Origin: Chloroflexota bacterium
Lineage (GTDB): Bacteria; Chloroflexota; UBA11872; VXOZ01
Assembly (NCBI GenBank): GCA_022824225.1
Contig: JAJEAH010000067.1
Location: 1-64,000, forward strand
DNA length: 64,000 bases
Reading direction: 5' to 3'
The notes under the pieces were generated by a model. The model saw only the letters and a program-made list of their open reading frames with translations. It was not told the DNA's origin and made no database searches. This document shows positions 1-64,000 of the stretch, piece after piece (position 1 is the first letter of the stretch; each line of letters opens with the position of its first letter). The position numbers were made by a program, and so were the translations under genes.

Positions 1-404
1 GGAGCGCAGCGCAGAGAGGAATCTAAGGAGCCGCGCCAAGCGGGCGGCACGTTGCGCGGGCGCTAGATTCCTCGCAGGGCTCGGAATGACAAAAGACAGG
101 GAACGCACAGCCATGCCACGCCGAACGCTGCACGCGCCCACGCCAAACCGAACGCAGCACGCGCCCACGCCAAACCGAACGCGGTACACACCCACGCCAC
201 GCCGAACGCAGCACGCGCCCACGCCAAACCGAACGCTGCACCCCCCTATGTCATTTGGAACGGCAATCAATGTCATTTCGAGCGCAGCGTCGAACAGGGT
301 TCGCTGCCTTCGTCAAAGACGCGGAATCTGGTGTGCGCCCGACACTAGATTCTTCGTCGCCGCATTCCTCAGAATGACAAATCGGCTGCACTCCTCAGAA
401 TGAC
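1..404. repeat. Composite repeat element, copy 1 (cut by the window start)
   Basis: Three parts are visible. Positions 1-90 form most of a long imperfect hairpin that ends in GGAATGAC and contains GAGGAATCTA and its complement TAGATTCCTC. Positions 112-246 hold five contiguous 27-bp units based on CACGCC..CCGAACGC.GCACGCGCC. Positions 249-404 are a decayed second hairpin ending in CAGAATGAC, with one extra terminal motif. The same order, in the opposite orientation and nearly identical in the first 150 bases, recurs at 41764-42076, so this is a dispersed element and not chance low complexity. No transposase or other gene is present. Open frames across the array exist only because 27 is a multiple of three. 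Confidence 0.85.
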
Positions 405-620
405 ATTTTGGGCAGCAGCCGTTCACGTTGATACCCATACCCGTGATGACTAAGTCAATACCTACTAGCCGCGAAGCACTCGAAGAAGCCAGGGCTGGCG
501 CCTTAACCGGGTAAGAGTTGCTAGAATCCCGGCCCGGCAGTGCCCCATATTGTCCCTTCACTCCCTCCGGTACGGCGCTGCCGCAACAGTCGCCGTCCTG
601 CGGCGGCGGGAAAGTTAAGT

Positions 621-629
621 GCTATAATG
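621..629 (+). promoter_or_regulatory. Extended -10 promoter element upstream of yebC
   Basis: TGCTATAAT at 621-629 is a perfect TATAAT preceded by the TGn extension. No recognisable -35 hexamer lies 16-18 bp upstream, as is usual for extended -10 promoters. It is about 110 bp upstream of yebC and would drive yebC-ruvC-ruvA. The rest of 405-738 shows no gene. Confidence 0.55.
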
Positions 630-738
630 GCTCTAGTGGCGCGACGCTATCACGAGCGTCGTGGAGCGTTTGCGCAGCGCACGTTATCTTGTACTATTTC
701 GGAGGCGATAGCCTGCGCGATGTCGGAGGAGGCACACC

Positions 739-1491
739 ATGGCGGGTCACTCAAAATGGGCGCAGATCAAGCGCCAAAAGGCAGCGAACGACGCGAAGCG
801 GGGCCAGCTCTATACGAAGCTGGGGCGTGAGATTACGGTAGCCGCCCGCGACGGCGGCGGCGACCCCGAATCAAACTTCCGCCTGCGCCTCGCCATGCAG
901 CGTGCCAAAGATGCCAATATGCCCGCCGACACCATCGAGCGCGCCCTCAAGCGCGGCATTGGGGAGCTAGATGAAGACATCCGCTTGGAGGACATCGTCT
1001 ACGAAGGCTACGGTCCCGGCGGCGCCGCCCTCTTGATCGAGGCGCTCACTGACAACCGCAACCGGACCGTGGCGGAACTGCGTAACGTCTTCACCCGTGG
1101 GGGCGGCAACCTGAGCGAGTCCGGCAGTGTGGCGTGGATGTTCGACACCCGCGGCCAAGTCATCGTCGAGCTAAACGGCAACGACGCGGATGAGGTGATG
1201 CTCGAGTCCATCGAGCTTGGCGCCGACGACGTGCAGGAAGAAGATGGGACCCTGGTTGTGTTGACCCTGATGGAAGAGCTCGAGGCAACGCGCCGCGGCC
1301 TGGAAGAACGCGGCTACGCCGTGGAGAGCGCTGAACGAACCCGGGTGCCAAAGACCATGTCGGAGCCGGAAACCGCCAAGGCGGAGCAGTCAATGCGGCT
1401 CATCGAACGCATTGAAGACCTGGATGACATACAGAAGGTCTACACGAACCTCGAGCTAACCGATGAATTGATGGCCACGTTTGCAGGCTAG
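739..1491 (+). CDS. yebC: YebC/PmpR family protein (TACO1-like)
   Basis: 250 aa, the normal family length. It opens with the family signature MAGHSKWAQIK followed by a basic helix, and has the glycine-rich YEGYGPGG segment near residue 95 and NRNRT soon after. The family is described as cytoplasmic transcriptional regulators or, more recently, as translation factors that relieve ribosome stalling; the sequence does not decide between these. The start has a strong Shine-Dalgarno sequence (GGAGGAGG at 725-732). It lies 8 bp upstream of ruvC, the classic yebC-ruvC arrangement. Confidence 0.96.
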   Translation: MAGHSKWAQIKRQKAANDAKRGQLYTKLGREITVAARDGGGDPESNFRLRLAMQRAKDANMPADTIERALKRGIGELDEDIRLEDIVYEGYGPGGAALLIEALTDNRNRTVAELRNVFTRGGGNLSESGSVAWMFDTRGQVIVELNGNDADEVMLESIELGADDVQEEDGTLVVLTLMEELEATRRGLEERGYAVESAERTRVPKTMSEPETAKAEQSMRLIERIEDLDDIQKVYTNLELTDELMATFAG

Positions 1492-1499
1492 GTTCGCCA

Positions 1500-1991
1500 A
1501 TGCGCATTCTCGGTATCGATCCGGGCACAGCCCGCATGGGGTACGGCGTCATTGAAGACTCGCCCCAGCTATCCGCCATCGACTACGGTTGCTTGACCAC
1601 GCCCGCAAGCCTGAGCCAGGCCCAGCGGCTCGAATCACTGTACCGGCAAATCGGTGAGGTCATCGCGGAGACTTCGCCGGATGAGGTGGCTGTGGAGCGG
1701 CTCTTCTTCAACCGGAATGTCACCACCGCGTTCACCGTGGGCGAGGCGAGAGGCGTAGTGCTCCTGCGCGCGGCCCAAGCCGGTTGTCCGGTGAGCGATT
1801 ACACTCCCTCTCAAATCAAGCAGGCGCTCGTTGGCTATGGCCGTGCCGATAAGTGGCAAATGCAGGCCATGGTAACTATGGCGCTGTCGCTGGCAGAACC
1901 GCCGACTCCTGACGATAGCGCCGACGCGCTCGCGGTCGCGATTTGCCACGCCCACATGCGCACGGCCCAAAAACTGCTGGCCCAGACATGA
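1500..1991 (+). CDS. ruvC: Crossover junction endodeoxyribonuclease RuvC
   Basis: 163 aa, full length. RuvC resolves Holliday junctions by paired nicking after RuvAB branch migration. The four acidic catalytic residues of the RNase H fold are present: Asp in GIDPG near residue 7, Glu in VAVERLFF near 65, and two Asp in DDSADALA near the C terminus. The stop codon overlaps the ruvA start in an ATGA, implying translational coupling. Confidence 0.97.
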   Translation: MRILGIDPGTARMGYGVIEDSPQLSAIDYGCLTTPASLSQAQRLESLYRQIGEVIAETSPDEVAVERLFFNRNVTTAFTVGEARGVVLLRAAQAGCPVSDYTPSQIKQALVGYGRADKWQMQAMVTMALSLAEPPTPDDSADALAVAICHAHMRTAQKLLAQT

Positions 1992-2551
1992 TTACGTTCG
2001 TTCGCGGCGAACTCGTAAGTACGGGGGTCGATGCGGTAACGGTCCGCGTCGGCGGCATTGGGCTGCGGCTGGCCGTGCCCGGCACCGCGATACAGCACCT
2101 GGGACCGGTCGGCGAGACCGTGACGCTGGCGACCCGTTTGCTGATACGGGACGATCGACCGGACCTCTACGGCTTTGCGGATGAGCGCCAGGCTGCCCTC
2201 TTCGATCAGGTGCAGACGGTGGGCGGTGTGGGGCCGCGTCTGGCGTTGGCAATCCTCTCTACCTTCACGCCGGACCAGTTTGCCGGGGCGCTGGAAAACG
2301 AGGACGTGCGCCAACTCACCCGCGTCAGCGGCCTCGGCAAACGCACGGCGAGCCGTCTCATACTGGAGCTGCGGGGCAAATTGGCGCCGGCGCCGGAGGC
2401 CGAGGCTGCTCCCGACGAGGCCGGAGACGCACTGGCCGCCCTTGGCTACTCGGCCGCCGAAATAGGCCGCGTACTGGCCCATCCCGAGGTGCAAGCGGCC
2501 GAAACCGTCGAAGAGCGCATTGCCGCCGCGTTACGGCATATGGGAGGCTAG
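1988..2551 (+). CDS. ruvA: Holliday junction branch migration protein RuvA
   Basis: 187 aa from the ATG at 1988, which overlaps the ruvC stop by four bases; the reading frame stays open 15 codons further upstream, but that part lies inside ruvC and does not match the family. The N-terminal OB fold begins MITFVRGEL. Two helix-hairpin-helix motifs are seen around residues 73-90 (GGVGPRLALAIL) and 108-125 (SGLGKRTASRLIL). Domain III, which contacts RuvB, follows an Ala/Glu-rich linker. RuvA binds the four-way junction and loads RuvB. Confidence 0.97.
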   Translation: MITFVRGELVSTGVDAVTVRVGGIGLRLAVPGTAIQHLGPVGETVTLATRLLIRDDRPDLYGFADERQAALFDQVQTVGGVGPRLALAILSTFTPDQFAGALENEDVRQLTRVSGLGKRTASRLILELRGKLAPAPEAEAAPDEAGDALAALGYSAAEIGRVLAHPEVQAAETVEERIAAALRHMGG

Positions 2552-2795
2552 CACGGCGCCACCTATGGCGACCGCCAGGGCCGCCGCAAAGTTGACGCCG
2601 CAGATTGCCGGACCGGCCCACACAATTCCTTTGGGCGCACACGGTTGAACAGTCGCACTGAAGCGAGAGAGCAGACTATCTGGAAAACTGGGCGAGACTT
2701 TCTGGCGGGTGTCTGGTACTGGCAACGAACGCGCTCACTCGCACCGGCATGAGCACTGACAAAACAATGAAGCGAAGATCCATGGGATCGAGCAC

Positions 2796-3830
2796 ATGAC
2801 AGAGAGCCGTCTGGTCGCGCCACAGGAAGAGCCCGAAGACGTCCAGGTCGCGCGAACGCTGCGGCCGGGGTCTCTGGACGAGTGCATTGGGCAAGACAAG
2901 GTGCGAGAGCACCTGCGTATCGCGATTACGGCCGCGAAGCAACGGGAAGAGCCGCTGGACCACACGCTCTTCCACGGACCGCCGGGCCTGGGCAAGACAA
3001 CGTTCGCCAACGTGTTAGCCACGGAGATGGGCGTAAACATCAAGGTGACGGCCGGCCCAGCCATCGAGCGTCCCGGCGACTTGGCGGCAATCCTCTCCAA
3101 TGTCCGGCCCCACGACATTCTCTTCATCGACGAGGTGCACCGGCTCCATCGGGCGGTAGAGGAGATTCTCTATCCCGCCATGGAAGACTTCGCCTTGGAT
3201 ATCGTCATGGGCAAGGGCATGGCGGCCCGCAGCATACGGCTGGCCCTCCCCCAATTCACCCTCATTGGCGCCACCACGCGCCTCGCGCTGATGAGTTCGC
3301 CGCTGCGCGACCGGTTTGGGGCGCACTTTCACATGGAGTACTACGACGCTGGCGCCATGCGCCAGATCGTCGCCCGCTCAGCCCGGATATTGGACGTGCC
3401 AATCGATCGAGAAGGCGTAAACGAGATCGCTCAACGCTCTCGCGGCACGCCCCGCATCACCAACCGCCTGCTGCGGCGCACTCGGGATTGGGCCCAGGTA
3501 AAGGGCGACGGGCGCATCACCGCCGCGCTTGCCGAGGACTGCTTGGCCAGCCTTGAGATCGACGGCTTGGGCCTGGATGCCGTGGATCGCACGATCCTGC
3601 TCACCATTTTCGAGAAATTCGGCGGCGGGCCGGTGGGCATCGATACGCTGGCCGCCGCAATCGGCGACGAGGCCCAGACAATCGAGGACGTGTACGAACC
3701 GTATCTCATGCAGCTTGGCTTCCTGGCCAAAACTCCCAGAGGACGCGTAACCCTCGCGGCCGCCGGCGCACACCTGGGGATCGAGGTTGAGGAGCCTGCC
3801 GACGGCGGGCAGCCGCGGCTGTTCGAGTAG
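2796..3830 (+). CDS. ruvB: Holliday junction branch migration DNA helicase RuvB
   Basis: 344 aa, full length. Visible AAA+ motifs are Walker [10 protein letters not shown] near residue 65, Walker B DEVHRL near 112, sensor I GATTR and the arginine-finger region LRDRFG. A C-terminal winged-helix domain ([11 protein letters not shown]) follows. It is the hexameric motor of RuvABC. It is separated from ruvA by 244 bp with no gene and no convincing promoter, so it may be read through from yebC or have its own start. Confidence 0.97.
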
Positions 3831-3881
3831 CCGGCGTTTCGCCGCTGGGCGTGACGGCGACTCACCAACTGGCAATTGACT

Positions 3882-4532
3882 ATGGCACAAGAGACCCAAA
3901 CAGAACGTCCGCCCGTGCTGCCGCGCCACACGGCGCGCTATTCGCTGAGCTGGATCGGTTGGGACGTAGTCAAACGGCTCGTGCCCTTTGCCATCGTCGC
4001 CCTGATTTGGGCCTACGCGTTGGCCAACGGTGCGGATACTCTCAAACTCACCTGGCGGCTCACCGGCCTGGACTTCGCGCTCATCGTGGGCACGGGCATT
4101 CCGACCTTCGTGGCGTGCACGCTCTTTCGGCGGCGCTACTGGCCCATTCACTCTCTGGCCTCGCCGCGCGCGCACCTGGTGGAAGACGGCTATTTTCTCT
4201 TCTTCAACGCCCCTGCCGAGGAGCTCTTCTTTCGCGGCATGCTCCAGTCGTGGGCAATGTCCGTGGGCGTCTGGCATCCGGTCGCCGGTTTTATGGGCGT
4301 TAGCCTCATTTTCGGCTTCTACCATCGGTTAGCCGGGTTTCCCCTATCGTTCCTGCTGCTTGCTACCGCCGGTGGAGTTCTCTTCGGACTCCTTTTCCTG
4401 GTGTCAAGCACCATACTCACGCCAATCATCGTGCACTTCATCGCCGACCTGGCGCTCTTCAATCTGGGACCAGCGCTACTCGCGCGTGTAGGAAGGCTGC
4501 CCAGGCGGGCGCTGCACACGCGCTCTGTTTGA
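3882..4532 (+). CDS. CPBP family intramembrane metalloprotease
   Basis: 216 aa with about six hydrophobic segments. The diagnostic motifs of the CPBP (Abi, Rce1-like) family are present in order: EELFFRG near residue 110 (EExxxR), FGFYH near 147 (FxxxH) and HFIADLALF near 187. These form the membrane metal site. Family members cleave prenylated or leader peptides, or confer bacteriocin self-protection; no substrate can be read from this context. A TTG six bases upstream of the chosen ATG is also possible; neither has a good ribosome binding site. Confidence 0.85.
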   Translation: MAQETQTERPPVLPRHTARYSLSWIGWDVVKRLVPFAIVALIWAYALANGADTLKLTWRLTGLDFALIVGTGIPTFVACTLFRRRYWPIHSLASPRAHLVEDGYFLFFNAPAEELFFRGMLQSWAMSVGVWHPVAGFMGVSLIFGFYHRLAGFPLSFLLLATAGGVLFGLLFLVSSTILTPIIVHFIADLALFNLGPALLARVGRLPRRALHTRSV

Positions 4533-4558
4533 CAGCCCTTCGCGCCGTTTCTTACACT
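4529..4558 (+). promoter_or_regulatory. Sigma-70-type promoter for the radical SAM gene
   Basis: Perfect TTGACA at 4529-4534, 18-bp spacer, TACACT at 4553-4558. The -35 overlaps the stop codon of the CPBP gene. The radical SAM gene starts about 210 bp downstream, leaving a long leader (4560-4778) with no gene. The same TTGACA/TACACT pair occurs at 33639-33667. Confidence 0.65.
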
Positions 4559-4778
4559 AGGGGTAGTGCCGGACCAATATACGCACTGGCGCGCTATGCC
4601 GAGAATGTGCCGCGCCTGACGTTGCAGAGACTGTCTGGACGCACCCCAGGGCTGCGGGAACGCGGGAGAAGGTGCACGCTTTCATTGGGCTACACCGCTG
4701 CTGTGCTGCCATCTTTCAGAGCCCTGCCGGGCGATAGCTCGCCACCGACCGCCGCCAATGTAGCGAAAGACGCGCTCC

Positions 4779-5918
4779 GTGAACACTATCGACGGCGCAG
4801 TTGACCTCATCAAGAAACGCAAGCGGCACCGCGCGGTACTGACGCCGCGTGTTGGTCAATTCATGTACCACTGGATGAAGGGCACGACCCATCTGCCCTA
4901 CTTGCCGCTCAAGCTGCACGTCGAGCCCACGAGCGTCTGCAATCTGCGGTGCCCCATGTGCCCTCAGAGCTTGGGCTTGCCCGATGAGCAGGGCTACATG
5001 GAGCTGGACCTCTTCCGCAAGATCATCGACGACTGCAAGGACTACGTCCGGGAAATCAACCTCTTCCTGCGGGGCGAATCCCTCATCCATCCCCAGCTCG
5101 ACCAGATGATACGCATATGCGAAGGCGCGGGTATTGTCGCGAACTTGAGCACGAACGCGAAGATCCTAACGGCCGACCGTGCCGAGATGCTCCTGGACGC
5201 GGGCCTGAGCAAGCTCACGGTGAGCTTCGACGCCGGTGAAAAAGAGATGTACGAGAAGATGCGGCACGGCGCGAAATTCGACCGCGTCCTGAGCAACGTA
5301 CTGGAATTCCTCAAACGCAAGCAGGCGCGCGGCAGCGAAAAGCCGTACGTCGTGATGCAGATGCTCGTGTTCTACGAGCCGGGAGCACACCCAAGAATCC
5401 CGCGTGAGTTTCGGCAGCAGTTCGAGGGTCTGCCCGTGGACGAATGGGACCCCATGTTCGCCCATGGCTGGGCCGGCATGTTCGACAACAGCCAAGAGTA
5501 TACGCCGCGACCCAGCGGCCCGAATTACCATCCCTGCAACTGGCTGTGGAAGTCTATGACGATCTACTGGGACGGTACCGTGCCGGCGTGCTGCGCGGAC
5601 TGGACGGGCAGCTACGTGCTCGGCGACGTGCGCGAGGAGAGCGTCAGCGACCTGTGGAACAATGAGCACATGGTGCGGCTGCGCCAGATTCAGGTGGAGG
5701 GGCGGTATAAGGAAGTCGGCATATGCAGCCGCTGTGACGCGCTATGGCAACCCGACGGCAAGCTCTGGGACGCCATGTCGAAAGTGGAGAATCTCATTAC
5801 CGGCGGCAATCCGCCCGGCAGTAGCGTGCGCGCTGCCATGCAGAACGGCGCGAACACAAACGGCGCCGCCAAACCCAAAGTCAAGGTGAGAGTGCGCAAG
5901 GACCCGCCGCCATCATAG
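4779..5918 (+). CDS. Radical SAM/SPASM domain protein
   Basis: 379 aa from a GTG start. The radical SAM cluster motif CNLRCPMC (CxxxCxxC) lies near residues 53-60 and ligates the 4Fe-4S cluster that cleaves S-adenosylmethionine. A SPASM-type C-terminal region follows, with a Cys-rich segment (PACCADW near 270, then GICSRCDALW near 320) for auxiliary clusters. The last 50 residues are low-complexity and basic. SPASM proteins modify peptides or small molecules, but no precursor-peptide gene is visible nearby. The next gene is the small Trm112-like protein 44 bp downstream, probably cotranscribed. Substrate unknown. Confidence 0.85.
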   Translation: MNTIDGAVDLIKKRKRHRAVLTPRVGQFMYHWMKGTTHLPYLPLKLHVEPTSVCNLRCPMCPQSLGLPDEQGYMELDLFRKIIDDCKDYVREINLFLRGESLIHPQLDQMIRICEGAGIVANLSTNAKILTADRAEMLLDAGLSKLTVSFDAGEKEMYEKMRHGAKFDRVLSNVLEFLKRKQARGSEKPYVVMQMLVFYEPGAHPRIPREFRQQFEGLPVDEWDPMFAHGWAGMFDNSQEYTPRPSGPNYHPCNWLWKSMTIYWDGTVPACCADWTGSYVLGDVREESVSDLWNNEHMVRLRQIQVEGRYKEVGICSRCDALWQPDGKLWDAMSKVENLITGGNPPGSSVRAAMQNGANTNGAAKPKVKVRVRKDPPPS

Positions 5919-5962
5919 GGGCGGCTCTTGGAGACCACGTGTAGCCCTGGAGAACAGCCTAG

Positions 5963-6214
5963 ATGCCCATTAATGAGCAACTGTTGGAAATACTGCGGTG
6001 TCCCGCTACGAAGGCGCCATTGCGGCTCCTCGCCGATGACGAGATCGCGGCACTGAATGACCGCATCGCGAAGACTGAGGTAACCTACCAAGACGGCAGC
6101 GCAGTGGACGCGCCGCTGGACGAGGGGCTGATTACGGAAGACGGCGCCACCGTCTACCGAATCGACGAGAATATTCCCGTCATGCTAATCGAGATGGGCA
6201 TACCCACCGGCTAG
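5963..6214 (+). CDS. Trm112-like small protein
   Basis: 83 aa. It begins MPINEQLLEILRCPATKAPL, closely resembling the Trm112/UPF0434 pattern LLEIL.CP.C..PL, and has the C-terminal hydrophobic segment DENIPVMLIE typical of this fold. The second cysteine of the usual CPxC zinc knuckle is replaced (CPAT), and no second CxxC is seen, so it probably does not bind zinc in the usual way. Trm112 proteins are activators of methyltransferases. It lies directly after the radical SAM gene and before a strong bidirectional terminator. Confidence 0.75.
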   Translation: MPINEQLLEILRCPATKAPLRLLADDEIAALNDRIAKTEVTYQDGSAVDAPLDEGLITEDGATVYRIDENIPVMLIEMGIPTG

Positions 6215-6303
6215 CAGTCTATTGATGCCGGTTGGCGATGGCGAATTGGCGCACGCGTAGATGATCCAAGCCAGTTTGGCGACCCGCCGCAGACCGCAGA
6301 CCA

Positions 6304-6343
6304 AAGCGCCCTCCTGACAACAGCATTTGTCAGAAGGGCGCTT
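6304..6343. terminator. Bidirectional terminator hairpin
   Basis: Left arm 6304-6320 (AAGCGCCCTCCTGACAA) and right arm 6327-6343 match at 16 of 17 positions around a 6-nt loop. It sits between two convergent transcription units (Trm112-like gene and the minus-strand aldolase-like gene). The AA and TT at the stem edges suit termination on both strands. Confidence 0.75.
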
Positions 6344-6428
6344 CACATTGTGGCAACTACAGTGGAGCAGATGCAGGCGTCAACCGAACCTGAATGCGAT
6401 GGCCTCTCGGGGTGGGCCTCGTTTGCCG

Positions 6429-7526
6429 CTACTGGAGCTTACCGCGTCCCAGAATCGGCCACACCGTTTCCACGCGGCCATCGCGGATGCCGTAGAAGTT
6501 GTCGTGCAGGAATACGGTGGTGTCCCCGTAGCCCACGATGAAGCGCAGCTTGTCGCCGACCCGGGGCGCCGCGCTCGGCTCCGACAGTTCAATCTTGCCG
6601 TGTTCGGCGGAACACGCAAGAGAGACGACGTCCGGCAGTCCCCACGGCACAGGCACGCTGCCGTCGGTACTCATGGTCTTCTTGCCCGCGTCGCAGATGA
6701 TGCGCGATGGCGCCGGGCGGCTGGTAACGGTGGCAAGAACGGTCAGAGCAAACTCATGGGGCACGTGAAAGCGCTCGCGGTACGTGATGTCGCAGAAGAT
6801 GCCGCCGCCGCCCTGGATTTCTGTCACCCCAGGTTGGAATGCGGTGTGCCAGTAGTCGCCGCTGCCACCGCAACTCACGATTTCCACCGGCAGCCCGGCG
6901 TCGCGGCAGCGCTGAGCGCTATCCGTGAGCAGCGCAATGGTCTCTTGGACCTGCCGGGCCTTCTCTGCGTTGCTGGGCGCGCTCAAGACGTTTGCCTCCC
7001 ACCCCATCATGCCGGCAAACTCCAAGCTGGGATATGACGCGATCTGCTTGGCCAGAGCCACGACCGGTTCGCCGGGCAGTACCCCAGCGCGGTCGATGCC
7101 GACGTTGACCTCGACGATCAGGCGTTGGCGCACCCCCTTGCGCGCCGCCGCCTCGGCGATCTCGCGGACGTTCTCCTCGCTGTCCACGGCCGAGATGACG
7201 TCCGCGTGCTTGCGCAGGTTCACCAGGCGTTCCACTTTCTGCCGACCCACAATCTGGTTGGCGATCAGGATGTTGCGGATCCCGCCCGCGACCATGACTT
7301 CCGCTTCACCGAGTTTGGCGCACGTAACACCGATTGCTCCGGCCTGCAGGAGCAGATGGGCGATGGCCGGCGACTTGATGCCCTTGCTATGCGGACGCCA
7401 GTTTATCCCTGCCTCTTGGATGATGACGCGCGACATGCGCGCGATATTGCGCTCCATAGCGTCAAGGTCGATAAGGAGCGCCGGTGTGTCGATCTCCTCT
7501 AGCGGACAGCCAATGATGTTCATCAT
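6429..7526 (-). CDS. D-threonine aldolase/D-serine dehydratase-like PLP protein, metal site missing
   Basis: 365 aa from the ATG at 7526, which overlaps the stop of the upstream gene as ATGA. The N-terminal alanine-racemase-type barrel begins DTPALLIDLDAMERNI and has the PLP lysine in RPHSKGIKSP (Lys48). The C-terminal domain is of the D-serine dehydratase-like type, but the metal-binding His and Cys usually found before TVNLHD (pattern NHxC) are replaced by GYGD at residues 332-335. Known D-threonine aldolases and eukaryotic D-serine dehydratases need that metal, so a different reaction (for example racemisation) or loss of activity is possible. Cotranscribed with a Gfo/Idh oxidoreductase. 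Confidence 0.8.
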   Translation of the reverse strand: MMNIIGCPLEEIDTPALLIDLDAMERNIARMSRVIIQEAGINWRPHSKGIKSPAIAHLLLQAGAIGVTCAKLGEAEVMVAGGIRNILIANQIVGRQKVERLVNLRKHADVISAVDSEENVREIAEAAARKGVRQRLIVEVNVGIDRAGVLPGEPVVALAKQIASYPSLEFAGMMGWEANVLSAPSNAEKARQVQETIALLTDSAQRCRDAGLPVEIVSCGGSGDYWHTAFQPGVTEIQGGGGIFCDITYRERFHVPHEFALTVLATVTSRPAPSRIICDAGKKTMSTDGSVPVPWGLPDVVSLACSAEHGKIELSEPSAAPRVGDKLRFIVGYGDTTVFLHDNFYGIRDGRVETVWPILGRGKLQ

Positions 7527-8518
7527 GCCAGGTCTACCCACCTGTTCGTACGGCTTGCTTCAAACGACGATTCGATGATGCGCGTGGACTTTGCGCCCTC
7601 TTCTCCCGGATAGAGCGGCGGCTCTCCGGCCAGAACGCGCGCACTGAAGTCCTGGATGAGCGGCAGATGCCGGTTCTCGGCGTGGGGCAGCGAGAACTCC
7701 TCCGTGCCCGCGGCGGTCTTGAGCACGAGACCCGGCCCATCGGTGGGCGCGCTGAACAGCGCGCCTTCCGTGCCGAAAATCTCCATGGTGTCGTGCCCGA
7801 CGCCAATGCTCCAGTGGAATGAAGCGGTGACTTGCACACCGCCGGCCATCTTGATCAACAACACGTCGGAATCGTCAGCCGGATAGGAATGGACGAGGGT
7901 CTCGTTCCGCGCCGCCACGGCCACGGGATCGCCGAACCAGTGGCACAGCAGGTCAAGACGGTGCGAGCCAACGTCGGCAATCGGACCGCCAGCGCTCTTC
8001 GCGGGATCGATGCGCCAGTATTTGGGATCGTCCGGCGCTGGATTGTAGTTGCCGGTCAAGACCATGCGCACGAGAATTGGCGTACCCAGCCGACCTTGAT
8101 CGATGATCTCTTTGATCTTGCGGTTGTGGGGATAGTAGCGGCGGTAGTAGGCGATTGCCAAGTTCACGCCGGCCTCGTGACAAGCGGAAATCATCTCTTG
8201 ACACTCGGCGTCGGTAAGGGCCATGGGCTTTTCGCAAACAACGTGCTTGCCGGCGGCAGCCGCGGCCGCAGTTTGCGGCAGGTGTTCGTACACGCGACTG
8301 GCGGCGTAAACGACATCCACCTCGGGATCGGCCAAGAACGCGTCCAGATCGCTGTAGGCCCGCTGTGCACCGTGGCGCGCCGTGAAGTCTTCCGCCCGCT
8401 CCTGGCTGCTGCTCGCGAAGGCGACGAGTGTGCTATTCGGGTCCTCGTTCACCGCCGGCGCCACCGCCTTGTTGGCAATGTCGCCGCAGCCAATAATGCC
8501 CCAACCGACGCGCTGCAT
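7523..8518 (-). CDS. Gfo/Idh/MocA family oxidoreductase
   Basis: 331 aa from ATG 8518, preceded by AGGAG. The N-terminal Rossmann fold has GIIGCGDIANK. The canonical EKP motif (VVCEKPMALTD near residue 95) carries the catalytic lysine, and the C-terminal domain has DVGSHRLDLL with the expected His and Asp. The family oxidises or reduces sugar and inositol derivatives with NAD(P). The start codon of the D-threonine-aldolase-like gene overlaps its stop, so the two probably work in one pathway. Substrate unknown. Confidence 0.9.
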   Translation of the reverse strand: MQRVGWGIIGCGDIANKAVAPAVNEDPNSTLVAFASSSQERAEDFTARHGAQRAYSDLDAFLADPEVDVVYAASRVYEHLPQTAAAAAAGKHVVCEKPMALTDAECQEMISACHEAGVNLAIAYYRRYYPHNRKIKEIIDQGRLGTPILVRMVLTGNYNPAPDDPKYWRIDPAKSAGGPIADVGSHRLDLLCHWFGDPVAVAARNETLVHSYPADDSDVLLIKMAGGVQVTASFHWSIGVGHDTMEIFGTEGALFSAPTDGPGLVLKTAAGTEEFSLPHAENRHLPLIQDFSARVLAGEPPLYPGEEGAKSTRIIESSFEASRTNRWVDLA

Positions 8519-9170
8519 AGTGTCACTCCTATATCCTGACAAACACCCGGAGTCTGCACCGTTGCCCAGCCACTCTCGCCGCGCCGGGCCACGCCACGCT
8601 CCGACCCAACCGACAGCTTGCCGCTTCGCTCTGTGTCTTTGCGCCCTGTCAGGCCAAATCCTCGCATGCTCTGCGGGACTTTGCTAGGCCAAGGGAGCAC
8701 CGTCCAAAAATCGTACGCTAAGCGAGTACCTGGGCGAGCAATCCAACCGTACGAGGCGGAAGCGAGACTGCGCCCGCGCGCGCCCGGCCAGTGCCAACAC
8801 CGTTGGCTATTGTACACCAATTGCCCGAGTGGGGGAGCCGCCCCGGACCCGGAGTCCGGACCGGCCGCGCGCCGCTTTCGGCCTGGGCGGTTGCGGCCTG
8901 GTCTCGGCAATGTGCCGGACGAATGCCCTACGTTCCGTGGCGGCCCAGGACTTGCCGCCTGCTGCCGTGGCAAACGCGCTCGCGTCTGCTGCTCCAGCGC
9001 TGGCACACACGCCGGGCGTACCGGTATAATGGCGCGCAGAGATTCCGTGACACCCCAAAAGGCAAACTTCAGCGGATTCGCCAAACTGGCCTCGGCCCGC
9101 CGAGACTAAGCGGCAGCACAGCCTCGTGCGGGCGCCAATCAGACATAGAAGCCGGAAAGCACGTGTTCCC
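8519..9170. other. Intergenic region between divergent units with a -10 box
   Basis: About 650 bp with no convincing gene. Open frames here have no family-like sequence. A perfect TATAAT at 9025-9030 (in CCGGTATAATGG) points to the MaoC pair about 140 bp downstream; no clear -35 box accompanies it. The part next to 8518 should contain the minus-strand promoter of the oxidoreductase operon, but I cannot place it. Confidence 0.4.
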
Positions 9171-9569
9171 ATGCCGCGCTATGCAATCGGCCACCGATTT
9201 CCAGCACAGACCATCGTCCTGAAACGGGAAGACGTACAGGCCTACCTTGCGGCAACGCAGAGCGAAAGTCCGCTCTATCGCGGCGACAGCGATGCGACTC
9301 CGCCGCTGGCAATCGCCGCCTGGGTGTTGGCGGGTCTGATCAAGGAGATTGGGCTACCGCCCGGTTCGGTGCACGCTTCCCAGGAGTTTCGCTTTGCGGC
9401 TGCCGCGCCGGTTGGCGGAACGATTGCCGCTGAGGCTGAGGTCGTGCAGTCCGCAATGCGCGGCGGCATGGACGTCATCGTCGTGGAGATTCGGGCCTCC
9501 CATGCGCAGAATGCGGTGTTGTCAGGCCGCTCCATGCTCATGATGCCCGCAAGCGAGGAGAATCGATGA
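9171..9569 (+). CDS. MaoC/FAS1-like dehydratase subunit (N-terminal hot-dog type)
   Basis: 132 aa from the internal ATG at 9171; the reading frame stays open 45 bases further upstream but that part does not look like this family. The sequence MPRYAIGHRFPAQTIVLKREDVQAYLAAT, then SVHASQEFRF, fits the non-catalytic hot-dog half of (R)-specific hydratases. It ends in an ATGA overlap with the next gene. The pair probably forms a heterodimeric enoyl-CoA hydratase or 3-hydroxyacyl dehydratase. No hydratase catalytic Asp/His pair is visible in this half. Confidence 0.7.
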   Translation: MPRYAIGHRFPAQTIVLKREDVQAYLAATQSESPLYRGDSDATPPLAIAAWVLAGLIKEIGLPPGSVHASQEFRFAAAAPVGGTIAAEAEVVQSAMRGGMDVIVVEIRASHAQNAVLSGRSMLMMPASEENR

Positions 9570-9979
9570 GTGATGCGCAGCGCTGGCAGACCGGCGTCGA
9601 ACTCCCAACCACGTCTCGCCGTGTAACTTTGGAGATGCTACGCGACTACGCGGCGGCGAGCGGCGACCACAATCCCATTCACACCGATCCGGCGTTTGCC
9701 GCCGCCACGCCCTTCGGACGGCCGATAGCCCATGGCATGCTGCTCCTCGCTTACGTGACGCATATGCTGACCAATACGTTTGGCGAGGCATGGATCACAT
9801 CAGGGCAGCTAAAAACGCGCTTTCGCAAGCCCGCCTACGAAGGAAGCACAATCTCTACGTGGGGCACGGTGAAGAGCGTGGATGCACACACCGGCAGCAT
9901 CCGGCTCACCGTGGGCTGCCGCGACCAGGACGGCAACGAACTCGTCACCGGCACTGCTCAACTCGAGCTGGAGTCTTGA
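9566..9979 (+). CDS. MaoC family (R)-hydratase, catalytic subunit
   Basis: 137 aa, the usual length of a single hot-dog MaoC domain. The hydratase signature ASGDHNPIHTDPAFA near residues 33-47 carries the catalytic Asp and His, and GRPIAHGMLLLAY follows. It would hydrate trans-2-enoyl-CoA or dehydrate 3-hydroxyacyl-CoA. The start overlaps the stop of the preceding hot-dog gene by four bases, supporting a two-subunit enzyme. Confidence 0.85.
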   Translation: MSDAQRWQTGVELPTTSRRVTLEMLRDYAAASGDHNPIHTDPAFAAATPFGRPIAHGMLLLAYVTHMLTNTFGEAWITSGQLKTRFRKPAYEGSTISTWGTVKSVDAHTGSIRLTVGCRDQDGNELVTGTAQLELES

Positions 9980-10007
9980 CCTGCCAAGGCGGCGGCCGGG
10001 GCAACAG

Positions 10008-11036
10008 TCATGTCGCCTCTACGGGTCGCGAGTTTGCCAGACGCGCGGCGTAATTCCGTTCGTAATACGCCCGAAAACTGCCGGACTTTATGGGCCGCCA
10101 CCACTCCTCGTTCTCTACGTACCAGTTGACAGTGGCTGCCAGCGCCTCGGCAAAGGCGTAGCGCGGCTGCCAACCGAGGGACTCCAAGCGAGAGGAATCG
10201 AGGCTATAGCGGTAGTCGTGACCCGGCCGGTCCGCAATCAGCCGCATTAGCGAGCGTGGCTTCTCTAGTAGCTCCAAGATGCTCGTGGCGAGCGTAACAG
10301 TATTGACTTCGAATTCCACGCCAACGTTAAAGATGGCCCCCGGCTCCCCGGAGCGCAGCACGAGATCTATGCCGGCGCAATGGTCGGCAACGTGCATGTA
10401 GTTGCGCACCGCCGTACCCTCGCCGTAAATGGGTAGGGGTTCACTCTCCATGGCGTTAGTGACGAAAACTGGCACCACTTTTTCCGGATACTGGTACGGT
10501 CCGATAGTGTTTGCGCCACGCGTGACCATTACCGGCAGATCAAAACTAGTGAAGTACGAAAGCGCCAGCAATTCGCCCCCGGCCTTGCTGGCCGAATACG
10601 GATTACGCGGCGCGAGACGCGCATCTTCGCCGGCGGCCCCAATGGGCACGTGGCCGTAGACCTCATCGGTACTCACCTGCACGATGCGCCGCACGTCATG
10701 GGTCCGGGCCGCCTCCATGAGTACGCGGATACCCTCGACGTTTGTCTTTACAAACGCCGCCGGGTCCATAACGGAGCGGTCCACATGGCTTTCGGCGGCA
10801 AAGTTCACCAGCGCGTCACAGCCTGCCAGGGCTTCGCCTACGGCCTCGGCATCGCAAATGTCGGCGTGCACGAAATGGTAGCGCGGGTCACCATCGAATT
10901 CGGCAAGGTTGGCCGGATTGCCGGCGTAGGTCAACTTGTCCAACGCCACGACGCGATCCATCGGATGCTCTGTTAGCACGTACCGCACGTAGTTGCTGCC
11001 GATGAAACCGGCGGCTCCCGTCACCAGGATGCGCAT
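10008..11036 (-). CDS. rmlB: dTDP-glucose 4,6-dehydratase
   Basis: 342 aa, full length for RmlB/RfbB. NAD-binding GAAGFIGSNYVR at the N terminus, VSTDEVYG near residue 125 (Thr-Asp-Glu catalytic triad) and YSASK near 148 (extended short-chain dehydrogenase Tyr/Lys). It converts dTDP-glucose to dTDP-4-keto-6-deoxyglucose for deoxysugar synthesis. No rmlA, rmlC or rmlD gene is adjacent. Confidence 0.93.
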   Translation of the reverse strand: MRILVTGAAGFIGSNYVRYVLTEHPMDRVVALDKLTYAGNPANLAEFDGDPRYHFVHADICDAEAVGEALAGCDALVNFAAESHVDRSVMDPAAFVKTNVEGIRVLMEAARTHDVRRIVQVSTDEVYGHVPIGAAGEDARLAPRNPYSASKAGGELLALSYFTSFDLPVMVTRGANTIGPYQYPEKVVPVFVTNAMESEPLPIYGEGTAVRNYMHVADHCAGIDLVLRSGEPGAIFNVGVEFEVNTVTLATSILELLEKPRSLMRLIADRPGHDYRYSLDSSRLESLGWQPRYAFAEALAATVNWYVENEEWWRPIKSGSFRAYYERNYAARLANSRPVEAT

Positions 11037-11061
11037 CTTGCCCCGTCCTTAATCTTGATCC

Positions 11062-11451
11062 TCATGGCGTTGTCTTGGACTTTTCGTCATCTTCCTTCAC
11101 GATCCGATTGACGGCAAAGCTGACCACGCTGATGATGAGCGCCACAAGCACAGCCGTTAACAGTGTGGGCCGGTCAGAGTCGGCCAATTCCACACCTGGC
11201 AGCAGCGCCGTGCCCAGCCAGAAGAGCAGTCCGTTCAGCACGAGTATCCAGATTCCCAATGTCAGCACCGTCACGGGAAACGAGATGAACTTGAGCGCCG
11301 GTCCGATGACGGCGTTGATAGCCGCGACGCCCACGGCGAACACGATGAGCGACAGCCAGTCGCCCTCCGCGGTGATGTCGACGAGAGCAAAGCGGCTCGC
11401 GATGAGAACGGCCACTAGCACTGCCAGACTGCGGACTATCAGTGTGCGCAT
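11062..11451 (-). CDS. Phage holin family 4-type membrane protein
   Basis: 129 aa from the ATG at 11451 (MRTLIVRSLAV), preceded by AAAGGA; an in-frame extension upstream has no family support. Four hydrophobic segments with conserved-looking NAVIGPALKF and TLGIWILVLNGLLFW match the mycobacteriophage-type holin/membrane protein family (PF04020), which is widespread in bacterial chromosomes outside prophages. No lysis genes are near, so a phage role is unlikely. Confidence 0.75.
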   Translation of the reverse strand: MRTLIVRSLAVLVAVLIASRFALVDITAEGDWLSLIVFAVGVAAINAVIGPALKFISFPVTVLTLGIWILVLNGLLFWLGTALLPGVELADSDRPTLLTAVLVALIISVVSFAVNRIVKEDDEKSKTTP

Positions 11452-11963
11452 GCGTCGTCCTTTCACTAGCGTCGCACACAGGACAACCACATCTCCTGAG
11501 TCCAATTATACGGCCTTGGCAATTCCGGGACGACTCCCTGCTGCCGGTACTGCCGTTGCGAGCCCGCCGGCAGCGGCCTTGCAGACTGGAGGAGCAGAGC
11601 GGCCCGACTCGGCAGATCGGCAGCCATCGACAACTGGCGGGTGTGGACTCTTGCGACAGTGAGAATGAGGCGTGCGAGACCCCGTGCAGACAGAATTGGG
11701 AAGTCCGGGCAAGCGCGTCACGCCGTGACGGCTGCATTCTAGCCATTTCAGATTTGCGCGAGCAAGCGCAACGATTCCAGGCGGTCGGCGCCAACACGCT
11801 TTCCGCGCCACGTGCGGCCCGCGCCGGCTGCAGCCGGATTGCCTTCCCGCGGCGATTGCACATCACAAATCGGGCTGGCAATGTCCGAACAGACCCATCG
11901 CGGTTGGTATAATTGCTTTGTGGTGACTTGGTGGTAAGAACTTGAGAATTGCAGGAGAAGACG
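11452..11963. other. Divergent intergenic region with a -10 box
   Basis: About 510 bp between the divergent holin-like and NTF2-like genes. A perfect TATAAT lies at 11908-11913 (GGTTGGTATAATTG), 50 bp before the NTF2-like start; the -35 region is not recognisable. I see no gene in the remainder. Confidence 0.45.
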
Positions 11964-12464
11964 GTGTTTAACGGAATTGACCGGTTTCTGGCGACGATCC
12001 TCGCAGCGATCGCGCTGATCGTTGTCGTCGCAATCGTGCTCGTATGGCGTTCACCCGCCAGCGTCGAACTGGAATATAGAGAGGGCGCCAACCCGGCCGA
12101 CGTGGTGCACAATTTCATCGTGGCGGTGAACAAAGGCAACGAGGAGCGGGCGAAGTCCTACCTCTCGCAGGAGGTGTTGGAGAATATCGCCGAGCGAGAA
12201 GACGAGTACGAATTTTCGTTGATCAATCCGCGCACTCGTGTTACGAATTCAGGCATGAGAGTGACCGTAGAGGAATCCGGCATCGAGGATGGGCTTGCGA
12301 CCGTAGATGTTGAAATTACCCACTTCTTCTCCAGTCCTTCGCCAACCGGACTCTTTGGACTGTTCAACAGCAATCAGTATTCAACGAACTACGCGTTGCG
12401 GCTGCGCCAATTTGACGGCGCTTGGCTGATCATCGAACCGTTCGATCCCTACATGGTGAGATAG
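11964..12464 (+). CDS. Membrane-anchored NTF2-like protein of unknown function
   Basis: 166 aa from a GTG start with AGGAGA 5 bp upstream; the frame could also start at the TTG at 11949, but that would place the ribosome binding site inside the gene. One transmembrane helix at about residues 9-30 is followed by an extracytoplasmic domain. The segment NPADVVHNFIVAVNKGNEERAKSYLS resembles the start of NTF2-like/DUF4878 domains. No catalytic residues can be assigned. A TATAAT box lies about 50 bp upstream; the DUF5671-like gene follows after 75 bp. Confidence 0.6.
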   Translation: MFNGIDRFLATILAAIALIVVVAIVLVWRSPASVELEYREGANPADVVHNFIVAVNKGNEERAKSYLSQEVLENIAEREDEYEFSLINPRTRVTNSGMRVTVEESGIEDGLATVDVEITHFFSSPSPTGLFGLFNSNQYSTNYALRLRQFDGAWLIIEPFDPYMVR

Positions 12465-12539
12465 CTGGCAGTCGCCTGCAATTGCAGTTGACGCTAGTCT
12501 GTCAGCAATCTTCGGTTTCCCCATAATAAGGAGCCCGCA

Positions 12540-14231
12540 ATGCTCAACGTACGCCGTCTCTATGTTCTCACAGCCGCGTTCATCGGCCTGCTCCTCTTCC
12601 TACAGGGCGGCAGCGATTTGCTGCGCCTCGTCTTCCTGCTCGCGCCCGGTGAATCCGACTCCGGCATTGACAGCGCGTGGTGGCGGGAGCAACTGAGCAT
12701 CGGCATCGCTTTGGTCGCAGTGGGCACGCCGCTTTGGCTCGGCCACTGGATCTGGGCGCAACGCCTTGCCCGCGATCGCGCGGAAGCCGCTAGCGCGCTC
12801 CGGTCGCTCTACTTCCTCGGTGTGCTGACCGTAACCGTTTTCATTGCCGGCGGAGCCGCCGGCACACTGCTTTTCGATCCTCTCTCCCGGCTTGCCGGCG
12901 GTGTGACTTCAACGTCCCAGTCTCTGGAGAGTCTTGCCAGACTAATCATCTACGGTCTGTTCTGGGTCTATCACCTGCGGCATCGGCCGGCCCCCGCACT
13001 GCAAATGGGCTGGGCAGCAACCATTTCGCGCTGGTATTGGTACGTCCTTTCGTTTGTCAGCGTTGGTGTTGCGGCTACTTCGGTGATATTCGTCATCGCC
13101 ACGCTGCTGCAGCGGGCCGTCGGCGTGGAGGCCGCCAGCACCGGGCACTGGGAGGTGCCGCTGGCAAACAGCATCGCGTGGACCATCGTGGGCAGTATCG
13201 GCTGGGCAATCCACTGGGTTGTCATCCAACGCCGCGCCGGAGAGGCGGACAGTCCCGAACTGCGTTCGGTTCTGCGCAAGGTCTATCTGTATCTCATGGT
13301 CGGTTCCGGCGCGGCCGGGGCGCTGGTAGCCATCGGCCGCGTCCTCTACTGGATTCTGCTGAGCGTCACCGGCGCCGTAGAAGACCGGATGGAGATTACC
13401 GACGACCTAACGCGGCTGGCGCCCATCGCTCTGGTGGCCGTTATCGGCTGGTTCTACCATCGCAACCAACTGCGCCGCGACGCCGCGCTGGTCGCCGAAC
13501 TTCCTCGGCAGGCCACTATCCGCCGCATCTACACGTATATCTTGTCCGGTATCGGTGTCGCACTGCTTGCCGTCGGCGCATTTGGCATTCTGCGCTTGGT
13601 GATCGGCATTCTGACCGGTCAGGCGGAGGCCCTAGACTTGCCGCAGAACTTCCTGCAACGGCAGTTGAGTCTCTATGTGACGTTACTGCTGGTTGGCTTG
13701 CTTGCCTGGGTGTGGTATTGGGGACAGGCGCAGCGCCACGCGGCGGCAGACGACAGTGGCGAAGAACGCCAGTCCCTCGTGCGGCGCATCTATCTCGCCT
13801 TGGCGTCGTCAGCAGGCGTAATCGCGCTGGCCGTCGCGGTCGGTGTGTTGCTCTACCAAGGTCTGCGTTCGATACTGGGTATCAGTTCCGGCAATGACTT
13901 AATCGACGCGTTGAACATCTATCTCAGCGCGGGACTCATTGCCCTAACGGGCTTGGTGTACCATGCGCGCTTCTTGTGGCTGGAACGCCGGGGTGCGCGC
14001 AAGGAAGCCGGACCTACCGACGCGGAACCGCCGGCCGCAGAGTCTGCTGCTCCTGCACAGGAGCAGGCCGGTCTTGTTGCCATGATTACGGGCGGCGACG
14101 TGCAACACGCGCGCCGGATGCTGCAAGATTTGGCGCTGCCGGAGGGCGCGGAAATGGCGCTGATGGAGAGTGAATTGTCACCCCAGGAGATACAACGGCG
14201 CTTGGCCGCCTCAGCGGCAGACGAAGACTGA
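12540..14231 (+). CDS. Multi-repeat DUF5671-like integral membrane protein
   Basis: 563 aa, preceded by a good AAGGAG. Six copies of a two-helix unit are visible, each starting with a (V/I/L)R(R/K/S)(L/I/V)Y-type motif: VRRLY, LRSLY, ISRWY, LRKVY, IRRIY and VRRIY. Each second helix ends in a Trp/His-rich turn such as GHWIW, WVYHLRH, IHWVV or GWFYHRNQ. This gives about 12 transmembrane helices, three times the usual four-helix DUF5671 unit. The cytosolic C terminus (residues about 490-563) is Ala/Glu-rich. Function unknown. Confidence 0.65.
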   Translation: MLNVRRLYVLTAAFIGLLLFLQGGSDLLRLVFLLAPGESDSGIDSAWWREQLSIGIALVAVGTPLWLGHWIWAQRLARDRAEAASALRSLYFLGVLTVTVFIAGGAAGTLLFDPLSRLAGGVTSTSQSLESLARLIIYGLFWVYHLRHRPAPALQMGWAATISRWYWYVLSFVSVGVAATSVIFVIATLLQRAVGVEAASTGHWEVPLANSIAWTIVGSIGWAIHWVVIQRRAGEADSPELRSVLRKVYLYLMVGSGAAGALVAIGRVLYWILLSVTGAVEDRMEITDDLTRLAPIALVAVIGWFYHRNQLRRDAALVAELPRQATIRRIYTYILSGIGVALLAVGAFGILRLVIGILTGQAEALDLPQNFLQRQLSLYVTLLLVGLLAWVWYWGQAQRHAAADDSGEERQSLVRRIYLALASSAGVIALAVAVGVLLYQGLRSILGISSGNDLIDALNIYLSAGLIALTGLVYHARFLWLERRGARKEAGPTDAEPPAAESAAPAQEQAGLVAMITGGDVQHARRMLQDLALPEGAEMALMESELSPQEIQRRLAASAADED

Positions 14232-14260
14232 GACTCCAAGGTCCTGTCGCGAACGAAAGC

Positions 14261-14291
14261 GCCCGGCCTGCCGCAGTGCGACAGGCCGGGC
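14261..14291. terminator. Putative terminator hairpin between convergent genes
   Basis: GCCCGGCCTG at 14261-14270 pairs perfectly with CAGGCCGGGC at 14282-14291 around an 11-nt loop. It lies between the convergent DUF5671-like and threonine aldolase genes. There is no strong T-run on either side, so the assignment rests on stem strength and position. Confidence 0.55.
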
Positions 14292-14342
14292 GTGTTCTAT
14301 GCATAGTAGAGCGAGACACCGAGAGGGGCTTTTCGCCCAAAT

Positions 14343-15404
14343 CTAGACCTGAACGGGCGTCCGGGCGCCGGACAGCGTGGCTGCCGCTGCCGTAGCGGCG
14401 GCAATCGCCGTTTCGATGTCTTCCGCCGAAATCTGATGGTACGTGACAAGGCGAATGCGGCTATCGTTTACGGCGCCGCACTTTACGTCGCGCGCCGCCA
14501 GTTCGTCGGCAAGCTCCGCAGCCGTGCCAAGCGAGGGGTCAACGTCGATGTAGACCATATTCGTGTACACAGGATCGGCGGAGATGCCGGGAATAGCGCC
14601 AAGTCCTTCCCCGAGCCGCCGGGCGTTGGCGTGGTCTTGAGCAAGCTTCTGGGGAATGGTCTCCAGCGCGATAATGCCCGCGGACGCGAACACTCCGGAT
14701 TGACGCAAGCCGCCGCCCAGCATGCGCCGGAAGCGCCGCGCCGTTTCGATGAAGTCACCGTCCGCGCACACAATCGAGCCAACCGGAGCGCTAAGCCCCT
14801 TGGAGAGGCAGAAGGTTACTGAATCCACGTACTGGGTGACGTGGGCTACCGGTACGTCCAGCGCGGCGGCGGCATTGAATACCCGCGCGCCGTCCATGTG
14901 GACGCCGATACCCAGCTCGTCCGCCAGGTCCCTGATTCCGGCAAGGGTCTCAAGCGGGTAGACGGAACCGCCGCCCCGGTTGTTCGTGTTTTCCAATGAA
15001 ATCAAGCGTGTCGGCGGGAATGCGGAATAGGGACGGCGCAGCACGCTGCGAATGCTATCGGGTGTGAGTATGCCGCGCTCAGACGGCGCAACACGCGGCG
15101 AAAGCCCGCCGACAACGGCGTAGTTGCCAGCCTCCGTGGACACCGTGTGGGAATCTTCCGCCACGATGAATTCATCGCCGTTGCGGCAGTGCGTGAGGAG
15201 CGAAACGATGTTGCCTTGGGTGCCGCTGGTCACCATAACCGCGGCTTCTTTACCCGTGAACTCAGCCGCCATTTCCTCCAGACGATTGACCGATGGGTCT
15301 TCCCCATAGCAGTCATCGCCCACAGGCGCACTTGCCATGGCCTCGCGCATCGCGGCGGTCGGCATGCTTACGGTATCACTGCGTAGATCTATTGTGCGAG
15401 ACAT
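14343..15404 (-). CDS. ltaE: Low-specificity L-threonine aldolase
   Basis: 353 aa. N-terminal IDLRSDTVSMPT, HMDGARVFNAA near residue 180 (PLP-interacting Asp) and SKGLSAPVG near 210 (Schiff-base Lys) are the fold-type I threonine aldolase signature. It cleaves L-threonine or L-allo-threonine to glycine and acetaldehyde. It appears monocistronic. It is unrelated in fold to the D-threonine-aldolase-like protein at 6429-7526. Confidence 0.93.
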   Translation of the reverse strand: MSRTIDLRSDTVSMPTAAMREAMASAPVGDDCYGEDPSVNRLEEMAAEFTGKEAAVMVTSGTQGNIVSLLTHCRNGDEFIVAEDSHTVSTEAGNYAVVGGLSPRVAPSERGILTPDSIRSVLRRPYSAFPPTRLISLENTNNRGGGSVYPLETLAGIRDLADELGIGVHMDGARVFNAAAALDVPVAHVTQYVDSVTFCLSKGLSAPVGSIVCADGDFIETARRFRRMLGGGLRQSGVFASAGIIALETIPQKLAQDHANARRLGEGLGAIPGISADPVYTNMVYIDVDPSLGTAAELADELAARDVKCGAVNDSRIRLVTYHQISAEDIETAIAAATAAAATLSGARTPVQV

Positions 15405-15682
15405 CCGCCAAATCCCCTCATGTTTTATTGTATTGCGGTCTGTCGTAATCTAGTTGGCGCAAACAAGCGCAGAATCGTCGTTGGCTCCGCGGGCAGCGCC
15501 AAGCGCTGCGCCACACCAGCGCGTGGAACAGACCAAGGCCTACCCTCTTTCAGTATAGTTTCCCTGTGAATTCTGCGCACGCGTCAAGCGCCGCGTGAAG
15601 TCCGCGGCCGGTCCCGATCCCATGGCGTCGCGCCCGCCAAAGCCCTGCCAGATTCCCGCATTCCGCAAGCGGCGGAGTGCGG

Positions 15683-16696
15683 TTAGTCCGCGCCTTCTTC
15701 GAAGAAGCGCGCCAGTTCATCCCTGGGGAACTCCGGCAGGTCGTGCCATGCGCCGTCCACCTGCAACCGGAGCCCCTGGGCGGGCGCCGTCAAACGGCCA
15801 ATGGCTGCGCACGTGATTCCCGCGTCCCGGAGCGCGTGCGTTGCCGCCAGCACGTCTCGCGGCGCGACCACTGCCAGGAGGGCCCCGGAGGCGAGCAATC
15901 CCAGTGGATCGAGTCCCAGCGCCATGCAAATCTCAGCGGTCTCCGGCAATACCTGTACAGCGCCCATATCTACGTCCACGCCACATCCGGCGCCGGCTGC
16001 CAGCTCGGCCAAGGCTGTGGCCAGGCCGCCTTCCGTGGGGTCATGCATGGCCCGTGGGCGCACCGCGCCGCAGAGCGCCTCTGCGGCGGGCACTACGCTG
16101 ATGCCGGGCTCGTCGAGCAAAGCCCGCGCGCGGTCGATGGCGGCTTGAGCAACACCGCACCGTTCAAGTTCCGCGGCGGCGTCCTGCGCGAGGATGGCGG
16201 CGCCTTCGATGGCGACGCCGCTCGTAAGGAGGAGTATGTCCCCGGGTTCGGCATTGGCGTTGACGATTAGGCGGTCTTTTGCCACCTCGCCCAACAACGT
16301 GCCGGCCAGGATCGGGCGTTCGACGCCGTCGGTCACTTCGGTGTGGCCGCCGACCAGCGTCACACCGAGTTCAGCGCACGCCGTCGTGATGTCGTCGAAT
16401 ATCTCCTTGACCGAAGCCGCCTCACAGGCGGGCGGCAACAGCAAGGTGCCCAGAAACCAGCGGGGCCGCGCGCCCATAGCCGCCACGTCGTTGGCATTGA
16501 TCTGAAGAGCGTACCAGCCGAGCCGGTGCGCTGTGAACGTAATGGGATCGCTCTTCGCCACCAAGTAGCGGTCGCCAATGTCTAGCACGGCGGCGTCCTC
16601 GCCCACGCGCGGCCCCACGACGACGTCCGGATCCTGGATCACTACCCCTGCAAGCAGCTCCCCCAAGAGAGCGGCCGGCAGTTTACCTTGCAGCAT
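15683..16696 (-). CDS. AIR synthase-related (HypE/ThiL-like) ATP-binding protein
   Basis: 337 aa. The N-terminal half has VGEDAAVLDIGDRYLVAKSDPIT and ALQINANDVAAMGA, the ATP/Mg-binding pattern of the PurM superfamily, and TLVGGHTEVTDG; the C-terminal half has MHDPTEGGLATALAEL. It is closest in pattern to HypE-like proteins, but it lacks the C-terminal Cys that HypE carbamoylates and no other hydrogenase maturation genes are near. It starts 4 bp after the rtcB stop, so it is probably made together with the RNA ligase. Role unknown. Confidence 0.8.
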   Translation of the reverse strand: MLQGKLPAALLGELLAGVVIQDPDVVVGPRVGEDAAVLDIGDRYLVAKSDPITFTAHRLGWYALQINANDVAAMGARPRWFLGTLLLPPACEAASVKEIFDDITTACAELGVTLVGGHTEVTDGVERPILAGTLLGEVAKDRLIVNANAEPGDILLLTSGVAIEGAAILAQDAAAELERCGVAQAAIDRARALLDEPGISVVPAAEALCGAVRPRAMHDPTEGGLATALAELAAGAGCGVDVDMGAVQVLPETAEICMALGLDPLGLLASGALLAVVAPRDVLAATHALRDAGITCAAIGRLTAPAQGLRLQVDGAWHDLPEFPRDELARFFEEGAD

Positions 16697-16700
16697 GGCG

Positions 16701-18194
16701 TCAGCCCTTGATTACGCCCAGCGGGCGTACTCTCGCCACCACGCGGGCAATACCGGCTTGTTCGACAACGTTCACGACTTCCCGCACGTCCTTGTAGGCG
16801 TCGCTGGCTTCTTCCAGCAGGCCGGACTTGCTCTGCGCCCGCACGAAGATGCCTTGTTGTTGGAGCATCTTAGCCAGATTCACGCCGGCCAATTTCCGCT
16901 TGGCCGCGCCGCGGCTGAGCACGCGTCCCGCGCCGTGGCAGGTGGACGCAAACGTTTCTGCACGCGCCCGCTCTTGCCCCACCAGAATGTATGAATAGCG
17001 TCCCATGTCACCGGGAATGAGCACCGGCTGGCCCACGGCGCGGTACGTGGCCGGCACTTCCGGATCGCCCGCGGGCAGGGCGCGGGTCGCGCCCTTGCGG
17101 TGGACGCACAGTTCCACTTCACTGCCGTTGACCCGGTGTTGTTCCATCTTGGCGATGTTGTGCGCCACGTCGTAGACCACGCCAATGTCGATGTCCGGCT
17201 GGGAACGGCCGAGAACGTGCTGGAAGGCGCGGCGCACGCGGTCCGTGATGGTCTGGCGATTGGCAAAAGCGAAATTTGCCGCCGCGGCCATAGCGCCAAG
17301 ATACGCTTGCCCCTCCGGCGATCGGATGGGCGCGCACGCCAACTGCCTATCAGGTACGTCGATTCCGTACTGCGTCATCGCCCGCTGCATGACGCCCAGG
17401 GATTCTTGGCAGACCTGGTGGCCCAACCCGCGCGAGCCGGTGTGGATTGAGAGCACGACCTGACCGGGCTCGGTGATACCAAATGCGCGCGCGGCTGTTT
17501 CGTCCGCTATAGTCTCCACGGTCTGGACTTCCAGAAAGTGGTTGCCCGAGCCCAGCGAGCCAAGCTGCGGCGCACCCCGCTGCCGCGCCCGCTGGCTCAC
17601 CTGGGCGGGATCCGCGCCGGGCAGGCAGCCGCCCAACTCGATCGCTTCGAGATCGTCGGGCAGGCCGTGGCCCTGGTCCACCGCCCACCGGGCGCCCGCC
17701 GCGAGAGCACCCTCGATATTCGTCGTCTTCCCGCGCCTTTTCCCCCGGCGGCCCAGGCCGGTCGGCACGTCGCGAAAGAGTTGGTTGACAATGTCCGGCA
17801 AACGGTCTCTCACAGCGCGCTCATGCAGGTTGGTCCGCAAGAGCCGCACGCCGCAGTTTATGTCAAAGCCAACCCCGCCCGGTGAGACCACGCCGTCCTC
17901 CGGTCGCATCGCGGCCACGCCGCCAATGGGAAACCCGTAGCCCCAGTGAATGTCCGGCATGGCCAGCGCGTTGCCCACGATGCCCGGCAACGTTGCCATG
18001 TTGGCCACCTGCTGTATCGCCATGTCGCCGGCCATAGAGTCGATCATGGCCTCATCGGCAAAGATGAGCCCCGGCACACGCATGCCGGAGAGATAGTCGG
18101 TTGGCAGTTCCCAGCGGACGGCATCGCGCCGCCGCAATACGGTTCGCCAGCCCTGAGGAGCTTTCTTGCCCATCGCAATCCGCCTATCAGACAT
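16701..18194 (-). CDS. rtcB: RNA-splicing ligase RtcB
   Basis: 497 aa, typical length. The Mn/GTP active-site residues are recognisable: SPGGVGFDINCGVR near residue 112 (Asp and Cys), LGSGNHFLEV near 230 and CHGAGRVLSR near 425 with the histidine that becomes guanylylated. RtcB joins 2',3'-cyclic phosphate or 3'-phosphate RNA ends to 5'-OH ends. The ATG at 18194 overlaps the archease gene by 8 bp; an ATG at 18173 (MGKKAPQ) with GGCGG upstream is a plausible alternative. The neighbouring archease is its known activator. Confidence 0.95.
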   Translation of the reverse strand: MSDRRIAMGKKAPQGWRTVLRRRDAVRWELPTDYLSGMRVPGLIFADEAMIDSMAGDMAIQQVANMATLPGIVGNALAMPDIHWGYGFPIGGVAAMRPEDGVVSPGGVGFDINCGVRLLRTNLHERAVRDRLPDIVNQLFRDVPTGLGRRGKRRGKTTNIEGALAAGARWAVDQGHGLPDDLEAIELGGCLPGADPAQVSQRARQRGAPQLGSLGSGNHFLEVQTVETIADETAARAFGITEPGQVVLSIHTGSRGLGHQVCQESLGVMQRAMTQYGIDVPDRQLACAPIRSPEGQAYLGAMAAAANFAFANRQTITDRVRRAFQHVLGRSQPDIDIGVVYDVAHNIAKMEQHRVNGSEVELCVHRKGATRALPAGDPEVPATYRAVGQPVLIPGDMGRYSYILVGQERARAETFASTCHGAGRVLSRGAAKRKLAGVNLAKMLQQQGIFVRAQSKSGLLEEASDAYKDVREVVNVVEQAGIARVVARVRPLGVIKG

Positions 18195-18654
18195 CAAAGT
18201 AGACCTGAATTGTGGTGCGTTGCCGGCTTATGTCAACGCGCAATTCGTGGTACGTCACCGCCTTGATCTCGATTCCGCCCTCCGCGTCGTGCTCGTCACC
18301 ATAGCAGACACCGGTGACTAGGGCCTTGCACTCCGGTGGTGCGCACAACGTAAACGCGCACGACTGCGCGACCATACCTTCCACAGTAAAGGAGAAGAGC
18401 AACTCGGCCAGCCAGTTCACCACCACGTCCGGCCAGGTGTCGCCGCTCACCGCGACCTCTAGGCTAACCGGCTCTCCGGTCACGCGGGCGGGGTCGCGGC
18501 CAAGAGTGATAGCGTACATCCCCCGGGTGACCGCCGCAAGGGCTGTTGCCGCATCCGGCCCCCACGCCTTCACGCCGACGTCGGCCGTATGATCCAGCAA
18601 CACATAGCCGGCGTCGTCAGGGGCATGTGCCTGTCCGCTAGTGGTCGTGCCCAT
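18187..18654 (-). CDS. Archease (RtcB cofactor)
   Basis: 155 aa from the ATG at 18654; a longer in-frame extension lies inside the preceding PHP-domain gene and is Arg-rich noise. The archease hallmark LDHTADVGVKAWGPD near residues 19-33 and the C-terminal AVTYHELRVD with a conserved metal-binding Asp/His arrangement are present. Archease speeds RtcB guanylylation and multiple turnover. The gene overlaps the PHP gene by 17 bp upstream and rtcB by about 8 bp downstream. Confidence 0.92.
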   Translation of the reverse strand: MGTTTSGQAHAPDDAGYVLLDHTADVGVKAWGPDAATALAAVTRGMYAITLGRDPARVTGEPVSLEVAVSGDTWPDVVVNWLAELLFSFTVEGMVAQSCAFTLCAPPECKALVTGVCYGDEHDAEGGIEIKAVTYHELRVDISRQRTTIQVYFDV

Positions 18655-21136
18655 GGTCGTGCAAGCGGCCCTGCAGGTGCGCCTTGGCATGTTCGAACAC
18701 CCGGCGCACACCGGCGTGGCGCTCCGCGTCCGCCCGCGTCGCCAGGGTATCCAGCCACGTGATGCCGCCATCGAGGATCGTCATCATGTAGGTCGCATCG
18801 CTGGGGTTGAAGAGGTCCTGGCCGCCGGCCACAACGTACACCGGTGAGGTGTGCGCAGCGACATTGACGATCCACGAGTGCTGCACTTCCAGGGAACTCA
18901 CGCAGCGCGCGGCAATCCAGCCGCTGCCGTCGAGTTTTACTTCCCGGCTGAGCCGGCACGACTTGCCGCCGTCCGCCACGGGTTGAGTTGCCACTACGGC
19001 GCCGTTGCAGACGATTTGCAGCTCATGGAACGGCAAGACGGACTCCGCCCAGGCTTCCACCGTGAGCGTGCCGCCGCCGTTGGGCAGTTTGAGTTCGTCG
19101 CCCGGCTGCTTGCCTTCCACGCGTACGTCGATGAGCGGGCCGCTCGTGGTAAATGTGCGGCCGCCGCGCACGGCCTGCGCCCAGGTGTCAAATGAGAATT
19201 CGTCCTGCAAGAGGGCATACGTGCGCACGCCACCAACCGGGATTGCGGCGCTCATCTTGTCCGTGCCGCCCACAGCAGCCACGCGGTAGCCATTGTTGAG
19301 GAAGCGGTACCACTCGTTGATGCCGAACTGCTCCATGGTGGGTGTGAAGTACTTCAGCTCCACCGCGTCCACCTTGCCCAGCACGATTTCCGCCACGGCT
19401 TCCGTGTACGGATTGGGGAAGTGCGGGATGACCACCAGGCCGTCTTGGGCCCGGGCGCGGTCCGCCCACTCGCTCATGCTGCTCACCACGGGATCGCCGA
19501 TGTAGCTTTCGGAGGGCCCGCCGGTGGTCATGGGATAGATTGGTTCGCCCTGCACGCCGAGCAGGCTCATGTGGCCCAGCAGGTGCTGGCGGTTCTCCGT
19601 ACCCACGTAGACCACGGTATCATCCGTGCTCACACCGGAAACATCGCCGGTAACGTCGGCGACATTCGTGTACAGGTCGCCCCACTGCGACGCGAGAAGA
19701 TTGATAAGGTTGACGCCTTCAGCCTGGCCTTCCAGCCACGCAGTCTGAGGAGAGATGAAGTGCACGTGGGTGTCTGCCGTTACCCAGCCGTTGGCCCGCC
19801 AATTCAGGGGCCGCGCCAGCTTGAGGGTGAGTTCGCGCTGTCCCGGCGCAATATGCAGGCGCTTGCGCAGCGGCTGGTACTCGAAGCCCTTGAAGATCTC
19901 GACGAAGACCTCTCCCACCGGAAGTTCAATCTGAAACGTGCCGTCCACATAGGCGTACTGCGTCGCGCCGAGCTTGAGGTCGCCCGCGTAGTCTTCGAAC
20001 CAATTGTCGTTCACCTCGTGGCGGTGGCCGTACGGCGGGAAGTATCGTCCGTCCCGCGAGCGAAAGTGGACGCGCGCCGGCGTTGTCTTGCCGCTGGCGG
20101 CTTCTTCCAGGCGCACGTGCACCCACGACCGATCCGGAGTCAGGATTTCCACCCGCACTTTACCGTCGTCGCTGGCGCTCAGGCCGGACTCATACAGCGC
20201 ATCCATGGGCACGGGGTGTCCGGATACGTCCAGCGTGGCGTCGGGACTGGCCGTGACATCTACGATGAGGGACTTCTCACCGTCCTCGGCCTCCGGCTCG
20301 CCCAGGCCCTGCCCTTCATCCGCCAACCAGGCATCCGAGTCGAAGCCCGGCACCGCGTACTTGCGGGCCAACGTGCCAAGGTCCACGCTCACCGCCGTCT
20401 CTTCGGGAGGAGCGTCTGCCTTATCCGGCGGCAGCGCAATGCGGAAACTCTCCAGTTGCTTGTGGCGCAACGGGTGATGCTTGCCCGTGAACAGCGTGAT
20501 GCCGCCCACCACCACATTTGCGCCGCCGGTGGACGCCAGGTGCAGCGAGGCTACGGTGCGGTCGGGATGGGGATTGGGCAGGGCGAATATCCAATAATGG
20601 GCGGCGGTGCCTCCCGGTTCGCCGGTGACGGAGGTCTGATAGCGCCCCCACGCGCCGCGTGGGTAGGGCCCGTTGAGGTCCGCCGGCACCGTGCCTACTT
20701 GGGGCCTGGACGCGAACGCCAGTTGCCCCCATGCAACCGTGGAGTTGATCTCGAAGCGCCGGCGGATGGCTTGAGTCACCTCGCTGCCGTCGGCGTAGCG
20801 CATGGTATAGGCGGCAAGCTGCTTGCCTGGCTCTATGACCATGCCCCGCAGGCCGGGCTGGGCAGTGGCGCCGGGCTCGGCGTCGCAGAAGTGGGCAAAG
20901 ACGAAGTGTGAAATACCGCCCCGGTCAACCGGCACGGCCACGGGCTCAGCGCGCAAGTGAATCCAACTCGCCGTCGCGTCCGCCGCGCCCAGCGCAAAGG
21001 GAATGCCCCAAAACTCGCACTCGCCTTCCGGGAGACGCGCCAGCAGCGGCGCTACCGAGCTGTCCCACGAGGATGCATCATCCTGACGCCCCGCATTGCG
21101 CACAGCCGTCAAGTCCAAGGGAGTCGAGAAACTCAT
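18638..21136 (-). CDS. CehA/McbA-like PHP-domain metallohydrolase
   Basis: 832 aa, preceded by GGAGGA. The N-terminal ~400 residues look like beta-sandwich sugar-binding or Ig-like modules. The metal-dependent PHP-type domain starts near residue 455 with ADTHVHF, continues with IPHFPNPYTEAV and ends with VGGTDK, giving the expected His/Asp ligands. The C-terminal beta domain ends in HDHGHDH. No signal peptide is visible. CehA-type proteins hydrolyse esters and carbamates; the substrate here is unknown. The last codons overlap the archease start, so it heads an operon with archease-rtcB-AIR synthase. Confidence 0.8.
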   Translation of the reverse strand: MSFSTPLDLTAVRNAGRQDDASSWDSSVAPLLARLPEGECEFWGIPFALGAADATASWIHLRAEPVAVPVDRGGISHFVFAHFCDAEPGATAQPGLRGMVIEPGKQLAAYTMRYADGSEVTQAIRRRFEINSTVAWGQLAFASRPQVGTVPADLNGPYPRGAWGRYQTSVTGEPGGTAAHYWIFALPNPHPDRTVASLHLASTGGANVVVGGITLFTGKHHPLRHKQLESFRIALPPDKADAPPEETAVSVDLGTLARKYAVPGFDSDAWLADEGQGLGEPEAEDGEKSLIVDVTASPDATLDVSGHPVPMDALYESGLSASDDGKVRVEILTPDRSWVHVRLEEAASGKTTPARVHFRSRDGRYFPPYGHRHEVNDNWFEDYAGDLKLGATQYAYVDGTFQIELPVGEVFVEIFKGFEYQPLRKRLHIAPGQRELTLKLARPLNWRANGWVTADTHVHFISPQTAWLEGQAEGVNLINLLASQWGDLYTNVADVTGDVSGVSTDDTVVYVGTENRQHLLGHMSLLGVQGEPIYPMTTGGPSESYIGDPVVSSMSEWADRARAQDGLVVIPHFPNPYTEAVAEIVLGKVDAVELKYFTPTMEQFGINEWYRFLNNGYRVAAVGGTDKMSAAIPVGGVRTYALLQDEFSFDTWAQAVRGGRTFTTSGPLIDVRVEGKQPGDELKLPNGGGTLTVEAWAESVLPFHELQIVCNGAVVATQPVADGGKSCRLSREVKLDGSGWIAARCVSSLEVQHSWIVNVAAHTSPVYVVAGGQDLFNPSDATYMMTILDGGITWLDTLATRADAERHAGVRRVFEHAKAHLQGRLHDHGHDH

Positions 21137-21273
21137 TGGGCGTCCTCCTCGCGGATACTCAAGTCAGAATGAACGGAATTGTCATTGCCAAGCAGTTTAG
21201 TGGGTGCACGATACCACGAACTTGCCAGCGGCAACAATCGAGAACGCGGGCGGGCAGCGGCCCCGCCGGACAG

Positions 21274-22230
21274 CTATTCTTGGCGGGGATTCTGGGGGTT
21301 CGCGTCCTGAACGGCTTGGAGAGCGCGCATCGTCGGCAATACCGCTTCACCCGACACCAAGGGTTCGCGCCCCTGGCGCAGCGCGCTGATGAGCTCGATG
21401 TTCTGCAAGTATACGGCGCTCGCCTCTTCATTCTCACCACCGGCGGCTACGATCTGGTCGTTGGGGTCAACCAACTTGCCGTCTCGGATCATCAAGGTCG
21501 TTTCTTCGCCGATGATGAGGATTTCGAGGAAAGGCCGCATCGTGTTATACGAGAGGGCGCACGAGACGATTTGCTGGCGGGGTGTGCGCATGGAAACGGC
21601 GAGGTCGAGTGGAATGCCCAATTCGCTGTGAGGCGGCCCCATGTACCCCGCAACGTCAATCGCGGGTTCCCCCAGCAGCCAGAGCGCCGTATCCACAGCG
21701 TGGCAGCCGTGGTGCCACAGCAGGTTGTCCGTCCACGACCGCCGCCGGCCCTGCCAGTTCACGTTTTCGCGGCGGAGAAAGCCGTAGTGAATGAAGACGC
21801 TGTGCGCCTGCAGGTCACCCTCGGCAATGCGCTGCCGCACCGCCGACAGGGTCGGCCAGAAGCGCATAGTGTGGGCCACCATGAGGGTCCGTTCTTGCCG
21901 CTCGGCCAGCGCGGTCAGCATCTCAGACTCCGCCAGGGACAGCGCGAGGGGTATTTCCACCAGCACGTGCTTGCTGGCTTCCAGCGCGGCCTTGGCCTGG
22001 GCGGCATGTTTGGCGCTGGGAGACGTGATCACGACCGCGTCTAGATCGTCCCGCGCGAGGGCTTCATCCAGGTCAATAGTCGCCAGCGCCGCGCCGCACT
22101 TTTCGGCAAACGACTGGGTGGGCGCCAAGAGCCGGCCCACAACCGACGAAATCTGTACGCCGGGTATGCGGGCGAACGAGCGGCGGTGGACTTCCGCGAT
22201 ACTGCCGTACCCAACCATGCAAAGGTTCAT
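21274..22230 (-). CDS. Gfo/Idh/MocA-like protein lacking the EKP lysine
   Basis: 318 aa. The N-terminal Rossmann motif is MVGYGSIAEVH and the C-terminal WHHGCHAVDTALWLLG carries the usual His and Asp. The catalytic EKP motif is replaced by VEIP (Glu92-Ile93-Pro94), so the active-site lysine is absent. A subset of the superfamily is known to have this change and act on oxidised aromatic or keto substrates by another mechanism, or not to be redox enzymes. It lies 137 bp upstream of the PHP gene on the same strand and may share its transcript. Confidence 0.85.
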   Translation of the reverse strand: MNLCMVGYGSIAEVHRRSFARIPGVQISSVVGRLLAPTQSFAEKCGAALATIDLDEALARDDLDAVVITSPSAKHAAQAKAALEASKHVLVEIPLALSLAESEMLTALAERQERTLMVAHTMRFWPTLSAVRQRIAEGDLQAHSVFIHYGFLRRENVNWQGRRRSWTDNLLWHHGCHAVDTALWLLGEPAIDVAGYMGPPHSELGIPLDLAVSMRTPRQQIVSCALSYNTMRPFLEILIIGEETTLMIRDGKLVDPNDQIVAAGGENEEASAVYLQNIELISALRQGREPLVSGEAVLPTMRALQAVQDANPQNPRQE

Positions 22231-22406
22231 CGCAAGACTTTCTCAGGAGCATAGTAATTCAGTTACAGGAGTCGTGCGCCCCGCCTCGGACAGTAATACG
22301 GCGCCGCGCAACGGACGTGCACGGCAGTCCGCGCGCCGGGTCCGAGCCTTGGCTTCAGGGTCGGATGCTGCGCGCACGGCGATCCCTGGAGCTTGGGCGC
22401 CGCGCG

Positions 22407-22859
22407 TTAGCGCGTGTGGCCGACCAGGCTCGTATCGGTTACTGCCGCCGCGACCGCGTCATCATCGACCTCGCCGGCGGGCGGTTTCGGGATGACGAAC
22501 GCGCGTCTGTCCACGTCCGTATCCACTACCTCCAGCGTCTCTCCGGCGGCGAGCGTAGTCCCCATCTTCTCCAGCCAAGCGGCCGGATTGTTAAGGATAG
22601 CGGCCTTGTAGTCCGGGTCTTTCCAGTAGACGGGCGCTTTGCCCAGAAACGAGGGATAACAACTGCACGGCGTGCAGATCACCATGTGATGCGTAGCGCC
22701 GCCGTTGTCATAGACCGCCAGTCCCAGGCGCTCGGGCACGTCTATGGCGAGTTCCGCGAGCGCTGCGCGCGGATTGGCCAGGAGACGGTCCTTGAACGCC
22801 GCATCCTCCCAGGCGCGTTTAACAACTCTCTGTGCGTTGGCAAAGTCTGAATGAGACAT
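22407..22859 (-). CDS. Orphan nitrile hydratase alpha/thiocyanate hydrolase gamma-like protein
   Basis: 150 aa with a very strong ribosome binding site (GAGGAGGGG). The claw-setting metal motif CTPCSCYP is intact at residues 62-69 (Cys62, Cys65, Ser66, Cys67) and is of the cobalt type (Thr and Tyr neighbours). Downstream YWKDPDYKAAILNNP, RRAFVIPKPPAG and TDTSLVG match the C-terminal half of nitrile hydratase alpha. It is about 50-60 residues shorter than the usual ~200 aa because the N-terminal arm that wraps the beta subunit is missing. No beta subunit or metallochaperone gene lies in the window. It is divergent from tRNA-Gly. Function unknown; hydration of nitrile, cyanate or thiocyanate are guesses. 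Confidence 0.8.
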   Translation of the reverse strand: MSHSDFANAQRVVKRAWEDAAFKDRLLANPRAALAELAIDVPERLGLAVYDNGGATHHMVICTPCSCYPSFLGKAPVYWKDPDYKAAILNNPAAWLEKMGTTLAAGETLEVVDTDVDRRAFVIPKPPAGEVDDDAVAAAVTDTSLVGHTR

Positions 22860-23028
22860 AGTTCCCCTCCTCTGCGAGTGTGGAATTCAGGATACCATAC
22901 GTACCGGTCGCCAGCCCTTGGCTGCCAGCTACGCGGGGGGTTCGATGAGGTGAATTTGGCGTCCGATAGCGCTCTGCGGCGACGCAAAGCCGCACGGGGT
23001 AGGCCTGAGTTCCGAATTCCCCCAAGTC

Positions 23029-23057
23029 TTGCCAAGAACGGCACGTTTCGCTATAAT
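23029..23057 (+). promoter_or_regulatory. Promoter of tRNA-Gly
   Basis: TTGCCA at 23029-23034, a 17-bp spacer, and a perfect TATAAT at 23052-23057. The tRNA gene begins 18 bp downstream, fitting a start at or near its 5' end. Confidence 0.8.
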
Positions 23058-23074
23058 ACGGCTATATGACCATT

Positions 23075-23146
23075 GCGGAAGTGGCTCAGGGGTAGAGCAT
23101 CTCCTTGCCAAGGAGAGGGTCACGGGTTCGAATCCCGTCTTCCGCT
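23075..23146 (+). tRNA. tRNA-Gly (GCC)
   Basis: Complete cloverleaf: acceptor GCGGAAG (23075-23081) pairs with CTTCCGC (23139-23145), discriminator T at 23146. The anticodon arm is TCTCC-TTGCCAA-GGAGA with anticodon GCC at 23107-23109. The T arm contains GGGTTCGAATCCC. The 3' CCA is not encoded (CCG follows). Confidence 0.97.
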
Positions 23147-23178
23147 CCGGGCGGCTCACAACAGGCCGACATCGATGG

Positions 23179-23213
23179 AAGAGGAGCGCAGCTTTGGCCG
23201 CGCCTCTTTTTTT
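23179..23213 (+). terminator. Rho-independent terminator after tRNA-Gly
   Basis: AGAGGAGCGC pairs with GCGCCTCT, with one bulged base, around the loop AGCTTTGGCC, followed by a run of seven T (23207-23213). Confidence 0.75.
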
Positions 23214-23366
23214 GCTATGCGGAGGACGTTGCTTGGCGCGGGTCTCCGCGATGAAGAGCACCTTGCAGGGCGCCTGCATGTCATTGGCATCGGACACGGA
23301 ACACCTCTCGCGTTTCAGGCAACGGCGTAGGGTACGGTATTGCGGTAAGGGAGAGCACTCACGGCA

Positions 23367-24851
23367 ATGATAATCACGGTCGCGTCGGAGAAACTCGAAA
23401 AGAGCCGGGTGAAGCTAACGGTAGAAGTGCCGGTGGAAGAGGTGGAGACGGCCTACAAGCGGGCCGTGCGCCGCGTGAGCGACAAGGTCAATATACCCGG
23501 ATTCCGTCGCGGACGTGCCCCACAAGCCCTGGTCGAGCGCCATGCCGGCGTCGATTCAGTCTTCCGTGAAGCGCTAGACCGCTTGGTGCCCCAGGCCTTT
23601 GCCGAAGCCGTAACCCAGACCGAAATCCAGCCGGTAGGCAATCCCGAACTCGAAATGCTGCAAGCCGAAAGAGACGAGCCGGTCTCCTTTGCCGCCACGG
23701 TGCCGGTCAAACCCGTTGTCGATGCCGGCGATTACCGGAGCATTCACGTCACCAAGGAAAAGCAGCAGGTCTCCGACGCCCACGTTGAAAGCGTGCTCCA
23801 AAGCCTCGAACAACAGATGGTGCAGTGGGACGACGTGGACCGGCCGGTGGAAGCCGGTGACCGAGTCAACCTGGACTTACGCATCAACGTGGAAGGCCGG
23901 ACAATCAGGAATTCGCCGGGAACCAGCATGATCATCGGCCAGAGCGGGATGCCGGAGGGCTTCGACGAGGCCGCCACCGGTATGCGCGCCGGTCAAGAGC
24001 GGTCCTTTATCCTCCTGCTGCCGGACGACTATGCCGTGGAGGCGGTGCAGGGCAAGTCCGCCGACTTTGAGATTAAGGTATTGGGCACGGCCCAAAAGCG
24101 GCTGCTTGGCCTTACGGACGACCTGGCCAAGGCTATGGGACAGTTCGAGACCATCGACGAACTCCGCGCCGACGTGCGCCAACGCTTGGAAGAGCGCGCC
24201 GAGCAAGAAGCGGCCCAGCAGGCGGAGAACGCCCTAGTGGAGAAACTCGTTGCCGGCGCTACGTTTGAAGTACCCGACGTGCTCATCGAGGAACAGGCCC
24301 AACGCCTGGAGCAGCGAGAGGCATTCGAGGCCGCGCAGCGCGGCATTCCCAAGGAATACTACCTCCAGATGATCAATCTTTCCGAGGAAGACTGGAAAGA
24401 GCGGCTGCACGAGCGGGCGGAAGCCATGGTGCGCAACTTTGTCGCCCTGGATGCCGTTGCCAGTGAAGAGGACATTGCGGTCCCCGATGAGGAGATCGAA
24501 GAGGAAATCGCCCGCAGTATGGCCGCCTATCAGGCCCAGCTTGCGCAGCAAGAACAGCCCACCGGCAAGATCATCACGGAGAAGCAACCCACCAAGGACC
24601 AGTTGCAGGCGCGCTTGCAGCAGATGCAGCAGTACTTGAACAGCGACGCATCGCGCACGAACATCGCCATGAACCTGCGTATGCGCAAAACGATTGACTT
24701 CTTGCGCGAAACGGTGACAATCGAAGAGGTCACCGTGGAGGCCGAAGCTGACGCCGCGCCGGAGGACACCCCAGCGAACGAGACCCAACCAGCCGACGAG
24801 ACCCAAGCTGAAGCCCCTACGGAAGCCGCCTCTACCAAACCTTCCTCCTAG
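23367..24851 (+). CDS. tig: Trigger factor (peptidyl-prolyl isomerase chaperone)
   Basis: 494 aa. The ribosome-binding loop NIPGFRRGRAP lies near residues 43-53, the tail/PPIase region follows (EGFDEAATGMRAGQE near 195), then the long helical chaperone domain and an acidic Ala/Glu/Thr tail from about 455. It binds nascent chains at the exit tunnel. The length is slightly above average because of the tail and a Gln-rich insertion near 400. Followed by a strong terminator. Confidence 0.95.
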   Translation: MIITVASEKLEKSRVKLTVEVPVEEVETAYKRAVRRVSDKVNIPGFRRGRAPQALVERHAGVDSVFREALDRLVPQAFAEAVTQTEIQPVGNPELEMLQAERDEPVSFAATVPVKPVVDAGDYRSIHVTKEKQQVSDAHVESVLQSLEQQMVQWDDVDRPVEAGDRVNLDLRINVEGRTIRNSPGTSMIIGQSGMPEGFDEAATGMRAGQERSFILLLPDDYAVEAVQGKSADFEIKVLGTAQKRLLGLTDDLAKAMGQFETIDELRADVRQRLEERAEQEAAQQAENALVEKLVAGATFEVPDVLIEEQAQRLEQREAFEAAQRGIPKEYYLQMINLSEEDWKERLHERAEAMVRNFVALDAVASEEDIAVPDEEIEEEIARSMAAYQAQLAQQEQPTGKIITEKQPTKDQLQARLQQMQQYLNSDASRTNIAMNLRMRKTIDFLRETVTIEEVTVEAEADAAPEDTPANETQPADETQAEAPTEAASTKPSS

Positions 24852-24909
24852 CCCACGCCTGAAATGCGCGAAAATGCTGCATGCAGAACCTGCGCCCGCG
24901 TTCGGTTCG

Positions 24910-24945
24910 AGACCGGTATCCGGCCATGGATATCGGTCTTTTCGT
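24910..24945 (+). terminator. Rho-independent terminator after tig
   Basis: AGACCGGTATCC (24910-24921) pairs with GGATATCGGTCT (24928-24939), with one G-T wobble, followed by TTTTCGTTT. It lies between the tig stop and the chosen rsgA start, which argues against the longer in-frame N terminus of rsgA. Confidence 0.75.
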
Positions 24946-25006
24946 TTGGCTTGCTTGCCTGAGTCCGGACCGTTTGTTTGGCTCCACCCAAGGCGACAAC
25001 CTTGAC

Positions 25007-26014
25007 ATGAGCAGACCTTCTGATGACCAACTACAGGCCGGCGCCGTGACGCGGGTTTCGCGCGGCGAGTACATCGTGGAGACGGACCGGGGCACGATCA
25101 CGTGCAAGCTGCGGGGCAAGTTGCGCAAAGAACTCGTTTACTCCACCAGCAAGAGCCGCGCCCGGCGGGTGCAGCGCGTGCAGCCTACCCAAACCCGTTC
25201 GCCCCTGAGCGTCGGCGATCGCGTGCGCGTGCGCCTGCTCGGCGCCGGCACCGGCGTGATCGAGGAAATCCTGCGGGACGACGACGAAACGTGGGGACTC
25301 CTGCGCCAGGCCCCGGAGAGCAAACGCGCGCACGTGCTGGCCGCTAACGTGGACCAAGCGGCCATCGTGTTGGCAGCCGCGGAACCGCCGCCCGACTTCA
25401 TTCTCCTGGACCGCTACCTTGTCCTGGCGGAATACCACGAACTCGCTACCTTTCTCGTGCTCAACAAGATCGACCGGGGCATCGAGGGGCGCATTGCCGG
25501 GGAATTGGCCGTCTACGCAGGCCTCGGCTATCCCGTACTGCACACGAGCGCCGCGAATGGCACGGGAATCGATGCGCTCCGGGCGCGATTGCAGGGCCAG
25601 CGGACCGTCTTTAGCGGGGTTTCCGGCGTTGGCAAGTCTTCGCTCATCAACCTCCTCTCCGCCGATGCGGCGCTGCCCACCGGCGCGGTCGGGGCCAAAG
25701 GCGAAGGCCGCCACATCACTACGCGCGCGGAGACCATCCCCCTCGATCCGGAGTCACACGTCATGGATACGCCCGGTTTGCGCAAGTTGACCTCATGGAG
25801 CATTGAGCCTGAGGACTTGCCGCACCTCTTTCCGGAAGTTCGCGTGTTGCTGGGCCAGTGCCGGTTCCGTGATTGCGTCCACGTGGATGAGCCCGGGTGC
25901 GCGGTGCGCGCCGCGCAAGCAGACGGCGCCATGTCACCGCGCCGCTACAAGAGCTACGTCTTGTTCCATCACGAATTCACCGCCCAGAACCTAGCGCCCT
26001 GGGAGCAGGCGTAA
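25007..26014 (+). CDS. rsgA: Ribosome small-subunit-dependent GTPase RsgA (YjeQ)
   Basis: 335 aa from the ATG at 25007; the frame is open upstream across a terminator, which I exclude. An N-terminal OB fold (residues about 8-80) precedes a circularly permuted GTPase with motifs in the order NKID, TSA, GVSGVGKSS and DTPG. The C-terminal zinc site is CRFRDCVHVDEPGC. It is a late-stage 30S assembly checkpoint. One oddity: no strong ribosome binding site at the chosen start. Confidence 0.94.
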   Translation: MSRPSDDQLQAGAVTRVSRGEYIVETDRGTITCKLRGKLRKELVYSTSKSRARRVQRVQPTQTRSPLSVGDRVRVRLLGAGTGVIEEILRDDDETWGLLRQAPESKRAHVLAANVDQAAIVLAAAEPPPDFILLDRYLVLAEYHELATFLVLNKIDRGIEGRIAGELAVYAGLGYPVLHTSAANGTGIDALRARLQGQRTVFSGVSGVGKSSLINLLSADAALPTGAVGAKGEGRHITTRAETIPLDPESHVMDTPGLRKLTSWSIEPEDLPHLFPEVRVLLGQCRFRDCVHVDEPGCAVRAAQADGAMSPRRYKSYVLFHHEFTAQNLAPWEQA

Positions 26015-26159
26015 CGCCGCGCCTCGCGCCGTGTGGGCCCGATAGTTCTGCATCTCGCGGCGCTGCCCCGGCTCGAAGCGGATTGCTCACGCCGCCAATT
26101 GACCGCTGGCGCGTCACTCGCGTACTCTAATCACCGTAGCCCTGCCTTCCGTCACCGGT

Positions 26160-26810
26160 GTGAAAGACCCGCGAGTAGCCCAGAATCTGGAATTCGACTT
26201 GACGTCTCCCGTCAATCAACCACCCCGCCCCCTCCTTATCGTGCTGTCCGGTCCGTCGGGCGCGGGGAAAGACTCTGTCATCGAGGGTCTCCTGGCCAAC
26301 GGCGCCCAGATCTATCGTGCGATCACTGCCGTTACGCGCGCGCCGCGGCCGGGAGAGGAACCCGGCGTGCACCACTACTTCTTGAGCGAGTCCGAGTTCG
26401 CCCGGTGGGAATCGGAGGGCAGATTCCTGGAGACCGCAACCGTATACGGCAAACGGTACGGCACGCCGCTTCATGAGGTGACCACGGCCCTGGCAGCGGG
26501 CCGCGACGTGCTGTTGCGCGTGGACGTGCAGGGCGCGGCGGCCGTGCGCGAACGCATGCCGGAGAGCGTGCACATCTTCATCGGCGTACCGGAGCTATCT
26601 GTTGCAGCGTTGCAGGCGCGCCGCGACCGCCGCGGCGCGGAATCGCCTGCCGAGCGGACCGCGCGCAACGCCCTGCTGCGGGCAGAACTCGCCGCAATCC
26701 CCAACTTCGACTACTACGTCGTCAACGAGACCGGCAAGATCGATCGTGCCATCGACCACGTGAGCGCCATCATCACGGCGGAAAAATGTCGGATTTGCCC
26801 CCGCGCGTGA
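26160..26810 (+). CDS. gmk: Guanylate kinase
   Basis: 216 aa from GTG. P-loop LSGPSGAGKDSV near residues 29-40, the GMP-binding RAPRPGEEPGVHHYF near 60 and RVDVQGAAAVRE near 120. It phosphorylates GMP to GDP. The stop lies 25 bp inside priA, so the two are translationally linked. The position next to priA-def-fmt resembles the gmk-rpoZ-coaBC-priA-def-fmt order of many bacteria, with rpoZ and coaBC missing here. Confidence 0.94.
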   Translation: MKDPRVAQNLEFDLTSPVNQPPRPLLIVLSGPSGAGKDSVIEGLLANGAQIYRAITAVTRAPRPGEEPGVHHYFLSESEFARWESEGRFLETATVYGKRYGTPLHEVTTALAAGRDVLLRVDVQGAAAVRERMPESVHIFIGVPELSVAALQARRDRRGAESPAERTARNALLRAELAAIPNFDYYVVNETGKIDRAIDHVSAIITAEKCRICPRA

Positions 26811-29209
26811 AACCCCGCCCTCTCGAAACGCCCTTCGCCGAAGTTGCGGTGGACGTTCTCAACGTTCCCGCCGACAAGACCTACCACTACGCGATTCCCG
26901 CTCACCTGCGCGACCGGGTGGCGCCCGGTGTCATGGTGCTCGTGGGCTTTGGCGACCGCATCATCGAGGGCCTTGTGGCAGCCGGCAGCGAATCATCGCC
27001 GGTTGCGGACGTGCGGGAAATCCTGGACGTGGTTGCGGATGGCGCGCTCCTGACTCCGGCCCAGATCGATCTTGCCCGCCGGATTTCCCGTTACTACTGT
27101 GCATCTCCTATGAAGACTATATTGCCCATGCTGCCGCCGGGGCTCCGCGGGCGCGTGCAGCGCTGGTCCCGGCTGGACCCCCTCGTTGAACTGCCGGAAG
27201 ATGTGGCTACCACCCGCGGCGAACAGCGCTTCATGGCCGCGTTGCGGAGCGAGACGGAGGTAGCCCACGAGCGGCTGCGTGAACTGGCCGGCCCGACGGT
27301 CTTCAAGCGCATGCAGCGCAAGTTGGAGCGTCTCGGCGCCGTGCACCTGCGCGCCGCGCTCCGGCCCGCAGCCCCGCCGCCGCTGCGCGAGCAATGGGTG
27401 GAGAGCCGCTCCAGCGCCAAAGAGGCCGAACCGCTCCTGCGGCGGTCGCGGGTGCAGCGCAGACTGTTGCAGGCGCTGGATAGAAGCGGGGGCGGCGCAC
27501 AGGTGGGTGCGCTTCTCGATGAAGTCGAGACCACTGCGGCGCCGCTGCGCTCATTGGCGGAAAAAGAGTTGGTCCGCTTAGCCCCCCGGCGTAGCGGTCA
27601 TGCCGCAAGCGCGCCTGTTCGCGAGATGCCGCGCCTGCAAGCTCCACAGGCACAAGAGGCCCAGGAGCGCATCGCTGCCTTTATGTCTATTTCGGGCGCG
27701 GATACCGGTTGTCGCACACTCGTCGTCATGGCCGACGGTGACACGGGGCCGCAGAGCAGCAACGCCGCGCTCTACGTTCACGCCGTCGCGCGGGCGCGTG
27801 AGGACGGCGCGCAGGCGCTCGTCCTCGCACCCAATGCCCTTGCCGCGCAGCGACTCGCGGGAGCCTTGGAAGACTACTTTCCCGGGAGCGTCGTCCCCTG
27901 GCACGGCACGCTGCCACCGGCGCAGCGCCGTCCGGTCTGGGAACGGGTGCGGCGCGGCGAATCGGTGGTGGTGGTAGGCGCGCGCTCTGCGGTCTTCCTC
28001 CCCTTTCAGTCCCTCGGCGTTGTTGTGGTGGACAATGAGCATGAAGACTCCTACAAGAACGTGGAAAGCCCCCGCTTTCACGCCGTGACAGCCGCCGAGT
28101 GGCTGGCCGAGAGTTTCGCCGCGCCCCTCTTGCTCTTTTCCCACACACCACGCGTCACCACCTATGCCAAAGTGGAAGAGGGTCGCGCCTGCTTCACGCG
28201 GGCGACTGGCGTGAATCCAACCGCCACCGTCGTCGACATGCGCGTCGCGCGCCACGTGGGACCCCGCCAGTTGGTCAGCCGCGAGTTGCGGGACGCCATC
28301 GCCCATTCGCTCGCAGAATCCCGGCCGGTAGTGCTCATGCAAAATCGCCGCGGCGCCGCCACCCATGCATTCTGCCCGGAGAGCGGCCACGTAGTCGAGT
28401 GCCGGAACTGCAGCGTGCCACTGGTGCAGCACCGGGCGAGCGGAGTCATGCGCTGCCATCGCTGCGGATCTGAAACGCCGATACCAACCCAATGTGCGCT
28501 CTGTGAGAGCGAGTTGCGGTTCCGGGGCGTGGGATCGCAGACCGTGGAACTGGAGATGCGGCGGCTCTTCCCCAAGGCACGCATTGCCCGCTGGGACCGC
28601 GACGTCATCAGCGCCAAGGAAGAGCCAAATCCCTTTGCGGCGCTTCGCAGCGGCGCGCTGGATATACTCATCGGCACCGCGGCGGTGCTGGTGGAGTCCT
28701 TGCCGGCGGGCCTCTATGCCGTCGTCTCCGCCGATACGGCCCTCCACCTGCCCGACTACCGGGCTTCAGAGCGGTCATACCAGCTCTTGCGGCGCATCGG
28801 GTTCCTGGCCGCCCGGTGCCAGGCGGATATGCTCGTGCAAACATACACGCCGGAGAGCCTGCCGGTGCAGGCTATGCAGGCGGCCCGCTACCTGTGGTTC
28901 TACCGCAAGTGCCTAGCAGAGCGCATCGGCGCTTTTCCGCCCAGCATCGCCCTCGCGGTCTTGCTCTACCAACACCGCGACGCCGATCGCGCCGTTGCGG
29001 CGGCGGTCGCTTTGGTACAATGTCTACAGGAGGTCGCGGCCCGCGACGGGCTGGATGTTGAACTCCTCGGCCCGGCGCCCGCTTTCCCCGAACGGGTACG
29101 CTCCCTCCATCGTTGGCACGTCCTGGTACGCGGGCAAGACATCCACGAGCTGCTGCCCTACGTGCCGCAGGGGTGGCTTGTGGACGTAGACCCCGTAAGC
29201 GTTCTGTAG
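26786..29209 (+). CDS. priA: Primosomal protein N' (PriA) with degenerate ATPase motifs
   Basis: 807 aa. The N-terminal DNA-binding domain (FAEVAVDVLNVPADKTYHYAIP) and the winged-helix region are typical. The Walker A region is ADGDTGPQSSN (about 316-326) instead of G(V/T)TGSGKT, with no Gly-Lys-Thr. Walker B is DNEH (416-419) instead of DEEH, and the motif V region reads GTAAVLVES. Motif IV QNRRG is intact. The zinc region keeps 7 of 8 cysteines (Ser533 replaces one). Actinobacterial PriA also lacks helicase motifs, so a DNA-loading role without helicase activity is likely. Embedded in gmk-priA-def-fmt. Confidence 0.92.
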   Translation: MSDLPPRVKPRPLETPFAEVAVDVLNVPADKTYHYAIPAHLRDRVAPGVMVLVGFGDRIIEGLVAAGSESSPVADVREILDVVADGALLTPAQIDLARRISRYYCASPMKTILPMLPPGLRGRVQRWSRLDPLVELPEDVATTRGEQRFMAALRSETEVAHERLRELAGPTVFKRMQRKLERLGAVHLRAALRPAAPPPLREQWVESRSSAKEAEPLLRRSRVQRRLLQALDRSGGGAQVGALLDEVETTAAPLRSLAEKELVRLAPRRSGHAASAPVREMPRLQAPQAQEAQERIAAFMSISGADTGCRTLVVMADGDTGPQSSNAALYVHAVARAREDGAQALVLAPNALAAQRLAGALEDYFPGSVVPWHGTLPPAQRRPVWERVRRGESVVVVGARSAVFLPFQSLGVVVVDNEHEDSYKNVESPRFHAVTAAEWLAESFAAPLLLFSHTPRVTTYAKVEEGRACFTRATGVNPTATVVDMRVARHVGPRQLVSRELRDAIAHSLAESRPVVLMQNRRGAATHAFCPESGHVVECRNCSVPLVQHRASGVMRCHRCGSETPIPTQCALCESELRFRGVGSQTVELEMRRLFPKARIARWDRDVISAKEEPNPFAALRSGALDILIGTAAVLVESLPAGLYAVVSADTALHLPDYRASERSYQLLRRIGFLAARCQADMLVQTYTPESLPVQAMQAARYLWFYRKCLAERIGAFPPSIALAVLLYQHRDADRAVAAAVALVQCLQEVAARDGLDVELLGPAPAFPERVRSLHRWHVLVRGQDIHELLPYVPQGWLVDVDPVSVL

Positions 29210-29230
29210 ACGAATAGCCGCATAACGGAA

Positions 29231-29743
29231 TTGACAGTCGTGCCCGCTAGAACAATTCTACAGCTTGGCAATGAAGTCCTGCGCCAGAAGGCCAAGCCGG
29301 TGTCCAAAGGCATGCGCGGCCTGCGCAAGCTGGCAGACGACATGTTTGCAACCATGGACAACGCCGAGGGTGTAGGTTTGGCCGCACCGCAAATCGGTGT
29401 GCCCTTGCAAGTAATCGTAGTCGATGCCGAAGACGTTCGCATGGCCGTCGTCAACCCGGAGATCGTCAAGACCTCAGAGCCCATGGTAGAGGATGACGAG
29501 GGCTGCCTCTCCTACGCAGGTTTCTTTGGCCCGGTGAGCCGCTACCAAAGCGTAGTAGTGAAAGGCCGGTCGTTGGATTGGAAGAAGGTGCGCATTCGCG
29601 CCAACGATCTCTTGGCCCGCGTCTTTCAACACGAGATTGACCACCTGAACGGGACCCTCTTCTTGGACCACGTGGCAGACCCGGATCAACTGCAAAGGGC
29701 CGAGGCGGACGACGAGCCGGACGCGCCGACTCGCGGAGCGTAG
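29231..29743 (+). CDS. def: Peptide deformylase
   Basis: 170 aa from TTG at 29231 (an in-frame GTG at 29240 is possible). The three active-site motifs are clear: GVGLAAPQIG near residue 47, EGCLSYAG near 90 (metal Cys) and QHEIDHLNG near 134 (metal His pair and catalytic Glu). It removes formyl groups from nascent proteins. It sits 21 bp after priA and 9 bp before fmt, its functional opposite. Confidence 0.96.
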   Translation: MTVVPARTILQLGNEVLRQKAKPVSKGMRGLRKLADDMFATMDNAEGVGLAAPQIGVPLQVIVVDAEDVRMAVVNPEIVKTSEPMVEDDEGCLSYAGFFGPVSRYQSVVVKGRSLDWKKVRIRANDLLARVFQHEIDHLNGTLFLDHVADPDQLQRAEADDEPDAPTRGA

Positions 29744-29752
29744 GCAGCCGCA

Positions 29753-30694
29753 GTGCGTGTCATCTTCTGCGGTACTGCCGCCTTTGCCGTCCCCAGCCTC
29801 CGCGCCCTGGCGCACCACCACGACGTGGTCTTGGTCGTTACCCAGCAAGACCGGCGGGCCGGGCGAGGGCGACGGACCCGCATGCCGCCACTTAAAGAGG
29901 CGGCGCGAGACTACGGCATTCCGGTTGCGCAGCCGCGTTCGTTGCGCAGGGAGTCTGTGGTAGCGGAGTTGGCAGGACATGCGCCGGAAGCCATTATTGT
30001 TGCCGCGTACGGCAAGATCATTCCACCGGCCATTCTCGCATTGCCACCCCACGGATGCCTCAATGTGCATGCGTCCTTATTGCCGCGCCATCGCGGAGCG
30101 TCTCCGGTCTCCGCGGCGATTCTTGCCGGCGACCGGGAGACCGGCGTGACGATCATGCGCATGGATGAAGGACTGGATACCGGGCCCATTCTCAGCCAGC
30201 GAAGGCTGCGGCTCACGGGAACGGAAACCACGGCGGACCTCACGCGCACGCTGGCGGATATCGGCGCTGAACTGCTTGTCCCAACATTGGCGGATTGGGC
30301 TGAGGCGCGCATCGATCCACAGGCCCAAGATGATGCCAAGGCGACGTACGCGCCTCTTCTGAGCAAAGAAGACGGGGCGGTCCAGTGGTCGCAAGATGCG
30401 GCGGCAATCTGCCGCCTCGTGCGCGCCATGCACCCGTGGCCGGGCGCGGTGACTATGTGGGAAGACCGGCAGATGAAGATACTGGCCGCCCGCGCCGAAA
30501 CGTGCCGCGGCGCCAGCCCGCCCGGAACAGTGATCGAGCGCGGCAAGGAACTTGCGGTGGCGGCCGGCTCCGGTTGCGTCGTGCTGGAAGAAGTGCAGTT
30601 GGCAGGCAAACGCGCAACGCCCGGGGACGCGTTTCTCCGGGGCTACGGGGCTATAATGGGCGCGGTGCTTGGGCTGCCGGGCATGGTATCATGA
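29753..30694 (+). CDS. fmt: Methionyl-tRNA formyltransferase
   Basis: 313 aa from GTG. N-terminal FCGTAAFAVPSL, the folate-site SLLPRHRGASPVSAAIL near residue 106, and DTGPIL near 143 mark the formyltransferase domain; a C-terminal tRNA-binding OB domain follows. It formylates initiator Met-tRNA with 10-formyl-THF. The canonical Asn in the catalytic region (CLNVHASLLP) is present. Confidence 0.96.
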   Translation: MRVIFCGTAAFAVPSLRALAHHHDVVLVVTQQDRRAGRGRRTRMPPLKEAARDYGIPVAQPRSLRRESVVAELAGHAPEAIIVAAYGKIIPPAILALPPHGCLNVHASLLPRHRGASPVSAAILAGDRETGVTIMRMDEGLDTGPILSQRRLRLTGTETTADLTRTLADIGAELLVPTLADWAEARIDPQAQDDAKATYAPLLSKEDGAVQWSQDAAAICRLVRAMHPWPGAVTMWEDRQMKILAARAETCRGASPPGTVIERGKELAVAAGSGCVVLEEVQLAGKRATPGDAFLRGYGAIMGAVLGLPGMVS

Positions 30695-30799
30695 TGGTGA
30701 TGAACCAGCGTTTCTTTCCCATGAAAGGGTAGCGGTTGCACCTCGCGTGCTTGCGTGCAGAAGGGTCTGGCGCCCATACGGTTGGCGAGGCAAACGCGC

Positions 30800-32473
30800 A
30801 TGAATGAGCCGGCAGCAGTGGGGCTCCCGTCAACCCAGGCTGAGATTCAGGTTACGGATGACATAAGCGAACTCGTGCGCGTCATGCCGCCGCGCATCCG
30901 TGGGCCGTTGGAGGCACTGTCCGATCCGGCGGATCTGCTGGAGATAGTGCTGGATCTTGGACGCAAGCCGGAAGCGCGCTTTCTGACGCGTGAAGCCATC
31001 CTGGACGACGCCGACTTAACTGCGGATGACATTGCCTTCGTCGTCTCGCGGTTGGGCGCGTTCACCGCCGATAACCGCGCGGGCATTCCCCGCACACTGC
31101 ACCGCATCTCCGCCATCCGCAACCGCGCAGGTGACGTCGTCGGCCTCACGTGCCGCATCGGCCGCGCGGTGTTTGGGACCATCGAGATCATTCGTGACCT
31201 GGTGGAGACGGGCAAGAGTCCCTTGCTGCTGGGTAGTCCCGGTGTGGGAAAGACCACCCTCTTGCGCGACGTGGCGCGGGTGCTCGCCGACGAGTCCCGT
31301 AAGCGCGTGATTGTGGTGGACACCTCCAACGAAATCGCCGGCGACGGCGATATACCCCATGCCGGCATCGGCCGCGCCCGGCGCATGCAGGTGCCGAGTT
31401 CCACCGACCAGCACAAGGTCATGATCGAGGCGGTCGAAAACCACATGCCCGAGGTGATCGTCATCGATGAAATCGGCACGGAGCTCGAAGCCGCCGCGGC
31501 GCGGACCATAGCCGAGCGCGGCGTGCAACTCGTCGGCACGGCCCACGGCAACACGTTGACCAACCTGATGCAAAATCCGACACTATCCGATCTCATCGGC
31601 GGCATTCAGTCCGTGACCCTCAGCGATGAAGAAGCCCGGCGACGGCGGTCGCAGAAGTCGGTATTGGAACGTAAAGCGCCGCCGACGTTTCAGGTACTCG
31701 TGGAAATCAAGGGCTGGCACCATATGATCGTCCACCACGAGGTCTCCGAGACTATCGACAATCTCTTGCGGGGCCGGCCGATCGCGGTGGAAGAACGCAA
31801 ACGCGGCGACGACAACTCCATTCAGGCGACGAGCAACGTGATTACGCCGCCAAAGAGCGTTCGCGCGCAAGAGCTGTGGGACCCATTGCAAGGCGAGGCC
31901 AGACAGCGGCGCGCCGGTCCCGCAATGCCCGATGAACGCGTCGGGCCACCGCCCCAGGCGCCGCTATTCCCGGACCGCTGGCAAGAGGATGAGGTCGCGG
32001 CGCAACCGCAGCGCGATCCGATCACCATCTTCCCTTTCGGCGTCAGCCGCAAGCGTCTGGAAGACGGCGCGCGGCAACTGGGAGTCCCGGCGTGGATGAC
32101 GGAGAATCTCGACGCCGCGGACGTTATTTTAACTCTCAAGAGCTACTACCGCCAACGCACCGGTCCCCTGCGCCAAGCGGAGGAGAAGCAGATTCCCATC
32201 TTCGTCTTGCGGAGTAATGCGCAATCGCAGATCAACCAGGGGTTGGCGAGCATTTTCGATCTCAATGCCCGCCGCGCCGACCATGACGTTGAAGACCTGC
32301 GCCTGGCGGAAGCGGCCGTGCAAGAGACGTTGCAAACGTCGCATCCCATTGACTTGCCACCGGCGAACGCCTACATACGCCGCTTGCAGCATGAATTGGC
32401 GCAGAAGTTCAAGCTTGGTTCGCGCAGCTACGGCAAGGAACCGAACCGCTGGGTACGCATTCACAAGCCCTGA
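30800..32473 (+). CDS. SpoIIIAA/Ycf45-like AAA ATPase with R3H domain
   Basis: 557 aa from the ATG at 30800; the 15-codon in-frame extension upstream shows no family match. An N-terminal domain ([17 protein letters not shown]) precedes a P-loop [17 protein letters not shown] near residues 147-163 and Walker [15 protein letters not shown] near 220. The C terminus has an R3H-like nucleic-acid-binding region ending [19 protein letters not shown]. This protein type is widespread in Cyanobacteria, Chloroflexota and plastids (Ycf45). Function is unproven; a nucleic-acid-dependent ATPase is likely. A TATAAT at 30652-30657, inside the fmt 3' end, may start its transcript. Confidence 0.85.
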
Positions 32474-32533
32474 ACGAACCGGGGCTTTCGCGCCCGGCAT
32501 TCTCCCGCACAGCAGCACAAGACGCAACCACGC

Positions 32534-33601
32534 ATGACCAATCTTGACGACGCCCGCTCATTCAGTGCGCTTGATTCCGATGATATGGCCGCCCAGATCG
32601 CTGGTTTCGCATCGGCGTGCGCCGTTGCCTGGGATCGCGCGCAGCACGTCGCGCTGCCGTCCGCATTCAGAGCCGCGCGGGCGGTGGTCGTGCTGGGCAT
32701 GGGAGGGTCGGCGATTAGCGGCGATCTGGCTCGCACGCTGGGCGCACCCACGGCCGCGGCGCCCATTGAGGTCGTCCGCGGCTACGACGTCCCCGGATAC
32801 GTGGATGACCACACCCTCGTTATCGCCATCAGCTTTTCCGGAAACACCGAAGAGACTCTGGCCGCATTCGATAGTGCGCTAGAGCGGCGTGCCCGCGTGC
32901 TGGTGATAGCAAGCGGCGGCGAACTCGCGGCGCGGGCGCGCGCGGCGGGCCTGCCGCAGTATCTTGTGCAGGCTGCCAGCCAACCCCGCGCCGCTTTGCC
33001 CCATCTCTACATGCCTGTCCTCCACGCGCTGACAGCCCTCGGCGCAATCCGCTGTGACGCCGCAGAGGTCCGGGACGCCATCGCATTCGTTGCCTCCCAC
33101 GCCGCGTCACTTGGCCTTGCCGCGCCGGAGCGCGTGAATCGCGCAAAGCAGTTGGCCCGCACGCTCCAAGGCCGCGTTACGTGCATCTATGGCGCGGAGT
33201 TTCTGGCGGAGACGGCGCGGCGTTGGAAGACGCAACTCAATGAAAACAGCAAGCAATGGGCAGAACTCGACCACCTGCCGGAAGCAAACCATAATTCCGT
33301 CGTCGGCTATGCCGGGCCGCCAGGTCTTGGGGACACCGTGAGCGTGGTGCAACTCGAGTCTGAACTGTATCACCGGCGCACACGGCAACGGATACGCGTA
33401 ACCGAGGACCTGCTCCGAGACGCGGGAATTGCCAACGAGACGATCGCAATCCAGGGCGCTACGCCCCTAGCCCAGCAACTCTCGAGCATTCTATTGGGCG
33501 ACTACGTCAGCTACTACCTTGCCATTCTCAACGGTGTCGATCCCACGCCCGTAGCGGCAATCGACCATCTCAAGGGGCAGTTGGCGCGCGCGCACGGCTA
33601 G
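32534..33601 (+). CDS. SIS-domain bifunctional phosphoglucose/phosphomannose isomerase-like protein
   Basis: 355 aa. Two SIS domains: the first has VVVLGMGGSAISGDLA near residue 50 and ISFSGNTEETLAA near 99. The second has a NENSKQWAELDHLPEANHN segment near 235-255, whose Glu and His are active-site residues of the archaeal-type PGI/PMI family. It interconverts glucose-6-P, mannose-6-P and fructose-6-P. It lies 60 bp after the R3H ATPase gene. Confidence 0.87.
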   Translation: MTNLDDARSFSALDSDDMAAQIAGFASACAVAWDRAQHVALPSAFRAARAVVVLGMGGSAISGDLARTLGAPTAAAPIEVVRGYDVPGYVDDHTLVIAISFSGNTEETLAAFDSALERRARVLVIASGGELAARARAAGLPQYLVQAASQPRAALPHLYMPVLHALTALGAIRCDAAEVRDAIAFVASHAASLGLAAPERVNRAKQLARTLQGRVTCIYGAEFLAETARRWKTQLNENSKQWAELDHLPEANHNSVVGYAGPPGLGDTVSVVQLESELYHRRTRQRIRVTEDLLRDAGIANETIAIQGATPLAQQLSSILLGDYVSYYLAILNGVDPTPVAAIDHLKGQLARAHG

Positions 33602-33638
33602 TGGGTACTGTCCGTCGGATTTGGGCGCCGGCCGGTCT

Positions 33639-33667
33639 TTGACAGTCGCCAAGACCATTGATACACT
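33639..33667 (+). promoter_or_regulatory. Sigma-70-type promoter for the TIM-barrel/dehydrogenase genes
   Basis: Perfect TTGACA at 33639-33644, 17-bp spacer, TACACT at 33662-33667, 48 bp upstream of the ATG. Its -10 matches that of the promoter at 4529-4558. Confidence 0.7.
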
Positions 33668-33715
33668 TGCCACGAACCGAATCAGCCAACTACGGGATGG
33701 AGGAATCTTGCCGGC

Positions 33716-34651
33716 ATGGAGAAACACTGGAGCCACTACATGCACCTCGGGTTTGTGCACTTCATGCTCTTCCCGGAGGTGATGGGTGGAGATGGCCCGA
33801 TTGTCGAATCACTCCGCCATCTGACGGCTGACGATTTCTTTCAAGTGGCCGAAATTACGCACATTGCCGACCCGGACGTGGCCAAGCAGGCGAAGGCGCT
33901 GAGCGCGTCCACGAAGCTGAACCTGGGCTTTGGCGTGCAGCCCATCCTCCTACGCAACCAACTCAACCTGGCCAGCCTGGATGAGTCCCACCGCCAAGCA
34001 GTTGTCGCACGAATCCGGGACGCAGTTGACGAAGCCTACGCCATGGGCACGCGGGTACTGGGGCTGTTCGACGGCCCTTCGTCCTTTCCCGGTGAAGAGT
34101 TCAAGACGCAAGCCCTGAGCGCGTTCGCGGAGTCTCTCAAAGAGATTTGCGACTATGCCGAAACGCAGCGCACGGATTACACGCTGTGGATTTCCCTGGA
34201 GCAATTCGACCGGGACGTGGACAAGAAGAGCCTGGTCGGCCCGATCGAGGACACACTGCCTCTCTGCCAGGAAGTGCGCGCCCAGTGCGGCAACTTTGGG
34301 CTGCTGGTGGACCAAGGCCATTTGCCGCTGTTGGGGGAGACGCCTGGGGAAACCCTGTCCGCGGCGCGCGACTACCTGGGGCACATTCACCTGGGAAGTT
34401 GCATCAAGAAGCCGGGGCACGAACTCTATGGCGACCAACACCCTCGGTTCGGTCACGAAGACGGGGAAAACGACACGGCGGAGCTTGTTGAATTTCTCCG
34501 CACGTTGTTCGAGATTGGGTATTTCGATAAGGAAGTACCCACGGAAAAGCCTATTTGCACGTTTGAGCTAAAGCCGGCGCCCGGCGAAGATTCGCTGTCC
34601 CTGATGGCGAATGCCAAGCGCACGTTCCAGGCAGCCTGGGCGCAACTCTAG
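33716..34651 (+). CDS. Xylose-isomerase-like TIM-barrel protein
   Basis: 311 aa. The sequence fits the sugar phosphate isomerase/epimerase superfamily: barrel strands carry ISLEQFD (Glu) near residue 160, LLVDQGHLPLLGE (Asp/His) near 200, YLGHIHLGSCIKK (His) near 222 and FELKP (Glu) near 282, the usual metal-ligand positions. Exact substrate unknown. Preceded by a good promoter and GGAGGAAT. The 2-hydroxyacid dehydrogenase starts 54 bp downstream, so the pair may handle a sugar acid or hydroxypyruvate. Confidence 0.75.
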   Translation: MEKHWSHYMHLGFVHFMLFPEVMGGDGPIVESLRHLTADDFFQVAEITHIADPDVAKQAKALSASTKLNLGFGVQPILLRNQLNLASLDESHRQAVVARIRDAVDEAYAMGTRVLGLFDGPSSFPGEEFKTQALSAFAESLKEICDYAETQRTDYTLWISLEQFDRDVDKKSLVGPIEDTLPLCQEVRAQCGNFGLLVDQGHLPLLGETPGETLSAARDYLGHIHLGSCIKKPGHELYGDQHPRFGHEDGENDTAELVEFLRTLFEIGYFDKEVPTEKPICTFELKPAPGEDSLSLMANAKRTFQAAWAQL

Positions 34652-34705
34652 CAATCGTTGAGGAGTCCCGAAGACGTTGAGCGCAATAGAAAGAGTAAGA
34701 CCACC

Positions 34706-35686
34706 ATGCAGCCGAAAGTCTACGTAACCCGCCGCATCCCAGAGTCCGGGATCGCGCTCCTGCAAGAGTCCTGTGACGTGGAGATTTGGGATAGCGACGA
34801 CGTGGTGCCCCGGGACACGTTCTTGGCGGCGGTCGCTGATAAGGACGCCGTGCTCTGTCTCCTCACGGAGAAGATCGACGCGGAAACCCTGTCCGTGGCC
34901 AAGAATGCGAAGATCTTTGCCAACATGGCAGTGGGCTTCGACAATATCGACGTGCCGGAGTGCACGAAGCGCGGCGTCATGGCGAGCAATACGCCCGGCG
35001 TCCTCACCGATACCACCGCCGACTTTGCTTTCACGTTGCTCATGGCCGCCGCCCGCCGCATCCGCGAAGGGCACGAGTTCGTCCACGCCGGCAAATGGGA
35101 GACGTGGGGGCCGCTCTTGCTCATGGGGCAGGACATCCACCACGCCACCCTCGGCCTCGTCGGCCTGGGTCGGATCGGCACGGAAATGGCCCGGCGCGGG
35201 CAGGGCTTCTCCATGCGCGTACTGTACAACGACGTGGTGCGCCGCGAGGACCTGGAGCAGGAACTCGGCTTGGAATACGTGGACTTCGATACGGTGCTGC
35301 GGGAGTCGGATTTCGTGAGCCTGCACGTGCCGTATATGCCGGAAACGCACCATCTCATCAGCACCGACGAACTTGCGAAGATGAAACAGTCGGCTGTGCT
35401 CATCAATACTGCTCGTGGGCCCATTGTCGATCCGGCTGCGCTCTATACCGCGCTTAGTTCCGGGGAGATCTGGGCGGCGGGGCTCGACGTAACTGATCCC
35501 GAGCCAATTCCAATGGATGACCCGTTGCTCACGCTGGACAATTGTCTGGTGGCCCCGCACATTGCCAGCGCCAGCTTTCAGACACGCAGCGATATGTCTG
35601 AACTCGCGGCGAACAACATTCTGGCCGCATTGGCCGGCGAGCGACCGCCCACCATCCTCAATCCGGAGTTGCTGGGAGACTCCTGA
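34706..35686 (+). CDS. D-glycerate/2-hydroxyacid dehydrogenase (hydroxypyruvate/glyoxylate reductase type)
   Basis: 326 aa from the ATG at 34706; an upstream in-frame extension of 16 codons has no match. NAD-binding [14 protein letters not shown] near residue 150, catalytic Arg in NTARGPIVD near 235, Glu in DVTDPEP near 265 and His in APHIASAS near 285. It resembles GRHPR-type glyoxylate/hydroxypyruvate reductases. Transcription probably ends at the strong hairpin at 35747-35777. Confidence 0.9.
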
Positions 35687-35746
35687 GCGCCTGCGGGCTC
35701 CGGGCGGCCCGACGACTAATCTGTACGGAACATGTACGGAACAATA

Positions 35747-35777
35747 GAACAGAGCGCCCCGACGGGGCGCTCTGTTC
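35747..35777. terminator. Strong bidirectional terminator
   Basis: A perfect 14-bp stem, GAACAGAGCGCCCC at 35747-35760 and its complement at 35764-35777, with loop GAC. TTC/T-rich sequence follows on the plus side. It separates the plus-strand dehydrogenase from the converging rodA operon. Confidence 0.85.
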
Positions 35778-35822
35778 TTCTATCTTCAGAAGCTGATGCG
35801 GCGGTTGAAGCCGGCTGTCCGG

Positions 35823-37010
35823 CTAGGAGCGGGCGTTGTCTTCCGCGGAATGAGTCTTCCAAGGCAAGACTCGCAAGCGCGCCCGGGCCGGCACCCGGAA
35901 CACCGGCGGCATGGCATACGACTTCGCCCGGCTGTGCACGGCTATGCTCTGCAGCAGCGCAATGCCTATGAACATGGTTATCAGGGCACTGCCGCCATAG
36001 GAGAGGAAGGGCAGCGGGATGCCGGTGACGGGCAACAACTCGATGACCATGCCAACGTTCACAAACGTCTGGAGGAAGATCACGGTGGTGACGCCCACCG
36101 CGATGTTCTGCCCAAAGTGGTCGCGGGCGTTGGTGGCGACAATGGTGGCACGCATGAGCAACAAAATGAAGAGCGCGAGCACGAGTGAACTGCCCACGAA
36201 GCCAAGTTCCTCGGCCAACACGGCGAAAACGAAGTCCTTGTGCTGCACCCGCAGGTACTGGAGTTGGGTCTGCGAGCCTTGGAAAAGGCCGCGGCCCCAG
36301 AGTTCGCCCGCGCCGACGCTGATGCGGGCCTGCAAAACGTTGTAGCCGGCGCCAAAGGGGTCGGCGGAAGGATCCAAGAACGTAACAACGCGGTCCCACA
36401 TGTACTCGCGGATGCGGATGAGTTGCAGGAATACCGCCGCCAGCAAGCCCAGTCCGACACCGATGAGGTAGCGCAGCGGGACACCGGCCATGAAGACCAT
36501 AGCTCCCCAAATGCCGAGGAACATGAGCGTCGTGCCAAGGTCGGGCTCTCTGTAGACCAAGAACGCCGGCACGGCGGTAATGACCATAGAGCCAAAGAAA
36601 TAGCGAATATCCTCGACCCGGTGGGGTCCCGCGCTAAAGTAGTGGGCCAACACCACGATGAGGGCAATCTTGGCAAATTCCGAGGGTTGCAGCGACAACG
36701 GGCCTATCAAGAACCAGCGTTGCGAGCCCCCGATAGAGACGCCGGCCACGAGCACCGCCGCCAGCATCAAGACCGCACCGCCATAGATGACCCACGCCAG
36801 GCTGCCCAGCCAGCGATAGTTCAGCTTAGGGGCAATTGCCAGCAGGACAACGCCAGCGCACAAGAAGATGCTCTGTTTGATGACATCGAGAGAGGCGCTT
36901 GACTCCAGGAGCGTGGCGCTGCGGATGAGAACGACGCCAATTGCGCCCAGCAGGAGGGCGGCGAGGGTGAGCCAGTAGTCGTACAGCCTCCACTTACGAA
37001 TAGCAATCAT
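35823..37010 (-). CDS. rodA: Rod shape-determining peptidoglycan polymerase RodA
   Basis: 395 aa with about ten transmembrane helices; SEDS family. Conserved SLQPSEFAKIALIV near residue 108, REPDLGTTLMF near 153 and the catalytic-loop Asp region FLDPSADPFGAGYN near 210 are visible, with GIPLPFLSYGGSAL near the C terminus. It polymerises glycan strands as partner of PBP2, whose gene ends 4 bp upstream. Last gene of the mreBCD operon. Confidence 0.96.
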   Translation of the reverse strand: MIAIRKWRLYDYWLTLAALLLGAIGVVLIRSATLLESSASLDVIKQSIFLCAGVVLLAIAPKLNYRWLGSLAWVIYGGAVLMLAAVLVAGVSIGGSQRWFLIGPLSLQPSEFAKIALIVVLAHYFSAGPHRVEDIRYFFGSMVITAVPAFLVYREPDLGTTLMFLGIWGAMVFMAGVPLRYLIGVGLGLLAAVFLQLIRIREYMWDRVVTFLDPSADPFGAGYNVLQARISVGAGELWGRGLFQGSQTQLQYLRVQHKDFVFAVLAEELGFVGSSLVLALFILLLMRATIVATNARDHFGQNIAVGVTTVIFLQTFVNVGMVIELLPVTGIPLPFLSYGGSALITMFIGIALLQSIAVHSRAKSYAMPPVFRVPARARLRVLPWKTHSAEDNARS

Positions 37011-37014
37011 GTCG

Positions 37015-38865
37015 TCAAGTGGCGCTCCTAGCCGAATCGAAATAGAAGCGGGTCAGCTTGTCTGCGATGGGCGCTGCAAACTCGGAGCCTTCGCCGGCAT
37101 CGTAGAGCACAACCGCAAATGCGATTCTGGGCTCTTCATACGGCGCAAATCCAGTGAAGAGCGCGTGGGTAGGCAGGAAGCCTCCCTCGTCGAGCGGGCC
37201 GGGGAATTCCGCCGTACCGGTCTTGCCGGCAATACCATACGGGTTTGCGGAGATTCTGATTGCCGTTCCGCGCGCCACCACATCGCGCATCGCCCTGCGA
37301 ATTACCGCCAGCACATCGGCAGAAAACGGCAAATGGCGCGCCACCTGTGATTGCATAGGCCGCACCTGCCTGCCGTCAGCACCCCGTATCTCAGCGGCAA
37401 GCTTAGGATACATTAGCTTACCGCCATTTGCAATGGCCGCGGACAGGTTGGCGAGCTGCAGCGGCGTGCATAGTACGTCGCCCTGGCCGATTGCCGTATT
37501 GTAGGAATCTCCCTGGAACCACTGCTCCTGCTTCACCCGCAATTTGCGTTCGGGCGTAGGCATGAGGCCCTCCTGTTCGCCCGGCAGGTCGATGCCAGTG
37601 GGCTGACCGAACCCGCAGGCCGTGGCGGCGCGGGCCAACGCTTCGGGCCCAATCCCATCGAAATCCGCATACGGATTGCCGCCAACCAAGCTGTAGAAGA
37701 AAACGTCGCACGAGTTGACCAGGGCCTCATAAATGTTTTGAAAGCCGTGACCGCTGCGCTTCCAACAGCCGAACTCCCAGCCGCCCGCCAGCACGAGTGA
37801 GCCATGGCACTCAAAGCCTAACTCCATGTCCATGCCGCTGTTTTCCAGCCATTCGCCCATGCTCACGAGCTTGAAGGTGGACGCCGGCGGATAGAGACCG
37901 CCAATCGCGTGATTCACTAGGGGACGGGAGGGATCGTTTGCCAGTCTGGCGTAGTCTTGGTCCGAAATCGAGCGAGCGAACAGGTTATTGTCGAAGCCGG
38001 GCAAGCTCACGAGGGCAAGCACGGCGCCGGTGTGCACGTCTAGCACCGCCGCCGCGCCGGAAGGCGCCCCCGAGTCGTCGAGTCCGTCTTGCAGCATGTC
38101 CGTTACCGCTGCTTGGAGATCCAGATCCAACCCCAATACCAGGTTGTTCCCGGGCTGAGACGGCGTCTCGTGCAGCACGCGAATCGTCCTGCCGTAGGCG
38201 TTTACCTCCACGTTGCGCTTGCCCTTGAGGCCTTGCAGGTCAGCCTCATACACGGACTCGATGCCGGCGATTCCCACGTGGTCGTCTCGCTCATAGCCCC
38301 GGTTCAGGTAGAACTCACTGCGCTCGTGGGGAATGGGCCCGACGTAACCCAAGAAGTGGCCGTTGCTGTTGCCGGTGGCGTACTCGCGGATCGGCCGGCT
38401 CTCCGCCGTGATGCCGGGCAGCCGAGCGTTCTCTTCTTCGATTACCATGGCGATGTGCCGCGGCACGTCCCGTTTGACAACGGTCGGCAGGTAGGGGTTC
38501 TGCAGACCTGCCGCGAGATGCTCCATTATCGCAGTCGAAGGAACATCGAGCAGCGCGGCCAAGCGTTGACTCACGCTCTCCATTTCGTCGCGAGGCAAAT
38601 CGATCATGCGGGCAACGACGCTGAAGCTGGGGACATTGATGGCTACTCGCTGGTTGTTGCGGTCGTAGATGACGCCGCGCAGAGGTTTGATGGATAGAAT
38701 TCGCAGGCTGTTGTCTTCCGCCTGGTCCCGCAACTCAGGGCCGCGCACGATCTGGATGTACCAAAGTCGCGCCACCAGGGCGCAGAACGCGAGGAGCAAG
38801 ACCAGGCGCATCAGATAGAAACGAATGGCCTCCCGCCGGGTCAGCCGGCGCTTTTCCTCAGCCAT
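37015..38865 (-). CDS. mrdA: Penicillin-binding protein 2 (peptidoglycan transpeptidase)
   Basis: 616 aa from the ATG at 38865, which overlaps the mreD stop by one base (TAATG) with GAGGCGG upstream; a much longer in-frame extension inside mreD is rejected. One N-terminal transmembrane helix (about 15-37), a dimerisation/pedestal domain, then transpeptidase motifs: PPASTFKL (active Ser near 328), SCD (the SxD form usual in PBP2) and AGKTGTAE near 547. It works with RodA in sidewall synthesis. Confidence 0.95.
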   Translation of the reverse strand: MAEEKRRLTRREAIRFYLMRLVLLLAFCALVARLWYIQIVRGPELRDQAEDNSLRILSIKPLRGVIYDRNNQRVAINVPSFSVVARMIDLPRDEMESVSQRLAALLDVPSTAIMEHLAAGLQNPYLPTVVKRDVPRHIAMVIEEENARLPGITAESRPIREYATGNSNGHFLGYVGPIPHERSEFYLNRGYERDDHVGIAGIESVYEADLQGLKGKRNVEVNAYGRTIRVLHETPSQPGNNLVLGLDLDLQAAVTDMLQDGLDDSGAPSGAAAVLDVHTGAVLALVSLPGFDNNLFARSISDQDYARLANDPSRPLVNHAIGGLYPPASTFKLVSMGEWLENSGMDMELGFECHGSLVLAGGWEFGCWKRSGHGFQNIYEALVNSCDVFFYSLVGGNPYADFDGIGPEALARAATACGFGQPTGIDLPGEQEGLMPTPERKLRVKQEQWFQGDSYNTAIGQGDVLCTPLQLANLSAAIANGGKLMYPKLAAEIRGADGRQVRPMQSQVARHLPFSADVLAVIRRAMRDVVARGTAIRISANPYGIAGKTGTAEFPGPLDEGGFLPTHALFTGFAPYEEPRIAFAVVLYDAGEGSEFAAPIADKLTRFYFDSARSAT

Positions 38866-39380
38866 TACCGCCTCCTCGTCCGCAATTCCCCAGTGGCCAC
38901 CTCCAGCAGGCGAAAGCCGGCCAAAACGACCAGAGGCGCGAAGAGAGCATTGAGAAGCGCTGTGGGCAGCGCAACGTGCAAGAGCATGTTGCCGAATGAA
39001 AACGCCGAGTCGAACGTGATGAGCAACGCGCCCAGCAGCAGGAAGTAGACCAATGCCACCCATAGGGTCGTAATCGCGGCCAGGATGACGCGGTTCGGCT
39101 GTACGACGGCGATAGCAAAACCACCCACGCATCCCGCGACGGCCAACGCCAAGGCGCTCAAGCCCCAGTGAGCATTGGAGAAGGCGTCCAGGAAAAGACC
39201 GCCGACGAAACCCCAGCTTGCGCCTCCCGCCGGACCGTGCCACAACGCCAGGAGAGTCACGACGTGCAGCATAGGCAACCACACCACGCCAAACAACGGG
39301 AAGTGCCACACGGCAGTCGACTGCGCCAGGGCAGCCAAGGCCATCAAGCAGAGGACGGTTGGGCGAGACACGTCATTCAT
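38865..39380 (-). CDS. mreD: Rod shape-determining protein MreD
   Basis: 171 aa, five or six hydrophobic segments, with the MreD-like GFVGGLFLDAFSNAHWGLSAL near residues 57-76. Its ATG overlaps the mreC stop (ATGA) and its stop overlaps the PBP2 start. It is an integral membrane component of the elongasome. Confidence 0.9.
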   Translation of the reverse strand: MNDVSRPTVLCLMALAALAQSTAVWHFPLFGVVWLPMLHVVTLLALWHGPAGGASWGFVGGLFLDAFSNAHWGLSALALAVAGCVGGFAIAVVQPNRVILAAITTLWVALVYFLLLGALLITFDSAFSFGNMLLHVALPTALLNALFAPLVVLAGFRLLEVATGELRTRRR

Positions 39381-40243
39381 AGCTCAATCCCCGAGAAATC
39401 ACGCTCCTCGAGTGGCAGCGGCACGAAGTTTGCCACCACCAAGACATGCTCCAATTGCGAAAAGTCCACGAGCGGCTCGATGTCGGCAGACTGGAAGACC
39501 TCGAAGTCGTCCTGTTGCACGTTCGCGATTCTTCCCAGCACGAAGTCTTGCGGCAAGCCGCCCCCAACACCGCTGGTAACTACCACGTCGCGCTCGTTGA
39601 GTTCTTCCGTCTGCAGGACGAAGCGCATCTTGAGGCTGCCGTCGGGAGAGCCGTACACGACGCCGAATGTCCGGCGCACACCGCCCTGGACAACGGCGTT
39701 CACTGCGCTGGAAGGGCTGGTAATGAGTTGCACCATCGACGATTGCGAGGTGACCCTCGTCAATCTGCCTACCACGCCGAGGGGCGTTACCACCACCATG
39801 CCTTCTTCCAGGCCGTTGTTCCGGCCTACGTCGATTATGATGGCGTCGATGAGGTTCGTCGCGTCGCGGCCGATCACTTGCGCGGCTACGAAGCGCCACT
39901 CGGTATTGGTGCGGACATAGCCCAGTTGCTCGCGCAGCGTGCGGTTCTCGATTTCCGCGCCGCGCAAGCTAATGACCTCTTGATAGAGATTCTCTACATC
40001 GCGACGCAGCGCGGCGTTTTCCTGGCGCAGGTCTCTCGTTTCCTGAAAAGACCCCAAGACGTAGGCTGCCGCTCCGGTTGTTGAATCGAGGACGCGCTGC
40101 ACCGGTACCGCGACGAATGCCACAGCGTTTTCAACAGGTCGTAGCCAGCCTTGGCGCGAGAGGAATACGAGCAAGAGGGCAGCGACGATAAGGAGGGCAA
40201 GCCTCACGGCTAAGGCTTGAGGACGGACGTTGAAGTCACGCAT
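39377..40243 (-). CDS. mreC: Rod shape-determining protein MreC
   Basis: 288 aa. An N-terminal membrane anchor (about 13-30) is followed by a coiled-coil (ETRDLRQENAALRRDVENLYQ region, about 68-100) and the periplasmic beta domain with VIGRDATN and the VTPLGVVGRLTRV segment. It bridges MreB to PBP2. Typical length. Confidence 0.95.
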   Translation of the reverse strand: MRDFNVRPQALAVRLALLIVAALLLVFLSRQGWLRPVENAVAFVAVPVQRVLDSTTGAAAYVLGSFQETRDLRQENAALRRDVENLYQEVISLRGAEIENRTLREQLGYVRTNTEWRFVAAQVIGRDATNLIDAIIIDVGRNNGLEEGMVVVTPLGVVGRLTRVTSQSSMVQLITSPSSAVNAVVQGGVRRTFGVVYGSPDGSLKMRFVLQTEELNERDVVVTSGVGGGLPQDFVLGRIANVQQDDFEVFQSADIEPLVDFSQLEHVLVVANFVPLPLEERDFSGIEL

Positions 40244-40266
40244 GTCTCTTCAGCCGGTACCCAAAC

Positions 40267-41361
40267 TCAAGTGGGCGCGCTCTCATACTCGCGAGAGTCA
40301 GAGACAAAGAGCTTCTGATAGAAGTCAATGTCGTTCAGGCACTCCCCGGTGCCCAACGCGACACAAGTGAGGGCGTTTTCCGCCACGATGACGGGAACCA
40401 TGGTCTCTTCGGAAATGCGCTTGTCTACGCCTTTGAGGAATGCCCCGCCGCCGGTCAAAACAATGCCGCGGTCCACGATGTCGCTTAGCAGTTCAGGCGG
40501 AGTCTCTTCCACGGAGATCTTCACGGCTTCGATTATGTCGTGTACGGGGCCTTCGATAGCTTCCCGGATTTCCGATTGGGTCACCACAACGGTCTTGGGT
40601 AGCCCCGAGAGCATGTCCCTGCCCCGCATGTCGAACGTCACATCTTGTTCGTCCGGCAAGGCGTAGGCCGCGCCAACCGCCATTTTCGTCTTCTCAGCGG
40701 TACGTTCGCCAATGAGCAGGTCATACGCCTGGCGGGCATAGTCGCTGAGGGTTTGGTCGATCTCATCGCCGGCAATACGCACGGAGCGTCTGACCACGAT
40801 GCCGCCCAGGGAGATTACGGCGACCTCGGTGGTGCCGCCGCCGATGTCCACAATCATGTTGCCGGCCGGTTCGTCCACCGGCAAGCCGGCCCCAATGGCC
40901 GCCGCCATTGGCTCCTCGATCAGGTAGGCTTCCCGGGCTCCCGCGTTGATAGCCGCGTCCTGAACCGCGCGCTTTTCCACCTCGGTCACGCCACTGGGGA
41001 TTCCCACAATCACGCGTGGGCGCGGCACCAACTGCACCGAAGTGTGGACGCGGTTTATGACATAGCGCAGCATGGTCTCTACCGTCTCAAAGTCCGCGAT
41101 GACACCGTCTTTGAGGGGACGCACCGCAACGATATTGGACGGCGTGCGTCCTACCATGCGTTTTGCTTCCGCACCCACGGCGAGCACCCGCTTCGTCCGC
41201 AAGTCCATGGCGACAACCGATGGTTCTGAAACCACGACGCCTTTGTCGCGCGCATACACGAGCAGATTGGCAGTACCCAGGTCTATCCCCAGGTCCTGTG
41301 AGAACAGACCGAGAAACGAGCTAAAGGGACCGAGAATACTGGAGCGCCAGGAAGAAGACAT
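40267..41361 (-). CDS. mreB: Rod shape-determining actin homologue MreB
   Basis: 364 aa. ASKHA motifs: phosphate-1 LGIDLGTANLLVY near residue 25, phosphate-2 MIVDIGGGTTEVAVI near 170, adenosine motif VLTGGGAFLKG near 300. The N terminus is about 15 residues longer than E. coli MreB, with a hydrophobic LGPFSSFLGLF segment that may serve as a membrane-binding helix. First gene of the elongasome operon mreBCD-mrdA-rodA. A TGGTAGAAT -10-like box on the minus strand (41474-41482) is the only promoter candidate I see. Confidence 0.97.
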   Translation of the reverse strand: MSSSWRSSILGPFSSFLGLFSQDLGIDLGTANLLVYARDKGVVVSEPSVVAMDLRTKRVLAVGAEAKRMVGRTPSNIVAVRPLKDGVIADFETVETMLRYVINRVHTSVQLVPRPRVIVGIPSGVTEVEKRAVQDAAINAGAREAYLIEEPMAAAIGAGLPVDEPAGNMIVDIGGGTTEVAVISLGGIVVRRSVRIAGDEIDQTLSDYARQAYDLLIGERTAEKTKMAVGAAYALPDEQDVTFDMRGRDMLSGLPKTVVVTQSEIREAIEGPVHDIIEAVKISVEETPPELLSDIVDRGIVLTGGGAFLKGVDKRISEETMVPVIVAENALTCVALGTGECLNDIDFYQKLFVSDSREYESAPT

Positions 41362-41582
41362 CTCTCACCCCACGAAAAGTCGAGCTCTTGGGGAGCTACA
41401 GCGGAACGAGGAGGAACGGCCCTCGCCAGCAACCATACCGCCTTGGTAGTTCAGGTCGCAACAGGCCTAAATCATTCTACCACACAAGTGGCTGGCAAGC
41501 ACACGCAAGAGTGCAGTGGCGATGGGTAGTCTTGGGCTTGGATTGGTAAGAGGCAGGACGTGTGATCGACTCTTGGTCTGAA

Positions 41583-41778
41583 CCAACTCTAGACTGTCCC
41601 TGCGTGTTTGCCGGTGCCCAACTGTCAATGAGTTGGGGCCAATTCCCAACTGCCTTGGGACTTGAGCCATTTCCCATCTGCCTCGGGGCTTGGGCCAATT
41701 CCCAACTGCCTCGGGGCTTGGGCCAATTCCCGATTGTCCTTGAGTCTAGACCACTCCCCATCTGTCATTCTGAGGAGT
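41583..41778. repeat. 28-bp tandem array next to mreB
   Basis: Seven contiguous units of 28 bp start at 41583, 41611, 41639, 41667, 41695, 41723 and 41751. The middle ones read CCAATTCCCAACTGCC then TCGGGGCTTGGG; outer ones are more diverged. The last unit runs into the GTCATTCTGAGG end of the composite element, so the array abuts it without a gap. Confidence 0.85.
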
Positions 41779-42076
41779 GCAGCGACGAAGAATCTAGTGT
41801 GCGGCGAACCCTAGATTCCTCGCTCCGCTCGGAATGACATAGGGGGTGCTGCGTTCGGCATGGCGTGGGCACGTGCTGCGTTCGGCATGGCGTGGGCGCG
41901 TGCAGCGTTCGGCGTGGTGTGGGCGCGTGCAGCGTTCGGCGTGGCATGGCTGTGCGTTCCCTGTCTCTTGTCATTCCGAGCGCAGCGAGGAATCTAGCGC
42001 CCCCCTCCCGCAACGTGCCGCCCGCTTGGCGCGGCTCCTTAGATTCCTCACTGCGCTGCGCTCCGTTCGGAATGAC
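41764..42076. repeat. Composite repeat element, copy 2
   Basis: GTCATTCTGAGGAG at 41764 opens a hairpin that closes with CGGAATGACAT at 41840. Then come four 27-bp units (41842-41948) and a second hairpin from GTCATTCCGAGCG (41970) to CGGAATGAC (42076). Read in reverse complement it matches copy 1 (1-404) base for base over long stretches, including the 20-bp joint between hairpin and array. Copy 1 has five array units and copy 2 four, so unit number varies. Confidence 0.9.
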
Positions 42077-42507
42077 ATTCGATACACCCTTCGCGCTACC
42101 TCTTCACCCTCCCCCGTCTCCCCGCCTTCTACAACATACAAATGACATTATTGCCGACGGAGCGACACTGCCGCCATCGGAGCGACACTTGCCGTGCTCG
42201 AAATGACGCTGAACTCTGCGTGACTTGGCCGTCTTTGGTTTGGCTTGAACACTGCCGGCGTAGACGTCAAGAACGTCCCCCAAATTTCCGAATTCAGGCG
42301 CTCCCCGCAGGTAAATCGGGGAGAGCGGGGACCCCACCGACTCGTGATAGGCGTGGGCGCTTCCGCGATGACACAGGTTGCAGCAACGAGAGCCGCGAAT
42401 TATGGCGCCAGTTAGGTGGCGGCCCCCCTGTGGTACACTATTCCACGCCCAAAACGGGCCATTCCAGATCAGTCCTCTGACAGTCTTACGTAGCAAGGAG
42501 CTTGAGG

Positions 42508-42888
42508 ATGCGTGTTGATCGACTCTACAGTCCCAAAGGACCTCGCCCCGCGGGGACGTATTCCCAGGCGGTGCGCGCCGGCAACCTGCTGTTCATCGCC
42601 GGACAGGGCCCGCTCGATCCCCAGACCGGTGAAATCACGGGCGAGACTCTTGCCGAGCAGTGCCAACTCACGCTGCAGAACATCCAGAACATCGTGGAGG
42701 GCCACGGCGGCGACATCCGTAACGTGGTGAAGGTGAATGTCTACCTCGCCGACATAAACGATTTTTCTGAGATGGACAAGGTGTACAAGACATTCTTCGG
42801 CGAGTATCCGCCCGCGCGCACAACGGTTGGCGTGCAGATGAACGACATTCTGGTGGAGATCGAGGCGACGGCGGTTCTTGCCGACTAG
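42508..42888 (+). CDS. ridA: RidA/YjgF family protein (enamine/imine deaminase)
   Basis: 126 aa from ATG 42508 with AAGGAG 7 bp upstream. Conserved YSQAVRAGNLLFIAGQ near residue 20, NVVKVNVYLADI near 72 and PPARTTVGV near 100, with the substrate-binding Arg. RidA hydrolyses reactive enamines such as 2-aminoacrylate. The C terminus ends in IEATAVLAD, typical of the family. Confidence 0.95.
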   Translation: MRVDRLYSPKGPRPAGTYSQAVRAGNLLFIAGQGPLDPQTGEITGETLAEQCQLTLQNIQNIVEGHGGDIRNVVKVNVYLADINDFSEMDKVYKTFFGEYPPARTTVGVQMNDILVEIEATAVLAD

Positions 42889-42903
42889 GCGCGGCCGGGG
42901 CCG

Positions 42904-43743
42904 CTACGCAGAATCGGCCCGCCGGAGTTTGGCCATAGTTTCTCGGTAACGGCGCGCCATTTCCGGGCCCTGCTGCCGCAGGTATTCGCGCTCGGCGGCG
43001 CGGGCCGCGGCTGTAGACGCCGCCGCAGGGATTTCCACCCGCGCCAGCGTAATCCTATCGTAGCCGCGTTGATACGCCGCTATTTCGCCTTTGTTCACTA
43101 TGAGGTTCTGGCCCACGTTTGCTTGGACGATAGGCACGCCGTTTTCCCGCGCGCGGGCTACCACGGCTTGGTTCTGGGCCTTGCTCCGGTTGCCGAACGT
43201 GGGTATGTACAGCACTTGCGCTCCGTCCAGCACGATGGCGCGGGCAATCAGCGGGTTCCAACGGTCGTTGCAGATGAGCATTCCGGCGCGGCCAAAGGGC
43301 GTATCGAACGCGCGCAGTTTCTTGCCAATCCGATTGAAGTGCCACGACGGATGCGTGCCTTCAGCGAACTGGCTCTTCCGGTACGTACCGCAAAGTTCAC
43401 CGGTGTGGTCGATGAAGACGACCGTATTGTAGATCTCAGCGTCCACAAGCTCCGCGAACCCGAAGCACAGGCAGACCTCGAGAGACTTCGCGAGGTCGCG
43501 AAAGCGCCGGACGTACGGGCCATCCAACGGCTCGGCAATGGCCAACATGTCGTCAGCCGTGCGCCGGCCCTCGATGACGTCGTAGACGACGTAGCCTTCC
43601 AGCGCGCCTTCGACGGTGACGATGACATCAGGCCCCAGGGCGGCCGCTTGGCGTATCAGTGACTCCATCTTGTCCGCGTTGGCGGGTTTTTGCCACTTTT
43701 GCGGCAGCATCGAGATTGCCGCCGCTTCGACCGTCGTAAACAC
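42904..43743 (-). CDS. Carbon-nitrogen hydrolase (nitrilase superfamily)
   Basis: 279 aa from a GTG start. The Glu-Lys-Cys triad is visible: Glu in VTVEGALEGY near residue 45, Lys in YRKSQFAEGTHPSWHF near 122, Cys in MLICNDRWNP near 158. The superfamily hydrolyses nitriles, amides or carbamoyl compounds. The Arg/Ala-rich C terminus is an extension. It is convergent with ridA, with a short GC palindrome (42891-42904) between the stops. Confidence 0.88.
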   Translation of the reverse strand: MFTTVEAAAISMLPQKWQKPANADKMESLIRQAAALGPDVIVTVEGALEGYVVYDVIEGRRTADDMLAIAEPLDGPYVRRFRDLAKSLEVCLCFGFAELVDAEIYNTVVFIDHTGELCGTYRKSQFAEGTHPSWHFNRIGKKLRAFDTPFGRAGMLICNDRWNPLIARAIVLDGAQVLYIPTFGNRSKAQNQAVVARARENGVPIVQANVGQNLIVNKGEIAAYQRGYDRITLARVEIPAAASTAAARAAEREYLRQQGPEMARRYRETMAKLRRADSA

Positions 43744-43799
43744 GGGGAGTCTCTCTTTCGGCTCTTGGCAAAAGCGCCGCAGGGCAAACGGGACCAGGA

Positions 43800-45281
43800 T
43801 TAGGCGAGTTCGGCAACCGCGCCGGTGAATGCGTCAATAGCCTTGGACATGCGTGAGAGCGATCGCTCCCGACCCAGCGCGACCATGGTCTCGAACAGCG
43901 GCGGCGTGGCCGTCTTGCCGGTTACGGCAACGCGGATGGGCATGAAGAGTTGCCCGGCCTTCCAGCCCAAGTCGGCGGCTAGGCCGCGCAGGCAGGCTTC
44001 GATAGTTGCAAGCTCCCACGAATCCAGGCCCCGGAGTCGCGCAAGGGTTTGCTCCAGCGCACGGAGGGAGTCCGCCGGGGTTTGCTTTTTCGCCACCAGC
44101 AGCCGCGCCTCCGGGGTCACGTCTTCGGCGTAGAAGAAATCGAGCGCTTCCGGCGCTTCCGCCAAGTTCTTGAGGCGCTCCTGTTCGAGTTCCACCGCGC
44201 CGTTCAAGTAATCTCGGTCAATATCCGCCGGATCGACGAGGCCGGCGTCCGCCAGAAACGGGATGCAGCGGTCAGCGAGTTCAGCCACCGGCAGGCCGCG
44301 AATGTAGACGCCGTTCAACCACACGAGCTTCTGCAGCTCGAATACGGCATTCGCCCGGTTGACGCGCTCCAGGCTAAACGCCTCGATCAACTCAGCCAGG
44401 CTGAACACTTCCTGGGTAGTGCCCGGGTTCCAGCCCAGAAAAGCCAGAAAATTCACCACTGCCTCCGGCAAGTAGCCCTGTGAGGCGTAGTCGCCCACCA
44501 GCACCGCACCGGAGCGCTTGCCCAGCTTCGAGCGGTCCGGATTCGTGAGCAAGGGCAGGTGCGCGTACGCCGGCAACGAGAAACCCAAAGCGCGGGCAAT
44601 GGGGATTTGCCGGTGCGTATTATACAGGTGGTCGGCGCCGCGAATGACGTGGGTTATGTCCATATGGCTGTCATCGACTACCGACGCGAAGTTATACGTG
44701 GGCATGCCGTCGGCCTTGACGATGACCAGGTCGTCGAGTTCACTGGCTTCAACCGAAAGGTCGCCGCGCACCAGGTCGGTGAAATCAACTGTGCTCTCGC
44801 TGGGCGAAAGAAAGCGAACGACAAAGGGGTCCCCCGATCGCTCCTTTGCCGCACGTTCGGCGGCGGAGAGGTGGAGACAGGTTTGCGGATAGCGAAACGG
44901 GCGGCGCTGCTTTTGCGCCGCCTTGCGCATGTCGTCGAGTTCCGCCGGTGTGCACCAGCAGCGATACGCCTGTCCCTGCGCCAATAGCTGCTGGACGTGC
45001 CCATCGTAGAGGTCGCGCCGCTGGCTCTGTCGGTAGGGGCCGTAGTCGCCGCCGGCGGCAAAACCCTCGTCCCATTCCAGCCCCAGCCAGCGGAAACTCA
45101 CCAAGACGCCGTCGATGTCCTTTTCGGTCGATCGTTTCGCGTCAGTGTCATCGATGCGAAGGATGAACGTGCCGCCCTGCTGGCGGGCAAAGAGGTAGTT
45201 GTATAGCGCCGTCCGGGCATTGCCGACGTGCAAATTGCCCGTGGGGCTGGGTGCGATGCGGACGCGAACCTTGTTGGCCAT
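43800..45281 (-). CDS. gltX: Glutamyl-tRNA synthetase
   Basis: 493 aa from the ATG at 45281 (MANKVRVRIAPSPTG); an in-frame extension upstream lacks family match. Class I motifs: HIGH-type HVGN near residue 18 and the KMSKS-type loop SKLGKRSGA near 252, in which the usual Ser is Gly but both lysines remain. The GluRS zinc-like region and the C-terminal anticodon domain follow. It charges tRNA-Glu and, if the bacterium lacks GlnRS, possibly tRNA-Gln. A perfect TTGACA on the minus strand at 45418-45423 could be its -35, but the -10 is weak. Confidence 0.96.
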   Translation of the reverse strand: MANKVRVRIAPSPTGNLHVGNARTALYNYLFARQQGGTFILRIDDTDAKRSTEKDIDGVLVSFRWLGLEWDEGFAAGGDYGPYRQSQRRDLYDGHVQQLLAQGQAYRCWCTPAELDDMRKAAQKQRRPFRYPQTCLHLSAAERAAKERSGDPFVVRFLSPSESTVDFTDLVRGDLSVEASELDDLVIVKADGMPTYNFASVVDDSHMDITHVIRGADHLYNTHRQIPIARALGFSLPAYAHLPLLTNPDRSKLGKRSGAVLVGDYASQGYLPEAVVNFLAFLGWNPGTTQEVFSLAELIEAFSLERVNRANAVFELQKLVWLNGVYIRGLPVAELADRCIPFLADAGLVDPADIDRDYLNGAVELEQERLKNLAEAPEALDFFYAEDVTPEARLLVAKKQTPADSLRALEQTLARLRGLDSWELATIEACLRGLAADLGWKAGQLFMPIRVAVTGKTATPPLFETMVALGRERSLSRMSKAIDAFTGAVAELA

Positions 45282-45544
45282 ATTTGTACTCTCACTCCTG
45301 CATGTGGGAGAAACCCGGAAGTGATTGCCGGTCTTGCCAGCGGGCATTCCGGCGCCGCCACTCGGCAAGTTACCTAACGGTAACGCATGGCGCCAATCTC
45401 AAAGCCCACATTGGTATTGTCAAGTCCTCTAGAAACTCAGAGTGCGCCCAGCAATCCTGCCGTGGTCTGCAACGCTTACGCAGTAGGGACATGTGATCGA
45501 GGATTGGCGTCGCGTGCGCGTAGGCCTGTGTGCCGGGAGTGTGG

Positions 45545-45632
45545 CGGAGAGGGTGGGATTCGAACCCACGAGGCGCTGGTGGCGCCTACTCGCTCTCCAG
45601 GCGAGCGCCTTCGTCCACTTGGCTACCTCTCC
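45545..45632 (-). tRNA. tRNA-Ser (GGA)
   Basis: Read on the minus strand: acceptor GGAGAGG pairs with CCTCTCC, long variable arm as expected for serine, anticodon arm CTCGC-CTGGAGA-GCGAG with anticodon GGA (complement of 45596-45598), T arm GTGGGTTCGAATCCCAC, discriminator G. The 3' CCA is encoded (complement of 45542-45544), unlike tRNA-Gly. Confidence 0.97.
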
Positions 45633-45855
45633 ACATTAGTCTGCGACGAACCAACTCCACGGCGAAACTGGGCGCATGCCGCGCCAAAGGCTATCCCAAA
45701 ACCGCCAGCCAGCGCACACTTGTGCCACCGCAGAGTCCTGTTCCAACTCTGAGTCTAGCAGCGTGGCGGCGGGAGCGTCAAAGCCGGCGCTAAGCGGGAT
45801 GGCGACGCCCGGCCTATCGCTTCGCACCAACTGTGCCTATCCGGCCGGCTGTTGG

Positions 45856-45885
45856 TTGACAGCGCGTTCCAACCAAAACTACCAT
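45856..45885 (+). promoter_or_regulatory. Promoter of the MutL-like gene pair
   Basis: Perfect TTGACA at 45856-45861, 18-bp spacer, TACCAT at 45880-45885 (four of six matches), 54 bp upstream of the start. The rest of 45633-45939 shows no gene. Confidence 0.5.
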
Positions 45886-45939
45886 GGCAGTGAACATTAG
45901 ACCGCACGCAAGTAATTCCACACGTTCAAGACCGGGTGC

Positions 45940-47676
45940 ATGGCTGAGAATCCAGAGTCCTCTTCTACGCTCGTAGCCGACGTCGGGTCCTTCAGTACGC
46001 GAGTCTCGCTCCTGGAGCGTGTTGAAGGCGATTTTCGACTCGCCGGCGCCGCGCACGTGCCCAGCACGATCGATCCGCCAATTTCCGATGCCATGCTCGG
46101 GGTTTCGCGAGCGCTGGCGGAACTGGAACGCATCACCGGCTGGTCTGTTGGTCAGGAGTCCGTGACCAAGTATGCGGTGACCAGCGTGGGGCTCACGGTG
46201 GTGACGAGCGTGTTGAGCTTGGGCGATAGCCGCACGCTGAATTCTCTGCTCGAGTCGTTGCAGGCCTCGCCGATTACGCCGATAGACATTTTCGATCTCA
46301 ATAACCGGCCGCCCGATGCTTTTCACTTCGTCTATGAACGACTGATAGAATCGCCGCTCGATGCGCTGATCATCCTGGGCGGCAAGGATGAGAGAGGCTG
46401 GGAAGCTGAAATTGCTCGGATCGGCGAAATCGTCCGCAATGTGCTGAGTTCCCACCGCAGCGCCTGGAATCTCACGGTGGTATTCGTGGGAGCCGCGTCC
46501 CACTCCCAGACATTGCGCACGTTTCTGGGTGAACGAGCGCTGTATCACCACCTGGCGCTTGACCCCAACCGGCCGGACCCCAGCGATCTAGACGCAATCG
46601 ATGAGCTGGTGCAGTCACTGGCGCAAGAGCGACGCCGCCTGCGCCTGCCAAACTATGGCGGCTTTGCGGAATGGGCCGGCGCGGAGCCAATCGACTATCA
46701 GGAAGCGCTGGGCAGAGTTACACAACAACTGGCGCGGCGGTACAGCATCCACGTGCTCTCGTTGGATCTTGGCGCCAGTCATGTCGCCGCAGTCTCCAGC
46801 TTGCCAAACGGCGACGTGCGTAAGGCGTCACTGGATGGCTTTGGGACCCTGCGCAGTCCGCAGAACGTCCTCATGGAAGTGGGCCGAGAGACCATTGAGC
46901 GCTGGCTGCCCTATGACTTGGATGAAGACCGCTTGGATTCCTTTCTCTTACACCGGCTGGCGCATCCCGCATCATTGCCGACCACCGTCGAAAGCCTGGT
47001 GCTGGAACACGCGTTTGCGCGGGAGTCCATGCGGAGTGTCGTGGAGTTGATAGACGACCAATCTATCGACGGGGAAACGTCCGCGCCGTGCGCCGCCGCG
47101 GATGTCATTATCGGCTGCGGCGCTACGCTTGGCGCCGCGCCGCGCCTCATTCAAGCCGTGATGATGATGCTCGACGCCGTGCGGCCGACGGGTTTCACAC
47201 AATATGCCTTAGACCGTGCCGGCGCGTTGCCGCTATTACTGCTGGACAAGGCGATAGAAGAGGGCAACCCCTTTATCGAGCAGGACGTCCTGCTGAGTCT
47301 TGGGGTGAGCATTGCGCCATCGGGCGAGATGCCGGAAAACCGTCCGGCCGTCAGCCTCCGGATCGGCCAGCCTTCACGCTCCCCGCAGGAAGTTCAGGTG
47401 AACTTTGGGGCGCTGGAAGTCGTGCCGTGGGAGGGCGGGGCCGGCGCCAAGCTGGAGGCTTGGCCGGCAGCGCGGCTGGACCTGGGCGTTGGCCGGGGTC
47501 GCGGCGCGGAACCCCGCGCCGCCCTGTTTGGCGGGGAACTGGGGCTCATCGTCGATGCGCGGGGACGGCCCCTTACGCTTGACGACAATCAGAGTAAGCG
47601 GCAAGCCAAGGTGCTTGAGTGGATGCAGACCACTGGGTCGTATCCCACGTTGTCCTTTTCCGGGAGGACGAGCTAG
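45940..47676 (+). CDS. MutL-like (GlmL-type) ASKHA family protein
   Basis: 578 aa. Opening LVADVGSFSTRVSLLE is an ATPase phosphate-1 loop and LSLDLGASHVAAVS near residue 270 is a second ASKHA core; VIIGCGATLGAAPRLIQAVMMML near 388 is the adenosine-type motif. This fits the MutL/GlmL family (PF13941), named for a gene beside glutamate mutase. No mutase subunits are here. Such orphan MutL-like genes followed by the same partner type are, to my knowledge, seen in Chloroflexota. Probably a chaperone-like ATPase for an unknown client. The next gene starts 2 bp downstream. Confidence 0.75.
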   Translation: MAENPESSSTLVADVGSFSTRVSLLERVEGDFRLAGAAHVPSTIDPPISDAMLGVSRALAELERITGWSVGQESVTKYAVTSVGLTVVTSVLSLGDSRTLNSLLESLQASPITPIDIFDLNNRPPDAFHFVYERLIESPLDALIILGGKDERGWEAEIARIGEIVRNVLSSHRSAWNLTVVFVGAASHSQTLRTFLGERALYHHLALDPNRPDPSDLDAIDELVQSLAQERRRLRLPNYGGFAEWAGAEPIDYQEALGRVTQQLARRYSIHVLSLDLGASHVAAVSSLPNGDVRKASLDGFGTLRSPQNVLMEVGRETIERWLPYDLDEDRLDSFLLHRLAHPASLPTTVESLVLEHAFARESMRSVVELIDDQSIDGETSAPCAAADVIIGCGATLGAAPRLIQAVMMMLDAVRPTGFTQYALDRAGALPLLLLDKAIEEGNPFIEQDVLLSLGVSIAPSGEMPENRPAVSLRIGQPSRSPQEVQVNFGALEVVPWEGGAGAKLEAWPAARLDLGVGRGRGAEPRAALFGGELGLIVDARGRPLTLDDNQSKRQAKVLEWMQTTGSYPTLSFSGRTS

Positions 47677-47678
47677 CC

Positions 47679-48767
47679 ATGGCAACCATGCTCGCGCTGC
47701 GCGGTACCGCGAATCCCCCCACGCCCACGCCGCAGATCGGCCGCTATCCGTTGCGGTTGCGCCGGGTATTGCCGGCGGACGGGCAACTCGCCGTCCAGCC
47801 CGGCGACAGAGTTGAACCCCATACCGTCGTCGGTTCTTGTTCGCTGACCCCGCGGCGCGTGGTCATGGACCTGGCCCACACTCTCGGTGTGGCGCCGGAA
47901 CGGGCGGAGGCTTGCCTCGTAGTCGAACCGGGCGAGAAGTGCCAGGAGGGCGATCTCATCGCGTCGCGCCGCCGCTTGCTCGGCCTTAGCACACGTACCG
48001 CCACGGCCCCCTTCAACGGGCACATCGGCAATGTCTCGGTGCGAAGCGGCCTGGCGTGGTTCGAAGGCGATAGCCAGGAAGTCAACTTGCCCGCCGGCCT
48101 CTATGGCAGCGTAGTGGACACTGTGCCGCCGCGAGAAGTCCTCATCGAAGCGGAGGCCGTGGTCGTCCGCGGCGCCTTTGGCTTGGGCGGCGAAGCGTCC
48201 GGCAATCTGACGACCGTACTCTCCCAGGTTGAGGAGAACGACGAACGGCTCATTCTCGTGTCACGAGAGCCGGCTACCGTGGAAGTGATGCGGCGGGCCG
48301 CGCAACTTGGCGCCGCCGCGGTCGTGGCGCCTACCGCCCTGCGCCGGGATATGGCGGTGCTGGGCATGGATCCGCTTGCGCGACCCACGTCGCACACCTG
48401 GCAAGGCCCGCCATTGCTGCTCACGGAGGGCTTTGGCGAGCATCCCATGACCGACACGCTCTGGGAGCTTCTCACGGCTCAACCGGTGCCGTGGGCTACC
48501 GTAGTCGCCCGACCGGACCTGCACGTCTTCATGCTCGTTCTGCCCTTGCGCTCGCTGGCGCCGAAAGACGCGTGGACGCGGTTCGCGCCCGGTTCGCGGC
48601 TCAAGCGGGCGGGCATGTCGGTGGAACCGGGTGAGGTGCGCCTCGATTCCTTCATGCCGTTCCCGCTCGCCGTTCCCTCCGGCCTGCGGCTCCCCGCCGC
48701 GGAAACCCTTGACAGTGAGGACCGCCGCACCCGCGTGCCCTTGTCGGAACTCGAATGGCTCATGTGA
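47679..48767 (+). CDS. Unknown partner of the MutL-like protein, with barrel-sandwich-like N terminus
   Basis: 362 aa from ATG 47679 (GGGAGG 11 bp upstream); the frame is open further upstream but overlaps the previous gene. The N-terminal third has RVLPADGQLAVQPGDRV, VVEPGEKCQEGDLIA and TAPFNGHIGNVSVRSG, a pattern like biotinyl/lipoyl barrel-sandwich or RnfC-type domains, but with no lysine in the lipoyl position. The middle is a putative Rossmann-like segment (VMRRAAQLGAAAVVAP). No transmembrane helix or Cys cluster. I do not recognise the family. Confidence 0.6.
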   Translation: MATMLALRGTANPPTPTPQIGRYPLRLRRVLPADGQLAVQPGDRVEPHTVVGSCSLTPRRVVMDLAHTLGVAPERAEACLVVEPGEKCQEGDLIASRRRLLGLSTRTATAPFNGHIGNVSVRSGLAWFEGDSQEVNLPAGLYGSVVDTVPPREVLIEAEAVVVRGAFGLGGEASGNLTTVLSQVEENDERLILVSREPATVEVMRRAAQLGAAAVVAPTALRRDMAVLGMDPLARPTSHTWQGPPLLLTEGFGEHPMTDTLWELLTAQPVPWATVVARPDLHVFMLVLPLRSLAPKDAWTRFAPGSRLKRAGMSVEPGEVRLDSFMPFPLAVPSGLRLPAAETLDSEDRRTRVPLSELEWLM

Positions 48768-49200
48768 CCCCGGTTCTGGGTCGCTGCCGGACCCCAAGCT
48801 CTTGCCCCCTGCCAAATATCCCCGGTTTTCGCATTTGTGCCCAGCACCGTTTGCCGCCAATGCGGCGGCCTGCCGCAGCATACTACTTTTGCCTAGCTGT
48901 CAAGGTTGTCCGCGCCCATTTCGGCGGCCACCTGAAGCTAGAATCGCATACCCCTGTCAGTCGATGACAGCCACAACGGGGCTCCATGTCATTTGTGTGT
49001 TGTGGAAGGTGGCAATGGAATAAGAGTAAATAGGTAGCGTGAGGGGCGCGTCAGTATTTCATTCCGAGCGAAGCGCCGTGTCGGTCCGAGTGAAGCGAGG
49101 AGCCTGGAGCCCTCGACTAACCTGCTCAGAGCGCCTACGACCTTAGATTCCTCTCTGCGCTCCGCTCCGTTCGGAATGACAGGTTGATGTGCGGTACGCG

Positions 49201-49236
49201 GCCGGTAGGGGCGGTTCGCGAACCGCCCCTACCGGC
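49201..49236. repeat. Perfect 36-nt palindrome
   Basis: GCCGGTAGGGGCGGTTCG is followed directly by its exact reverse complement, with no loop. It lies between the hairpin and the tandem array. Similar palindromes with the GGGGCGG..CCGCCCC core are common in intergenic DNA of several bacterial groups; function unknown. Confidence 0.95.
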
Positions 49237-49326
49237 ATGTCTGGGTCTACTGCCGCGCCGACCCAACCGCGCCATGGCCGAGACTACATACCGCGCCGCC
49301 TCCCATCATCCCGAGCGCAATACAGT

Positions 49327-49613
49327 GTCGTACCCGGCGCAACGCCAAGTCATACCGGGTGCAGCCATCCATGTCATACCGCGTGCAACGCCATGTTGTG
49401 CCGAGAGCATTGCCATGTCGTTCCGGGTGCAGCCATCCATGTCATACCAAGGGCAGTCACTCATGTCATACCAAGGGCAGCCACTTGTGTCATTCCGGGT
49501 GCAGCCACTAATGTCATTCCGGGTGCAGCGAGGAATCTAGCGCCTGCGCCTCAACCCGCGCATCCGGCTCACCACCTCAATTCCCCATTCCGCTCCGCTT
49601 TGTTCGGAATGAC
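49327..49613. repeat. 22/24-bp tandem array ending in a GTCATTC hairpin
   Basis: Eight units of 22 or 24 bp, each beginning GTC(A/G)T(A/T)CC or GTTGTGCC and continuing GG.TGCA.CCA.., run from 49327 to 49512. The next unit turns into GTCATTCCGGGTGCAGCGAGG (49513), the left end of a hairpin that closes with CGGAATGAC at 49613. The array therefore looks like a multiplied copy of the first 24 bases of the hairpin. Confidence 0.85.
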
Positions 49614-49970
49614 GTGCTTCGTCACCGCTGCCCACTATCGCGAGGAGCCAGTCTACGAATTGCGCAACACCTACAAGAATGCCAGCCGAGACTAAATCCT
49701 CTACATACTATGTCTGTGCTATACTACTGCACACATATGCTATTTCTGCAAATGCGTATGACCAGTGGCAACGCTCGGCTTGGCATTGATGGCGATGCTA
49801 AGCTCTTGCAGGTTATTGATTGCGGTCCGGCGTCTCGAGTGATCCGGCCGCAGTCTCGACGTGCGCCGATGCACGCGGAGAAGCCTATATACACACCAAA
49901 GACGTTAGATCGCATTCGCCGCTGACCACAATGATGAAGATGCAGCGCGTCGGGGATGACTTGACCCGCG

Positions 49971-52919
49971 GTGGCACGCCTAAGTCATCTTTCATTCATC
50001 TTGCGAGTCTGCTTGGCGGCGATGCTGTTGTGGCTCGGAACCGCCCAGGCTGCGCACGCCAACGGCACGGTCGTCATCAACGAAATCTCTCCTGGCGACG
50101 TGGAAGGCACGACCAGTTGGATCGAGCTATTCAACACCAGCGCAACCGAGACCGTCGAACTGGGCTTCTGGCGAGTGGACGCAAGCGCTGGAACGTCCCA
50201 CTACATCTCGCTTGAGGCGGTCATAGGCCCCGGCGGCTACCTCGTCCTAGCGCGCACCACAACTCAACTCACGGTTGCCAGGAGCGGCGTAATACGCCTC
50301 TATGACCTCGATGAGAACCTGGTAGACTCTGTCACCTACGCGATTCCGGCGGGAAGCCCGGCCATTGCCAGGATTCCAAACGGCGCAGGGTCGTGGACGG
50401 CAGTTTCCACGCCTACCCGCGGCTCTGCCAACGTCAACTCCGAGCCCACGGCGACACCATCCCCCACACCGACCCCTACGCCCACACCTTCGCCCACACC
50501 TTCGCCGACCCCTACGCCCACACCTTCACCCACCCCTACGCCGACCCCTACCCCCACTGCCACGCCGACCCCTACTCCTACGGCCACTGCCACGCCGACT
50601 CCTACGCCGACACCCACACCAGCCACGTCGCCGACGCCATCGCCCACGCCGACACCCACACCAACCACGTCGCCGACGCCATCGCGCACGCCGACACCCA
50701 CGCCAACACCCACTCCCTCGCCTAAACCGTCCCCCACGCCCAGTCCGACACCATCCCCCTCTCCCACCCCATCCCCCACACCATCCACGTCGCCTTGCGC
50801 ATCACCAGCGCCCAATGACACGTCAATCGTCATCAACGAGATATTCTCACTGCGGCCCCGTGTTGCAGAAGCCAGACCTGGCGTCCTAGCGAACAGCCTC
50901 TTTGCCTTCGAGAGACGGTTTGCCACCCAGGCTGCCACATCCCATGGATGGGTTGAGCTCTACAACCGCGGGACGTCTGCCAAAGACGTGAGTTGCTGGA
51001 TCCTAGACGACGGTGCGGAATCCACAGCCGCGCCCTACCTAATCCCAATCGGCACAGTCTTGGCGGCGGGAGGCTTCCTCGTCATCGAAGAGAGCATGAT
51101 TCTCTATTTCAGGATATTCCAGCAAGGCACGTTGCGGCTTCTCGACATCGATGGAAATCCGATCGATAGGCAGGATTACGATACAGGCGGGGCCACCGGA
51201 ATTGCCCGCATACCTGACGGGACCGGCGCATGGCGACCGGTGGCAACACCCACGAAGAACGGGCCGAATGTCGCTCCCCAACCGACACCCTCACCAAGGC
51301 CGCCTTCCCCGACCACGCCCACGCCAGTGCCGCCGCCGCCCGTGCGTCCGACTCCCATTCCGGGCCCGCCGTCACCCACGCCTTTGCCAGGCGCTACGCT
51401 GCCGCTACCGGATCTGCTACGAATAACTGAAATCTACTATGACGGTCAGGCCCCCCGGACAGAGGGCGACGAATTTATCGAGATTCAGAATTACGGCGCG
51501 GAATTGGCTCACCTGGCGCGCGTGAGGATACTCGTCAAGAGCGCGCGGGCGGCGAATCCGGTGGCGTATGGATTCCACTCCGATATCGTCCTTGCCCCGG
51601 GCGACATTTTCGTGGTCGCCAAGAACGCCCGCCAATTCCAAGATCGTTTCGGCTTCCTCCCGAGTTTCGAGGCACGGGCATCCGGCGCGGGTTATATGGA
51701 CACGGCCGGCGTGCGCAACCTGCCGGTGGACCGCGGCACGTCAGCGCGCACGTGGGCGCTTGCCAACACCGGCGCGACCGTGGCGCTCATTGGCGACGGC
51801 GGTGAGGTCATCGACGCCGTCGCCTACGGCCACGATCCAGGCGGCTACCTGGGGCTGCACGGGGACTTTCCAGCGGCCGAGGCGGGTCAGTCTCTCATAC
51901 GCAGCATTCGCACAGATGGCGGCGACAGACTCCCGGAGGCGCTGCGGCCGGAGGCTCCATCACCAGGATTTGTGCCGCCGACACCGACGCCGACACCGGG
52001 TCATTCGCCGTCCCCTACGCCCGCGCCAACTGGACCGCCAACTCCCGTTATCCCGATAGCGCAAACGCCGCCCAGGCCAACTCCTGGGCCGCCGCCAACA
52101 CCCGCGGCCTCGCCATCGCCGACGGCAACCCCAATGCCAACACCCACGGCAACACCCGCGCCAACGACAACGCCCAAGCCAACACCGTCGCTGCCGCCGG
52201 CAGCGACCGCCGCGCCGGTGGCGACGCCTACGCCGTCCCCGCCGCCACCCACACCGACTGCGGCTGTTCTCACGTGCTTTGCGCCTGTCACTTCACCGGA
52301 ACCGGCGCGGCGTGTGCGCGCGGAGGGCACGGTCACCGAAGTCCGCGTCCTGCCCGAGGAAACGCGCGTCTACCTTGCCGACGAATGCGGCGGCGCCATT
52401 CTCCATCTGGACATCGCCGCCCACGCGCCGCCGGTGGGCAGCCGCATTCGCGTCATGGCCTGGGGCACGGCCACGGCATCGCACCTCAGCCTCATCCTCG
52501 AGCCTGGCACCGACATCGAGCAACTGCCGCCGGCAACGCTGCCGCGTGAGATTCCCTACTGGGAAGCTGTGCGCGAGGGCAGATTGACGGGTTCGCGCGT
52601 CCGCTCGCTGAGCAGAATCCGGCGAGCGCAGGACGCGGTTGGCAACGAGTACTATGAGGTAGCCGGCCACATCCGGCTTGACCCGCAAGCGCAGGCGGTG
52701 CCGTTAGGCCGGGTCGTCTTCCACGGCATATTGGAGTGGCAAGAGCCGCTGCCGGTTCTCCGGGTCCACTACGTAGTCCCGGACGAGAGATCGCAGTGGT
52801 CGCTTAGAGACTCCATCGCGAACTCACGCCCGGCGCGTCTAGCCAAGCAAGCCGCGCGACAATTGGTGTTGGCGCTCATCGTGCGTTCGCTGCCGCGAGA
52901 CCGGTTGCCTGTCCGGTGA
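49971..52919 (+). CDS. Secreted lamin-tail repeat protein with Pro/Thr-rich linkers and OB-like domain
   Basis: 982 aa from GTG. A signal peptide spans residues 1-31 (cleavage near AHA-NG). Three lamin-tail domains start with [10 protein letters not shown] (about 34), IVINEIF (about 285) and [10 protein letters not shown] (about 480), each with a W(I/V)EL(F/Y)N or FIEIQN strand. They are joined by (T/S)P-rich linkers at about 156-275, 435-475 and 662-760. The C terminus (about 775-860, [19 protein letters not shown]) resembles an OB-fold strand pattern. No nuclease motif, transmembrane anchor or sorting signal is seen. Such proteins are often surface or DNA-associated; the true role is unknown. 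Confidence 0.8.
50440..50795 (+). repeat. Pro-Thr-Ser coding microsatellite
   Basis: Within the lamin-tail gene, short repeats of the CCCACACC/CCGACACC type encode about 115 residues of alternating Thr/Ser-Pro. A second, weaker stretch lies at 51960-52255. This DNA is prone to length change by slippage, always in multiples of 6 bp if the frame and dipeptide pattern are kept. Confidence 0.85.
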
Positions 52920-53228
52920 GGTGTGCGTCGTGATGCCGGCGACGTGATGACAGATGAGAAGGGCACGGGCGGTGACAGCCGTGCAGGGGGCTTAGTTTGG
53001 AAAAGCGGCAGGACGACGAGACCAGTCAGCGCGGAAAATTGGAGACGTAGGGGTCCGTTGCCATGCCGGACAAACTGCCTGTGTGCGCAATCGTATGTAG
53101 GAAATCCGGCTCCGCGCGTCGGCAAGCAGTCTCGCGCAGCCGGCTTTGTTCCGGAGAGGAGCATCGGTCTGCAAGCGCGGGAGCAACCGCACGTGCCTGC
53201 GCCCTGCCTCTCACCCCTCAGGCACGCC
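52920..53228. other. Intergenic region between convergent genes
   Basis: 310 bp between the lamin-tail gene and the minus-strand amidohydrolase. I see no gene, repeat-family member or convincing terminator. Confidence 0.5.
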
Positions 53229-53981
53229 CTAGGAGTCCTCTCCAAGCAGGCGTTGAGCGTTCAGCCTGGCTATCGCTTCCTTGGCCGAATCGGCAATCTT
53301 GGCTTTCTCCAGCTTCGCGATGCCACAGGCAGGATACTGCAGAGGGATGCCGACACCCAGCAGCACGCGGTCAGCGCCGGCCGCGGAAACCCACTGGGAA
53401 ATGGCGCCAAGGCCCTGCAAGCATGAAGTCTCCAGCCAGACGTTGGCATAGGTGTCAAGCAAGCGAATGCCGTCCCACGCTTCCGCGCCGTAGTTGAGGC
53501 CGTGTACCACGAATTGCACGTCAGGGAAGCGATTGAACAAATACTCGAACGGGCCCACGGGAGCGACCGGAAACGACCAATCCACGATTACTCGCGTGGC
53601 CAGCGTAACCACCAGGCCGCTGTCCTGAGCCGCCGCGCACACCGGCTCAAGCTGGTGGGGCAGCGTATTGTAGTGCATGCTCGGATAGCACCGTACACCC
53701 TTAGCGCCCCTGGCCGCATAGTCGGCCAAGAGGTCGGCATGGTCTGGCTGCGTGCTGTCTACGGTCACGAAAGGGATCAGGCGGCCGTTAGATTCCGCGG
53801 CGGCGTCCAGCGCTTCATCATTGCCCACGCGCCAGTCGGTCTGCAGCGCCCGTGTCGAGCCCACTACGGCACATTCAACGTTATGTGTATCCATCAGCGC
53901 GATTATGTCTGCCGCCGTTCGTTGCGGCAGAGGCCAGTGCCCCCAAGCGCCGACAAAGCCGGATACGTCCCAAACTCTCAT
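53229..53981 (-). CDS. Amidohydrolase-2 family protein without the HxH metal motif
   Basis: 250 aa. The barrel pattern of amidohydrolase-2 proteins is present (RLIPFVTVDSTQPDHADLL, GAKGVRCYPSMH, VQFVVHGLNYG, YANVWLETSCLQG, ADRVLLGVGIP), but the N terminus reads WDVSGFVGAWGHW where the family has DxHxHxG. The final catalytic Asp (GTD) is also replaced, by GVG. It is therefore unlikely to be a metal-dependent hydrolase. It lies 24 bp downstream of its catalytically intact paralogue, probably in one operon, and may form a pseudo-enzyme partner. Confidence 0.75.
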   Translation of the reverse strand: MRVWDVSGFVGAWGHWPLPQRTAADIIALMDTHNVECAVVGSTRALQTDWRVGNDEALDAAAESNGRLIPFVTVDSTQPDHADLLADYAARGAKGVRCYPSMHYNTLPHQLEPVCAAAQDSGLVVTLATRVIVDWSFPVAPVGPFEYLFNRFPDVQFVVHGLNYGAEAWDGIRLLDTYANVWLETSCLQGLGAISQWVSAAGADRVLLGVGIPLQYPACGIAKLEKAKIADSAKEAIARLNAQRLLGEDS

Positions 53982-54005
53982 CGTGCTCTCCGTTTCCCTT
54001 TGCCG

Positions 54006-54743
54006 CTACGCTCCAAAGGCCAACAGGCGGGCCATGTTGCCACCGAAGATCAGGTCCTTGTCGGCCTGGCTAATGGCGGCGCCGCTGACCCGTGCCATTT
54101 GCACGCTCACGTCCAGCAGAGGCATATCCGTGCCGAAGATAATTCGCTCCGCCCCAATGCGCTCGATGGTGTATTCCAGCGAGCCGTTATTGACCGTGCT
54201 GCTGGCCGTTTCCAGCAAGAGCGAGGGGTGCCGTTCCGCGGCCTGCACCGCGCGCAGCCAGTCGCCTCTAGCCAGGGCCGTGTTGCCGGAGTGGGCCATC
54301 ATGAGAAACGCTTCCGGCACTTGCGCGGCCATGACTTCACACTCTTCCGCCGTGGAGTGCGCCAGAATGGGCATGCGATGTGAGGCGGCGCGCTCCATGA
54401 CGGGAAATACCGAGGGCCGCACAAGAGGCGTCATGGCGTAGGAATAGATCTTGATGCCCCGCATGCCGTACTCATGGACGCAGCGGTCGATTTCTTCCAA
54501 TGCGCCGTTGTCAAAGTTCATGGTGGGAATGCTTACGTAGCCCAGAATCCGGTCGGGATGGCGGCGCACCGCTTTACCCAGCGTATCGTTGCCTTCGCGC
54601 ATGTCGTGCACGAGGGCGGTAAAGTCCGTCACAAATATCCTGTCAATGCCGTTTTCATCCGCGAGCCGGAGCAGGTCATCCGCAGTCGCCGCGAAGTTGT
54701 AGGCTGTAGAAACGCCAACGTGGACGTGCGCGTCGATGATCAT
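54006..54743 (-). CDS. Amidohydrolase-2 family metal-dependent hydrolase
   Basis: 245 aa. N-terminal IIDAHVHVG gives the HxH ligands, MPILAHSTAEE and FLMMAHSGNT the further histidines, and IIFGTDMPLLD the catalytic Asp near residue 205. The family includes decarboxylases and lactone hydrolases; the substrate is unknown. First gene of a two-gene minus-strand unit with the metal-less paralogue. Confidence 0.85.
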   Translation of the reverse strand: MIIDAHVHVGVSTAYNFAATADDLLRLADENGIDRIFVTDFTALVHDMREGNDTLGKAVRRHPDRILGYVSIPTMNFDNGALEEIDRCVHEYGMRGIKIYSYAMTPLVRPSVFPVMERAASHRMPILAHSTAEECEVMAAQVPEAFLMMAHSGNTALARGDWLRAVQAAERHPSLLLETASSTVNNGSLEYTIERIGAERIIFGTDMPLLDVSVQMARVSGAAISQADKDLIFGGNMARLLAFGA

Positions 54744-54822
54744 GTTTGCTTACTCCTTGCGCGCTCAGGCTAGCAGACCCTTCTACACCGCGCAACCATG
54801 CGGAACGAGTAGACTCAGGCAT

Positions 54823-55005
54823 GTATTCATGGAGGGCAGTGTTCATGTTACTTGTGGGCAACATTCATGTCATTCCGTGTGGAGCTTCATCTCGTTCCGT
54901 GTGGAGCTTCATGTCATTCCGAGTGAAACGAGGAATCTAGGTGGAGCGAGGAATCCTGCGTTCCCCGCGCACTAGATTCTTCGTCGCTCCGCTCCTCAGA
55001 ATGAC
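54823..55005. repeat. 22/24-bp units plus GTCATTC hairpin, fourth repeat locus
   Basis: Four units (one 24 bp at 54823, three of 22 bp at 54847, 54869 and 54891), the last two containing TTCCGTGTGGAGCTTCAT, lead into GTCATTCCGAGTGAAACGAGG at 54913. The hairpin closes with CTCAGAATGAC at 55005 and contains the GAGGAATC and AGATTCTTCG complements. Same design as the 49327-49613 array. The remainder of 54744-55223 holds no gene; a TATACT box is at 55111-55116. Confidence 0.8.
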
Positions 55006-55223
55006 AATTGGGTGGTGGCACGGACTCAAAGCCGATCACGTGTCCCGCCTCCCGCCAGACCAAGCCTGAGTCCCAAACCGCGCAGCCAAGACCCCTAGCG
55101 TCGGTTCCGGTATACTGAATTGCAAGCCGTCAGGGCACTTGCTTCGCCCGGCCCGGGCGGATGGGCGCCCCCTGGCAGGAGTACCAAACGTGCAACCTCA
55201 GGCAGTGAAGGTGACAGTGCGCC

Positions 55224-56042
55224 ATGAAGAAAGCGGTTTGCGGCAATAGCTTTGGCAATACGATCCCGCTGGTCGAGGCCATGAACATGGCGAAAGCCGC
55301 GGGCTTCGACGGCATCGAGCCCAGCCTCTCGTTGGATGGCCCCATTACGACCACTACGTCAGACGACGATCTCAAGCGGCTGCGGGACCACGCGGAAAAG
55401 ACGGTGGCAATCCATGGCCTCATGGGCGGCCAGGCAATTCGCAGCACACCGCTGACCACCCTCGACGAGGACCAGATCAAGCGCGGCGCCGAGAACATCG
55501 GCGACGCCCTGCGCGTTGTCAAGGCGCTGGGCGGCAACAGCCTCTTGATCGTCCCGGGCACCGTGAGCGAGAGTGTGCGCTACGATGTTGCCTACGAGGG
55601 CACTCTGGAGGGCCTGAAGCAGGTTGCGCCCGTCGCGGAGGAACTTCAGGTAGCGGTTGCGGTGGAGAACGTTTGGAATAAGTTCCTGCTCTCGCCGTTG
55701 GAAATGCGCAATCTGATCGACGAGGTGAATAGCCCGTACGTGGGCTGCTACTTCGACGTGGGCAATTTCATGGCGTGGGCAATTCCCCAGCACTGGATCG
55801 AGATTGTCGCCCACCGCATCAAGAAAGTGCACGTTAAGGACTTCAAGCTCGATGCCGGCAACCGGAGCGGTTTCGTTACGCTGTTGCAGGGCGACGTGGA
55901 TTGGAAGGCGGTGCGCAGTTCGTTGCGCGCGGTAGGCTACGATAGCTACCTATCTGCTGAGATTCCGCTGCACAGCACGTTTCCAGAGAAGAGCTTGTTG
56001 GACATTAGCACCAGCTTGGATACGATTATTGCCAGTGCGTGA
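55224..56042 (+). CDS. Xylose-isomerase-like TIM-barrel sugar isomerase/epimerase
   Basis: 272 aa. N-terminal MKKAVCGNSFGNTIPLVEAMNMAKAAGFDGIE is the classic first strand and helix. Metal-ligand positions are VAVENVWNKF (Glu) near 152, VGCYFDVGNF (Asp) near 178, KKVHVKDFKLD (His) near 207 and YLSAEIPLH (Glu) near 244. Similar to hydroxypyruvate isomerase or ketose 3-epimerase-like proteins. Appears monocistronic, with a TATACT box about 110 bp upstream but no good -35. Confidence 0.82.
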   Translation: MKKAVCGNSFGNTIPLVEAMNMAKAAGFDGIEPSLSLDGPITTTTSDDDLKRLRDHAEKTVAIHGLMGGQAIRSTPLTTLDEDQIKRGAENIGDALRVVKALGGNSLLIVPGTVSESVRYDVAYEGTLEGLKQVAPVAEELQVAVAVENVWNKFLLSPLEMRNLIDEVNSPYVGCYFDVGNFMAWAIPQHWIEIVAHRIKKVHVKDFKLDAGNRSGFVTLLQGDVDWKAVRSSLRAVGYDSYLSAEIPLHSTFPEKSLLDISTSLDTIIASA

Positions 56043-56264
56043 AGTGGCGCCAAGACGCAAAAAGTGACCGGTAGGTTCGTCAGGACAGCGCGGTCGTACG
56101 TCAGTTCCGGCTTGAAACTAAACTGGCGCCGTGCATTTCTGGTAGACTGATTCGTCAGAAGCGCACCACAACGGAATGTCGCCGCCAGGGCACGCTTAGG
56201 GGCGCGGGCGTATCCTGGCAGGCGGCATTTGACTCTTGAAGCCGCGACAGTGGGGTTCCGGTTG

Positions 56265-56630
56265 CTATTGCGCCCGGACGACATTGCCGTCCGGGTCCAA
56301 TTCCACCAAACGGAAAACTCGCCCGGCTCGATATGACTGGCACTGGTTTTCGGGCAGATCGTCGGCCGGCGTGCGCGGCGAGTGAACGATATCGGCCGCC
56401 CAGCCTGCCATCAACTCTTCAGCCAGGCAGGGCCCGGCGGTAAAGTCCATTCCATCGGCTTTCTTCTGAGCGTAGAGGGCTTCCGCCAAAGCGACCGCGC
56501 GCTCTCGATCTACCGCCAGGTCCTCTCCGGAATTCGCCAACCGCACCAGTACGACGATGAAGAGGACGACAAGCCCAAACGCGACAACCAGTGGCAGTAC
56601 GCGAAAGCGTAGGACGTCACCTGGCCGCAT
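56265..56630 (-). CDS. Small membrane-anchored protein of unknown function
   Basis: 121 aa with one transmembrane helix (about residues 10-30) after a short basic N terminus and an extracytoplasmic domain of about 85 residues containing two cysteines (GPCLAEEL and ENQCQSY), possibly a disulfide. It overlaps the sulfatase stop by 14 bp and is therefore translated from the same transcript. I do not recognise the family. Confidence 0.6.
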   Translation of the reverse strand: MRPGDVLRFRVLPLVVAFGLVVLFIVVLVRLANSGEDLAVDRERAVALAEALYAQKKADGMDFTAGPCLAEELMAGWAADIVHSPRTPADDLPENQCQSYRAGRVFRLVELDPDGNVVRAQ

Positions 56631-58176
56631 CGGCCTCGCTCGCGAATGAGTAATTGTCGTGTTGTGCCCGCCGCCGGCCGTCTACCGGATAGTGTTTCGT
56701 CCATTGGGCAAATTGCCAGCCTCGGCCCACGGCCTCTTTGTTCTCCATCTCGTCGAGCCGCAGCCAGGGATGGCTTGGCTGCGGGAAGAGAGCCCAGTCG
56801 CCGCCATCCAACGGATCGGTGTACTGCGCTGATCGGAAGTGCTCAATCAGCGCAAGTTTGAGTCGCTCTTTCGTGCCAGCTAGATCGGACTCGTGCGCAT
56901 AGTTGACAAGCTCATTGCTGTCGTCCCGGTAGTTGAGCAAGATTTCCATGCGGTCCGGGGCGCTATAGATGTACTTCCACTCGTCGTCCATCGCGCAGTA
57001 CATGCCCAGTTCTCGTTCCTTGATCTGGCTGAAGAGGTAGGGCCTGCCCGTTGAACTGCCTTCGCCGGCAGCCGGCAAGAGGGAGACGCCGTCGAATTCC
57101 GGACCGTCCGCGTCCGCAATTCCCGCCGCGGCCAGCATGGTGGGGGTTACGTCTTGCAGACCAACCAGGTCTTCGCGCACCGCCCCCGACGGCAGAGCCG
57201 CCGGCCACGAGAGGATGTATGGAATGTGGCAGGCCGGTTCGTGGTAGTTGCGTTTGCCAAATGCATGATGGTCGCCCAGAAACTCGCCATGATCTGCGAC
57301 GAACATGATCAGAGTATTCTCTCGCTGGTTGGTGGCAACCAGCGCATCGAGAATCTCACCGATCCAGCTATCGATGAATGAGACGCAGGCAAAGTAGTAG
57401 GTTTTCATCGTGCGCAGGAGGTTGTCATCCGGAAAGAGGTCCATCCACTTGCTGCGATTCTGGCTACGCTGGAACCACGTATGCCACTCGATTTCCGCCT
57501 CGCTTCTCACCGGCAGGGGCATATCCGTGCTGCGATAGAGGCGGTGCCACGGCGACGGCGGATCGAATGGCGGGTGGGGTTTGATGAATGAGGTCCAGCA
57601 GAAGAACGGTTCGCTCGCTCCGGACCGCTCTTCAATGAAGTCGATCGTGCGTTGCGCCGTCCACGCCGTAGTGTGTAGGCCTTCAGGCAACTGCGAGATC
57701 TGCGGCACGTAATACAATTCGTGGCGGATGCCGTGCGGTTCTTCCACATGGCCGTAACCGGCGGCGAGCACGTTTTGAAGAAACTCGTCGTTTTCCACGC
57801 GACGCGGCACTTCCTCGCTCAGCCACATGCGGTCGAAGCCGTGGCGCTCGCGCACCGGCGAAAAGTGCATCTTGCCGATAGCCTGTGTGGCGTAACCTGC
57901 CTGCCGCAGCCGGGACATCAAGGTTGGGTAATCCCCAGGCAACGCATAGCCGTTGTCGTAGATGCCCGTGCGGTGCGGCAGCCGGCCCGTCATGCAAATG
58001 GCCCGGGCCGAAACGCAGACCGGCGATTCGGTGTAACCGTAGGCAAAACGCACGCCTTCGGCGCAGAGCCGGTCGAGATTGGGCGTCTGGATGGCGGTGT
58101 TTCCGGCGGAGCGCAGCGCATCAAAGCGCAGTTGGTCGCACATTATCAAAAGGAGGTTCGGACGAACGCGCGGCAT
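56617..58176 (-). CDS. Sulfatase family (alkaline-phosphatase fold) hydrolase with altered signature
   Basis: 519 aa, no signal peptide. PNLLLIMCDQLRFDALR starts the fold with the metal Asp; SPVCVSARAICMTGR carries the position of the formylglycine-forming residue (Cys54) and Arg58, but the conserved Pro of CxPxR is Ser (CVSAR). Further motifs: IGKMHFSP, IKPHPPFDPP and FVADHGEFLGDH (metal Asp-His near 290). It is most like choline-sulfatase/arylsulfatase group members. The next gene downstream is a small membrane protein. Confidence 0.85.
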   Translation of the reverse strand: MPRVRPNLLLIMCDQLRFDALRSAGNTAIQTPNLDRLCAEGVRFAYGYTESPVCVSARAICMTGRLPHRTGIYDNGYALPGDYPTLMSRLRQAGYATQAIGKMHFSPVRERHGFDRMWLSEEVPRRVENDEFLQNVLAAGYGHVEEPHGIRHELYYVPQISQLPEGLHTTAWTAQRTIDFIEERSGASEPFFCWTSFIKPHPPFDPPSPWHRLYRSTDMPLPVRSEAEIEWHTWFQRSQNRSKWMDLFPDDNLLRTMKTYYFACVSFIDSWIGEILDALVATNQRENTLIMFVADHGEFLGDHHAFGKRNYHEPACHIPYILSWPAALPSGAVREDLVGLQDVTPTMLAAAGIADADGPEFDGVSLLPAAGEGSSTGRPYLFSQIKERELGMYCAMDDEWKYIYSAPDRMEILLNYRDDSNELVNYAHESDLAGTKERLKLALIEHFRSAQYTDPLDGGDWALFPQPSHPWLRLDEMENKEAVGRGWQFAQWTKHYPVDGRRRAQHDNYSFASEADAAR

Positions 58177-58844
58177 GGATCGAGCTCCTCTCTCGCATTC
58201 TATCGACGTTATTCGTTGGTCGCTACTGGCAACGTGAAAGGAAAGCGCTCCTGGCCGCTACGCAGACGACTCGTCTACCGCGCAGCCGTTGAACGCGAGG
58301 GCAGCCGCCGTAACCGGGGGCAGCCTTCGCAACCGCGACAGGGGAGGTCTTCAAGAGTCTTGAATCTCGGCGCTCTCAAAGTTGTCAGCCACCGGTGGAA
58401 TATGCTAATTTGGCTAGCGTTGTCTTTGGCAGAGGCGAGGAAACGCGCGCGATGGCAAGACGGTGCCCAATTGCACCCACATTGTAGCGTTTCTTGCCCG
58501 CCGGCACACGCCGGGAGCGCCGTCGCGGTGGCCGCTTGCATCTTGCGCAGCCATCGGTATAATAGACCGAGGTGAACGGCTAAACGGCGCAGCGAAATGG
58601 CGCAAGTGCGCACCGTCCGCGCGCCAGCAAACGGGCGAGACGTAGGCTAGAGGAAGCACGAATACGTGACAGGCCCCGGACAACAGAGGCTGCTGCTCAT
58701 TGACCTCCCTGGCGCTTTGCCAGGGCGTTCATCGTCTATGGGCGAATCTCTTGACAAACGGGCCGTAATTGAGCTTCCTATCTGCGCCGAAGGTCATTTG
58801 AGGTCCGCTACTGTAGGCCAAATCCGCATGCGAGGAGACTGGGT
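58177..58844. other. Divergent intergenic region between sulfatase and Alternative Complex III genes
   Basis: About 670 bp with no gene. It holds the promoter at 58536-58563 and a perfect TTGACA at 58751-58756, which lacks a well-spaced -10. The sulfatase promoter should lie near 58180-58300 on the minus strand but is not recognisable. Confidence 0.5.
58536..58563 (+). promoter_or_regulatory. Promoter for the Alternative Complex III operon
   Basis: TTGCAT at 58536-58541, 16-bp spacer, perfect TATAAT at 58558-58563. The first gene starts about 280 bp downstream, leaving a long untranslated leader. Confidence 0.55.
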
Positions 58845-59384
58845 ATGACCTCTCGTGCCGTGCGTCTGACGATAGGAGCTGTCGTAGTCGTCGCAGGTCT
58901 CCTTCTGATTGGCGGCGTTGCGTGGGCAAGCCAAGCCGGCGACGGTCCCGAACAGCCAATAGCATTCATGCACACGGTGCACGCGGAGCAGAACGACATC
59001 GATTGCGTCTTCTGTCACCGCACGGTTGAAACCGGCGCGGAAGCATCTGTGCCCGCGGTTGAGCAGTGCATGTTCTGCCACAACGTAATCAATGACGAGA
59101 ACCCCAAGGTTACGGACCCATTCTACCGCGCCGAGATTGCGAAGCTAGAAGCATATGCGGAAAACAACGAGCCCATCGATTGGGTGCGCGTGCATGTGAT
59201 GCCCGACCACGTGCGCTTCGTGCACGCGGCCCACATCAAGGCGGGATTCGAGTGCGCTACGTGCCATGGCGACGTGGGCTCCATGGAGCGGGTGAAGCAA
59301 GTGCGGTCGCTCAACATGGGCGACTGCGTGGCGTGCCACCGCGAGAACGACGCCCCGACAGACTGCACGATCTGTCATCGTTAG
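58845..59384 (+). CDS. actA: Pentahaem cytochrome c subunit (ActA-like) of Alternative Complex III
   Basis: 179 aa with GAGGAGA upstream. An N-terminal membrane anchor or signal (about 8-29) precedes five CxxCH haem motifs: CVFCH 54-58, CMFCH 75-79, CATCH 137-141, CVACH 161-165 and CTICH 174-178. Additional His residues (such as FMHTVH and VHAAH) can be distal ligands. Pentahaem ActA passes electrons from the complex to soluble acceptors. It is somewhat shorter than typical ActA proteins, and is followed after 9 bp by the ActB1-type gene. Confidence 0.88.
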   Translation: MTSRAVRLTIGAVVVVAGLLLIGGVAWASQAGDGPEQPIAFMHTVHAEQNDIDCVFCHRTVETGAEASVPAVEQCMFCHNVINDENPKVTDPFYRAEIAKLEAYAENNEPIDWVRVHVMPDHVRFVHAAHIKAGFECATCHGDVGSMERVKQVRSLNMGDCVACHRENDAPTDCTICHR

Positions 59385-59393
59385 AGGAGTGTC

Positions 59394-61652
59394 ATGCGAC
59401 GACGTGATGTCCTGAAATTGGCTGGTACCTCTGGCTTGGGCCTTGGCGCCGGTGTCGCCTTTGCGGGCTGCGGCACGCCGGACCGGGAATTCCATATCCA
59501 GAGCCCGGTAGAAATACCGGAGGACATGGTCACAGGCGTGGATACCTGGTACGCCAGCATTTGTCAGGATTCCGGTGATGGGTGCGGTATCATCGTGCGG
59601 GTCAAGAGCGGACGCGCCCGCAAGATCGAAGGCAATCCGGACTATCCCCTCAACCGCGGCAAGAGTTCGGCGCGGGCACAGGCCGCCCTGCAAACGCTCT
59701 ACAACCCGGACCGCATTCCCAATCCCATGGTGCCGCGCGGCCACAGGGGCTCCGGTCGATACCGGTTCCGGCGCTGGGCGGACGTGCTGCCGGATTTCCA
59801 GGAAAAGCTGACGGCGGCTGCGGACGGCTCCATCGTGATGATCACAGAGCCCGTAAACGGGCACCTGGCCATGGTTCTGGAGCGCTTTACCCAGAGTGTC
59901 GGCGCCCGCTGGCTGACGTTTGAGCCATTGGAACAAGCCGCCGTGCGCCAGGCGAGCGCGAAGGTGTTTGGCACCACGCGCGTGCCCCAATTCGACATCG
60001 CCAACACGAGCTATGTGCTCTCCATCGGCGGCAACTTCCTGGAAGGCGGCGACGCGCCGGTGCATTACGGTCAAGCCTACGGCCACTTCCGGCAGGGCGA
60101 GGGCCGCAGCCGGGGCAACTTCGTGCACTTCGACACGCACTTGACCATGACGGCGGCCAATGCCGACGAGTGGCATCCCGTAAACCCCGGTACCGAAGGC
60201 ATCCTGGCGCTGAGTATCGCGCACGCAGCGCTGGAAGGCGGCGCCGTACCCGCAGCCCTGCGACCGCTGGCCAATGCTGAAGGCACGCTGGCGGCCTATG
60301 CCGCCGAACAAGCGGCAGGTGTGACGGGTGTGCCCGCCGAGATTATCCAGAGGGTGGGCCACGAGTTTGCTGCGGCCCAGACTGCCGTAGCTATGGGCGG
60401 CGGCAGCGCCGCCGGCCATTCCAACGGCCTTTTCAATATGTCCGCTATCTTTGCCCTCAATCTTCTAAAGGATAATGTGGGCCGGACGGGAGGCGCGCTG
60501 CTCAATGCGCCGTCCCCGCTGCCGGACATCCCGGCGGAATCGCCGGTGACGTCGTTCCAGGAGTGGCAGGAGTTCCTGGGCGAGATCGAGAGCGGGCAAG
60601 GCCCTGAAGTCCTCTTGATCCATGGCGCCAACCCCGTCTTCGGGTTGCCCGGCGTCCTGAATGCCGAAAACCTCTTGGGCGACATACCGTACGTCGTCAG
60701 TTTCTCGAACGTCTTGGATGAGACGACGGCGTTGGCGGACTTGATCCTGCCCGATCATCACTACTTGGAGAGCTGGGGCACGAGCATACCGCCGGTGGGC
60801 GCAGAATATGCCACCCTTGGCATCCAGCAGCCGGTTATACGGCCGTACCACCAGGAGTTTGACGGCGAGGCCGGTACGCGTGCCTTCGCCGACGTGCTGC
60901 TCGCGCTGGCCGACTCGATCGGTGGGCCTCTCGCTGAGGCCTTGCCGTGGGAGACGATGCGTGACGCAATTCGGGCCAGCGTTGACGAATTGCAGGCCCG
61001 GGGCGACGGGTCCGTGATCAGCGAGGATCCCGAGTCCTTCTGGCTGACCGTACTCCAGCGTGGCGGCTGGTGGGGCCCAGCAGAAGAAGCAACGACTGCT
61101 GCACCCGACTTGAGCGGTCTGCCTGGCCCGGATGCGGTCTTTAGTAGTGACTCCCAGGAGTATCCCTACCACTTGGTCGTCACGCCGTCAGTCTTGTTAG
61201 GCGACGGCAGCGGCAGTCTGGCCGCAACGCCGTGGCTGCAGTCCACTTCCGATCCCATGACCACCGGCGTATGGACGACGTGGGTGGCGCTCAACCCGCA
61301 CATGATGGCGGACTTGGGCATTCAAGAAAACGACATCGTTCGCGTTACGTCCGTTGCCGGCTCGATATTGGGGCCCGCGTACCCGTACCCTGGCATTGGC
61401 GAGGGTCTCGTAAGCGTGCCGCTTGGTCAGGGTCACCGGGAACTCGGACGCTACGCCCAAGACCGCGGTGACAACGCGCTGGGCATGCTGGCGCCGGTGG
61501 TCCAGGAGCAGACAGGCGCGCTGGCATGGTCCGCCACGCGGGTTCGCGTCTCTGCCACGGGTCGGCGCACCCGGCTGCCGCGTATCGAGGGTATTACGGC
61601 GCCTGTGCAGATGCCCGACCAACAAACTTTCCAGATAACAGACGAAAGCTAG
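59394..61652 (+). CDS. actB1: Molybdopterin-oxidoreductase-like subunit of Alternative Complex III (ActB N-terminal part)
   Basis: 752 aa. The N terminus has a twin-arginine type start (MRRRDVLKLAG) and a lipobox-like AFAGC near residue 24, so it is probably exported and lipid-anchored. The DMSO-reductase-like fold is recognisable (IVRVKSGRARKIEGNPDYPLN, VLLIHGANPVFG, TTALADLILPDHHYLESWG), but the N-terminal CxxC..C cluster is reduced (CQDSGDGC), as in ActB, which carries no molybdenum or cluster there. In most organisms it is fused to the iron-sulfur protein; here that part is the separate next gene. Confidence 0.87.
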   Translation: MRRRDVLKLAGTSGLGLGAGVAFAGCGTPDREFHIQSPVEIPEDMVTGVDTWYASICQDSGDGCGIIVRVKSGRARKIEGNPDYPLNRGKSSARAQAALQTLYNPDRIPNPMVPRGHRGSGRYRFRRWADVLPDFQEKLTAAADGSIVMITEPVNGHLAMVLERFTQSVGARWLTFEPLEQAAVRQASAKVFGTTRVPQFDIANTSYVLSIGGNFLEGGDAPVHYGQAYGHFRQGEGRSRGNFVHFDTHLTMTAANADEWHPVNPGTEGILALSIAHAALEGGAVPAALRPLANAEGTLAAYAAEQAAGVTGVPAEIIQRVGHEFAAAQTAVAMGGGSAAGHSNGLFNMSAIFALNLLKDNVGRTGGALLNAPSPLPDIPAESPVTSFQEWQEFLGEIESGQGPEVLLIHGANPVFGLPGVLNAENLLGDIPYVVSFSNVLDETTALADLILPDHHYLESWGTSIPPVGAEYATLGIQQPVIRPYHQEFDGEAGTRAFADVLLALADSIGGPLAEALPWETMRDAIRASVDELQARGDGSVISEDPESFWLTVLQRGGWWGPAEEATTAAPDLSGLPGPDAVFSSDSQEYPYHLVVTPSVLLGDGSGSLAATPWLQSTSDPMTTGVWTTWVALNPHMMADLGIQENDIVRVTSVAGSILGPAYPYPGIGEGLVSVPLGQGHRELGRYAQDRGDNALGMLAPVVQEQTGALAWSATRVRVSATGRRTRLPRIEGITAPVQMPDQQTFQITDES

Positions 61653-61673
61653 GAAGAGCGGGGAGTAACGGCT

Positions 61674-62447
61674 TTGAGACAAGCCCAAGAAGAGCACCCA
61701 CAAGACACGGACAAGCCGGTTGCGAGCATTGGGCGGCGCTGGGGCATGGTGGTCGACTTGGACCGTTGCACCGGCTGCCAAGCCTGTGTCGTCGCCTGCC
61801 ACGCTGAGAACAACATTGCGCTGAATCTTGAAGACGTCGTGCTCCAGCAGCGTGCCATAAACTGGATTCGCATCGAGCGGTACTGGGAAGGTGAGTATCC
61901 CAACGTCAAAGCGCGCTTCCTGCCCATGTTCTGCCAGCACTGCAACAACGCGCCCTGCGAGCCGGTGTGCCCCGTGTACGCGACGTACCACAACCAAGAG
62001 GGCCTGAACGTACAGGTCTACAACCGTTGCATCGGTACCCGGTATTGCGCGAACAACTGCCCGTACCACGCCCGGTTCTTCAACTTCTGGGAACGAGACC
62101 TGGACGATACGCATCGCGAGTACCTCAATCCCAACGTCACCGTGCGCACCAAGGGCATCATGGAAAAGTGCACGTTCTGCGTGCAGCGCATTCGCAAGAG
62201 CGAGTGGGAACGCCGGCAGGCGGATGAAGAACTGCAGGACGGCGACGTGAATCCGGCCTGCGTGCAGGCGTGCCCGACGGATACGCTCGTCTTTGGCAAT
62301 CTTGAAGATGAAGAGTCGCGGGTCGCCAAACTGGCGCAGAACAAGCGCCACTATCGCGTACTCGAAGAACTTGGCACCGATACCAACGTGGTCTATTTGA
62401 AGAAGGTTGATCCGCATGCAAGCGAGACAGCACCAGCACACGCTTGA
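61674..62447 (+). CDS. actB2: Four-cluster iron-sulfur subunit of Alternative Complex III (ActB C-terminal part)
   Basis: 257 aa from a TTG start with GGGGAG upstream. Cys groups CTGCQACVVAC, CQHCNNAPCEPVC, CIGTRYCANNC plus CTFC and CVQAC fit a DMSO-reductase-beta-type protein that binds several Fe-S clusters. It carries electrons from the membrane quinol site toward ActA. It is 21 bp after actB1 and overlaps actC by 32 bp. Confidence 0.88.
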   Translation: MRQAQEEHPQDTDKPVASIGRRWGMVVDLDRCTGCQACVVACHAENNIALNLEDVVLQQRAINWIRIERYWEGEYPNVKARFLPMFCQHCNNAPCEPVCPVYATYHNQEGLNVQVYNRCIGTRYCANNCPYHARFFNFWERDLDDTHREYLNPNVTVRTKGIMEKCTFCVQRIRKSEWERRQADEELQDGDVNPACVQACPTDTLVFGNLEDEESRVAKLAQNKRHYRVLEELGTDTNVVYLKKVDPHASETAPAHA

Positions 62448-63789
62448 TCCGCTGCCGACCCCGGCAGAGATCGCGCGTGACATTTTCAGCCGGACGCTTG
62501 GGAGCAGTGGCGCTTATCGCGTTACCTTGCTCATCCTCTTCCTGCTTTTCCTGGGCGGGGTGGCCGGTTTCGCGATGCGTCTCGCCGACGGGTTGGAAGA
62601 CCGCGGGCCGTGGGGCTACTATGCCGCCGTGTTCGGCTTTCTGTTCACGGTAGGGCAGGCAGCGCCGATGGTGGCATTCGTCCCGCGTTTGGCGCGAGCG
62701 CGCTGGCACGGGCCACTGGCCCGAGCGGCGCAGGTAGTCGCCGTGGCCGGCCTGCTCAACGTGCTGCTCTTCATCCCGCTCCTGTGGCTGGTGCCTTCCA
62801 GCGCGGAACGCACCACCGTGTGGTTCGATTGGCCGTGGGGCGCGCCGCACTTCTGGGATTCGATATTCGTGCTTATGTTGGTCGTGAACGGCTTCGCCTT
62901 CCTCTGGGTGCAAGCGTTGCCGGATCTCGCCGCTCTGCGGGCGCAGAGCGGGGGTTCCCACCGGCTGGCGCGTTTGCTCGCCGGCTCGTTCATCGGCACG
63001 CCAAAGCAGTGGAAAGTCCAGCGCATCGGCCTGGCGGTGCTGGGCGGCTGCTACGTGATGAACTTCATTTTCGTGCAGTCTCTGATTAGCCTGGACTACG
63101 TCATGACGCTTGTGCCGGGCTGGAAGAGCTCCATGTTCCCGGCGTTCTACAGCATCAACGGCCTCCTGGCCGCTACGGCGACTACCATCCTGGTGATGGC
63201 GGTCATCCGCCGCTTCTACGGTCTGCAGAAGTACATTACCGTCGACCAATTCTGGAACGTGGCCAAGATCATGCTCGCGCTCAACCTAGCGTGGGCGTAC
63301 CACTGGTGGTCGGACTTTCTGACTTCCTGGTACGGCCGTGTGCCGCGAGAAACGATCGTTTCGATCGATATGCGGAGCTTTGGCGAAAATACCTGGCTCT
63401 TCGTGACCGCATTCATGTGCTGTTTTCTGCTGCCCCTCCTGATCTTGATGTGGAACCCCTGGCGCAAGAGCGTCGCGGGGCCGACGGTGGTGGCGTGCTT
63501 GTCTCTCTTCGGCATATTCATCCAACGGATCATCGACTTCGTTCCCACGTACCTTGTTACCCAGGATCCCTTGGACCACGAATTGCACGAGGCAATCGCC
63601 GTGCCGTGGCCCGGACTACCTGACGTACTCATCATCATTGGCGGTCTGGCCGGAGCCATCTTCCTTGTAACGTGGGCCGTCAAGACGCTTGGGCCGCTAT
63701 CAAATTGGGAGATGCAAGAGGGCGTGATTCTGCGCCGCAACGAGAAGTTCTTCAGTGCTGAGGTGCCGTATGTCATCAAGCCGCAGTAG
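62416..63789 (+). CDS. actC: NrfD/PsrC-type membrane subunit of Alternative Complex III (ActC)
   Basis: 457 aa from the ATG at 62416 (a TTG at 62407 is possible). About ten transmembrane helices and the family's polar motif region in the middle (SLISLDYVMTLVPGWKSSMF near residue 217, VDQFWNVAKIM near 278, WAYHWWSDFL near 295). NrfD-type ActC holds the quinol-binding site. The start overlaps the iron-sulfur gene. Confidence 0.88.
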   Translation: MQARQHQHTLDPLPTPAEIARDIFSRTLGSSGAYRVTLLILFLLFLGGVAGFAMRLADGLEDRGPWGYYAAVFGFLFTVGQAAPMVAFVPRLARARWHGPLARAAQVVAVAGLLNVLLFIPLLWLVPSSAERTTVWFDWPWGAPHFWDSIFVLMLVVNGFAFLWVQALPDLAALRAQSGGSHRLARLLAGSFIGTPKQWKVQRIGLAVLGGCYVMNFIFVQSLISLDYVMTLVPGWKSSMFPAFYSINGLLAATATTILVMAVIRRFYGLQKYITVDQFWNVAKIMLALNLAWAYHWWSDFLTSWYGRVPRETIVSIDMRSFGENTWLFVTAFMCCFLLPLLILMWNPWRKSVAGPTVVACLSLFGIFIQRIIDFVPTYLVTQDPLDHELHEAIAVPWPGLPDVLIIIGGLAGAIFLVTWAVKTLGPLSNWEMQEGVILRRNEKFFSAEVPYVIKPQ

Positions 63790-63848
63790 TACATCTCGCT
63801 TACTTCAACCGGCGCGCGGCGGGCTCTGGACGAAGGAGACGCGACCCC

Positions 63849-64000
63849 ATGCATGAGCGCCCACGGCTCACGCCTATACAGATCAACCGCGACCTGATGC
63901 GCTCAGTAGTCGAGACACCAATGGTGTTCTACGTGCTGCTGCTGCTCTTGATGGGTCTCGTCGGTCTTGGCGTGGTGGCGGCAACTCTGCTGGTAACCTA
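63849..64000 (+). CDS. N terminus of the next Alternative Complex III membrane subunit (truncated by window end)
   Basis: About 50 codons are visible from ATG 63849, with AAGGAG 10 bp upstream. The start MHERPRLTPIQINRDLMRSV leads into a hydrophobic helix (VFYVLLLLLMGLVGLGVV). This could be a second NrfD-type protein (ActF-like) or another membrane subunit. Too short to decide. Confidence 0.6.
   Translation, partial: MHERPRLTPIQINRDLMRSVVETPMVFYVLLLLLMGLVGLGVVAATLLVT

Follow-up and report, generated by a model that had tools for sequence, protein, structure and literature searches.

Nitrile hydratase (NHase) is an industrial enzyme that has been studied as an alpha-beta heterodimer with its active site at the subunit interface. 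The gamma subunit of thiocyanate hydrolase (SCNase; TIGR03887) has a homologous claw domain. ToyJ, the alpha subunit of toyocamycin NHase, normally belongs to a three-subunit enzyme (PMC7329996), and cysteine modification and activity have been reported for ToyJ alone (Nelp 2014, as cited in PMC7329996). The leaders of the NHLP (proteusin) RiPP precursors (TIGR03793) have no claw, end in Gly-Gly followed by a variable core, and have been proposed to derive from the enzyme by a simple 63-residue deletion (PMC2887384). An NHase of unknown origin partly purified from a marine sponge gave bands of 26 and 72 kDa (PMC3766881); we draw no link to it because these bands misfit a protein of 150 residues.

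Here we describe a small, conserved relative of the NHase alpha subunit, 150 residues long, encoded in a 64,000-nucleotide stretch of a Chloroflexota genome (the window). It shares with the NHase alpha subunits (TIGR01323, PF02979; PDB 1ire and 3qxe) the catalytic domain, the C..CSC claw with the Co-type Thr, and the predicted fold, but it has neither the N-terminal arm nor a beta gene in its genome. It also differs from them in having Pro for the claw Leu, Ala for Tyr, Phe, or Trp at residue 120, Thr for Ser at residue 114, and.YWK..YK.A in place of WYK..YR.R.

The short alpha gene and its conservation

The gene, its upstream signal, and the conserved sites of its product are as follows.
22407..22859, minus strand: arm-less NHase-alpha-type coding sequence without beta, 150 aa (PF02979 match and genus orthologues)
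22864..22871, minus strand: ribosome binding site AGGAGGGG, read from the sequence
22659..22676, minus strand: claw motif CTPCSC, residues 62 to 67 (C..CSC invariant in relatives)
22410..22412, minus strand: C-terminal Arg150, the last residue in nine of nine short proteins aligned

The open reading frame starts with ATG, and the 3' end of AGGAGGGG lies 4 nt before it; GGAGG-type sites also precede all four genus orthologues. The product matches PF02979 with an E value of 4e-33 and 114.8 bits, well above the curated cutoff of 27.2, and its residues 7 to 148 align to profile positions 37/39 to 183 of 184, leaving the first ~38 positions, the N-terminal arm, unmatched. The equivalog models were not reached, with 104.6 bits for NHase alpha (TIGR01323; cutoff, 249.85) and 65.5 bits for thiocyanate hydrolase gamma (TIGR03887; cutoff, 291.45); in further difference from thiocyanate hydrolase, the alpha and beta partner genes of that enzyme are absent. 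The nearest solved chains are Co-type NHase alphas. By its sequence match, the protein is a genuine NHase-alpha homologue.

CTPCSC conforms to the C-x-x-C-S-C pattern, and by homology the putative metal ligands are C62, C65, C67, and the backbone nitrogens of S66 and C67. The preliminary description of this DNA had noted an intact cobalt-type claw, the loss of the arm, and a strong ribosome binding site. All three observations hold, with the qualification that the claw, while retaining its ligands and the Co-type Thr, has Pro as its middle residue instead of the Leu shared by the 36 canonical alphas in the comparison, a change that could alter its geometry.

In the four genus mates (G001 to G004), the orthologues are exactly 150 residues long, 63% to 71% identical, and found at the same locus, between the gene following a tRNA-Gly and genes for a Gfo/Idh oxidoreductase and a CehA-like protein. 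The dN/dS ratios among the genus orthologues are 0.06 to 0.19 (Nei-Gojobori, with dS partly near saturation), which points to strong purifying selection. Homology, orthologues, and selection together indicate a real gene, and the orthologues and dN/dS ratios rule out a chance open reading frame or a pseudogene. The only genus genome lacking the gene, G005, is 69% complete.

Further short relatives, with 43% to 53% identity, were found in families f5 (G016 and G020) and f4 (G021 and G037). In 400 sampled genomes of the phylum, late-starting alpha matches outside the class were limited to a single one in G183 and to fragments in G075 and G246; the short family is therefore known from one class only, a restriction that holds for the collections searched. 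One scan of genome contigs gave matches in the genus only, and a scan of viral contigs gave none. All plasmid matches were below 60% identity; the four inspected are full-length alphas, three of them adjoining annotated SH3-like genes.

The missing beta subunit and the beta-less lineage

The source genome (87 contigs, 3.37 Mb, 95% complete) contains no PF02979 match other than the short alpha. The beta-subunit domains PF02211 (C-terminal) and PF21006 (N-terminal) had no match in it at an E value of ≤0.1, and the cobW family had none above the cutoff; as PF21006 also covers beta-like activators, no gene of that kind was found either. The protein had been described beforehand as an orphan with neither beta nor activator gene in the window, and a genome search for beta and P47K-type genes had been proposed; the orphan status thus extends from the window to the whole genome. 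Since the only amidase-signature gene is probably the housekeeping gatA, the classical NHase-amidase route is not visible as far as the amidase-signature family is concerned.

Co-occurrence was assessed in 41 species genomes of the class. Canonical alphas are present in 11 of these (G003, G005, G006, G007, G008, G010, G013, G014, G018, G025, and G029), and each of the 11 also encodes the two beta domains. Another 11 (G000, G001, G002, G004, G012, G016, G020, G021, G022, G026, and G037) carry only an alpha of the beta-less type, and none of them matched either beta profile; the genomes are drafts, and the absence of beta rests on the agreement across these 11. G003 alone has both kinds, with its canonical alpha-beta pair at a separate locus. 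A hidden beta gene was thus sought with two Pfam models in the source genome and across the class, and none accompanies the beta-less alphas. Discovery of a beta gene at another site of the genome, co-occurring with the short alpha in relatives, had been named as the finding that would overturn the idea of a stand-alone metal-claw protein. The outcome was negative in the source genome and in all 11 class genomes with only beta-less alphas; as far as gene content goes, the idea is thus well supported.

PF21006 matches were also seen in genomes where no NHase alpha reached the stringent cutoff, namely, G028 (G028:C12:56495-56785), G015 (G015:C52:15769-16056), G030, G035, and G039. They represent lone beta-like or activator-like genes, and those of G030 and G035 contain a stop. 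In three genomes with canonical alphas, the N- and C-terminal beta domains are encoded by separate small open reading frames adjoining alpha (G008:C102:8175-8766, G010:C127:24356-24947, and G018:C211:4911-5503), a three-subunit arrangement like that of toyocamycin NHase or thiocyanate hydrolase.

Three of the beta-less alphas, all from family f2, are full length.
G012, L036:6872-7507, minus strand: full-length beta-less alpha, arm kept
G022, L041:8137-8748, minus strand: full-length beta-less alpha, arm kept
G026, L042:7540-8193, minus strand: full-length beta-less alpha, arm kept

No beta was found by profile search in these three genomes, and their alphas are a second beta-less form within the same class. 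A phylogeny of 48 alphas sets the nine short and three full-length beta-less sequences apart from the 36 others, with a branch support of 100/99. C..CSC is invariant in all 12, which come from four families. The middle residue of the claw is Pro, Gln, Thr, or Ser in the 12 beta-less proteins (CTSCSC and CTTCSC in the f2 proteins) versus Leu in the canonical ones. Residue 114 is Thr in 12 of 12, versus Ser (33 sequences) or Ala (3 sequences) in canonical alphas, and residue 120 is Ala or Cys, versus Tyr, Phe, or Trp.

The f2 proteins resemble the short alpha in their side of the tree, in the lack of beta in the genome, in the non-Leu claw, and in Thr114, and differ from it in keeping the N-terminal arm. 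Beta independence thus seems to be linked to changes in the claw loop, and loss of the arm would either have followed as a second step or represent an alternative state. The f2 neighbors read are unrelated genes (DUF3500, PGI, MatE, SpoIIE, and DUF433).

Internal repeat and possible ancestry

On the basis of profile comparison and a predicted structure, the short alpha consists essentially of two homologous helix-helix-helix-strand-strand (HHHEE) repeats, joined by a linker that carries the claw.
22677..22814, minus strand: repeat 1, residues 16 to 61, HHHEE unit before the claw (hhalign and AlphaFold2)
22491..22628, minus strand: repeat 2, residues 78 to 123, HHHEE unit after the claw (hhalign and AlphaFold2)

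The halves of the nine-sequence short family aligned to each other in hhalign with an E value of 4.7e-12 and a score of 59, whereas none of 30 controls with shuffled columns scored above 15.3. Those of the canonical alphas gave a score of 39.6 (E value, 1.5e-7) versus 17.0 after shuffling. Across all PF02979 alphas compared, canonical ones included, the catalytic domain is internally duplicated, and the claw lies between the two copies. An AlphaFold2 model built from four input sequences (mean pLDDT, 74.5; pTM, 0.68) shows the HHHEE order twice, again with the claw in between; it is least certain at residues 61 to 80 and at the C terminus, with a pLDDT of ~53 at the claw. NHase alphas and SCNase gammas account for all of its top structural matches, at a TM score of ~0.6 and an rmsd above 5, so that the prediction of the overall packing is only rough. 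The next match, not significant by E value, is a proteusin (NHLP) precursor, with 45 residues at 1.6 A.

The NHLP model aligns to the first half of the short proteins and to the second half of others, over overlapping profile positions. The proposed 63-residue deletion is hard to reconcile with such half-specific matches, which are more easily explained by a duplicated NHLP-like unit. The internal repeat thus offers another reading of the leader-enzyme relationship, in which the leader would correspond to one repeat unit and not to the enzyme minus 63 residues. We did not find the alpha subunit described as a duplicated NHLP-like unit in the literature searched; structural classifications may already note it.

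The short form might be conjectured to retain an ancestral or intermediate stage of NHase, a catalytically self-sufficient duplicated NHLP-like unit with a claw in its linker, to which the arm and the partnership with beta were added later. The half-domains are more similar to each other in the short family than in canonical alphas (scores of 59 and 40), and in a half-domain tree rooted at the duplication the short C-terminal halves branch first, followed by the full-length beta-less and then the beta-paired proteins (97/95 steps). That tree comprises 51 columns and a narrow set of taxa with long branches and an unresolved N-half side, and it carries a program warning about long branches that meet. 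Since canonical alphas are far more widespread, we consider this ancestry a long shot.

Possible function and gene neighborhood

Downstream of the short alpha lie the following genes.
21274..22230, minus strand: Gfo/Idh/MocA oxidoreductase with an OxRdtase_C domain, next gene downstream (PF01408/PF19858)
18638..21136, minus strand: CehA/McbA-family metallohydrolase, 832 aa, beyond the Gfo/Idh gene (NF038032; E value, 2e-49)

The CehA-like gene is syntenic with the short alpha in G001 to G004, a weak association seen within the genus only. The closest solved structure for the Gfo/Idh protein is PmdC (9azo; E value, 4e-53); a protocatechuate 4,5-cleavage context was considered on this account and rejected, as the genome has no LigB-type dioxygenase. 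In f5, MaoC and acyl-CoA dehydrogenase genes lie directly ahead of the short alpha in the same orientation, and the cluster also contains thiolase, SDR, and CoA-transferase genes. Neighbors vary between families, and the context names no substrate or pathway.

The best explanation, to which we assign a probability of about one-half, is a beta-independent NHase-alpha-type metal-claw hydratase or hydrolase whose substrate, metal, and activity are putative. According to sequence and the moderate-confidence model, the two HHHEE repeats form the alpha catalytic domain, and the CTPCSC claw occupies the loop that joins them. By homology, C62, C65, C67, and backbone amides would bind Co(III), Fe being less likely, and C65 and C67 would be oxidized to sulfinate and sulfenate. 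A small nitrile-like substrate could then be hydrated or hydrolyzed by the short alpha alone or as a homo-oligomer, at a site that would work without its usual cover, the beta subunit. Arg150 is a speculative candidate for replacing the beta arginines that stabilize the oxidized cysteines.

This reading is favored by the invariant claw (12 proteins), the selection, the co-occurrence pattern (11/11 versus 0/11), the 100/99 split in the tree, residues 64, 114, and 120, the predicted fold match, and the precedent of ToyJ as an alpha subunit active alone. By its published description, ToyJ differs from the short alpha in normally having partner subunits, whereas no beta-type gene was found in the present genome. 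Against the reading stand the lack of cobW/P47K or activator genes in the genome, the lack of a visible NHase-amidase route, neighbors without a nitrile pathway, the low pLDDT at the claw, and the Leu-to-Pro change there. A natural lineage that does without beta would provide a 150-residue scaffold for one of biology's rarest metal sites, and the features really supplied by beta would become directly testable.

A noncatalytic metal binder, using the claw as a cobalt (or iron) buffer, a chaperone, or a redox/NO sensor, is possible, if unlikely. The protein is small and beta-less, with no consistent catabolic context across families; the genome has no dedicated amidase-signature amidase, and the residues with which beta completes the NHase active site are absent. 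However, neither a metal-transport nor a regulatory gene adjoins it in the neighborhoods read, and the f5 setting, with MaoC and acyl-CoA dehydrogenase genes just before it on the same strand, is catabolic.

It is rather improbable that an unrelated partner, such as the neighboring Gfo/Idh oxidoreductase, replaces beta. The Gfo/Idh gene adjoins the short alpha wherever the genus has one (five genomes), and a relative adjoins it divergently, with no other shared synteny, in both f4 genomes. However, Gfo/Idh relatives occur in 37 of the 41 class genomes (39% to 51% identity outside the genus), most of them lacking a short alpha, and are therefore no obligate partner; in f5 the gene lies elsewhere, and the three full-length beta-less loci share no common neighbor.

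It is very unlikely that the short alpha is no enzyme but a precursor or leader akin to the NHLP RiPP precursors. Each half of the short alpha resembles an NHLP unit, both kinds of protein are arm-less, and TIGR03793 is matched with 72.5 bits (cutoff, 50.9), but this score does not discriminate because canonical alphas pass the same cutoff (66.7 bits). Unlike the NHLPs, the short alpha has an invariant claw and a conserved GHTR C terminus, with neither Gly-Gly before a tail nor a core peptide. Its immediate neighbors (the Gfo/Idh and CehA-like genes and the tRNA-Gly with the gene after it) include no maturation or peptidase-ABC export genes. This identity is largely refuted by the invariance of the claw and the conservation of the C terminus.

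A decaying remnant of a canonical NHase after loss of beta, as the absence of both arm and beta might suggest, has a negligible chance of being correct. The selection test (dN/dS well below 1) rules it out; also opposed to it are the unchanged length of 150 residues and the syntenic position among the four genus mates, the invariant claw, and the placement of the beta-less alphas in a separate deep clade that is no recent offshoot of the genus's canonical alpha in G003 and G005.

An NHLP-type RiPP precursor with a Gly-Gly leader does occur in the same class, in G025 (L081), and weak PF02979 matches in G011, G039, G040, G050, and G051 are probably of the NHLP type too. By eye, the window also encodes SelD-like (15683-16696), RtcB-like (16701-18197), and archease-like (18187-18771) proteins in a row on the minus strand (15683-18771), the archease-like gene overlapping the CehA-like gene.
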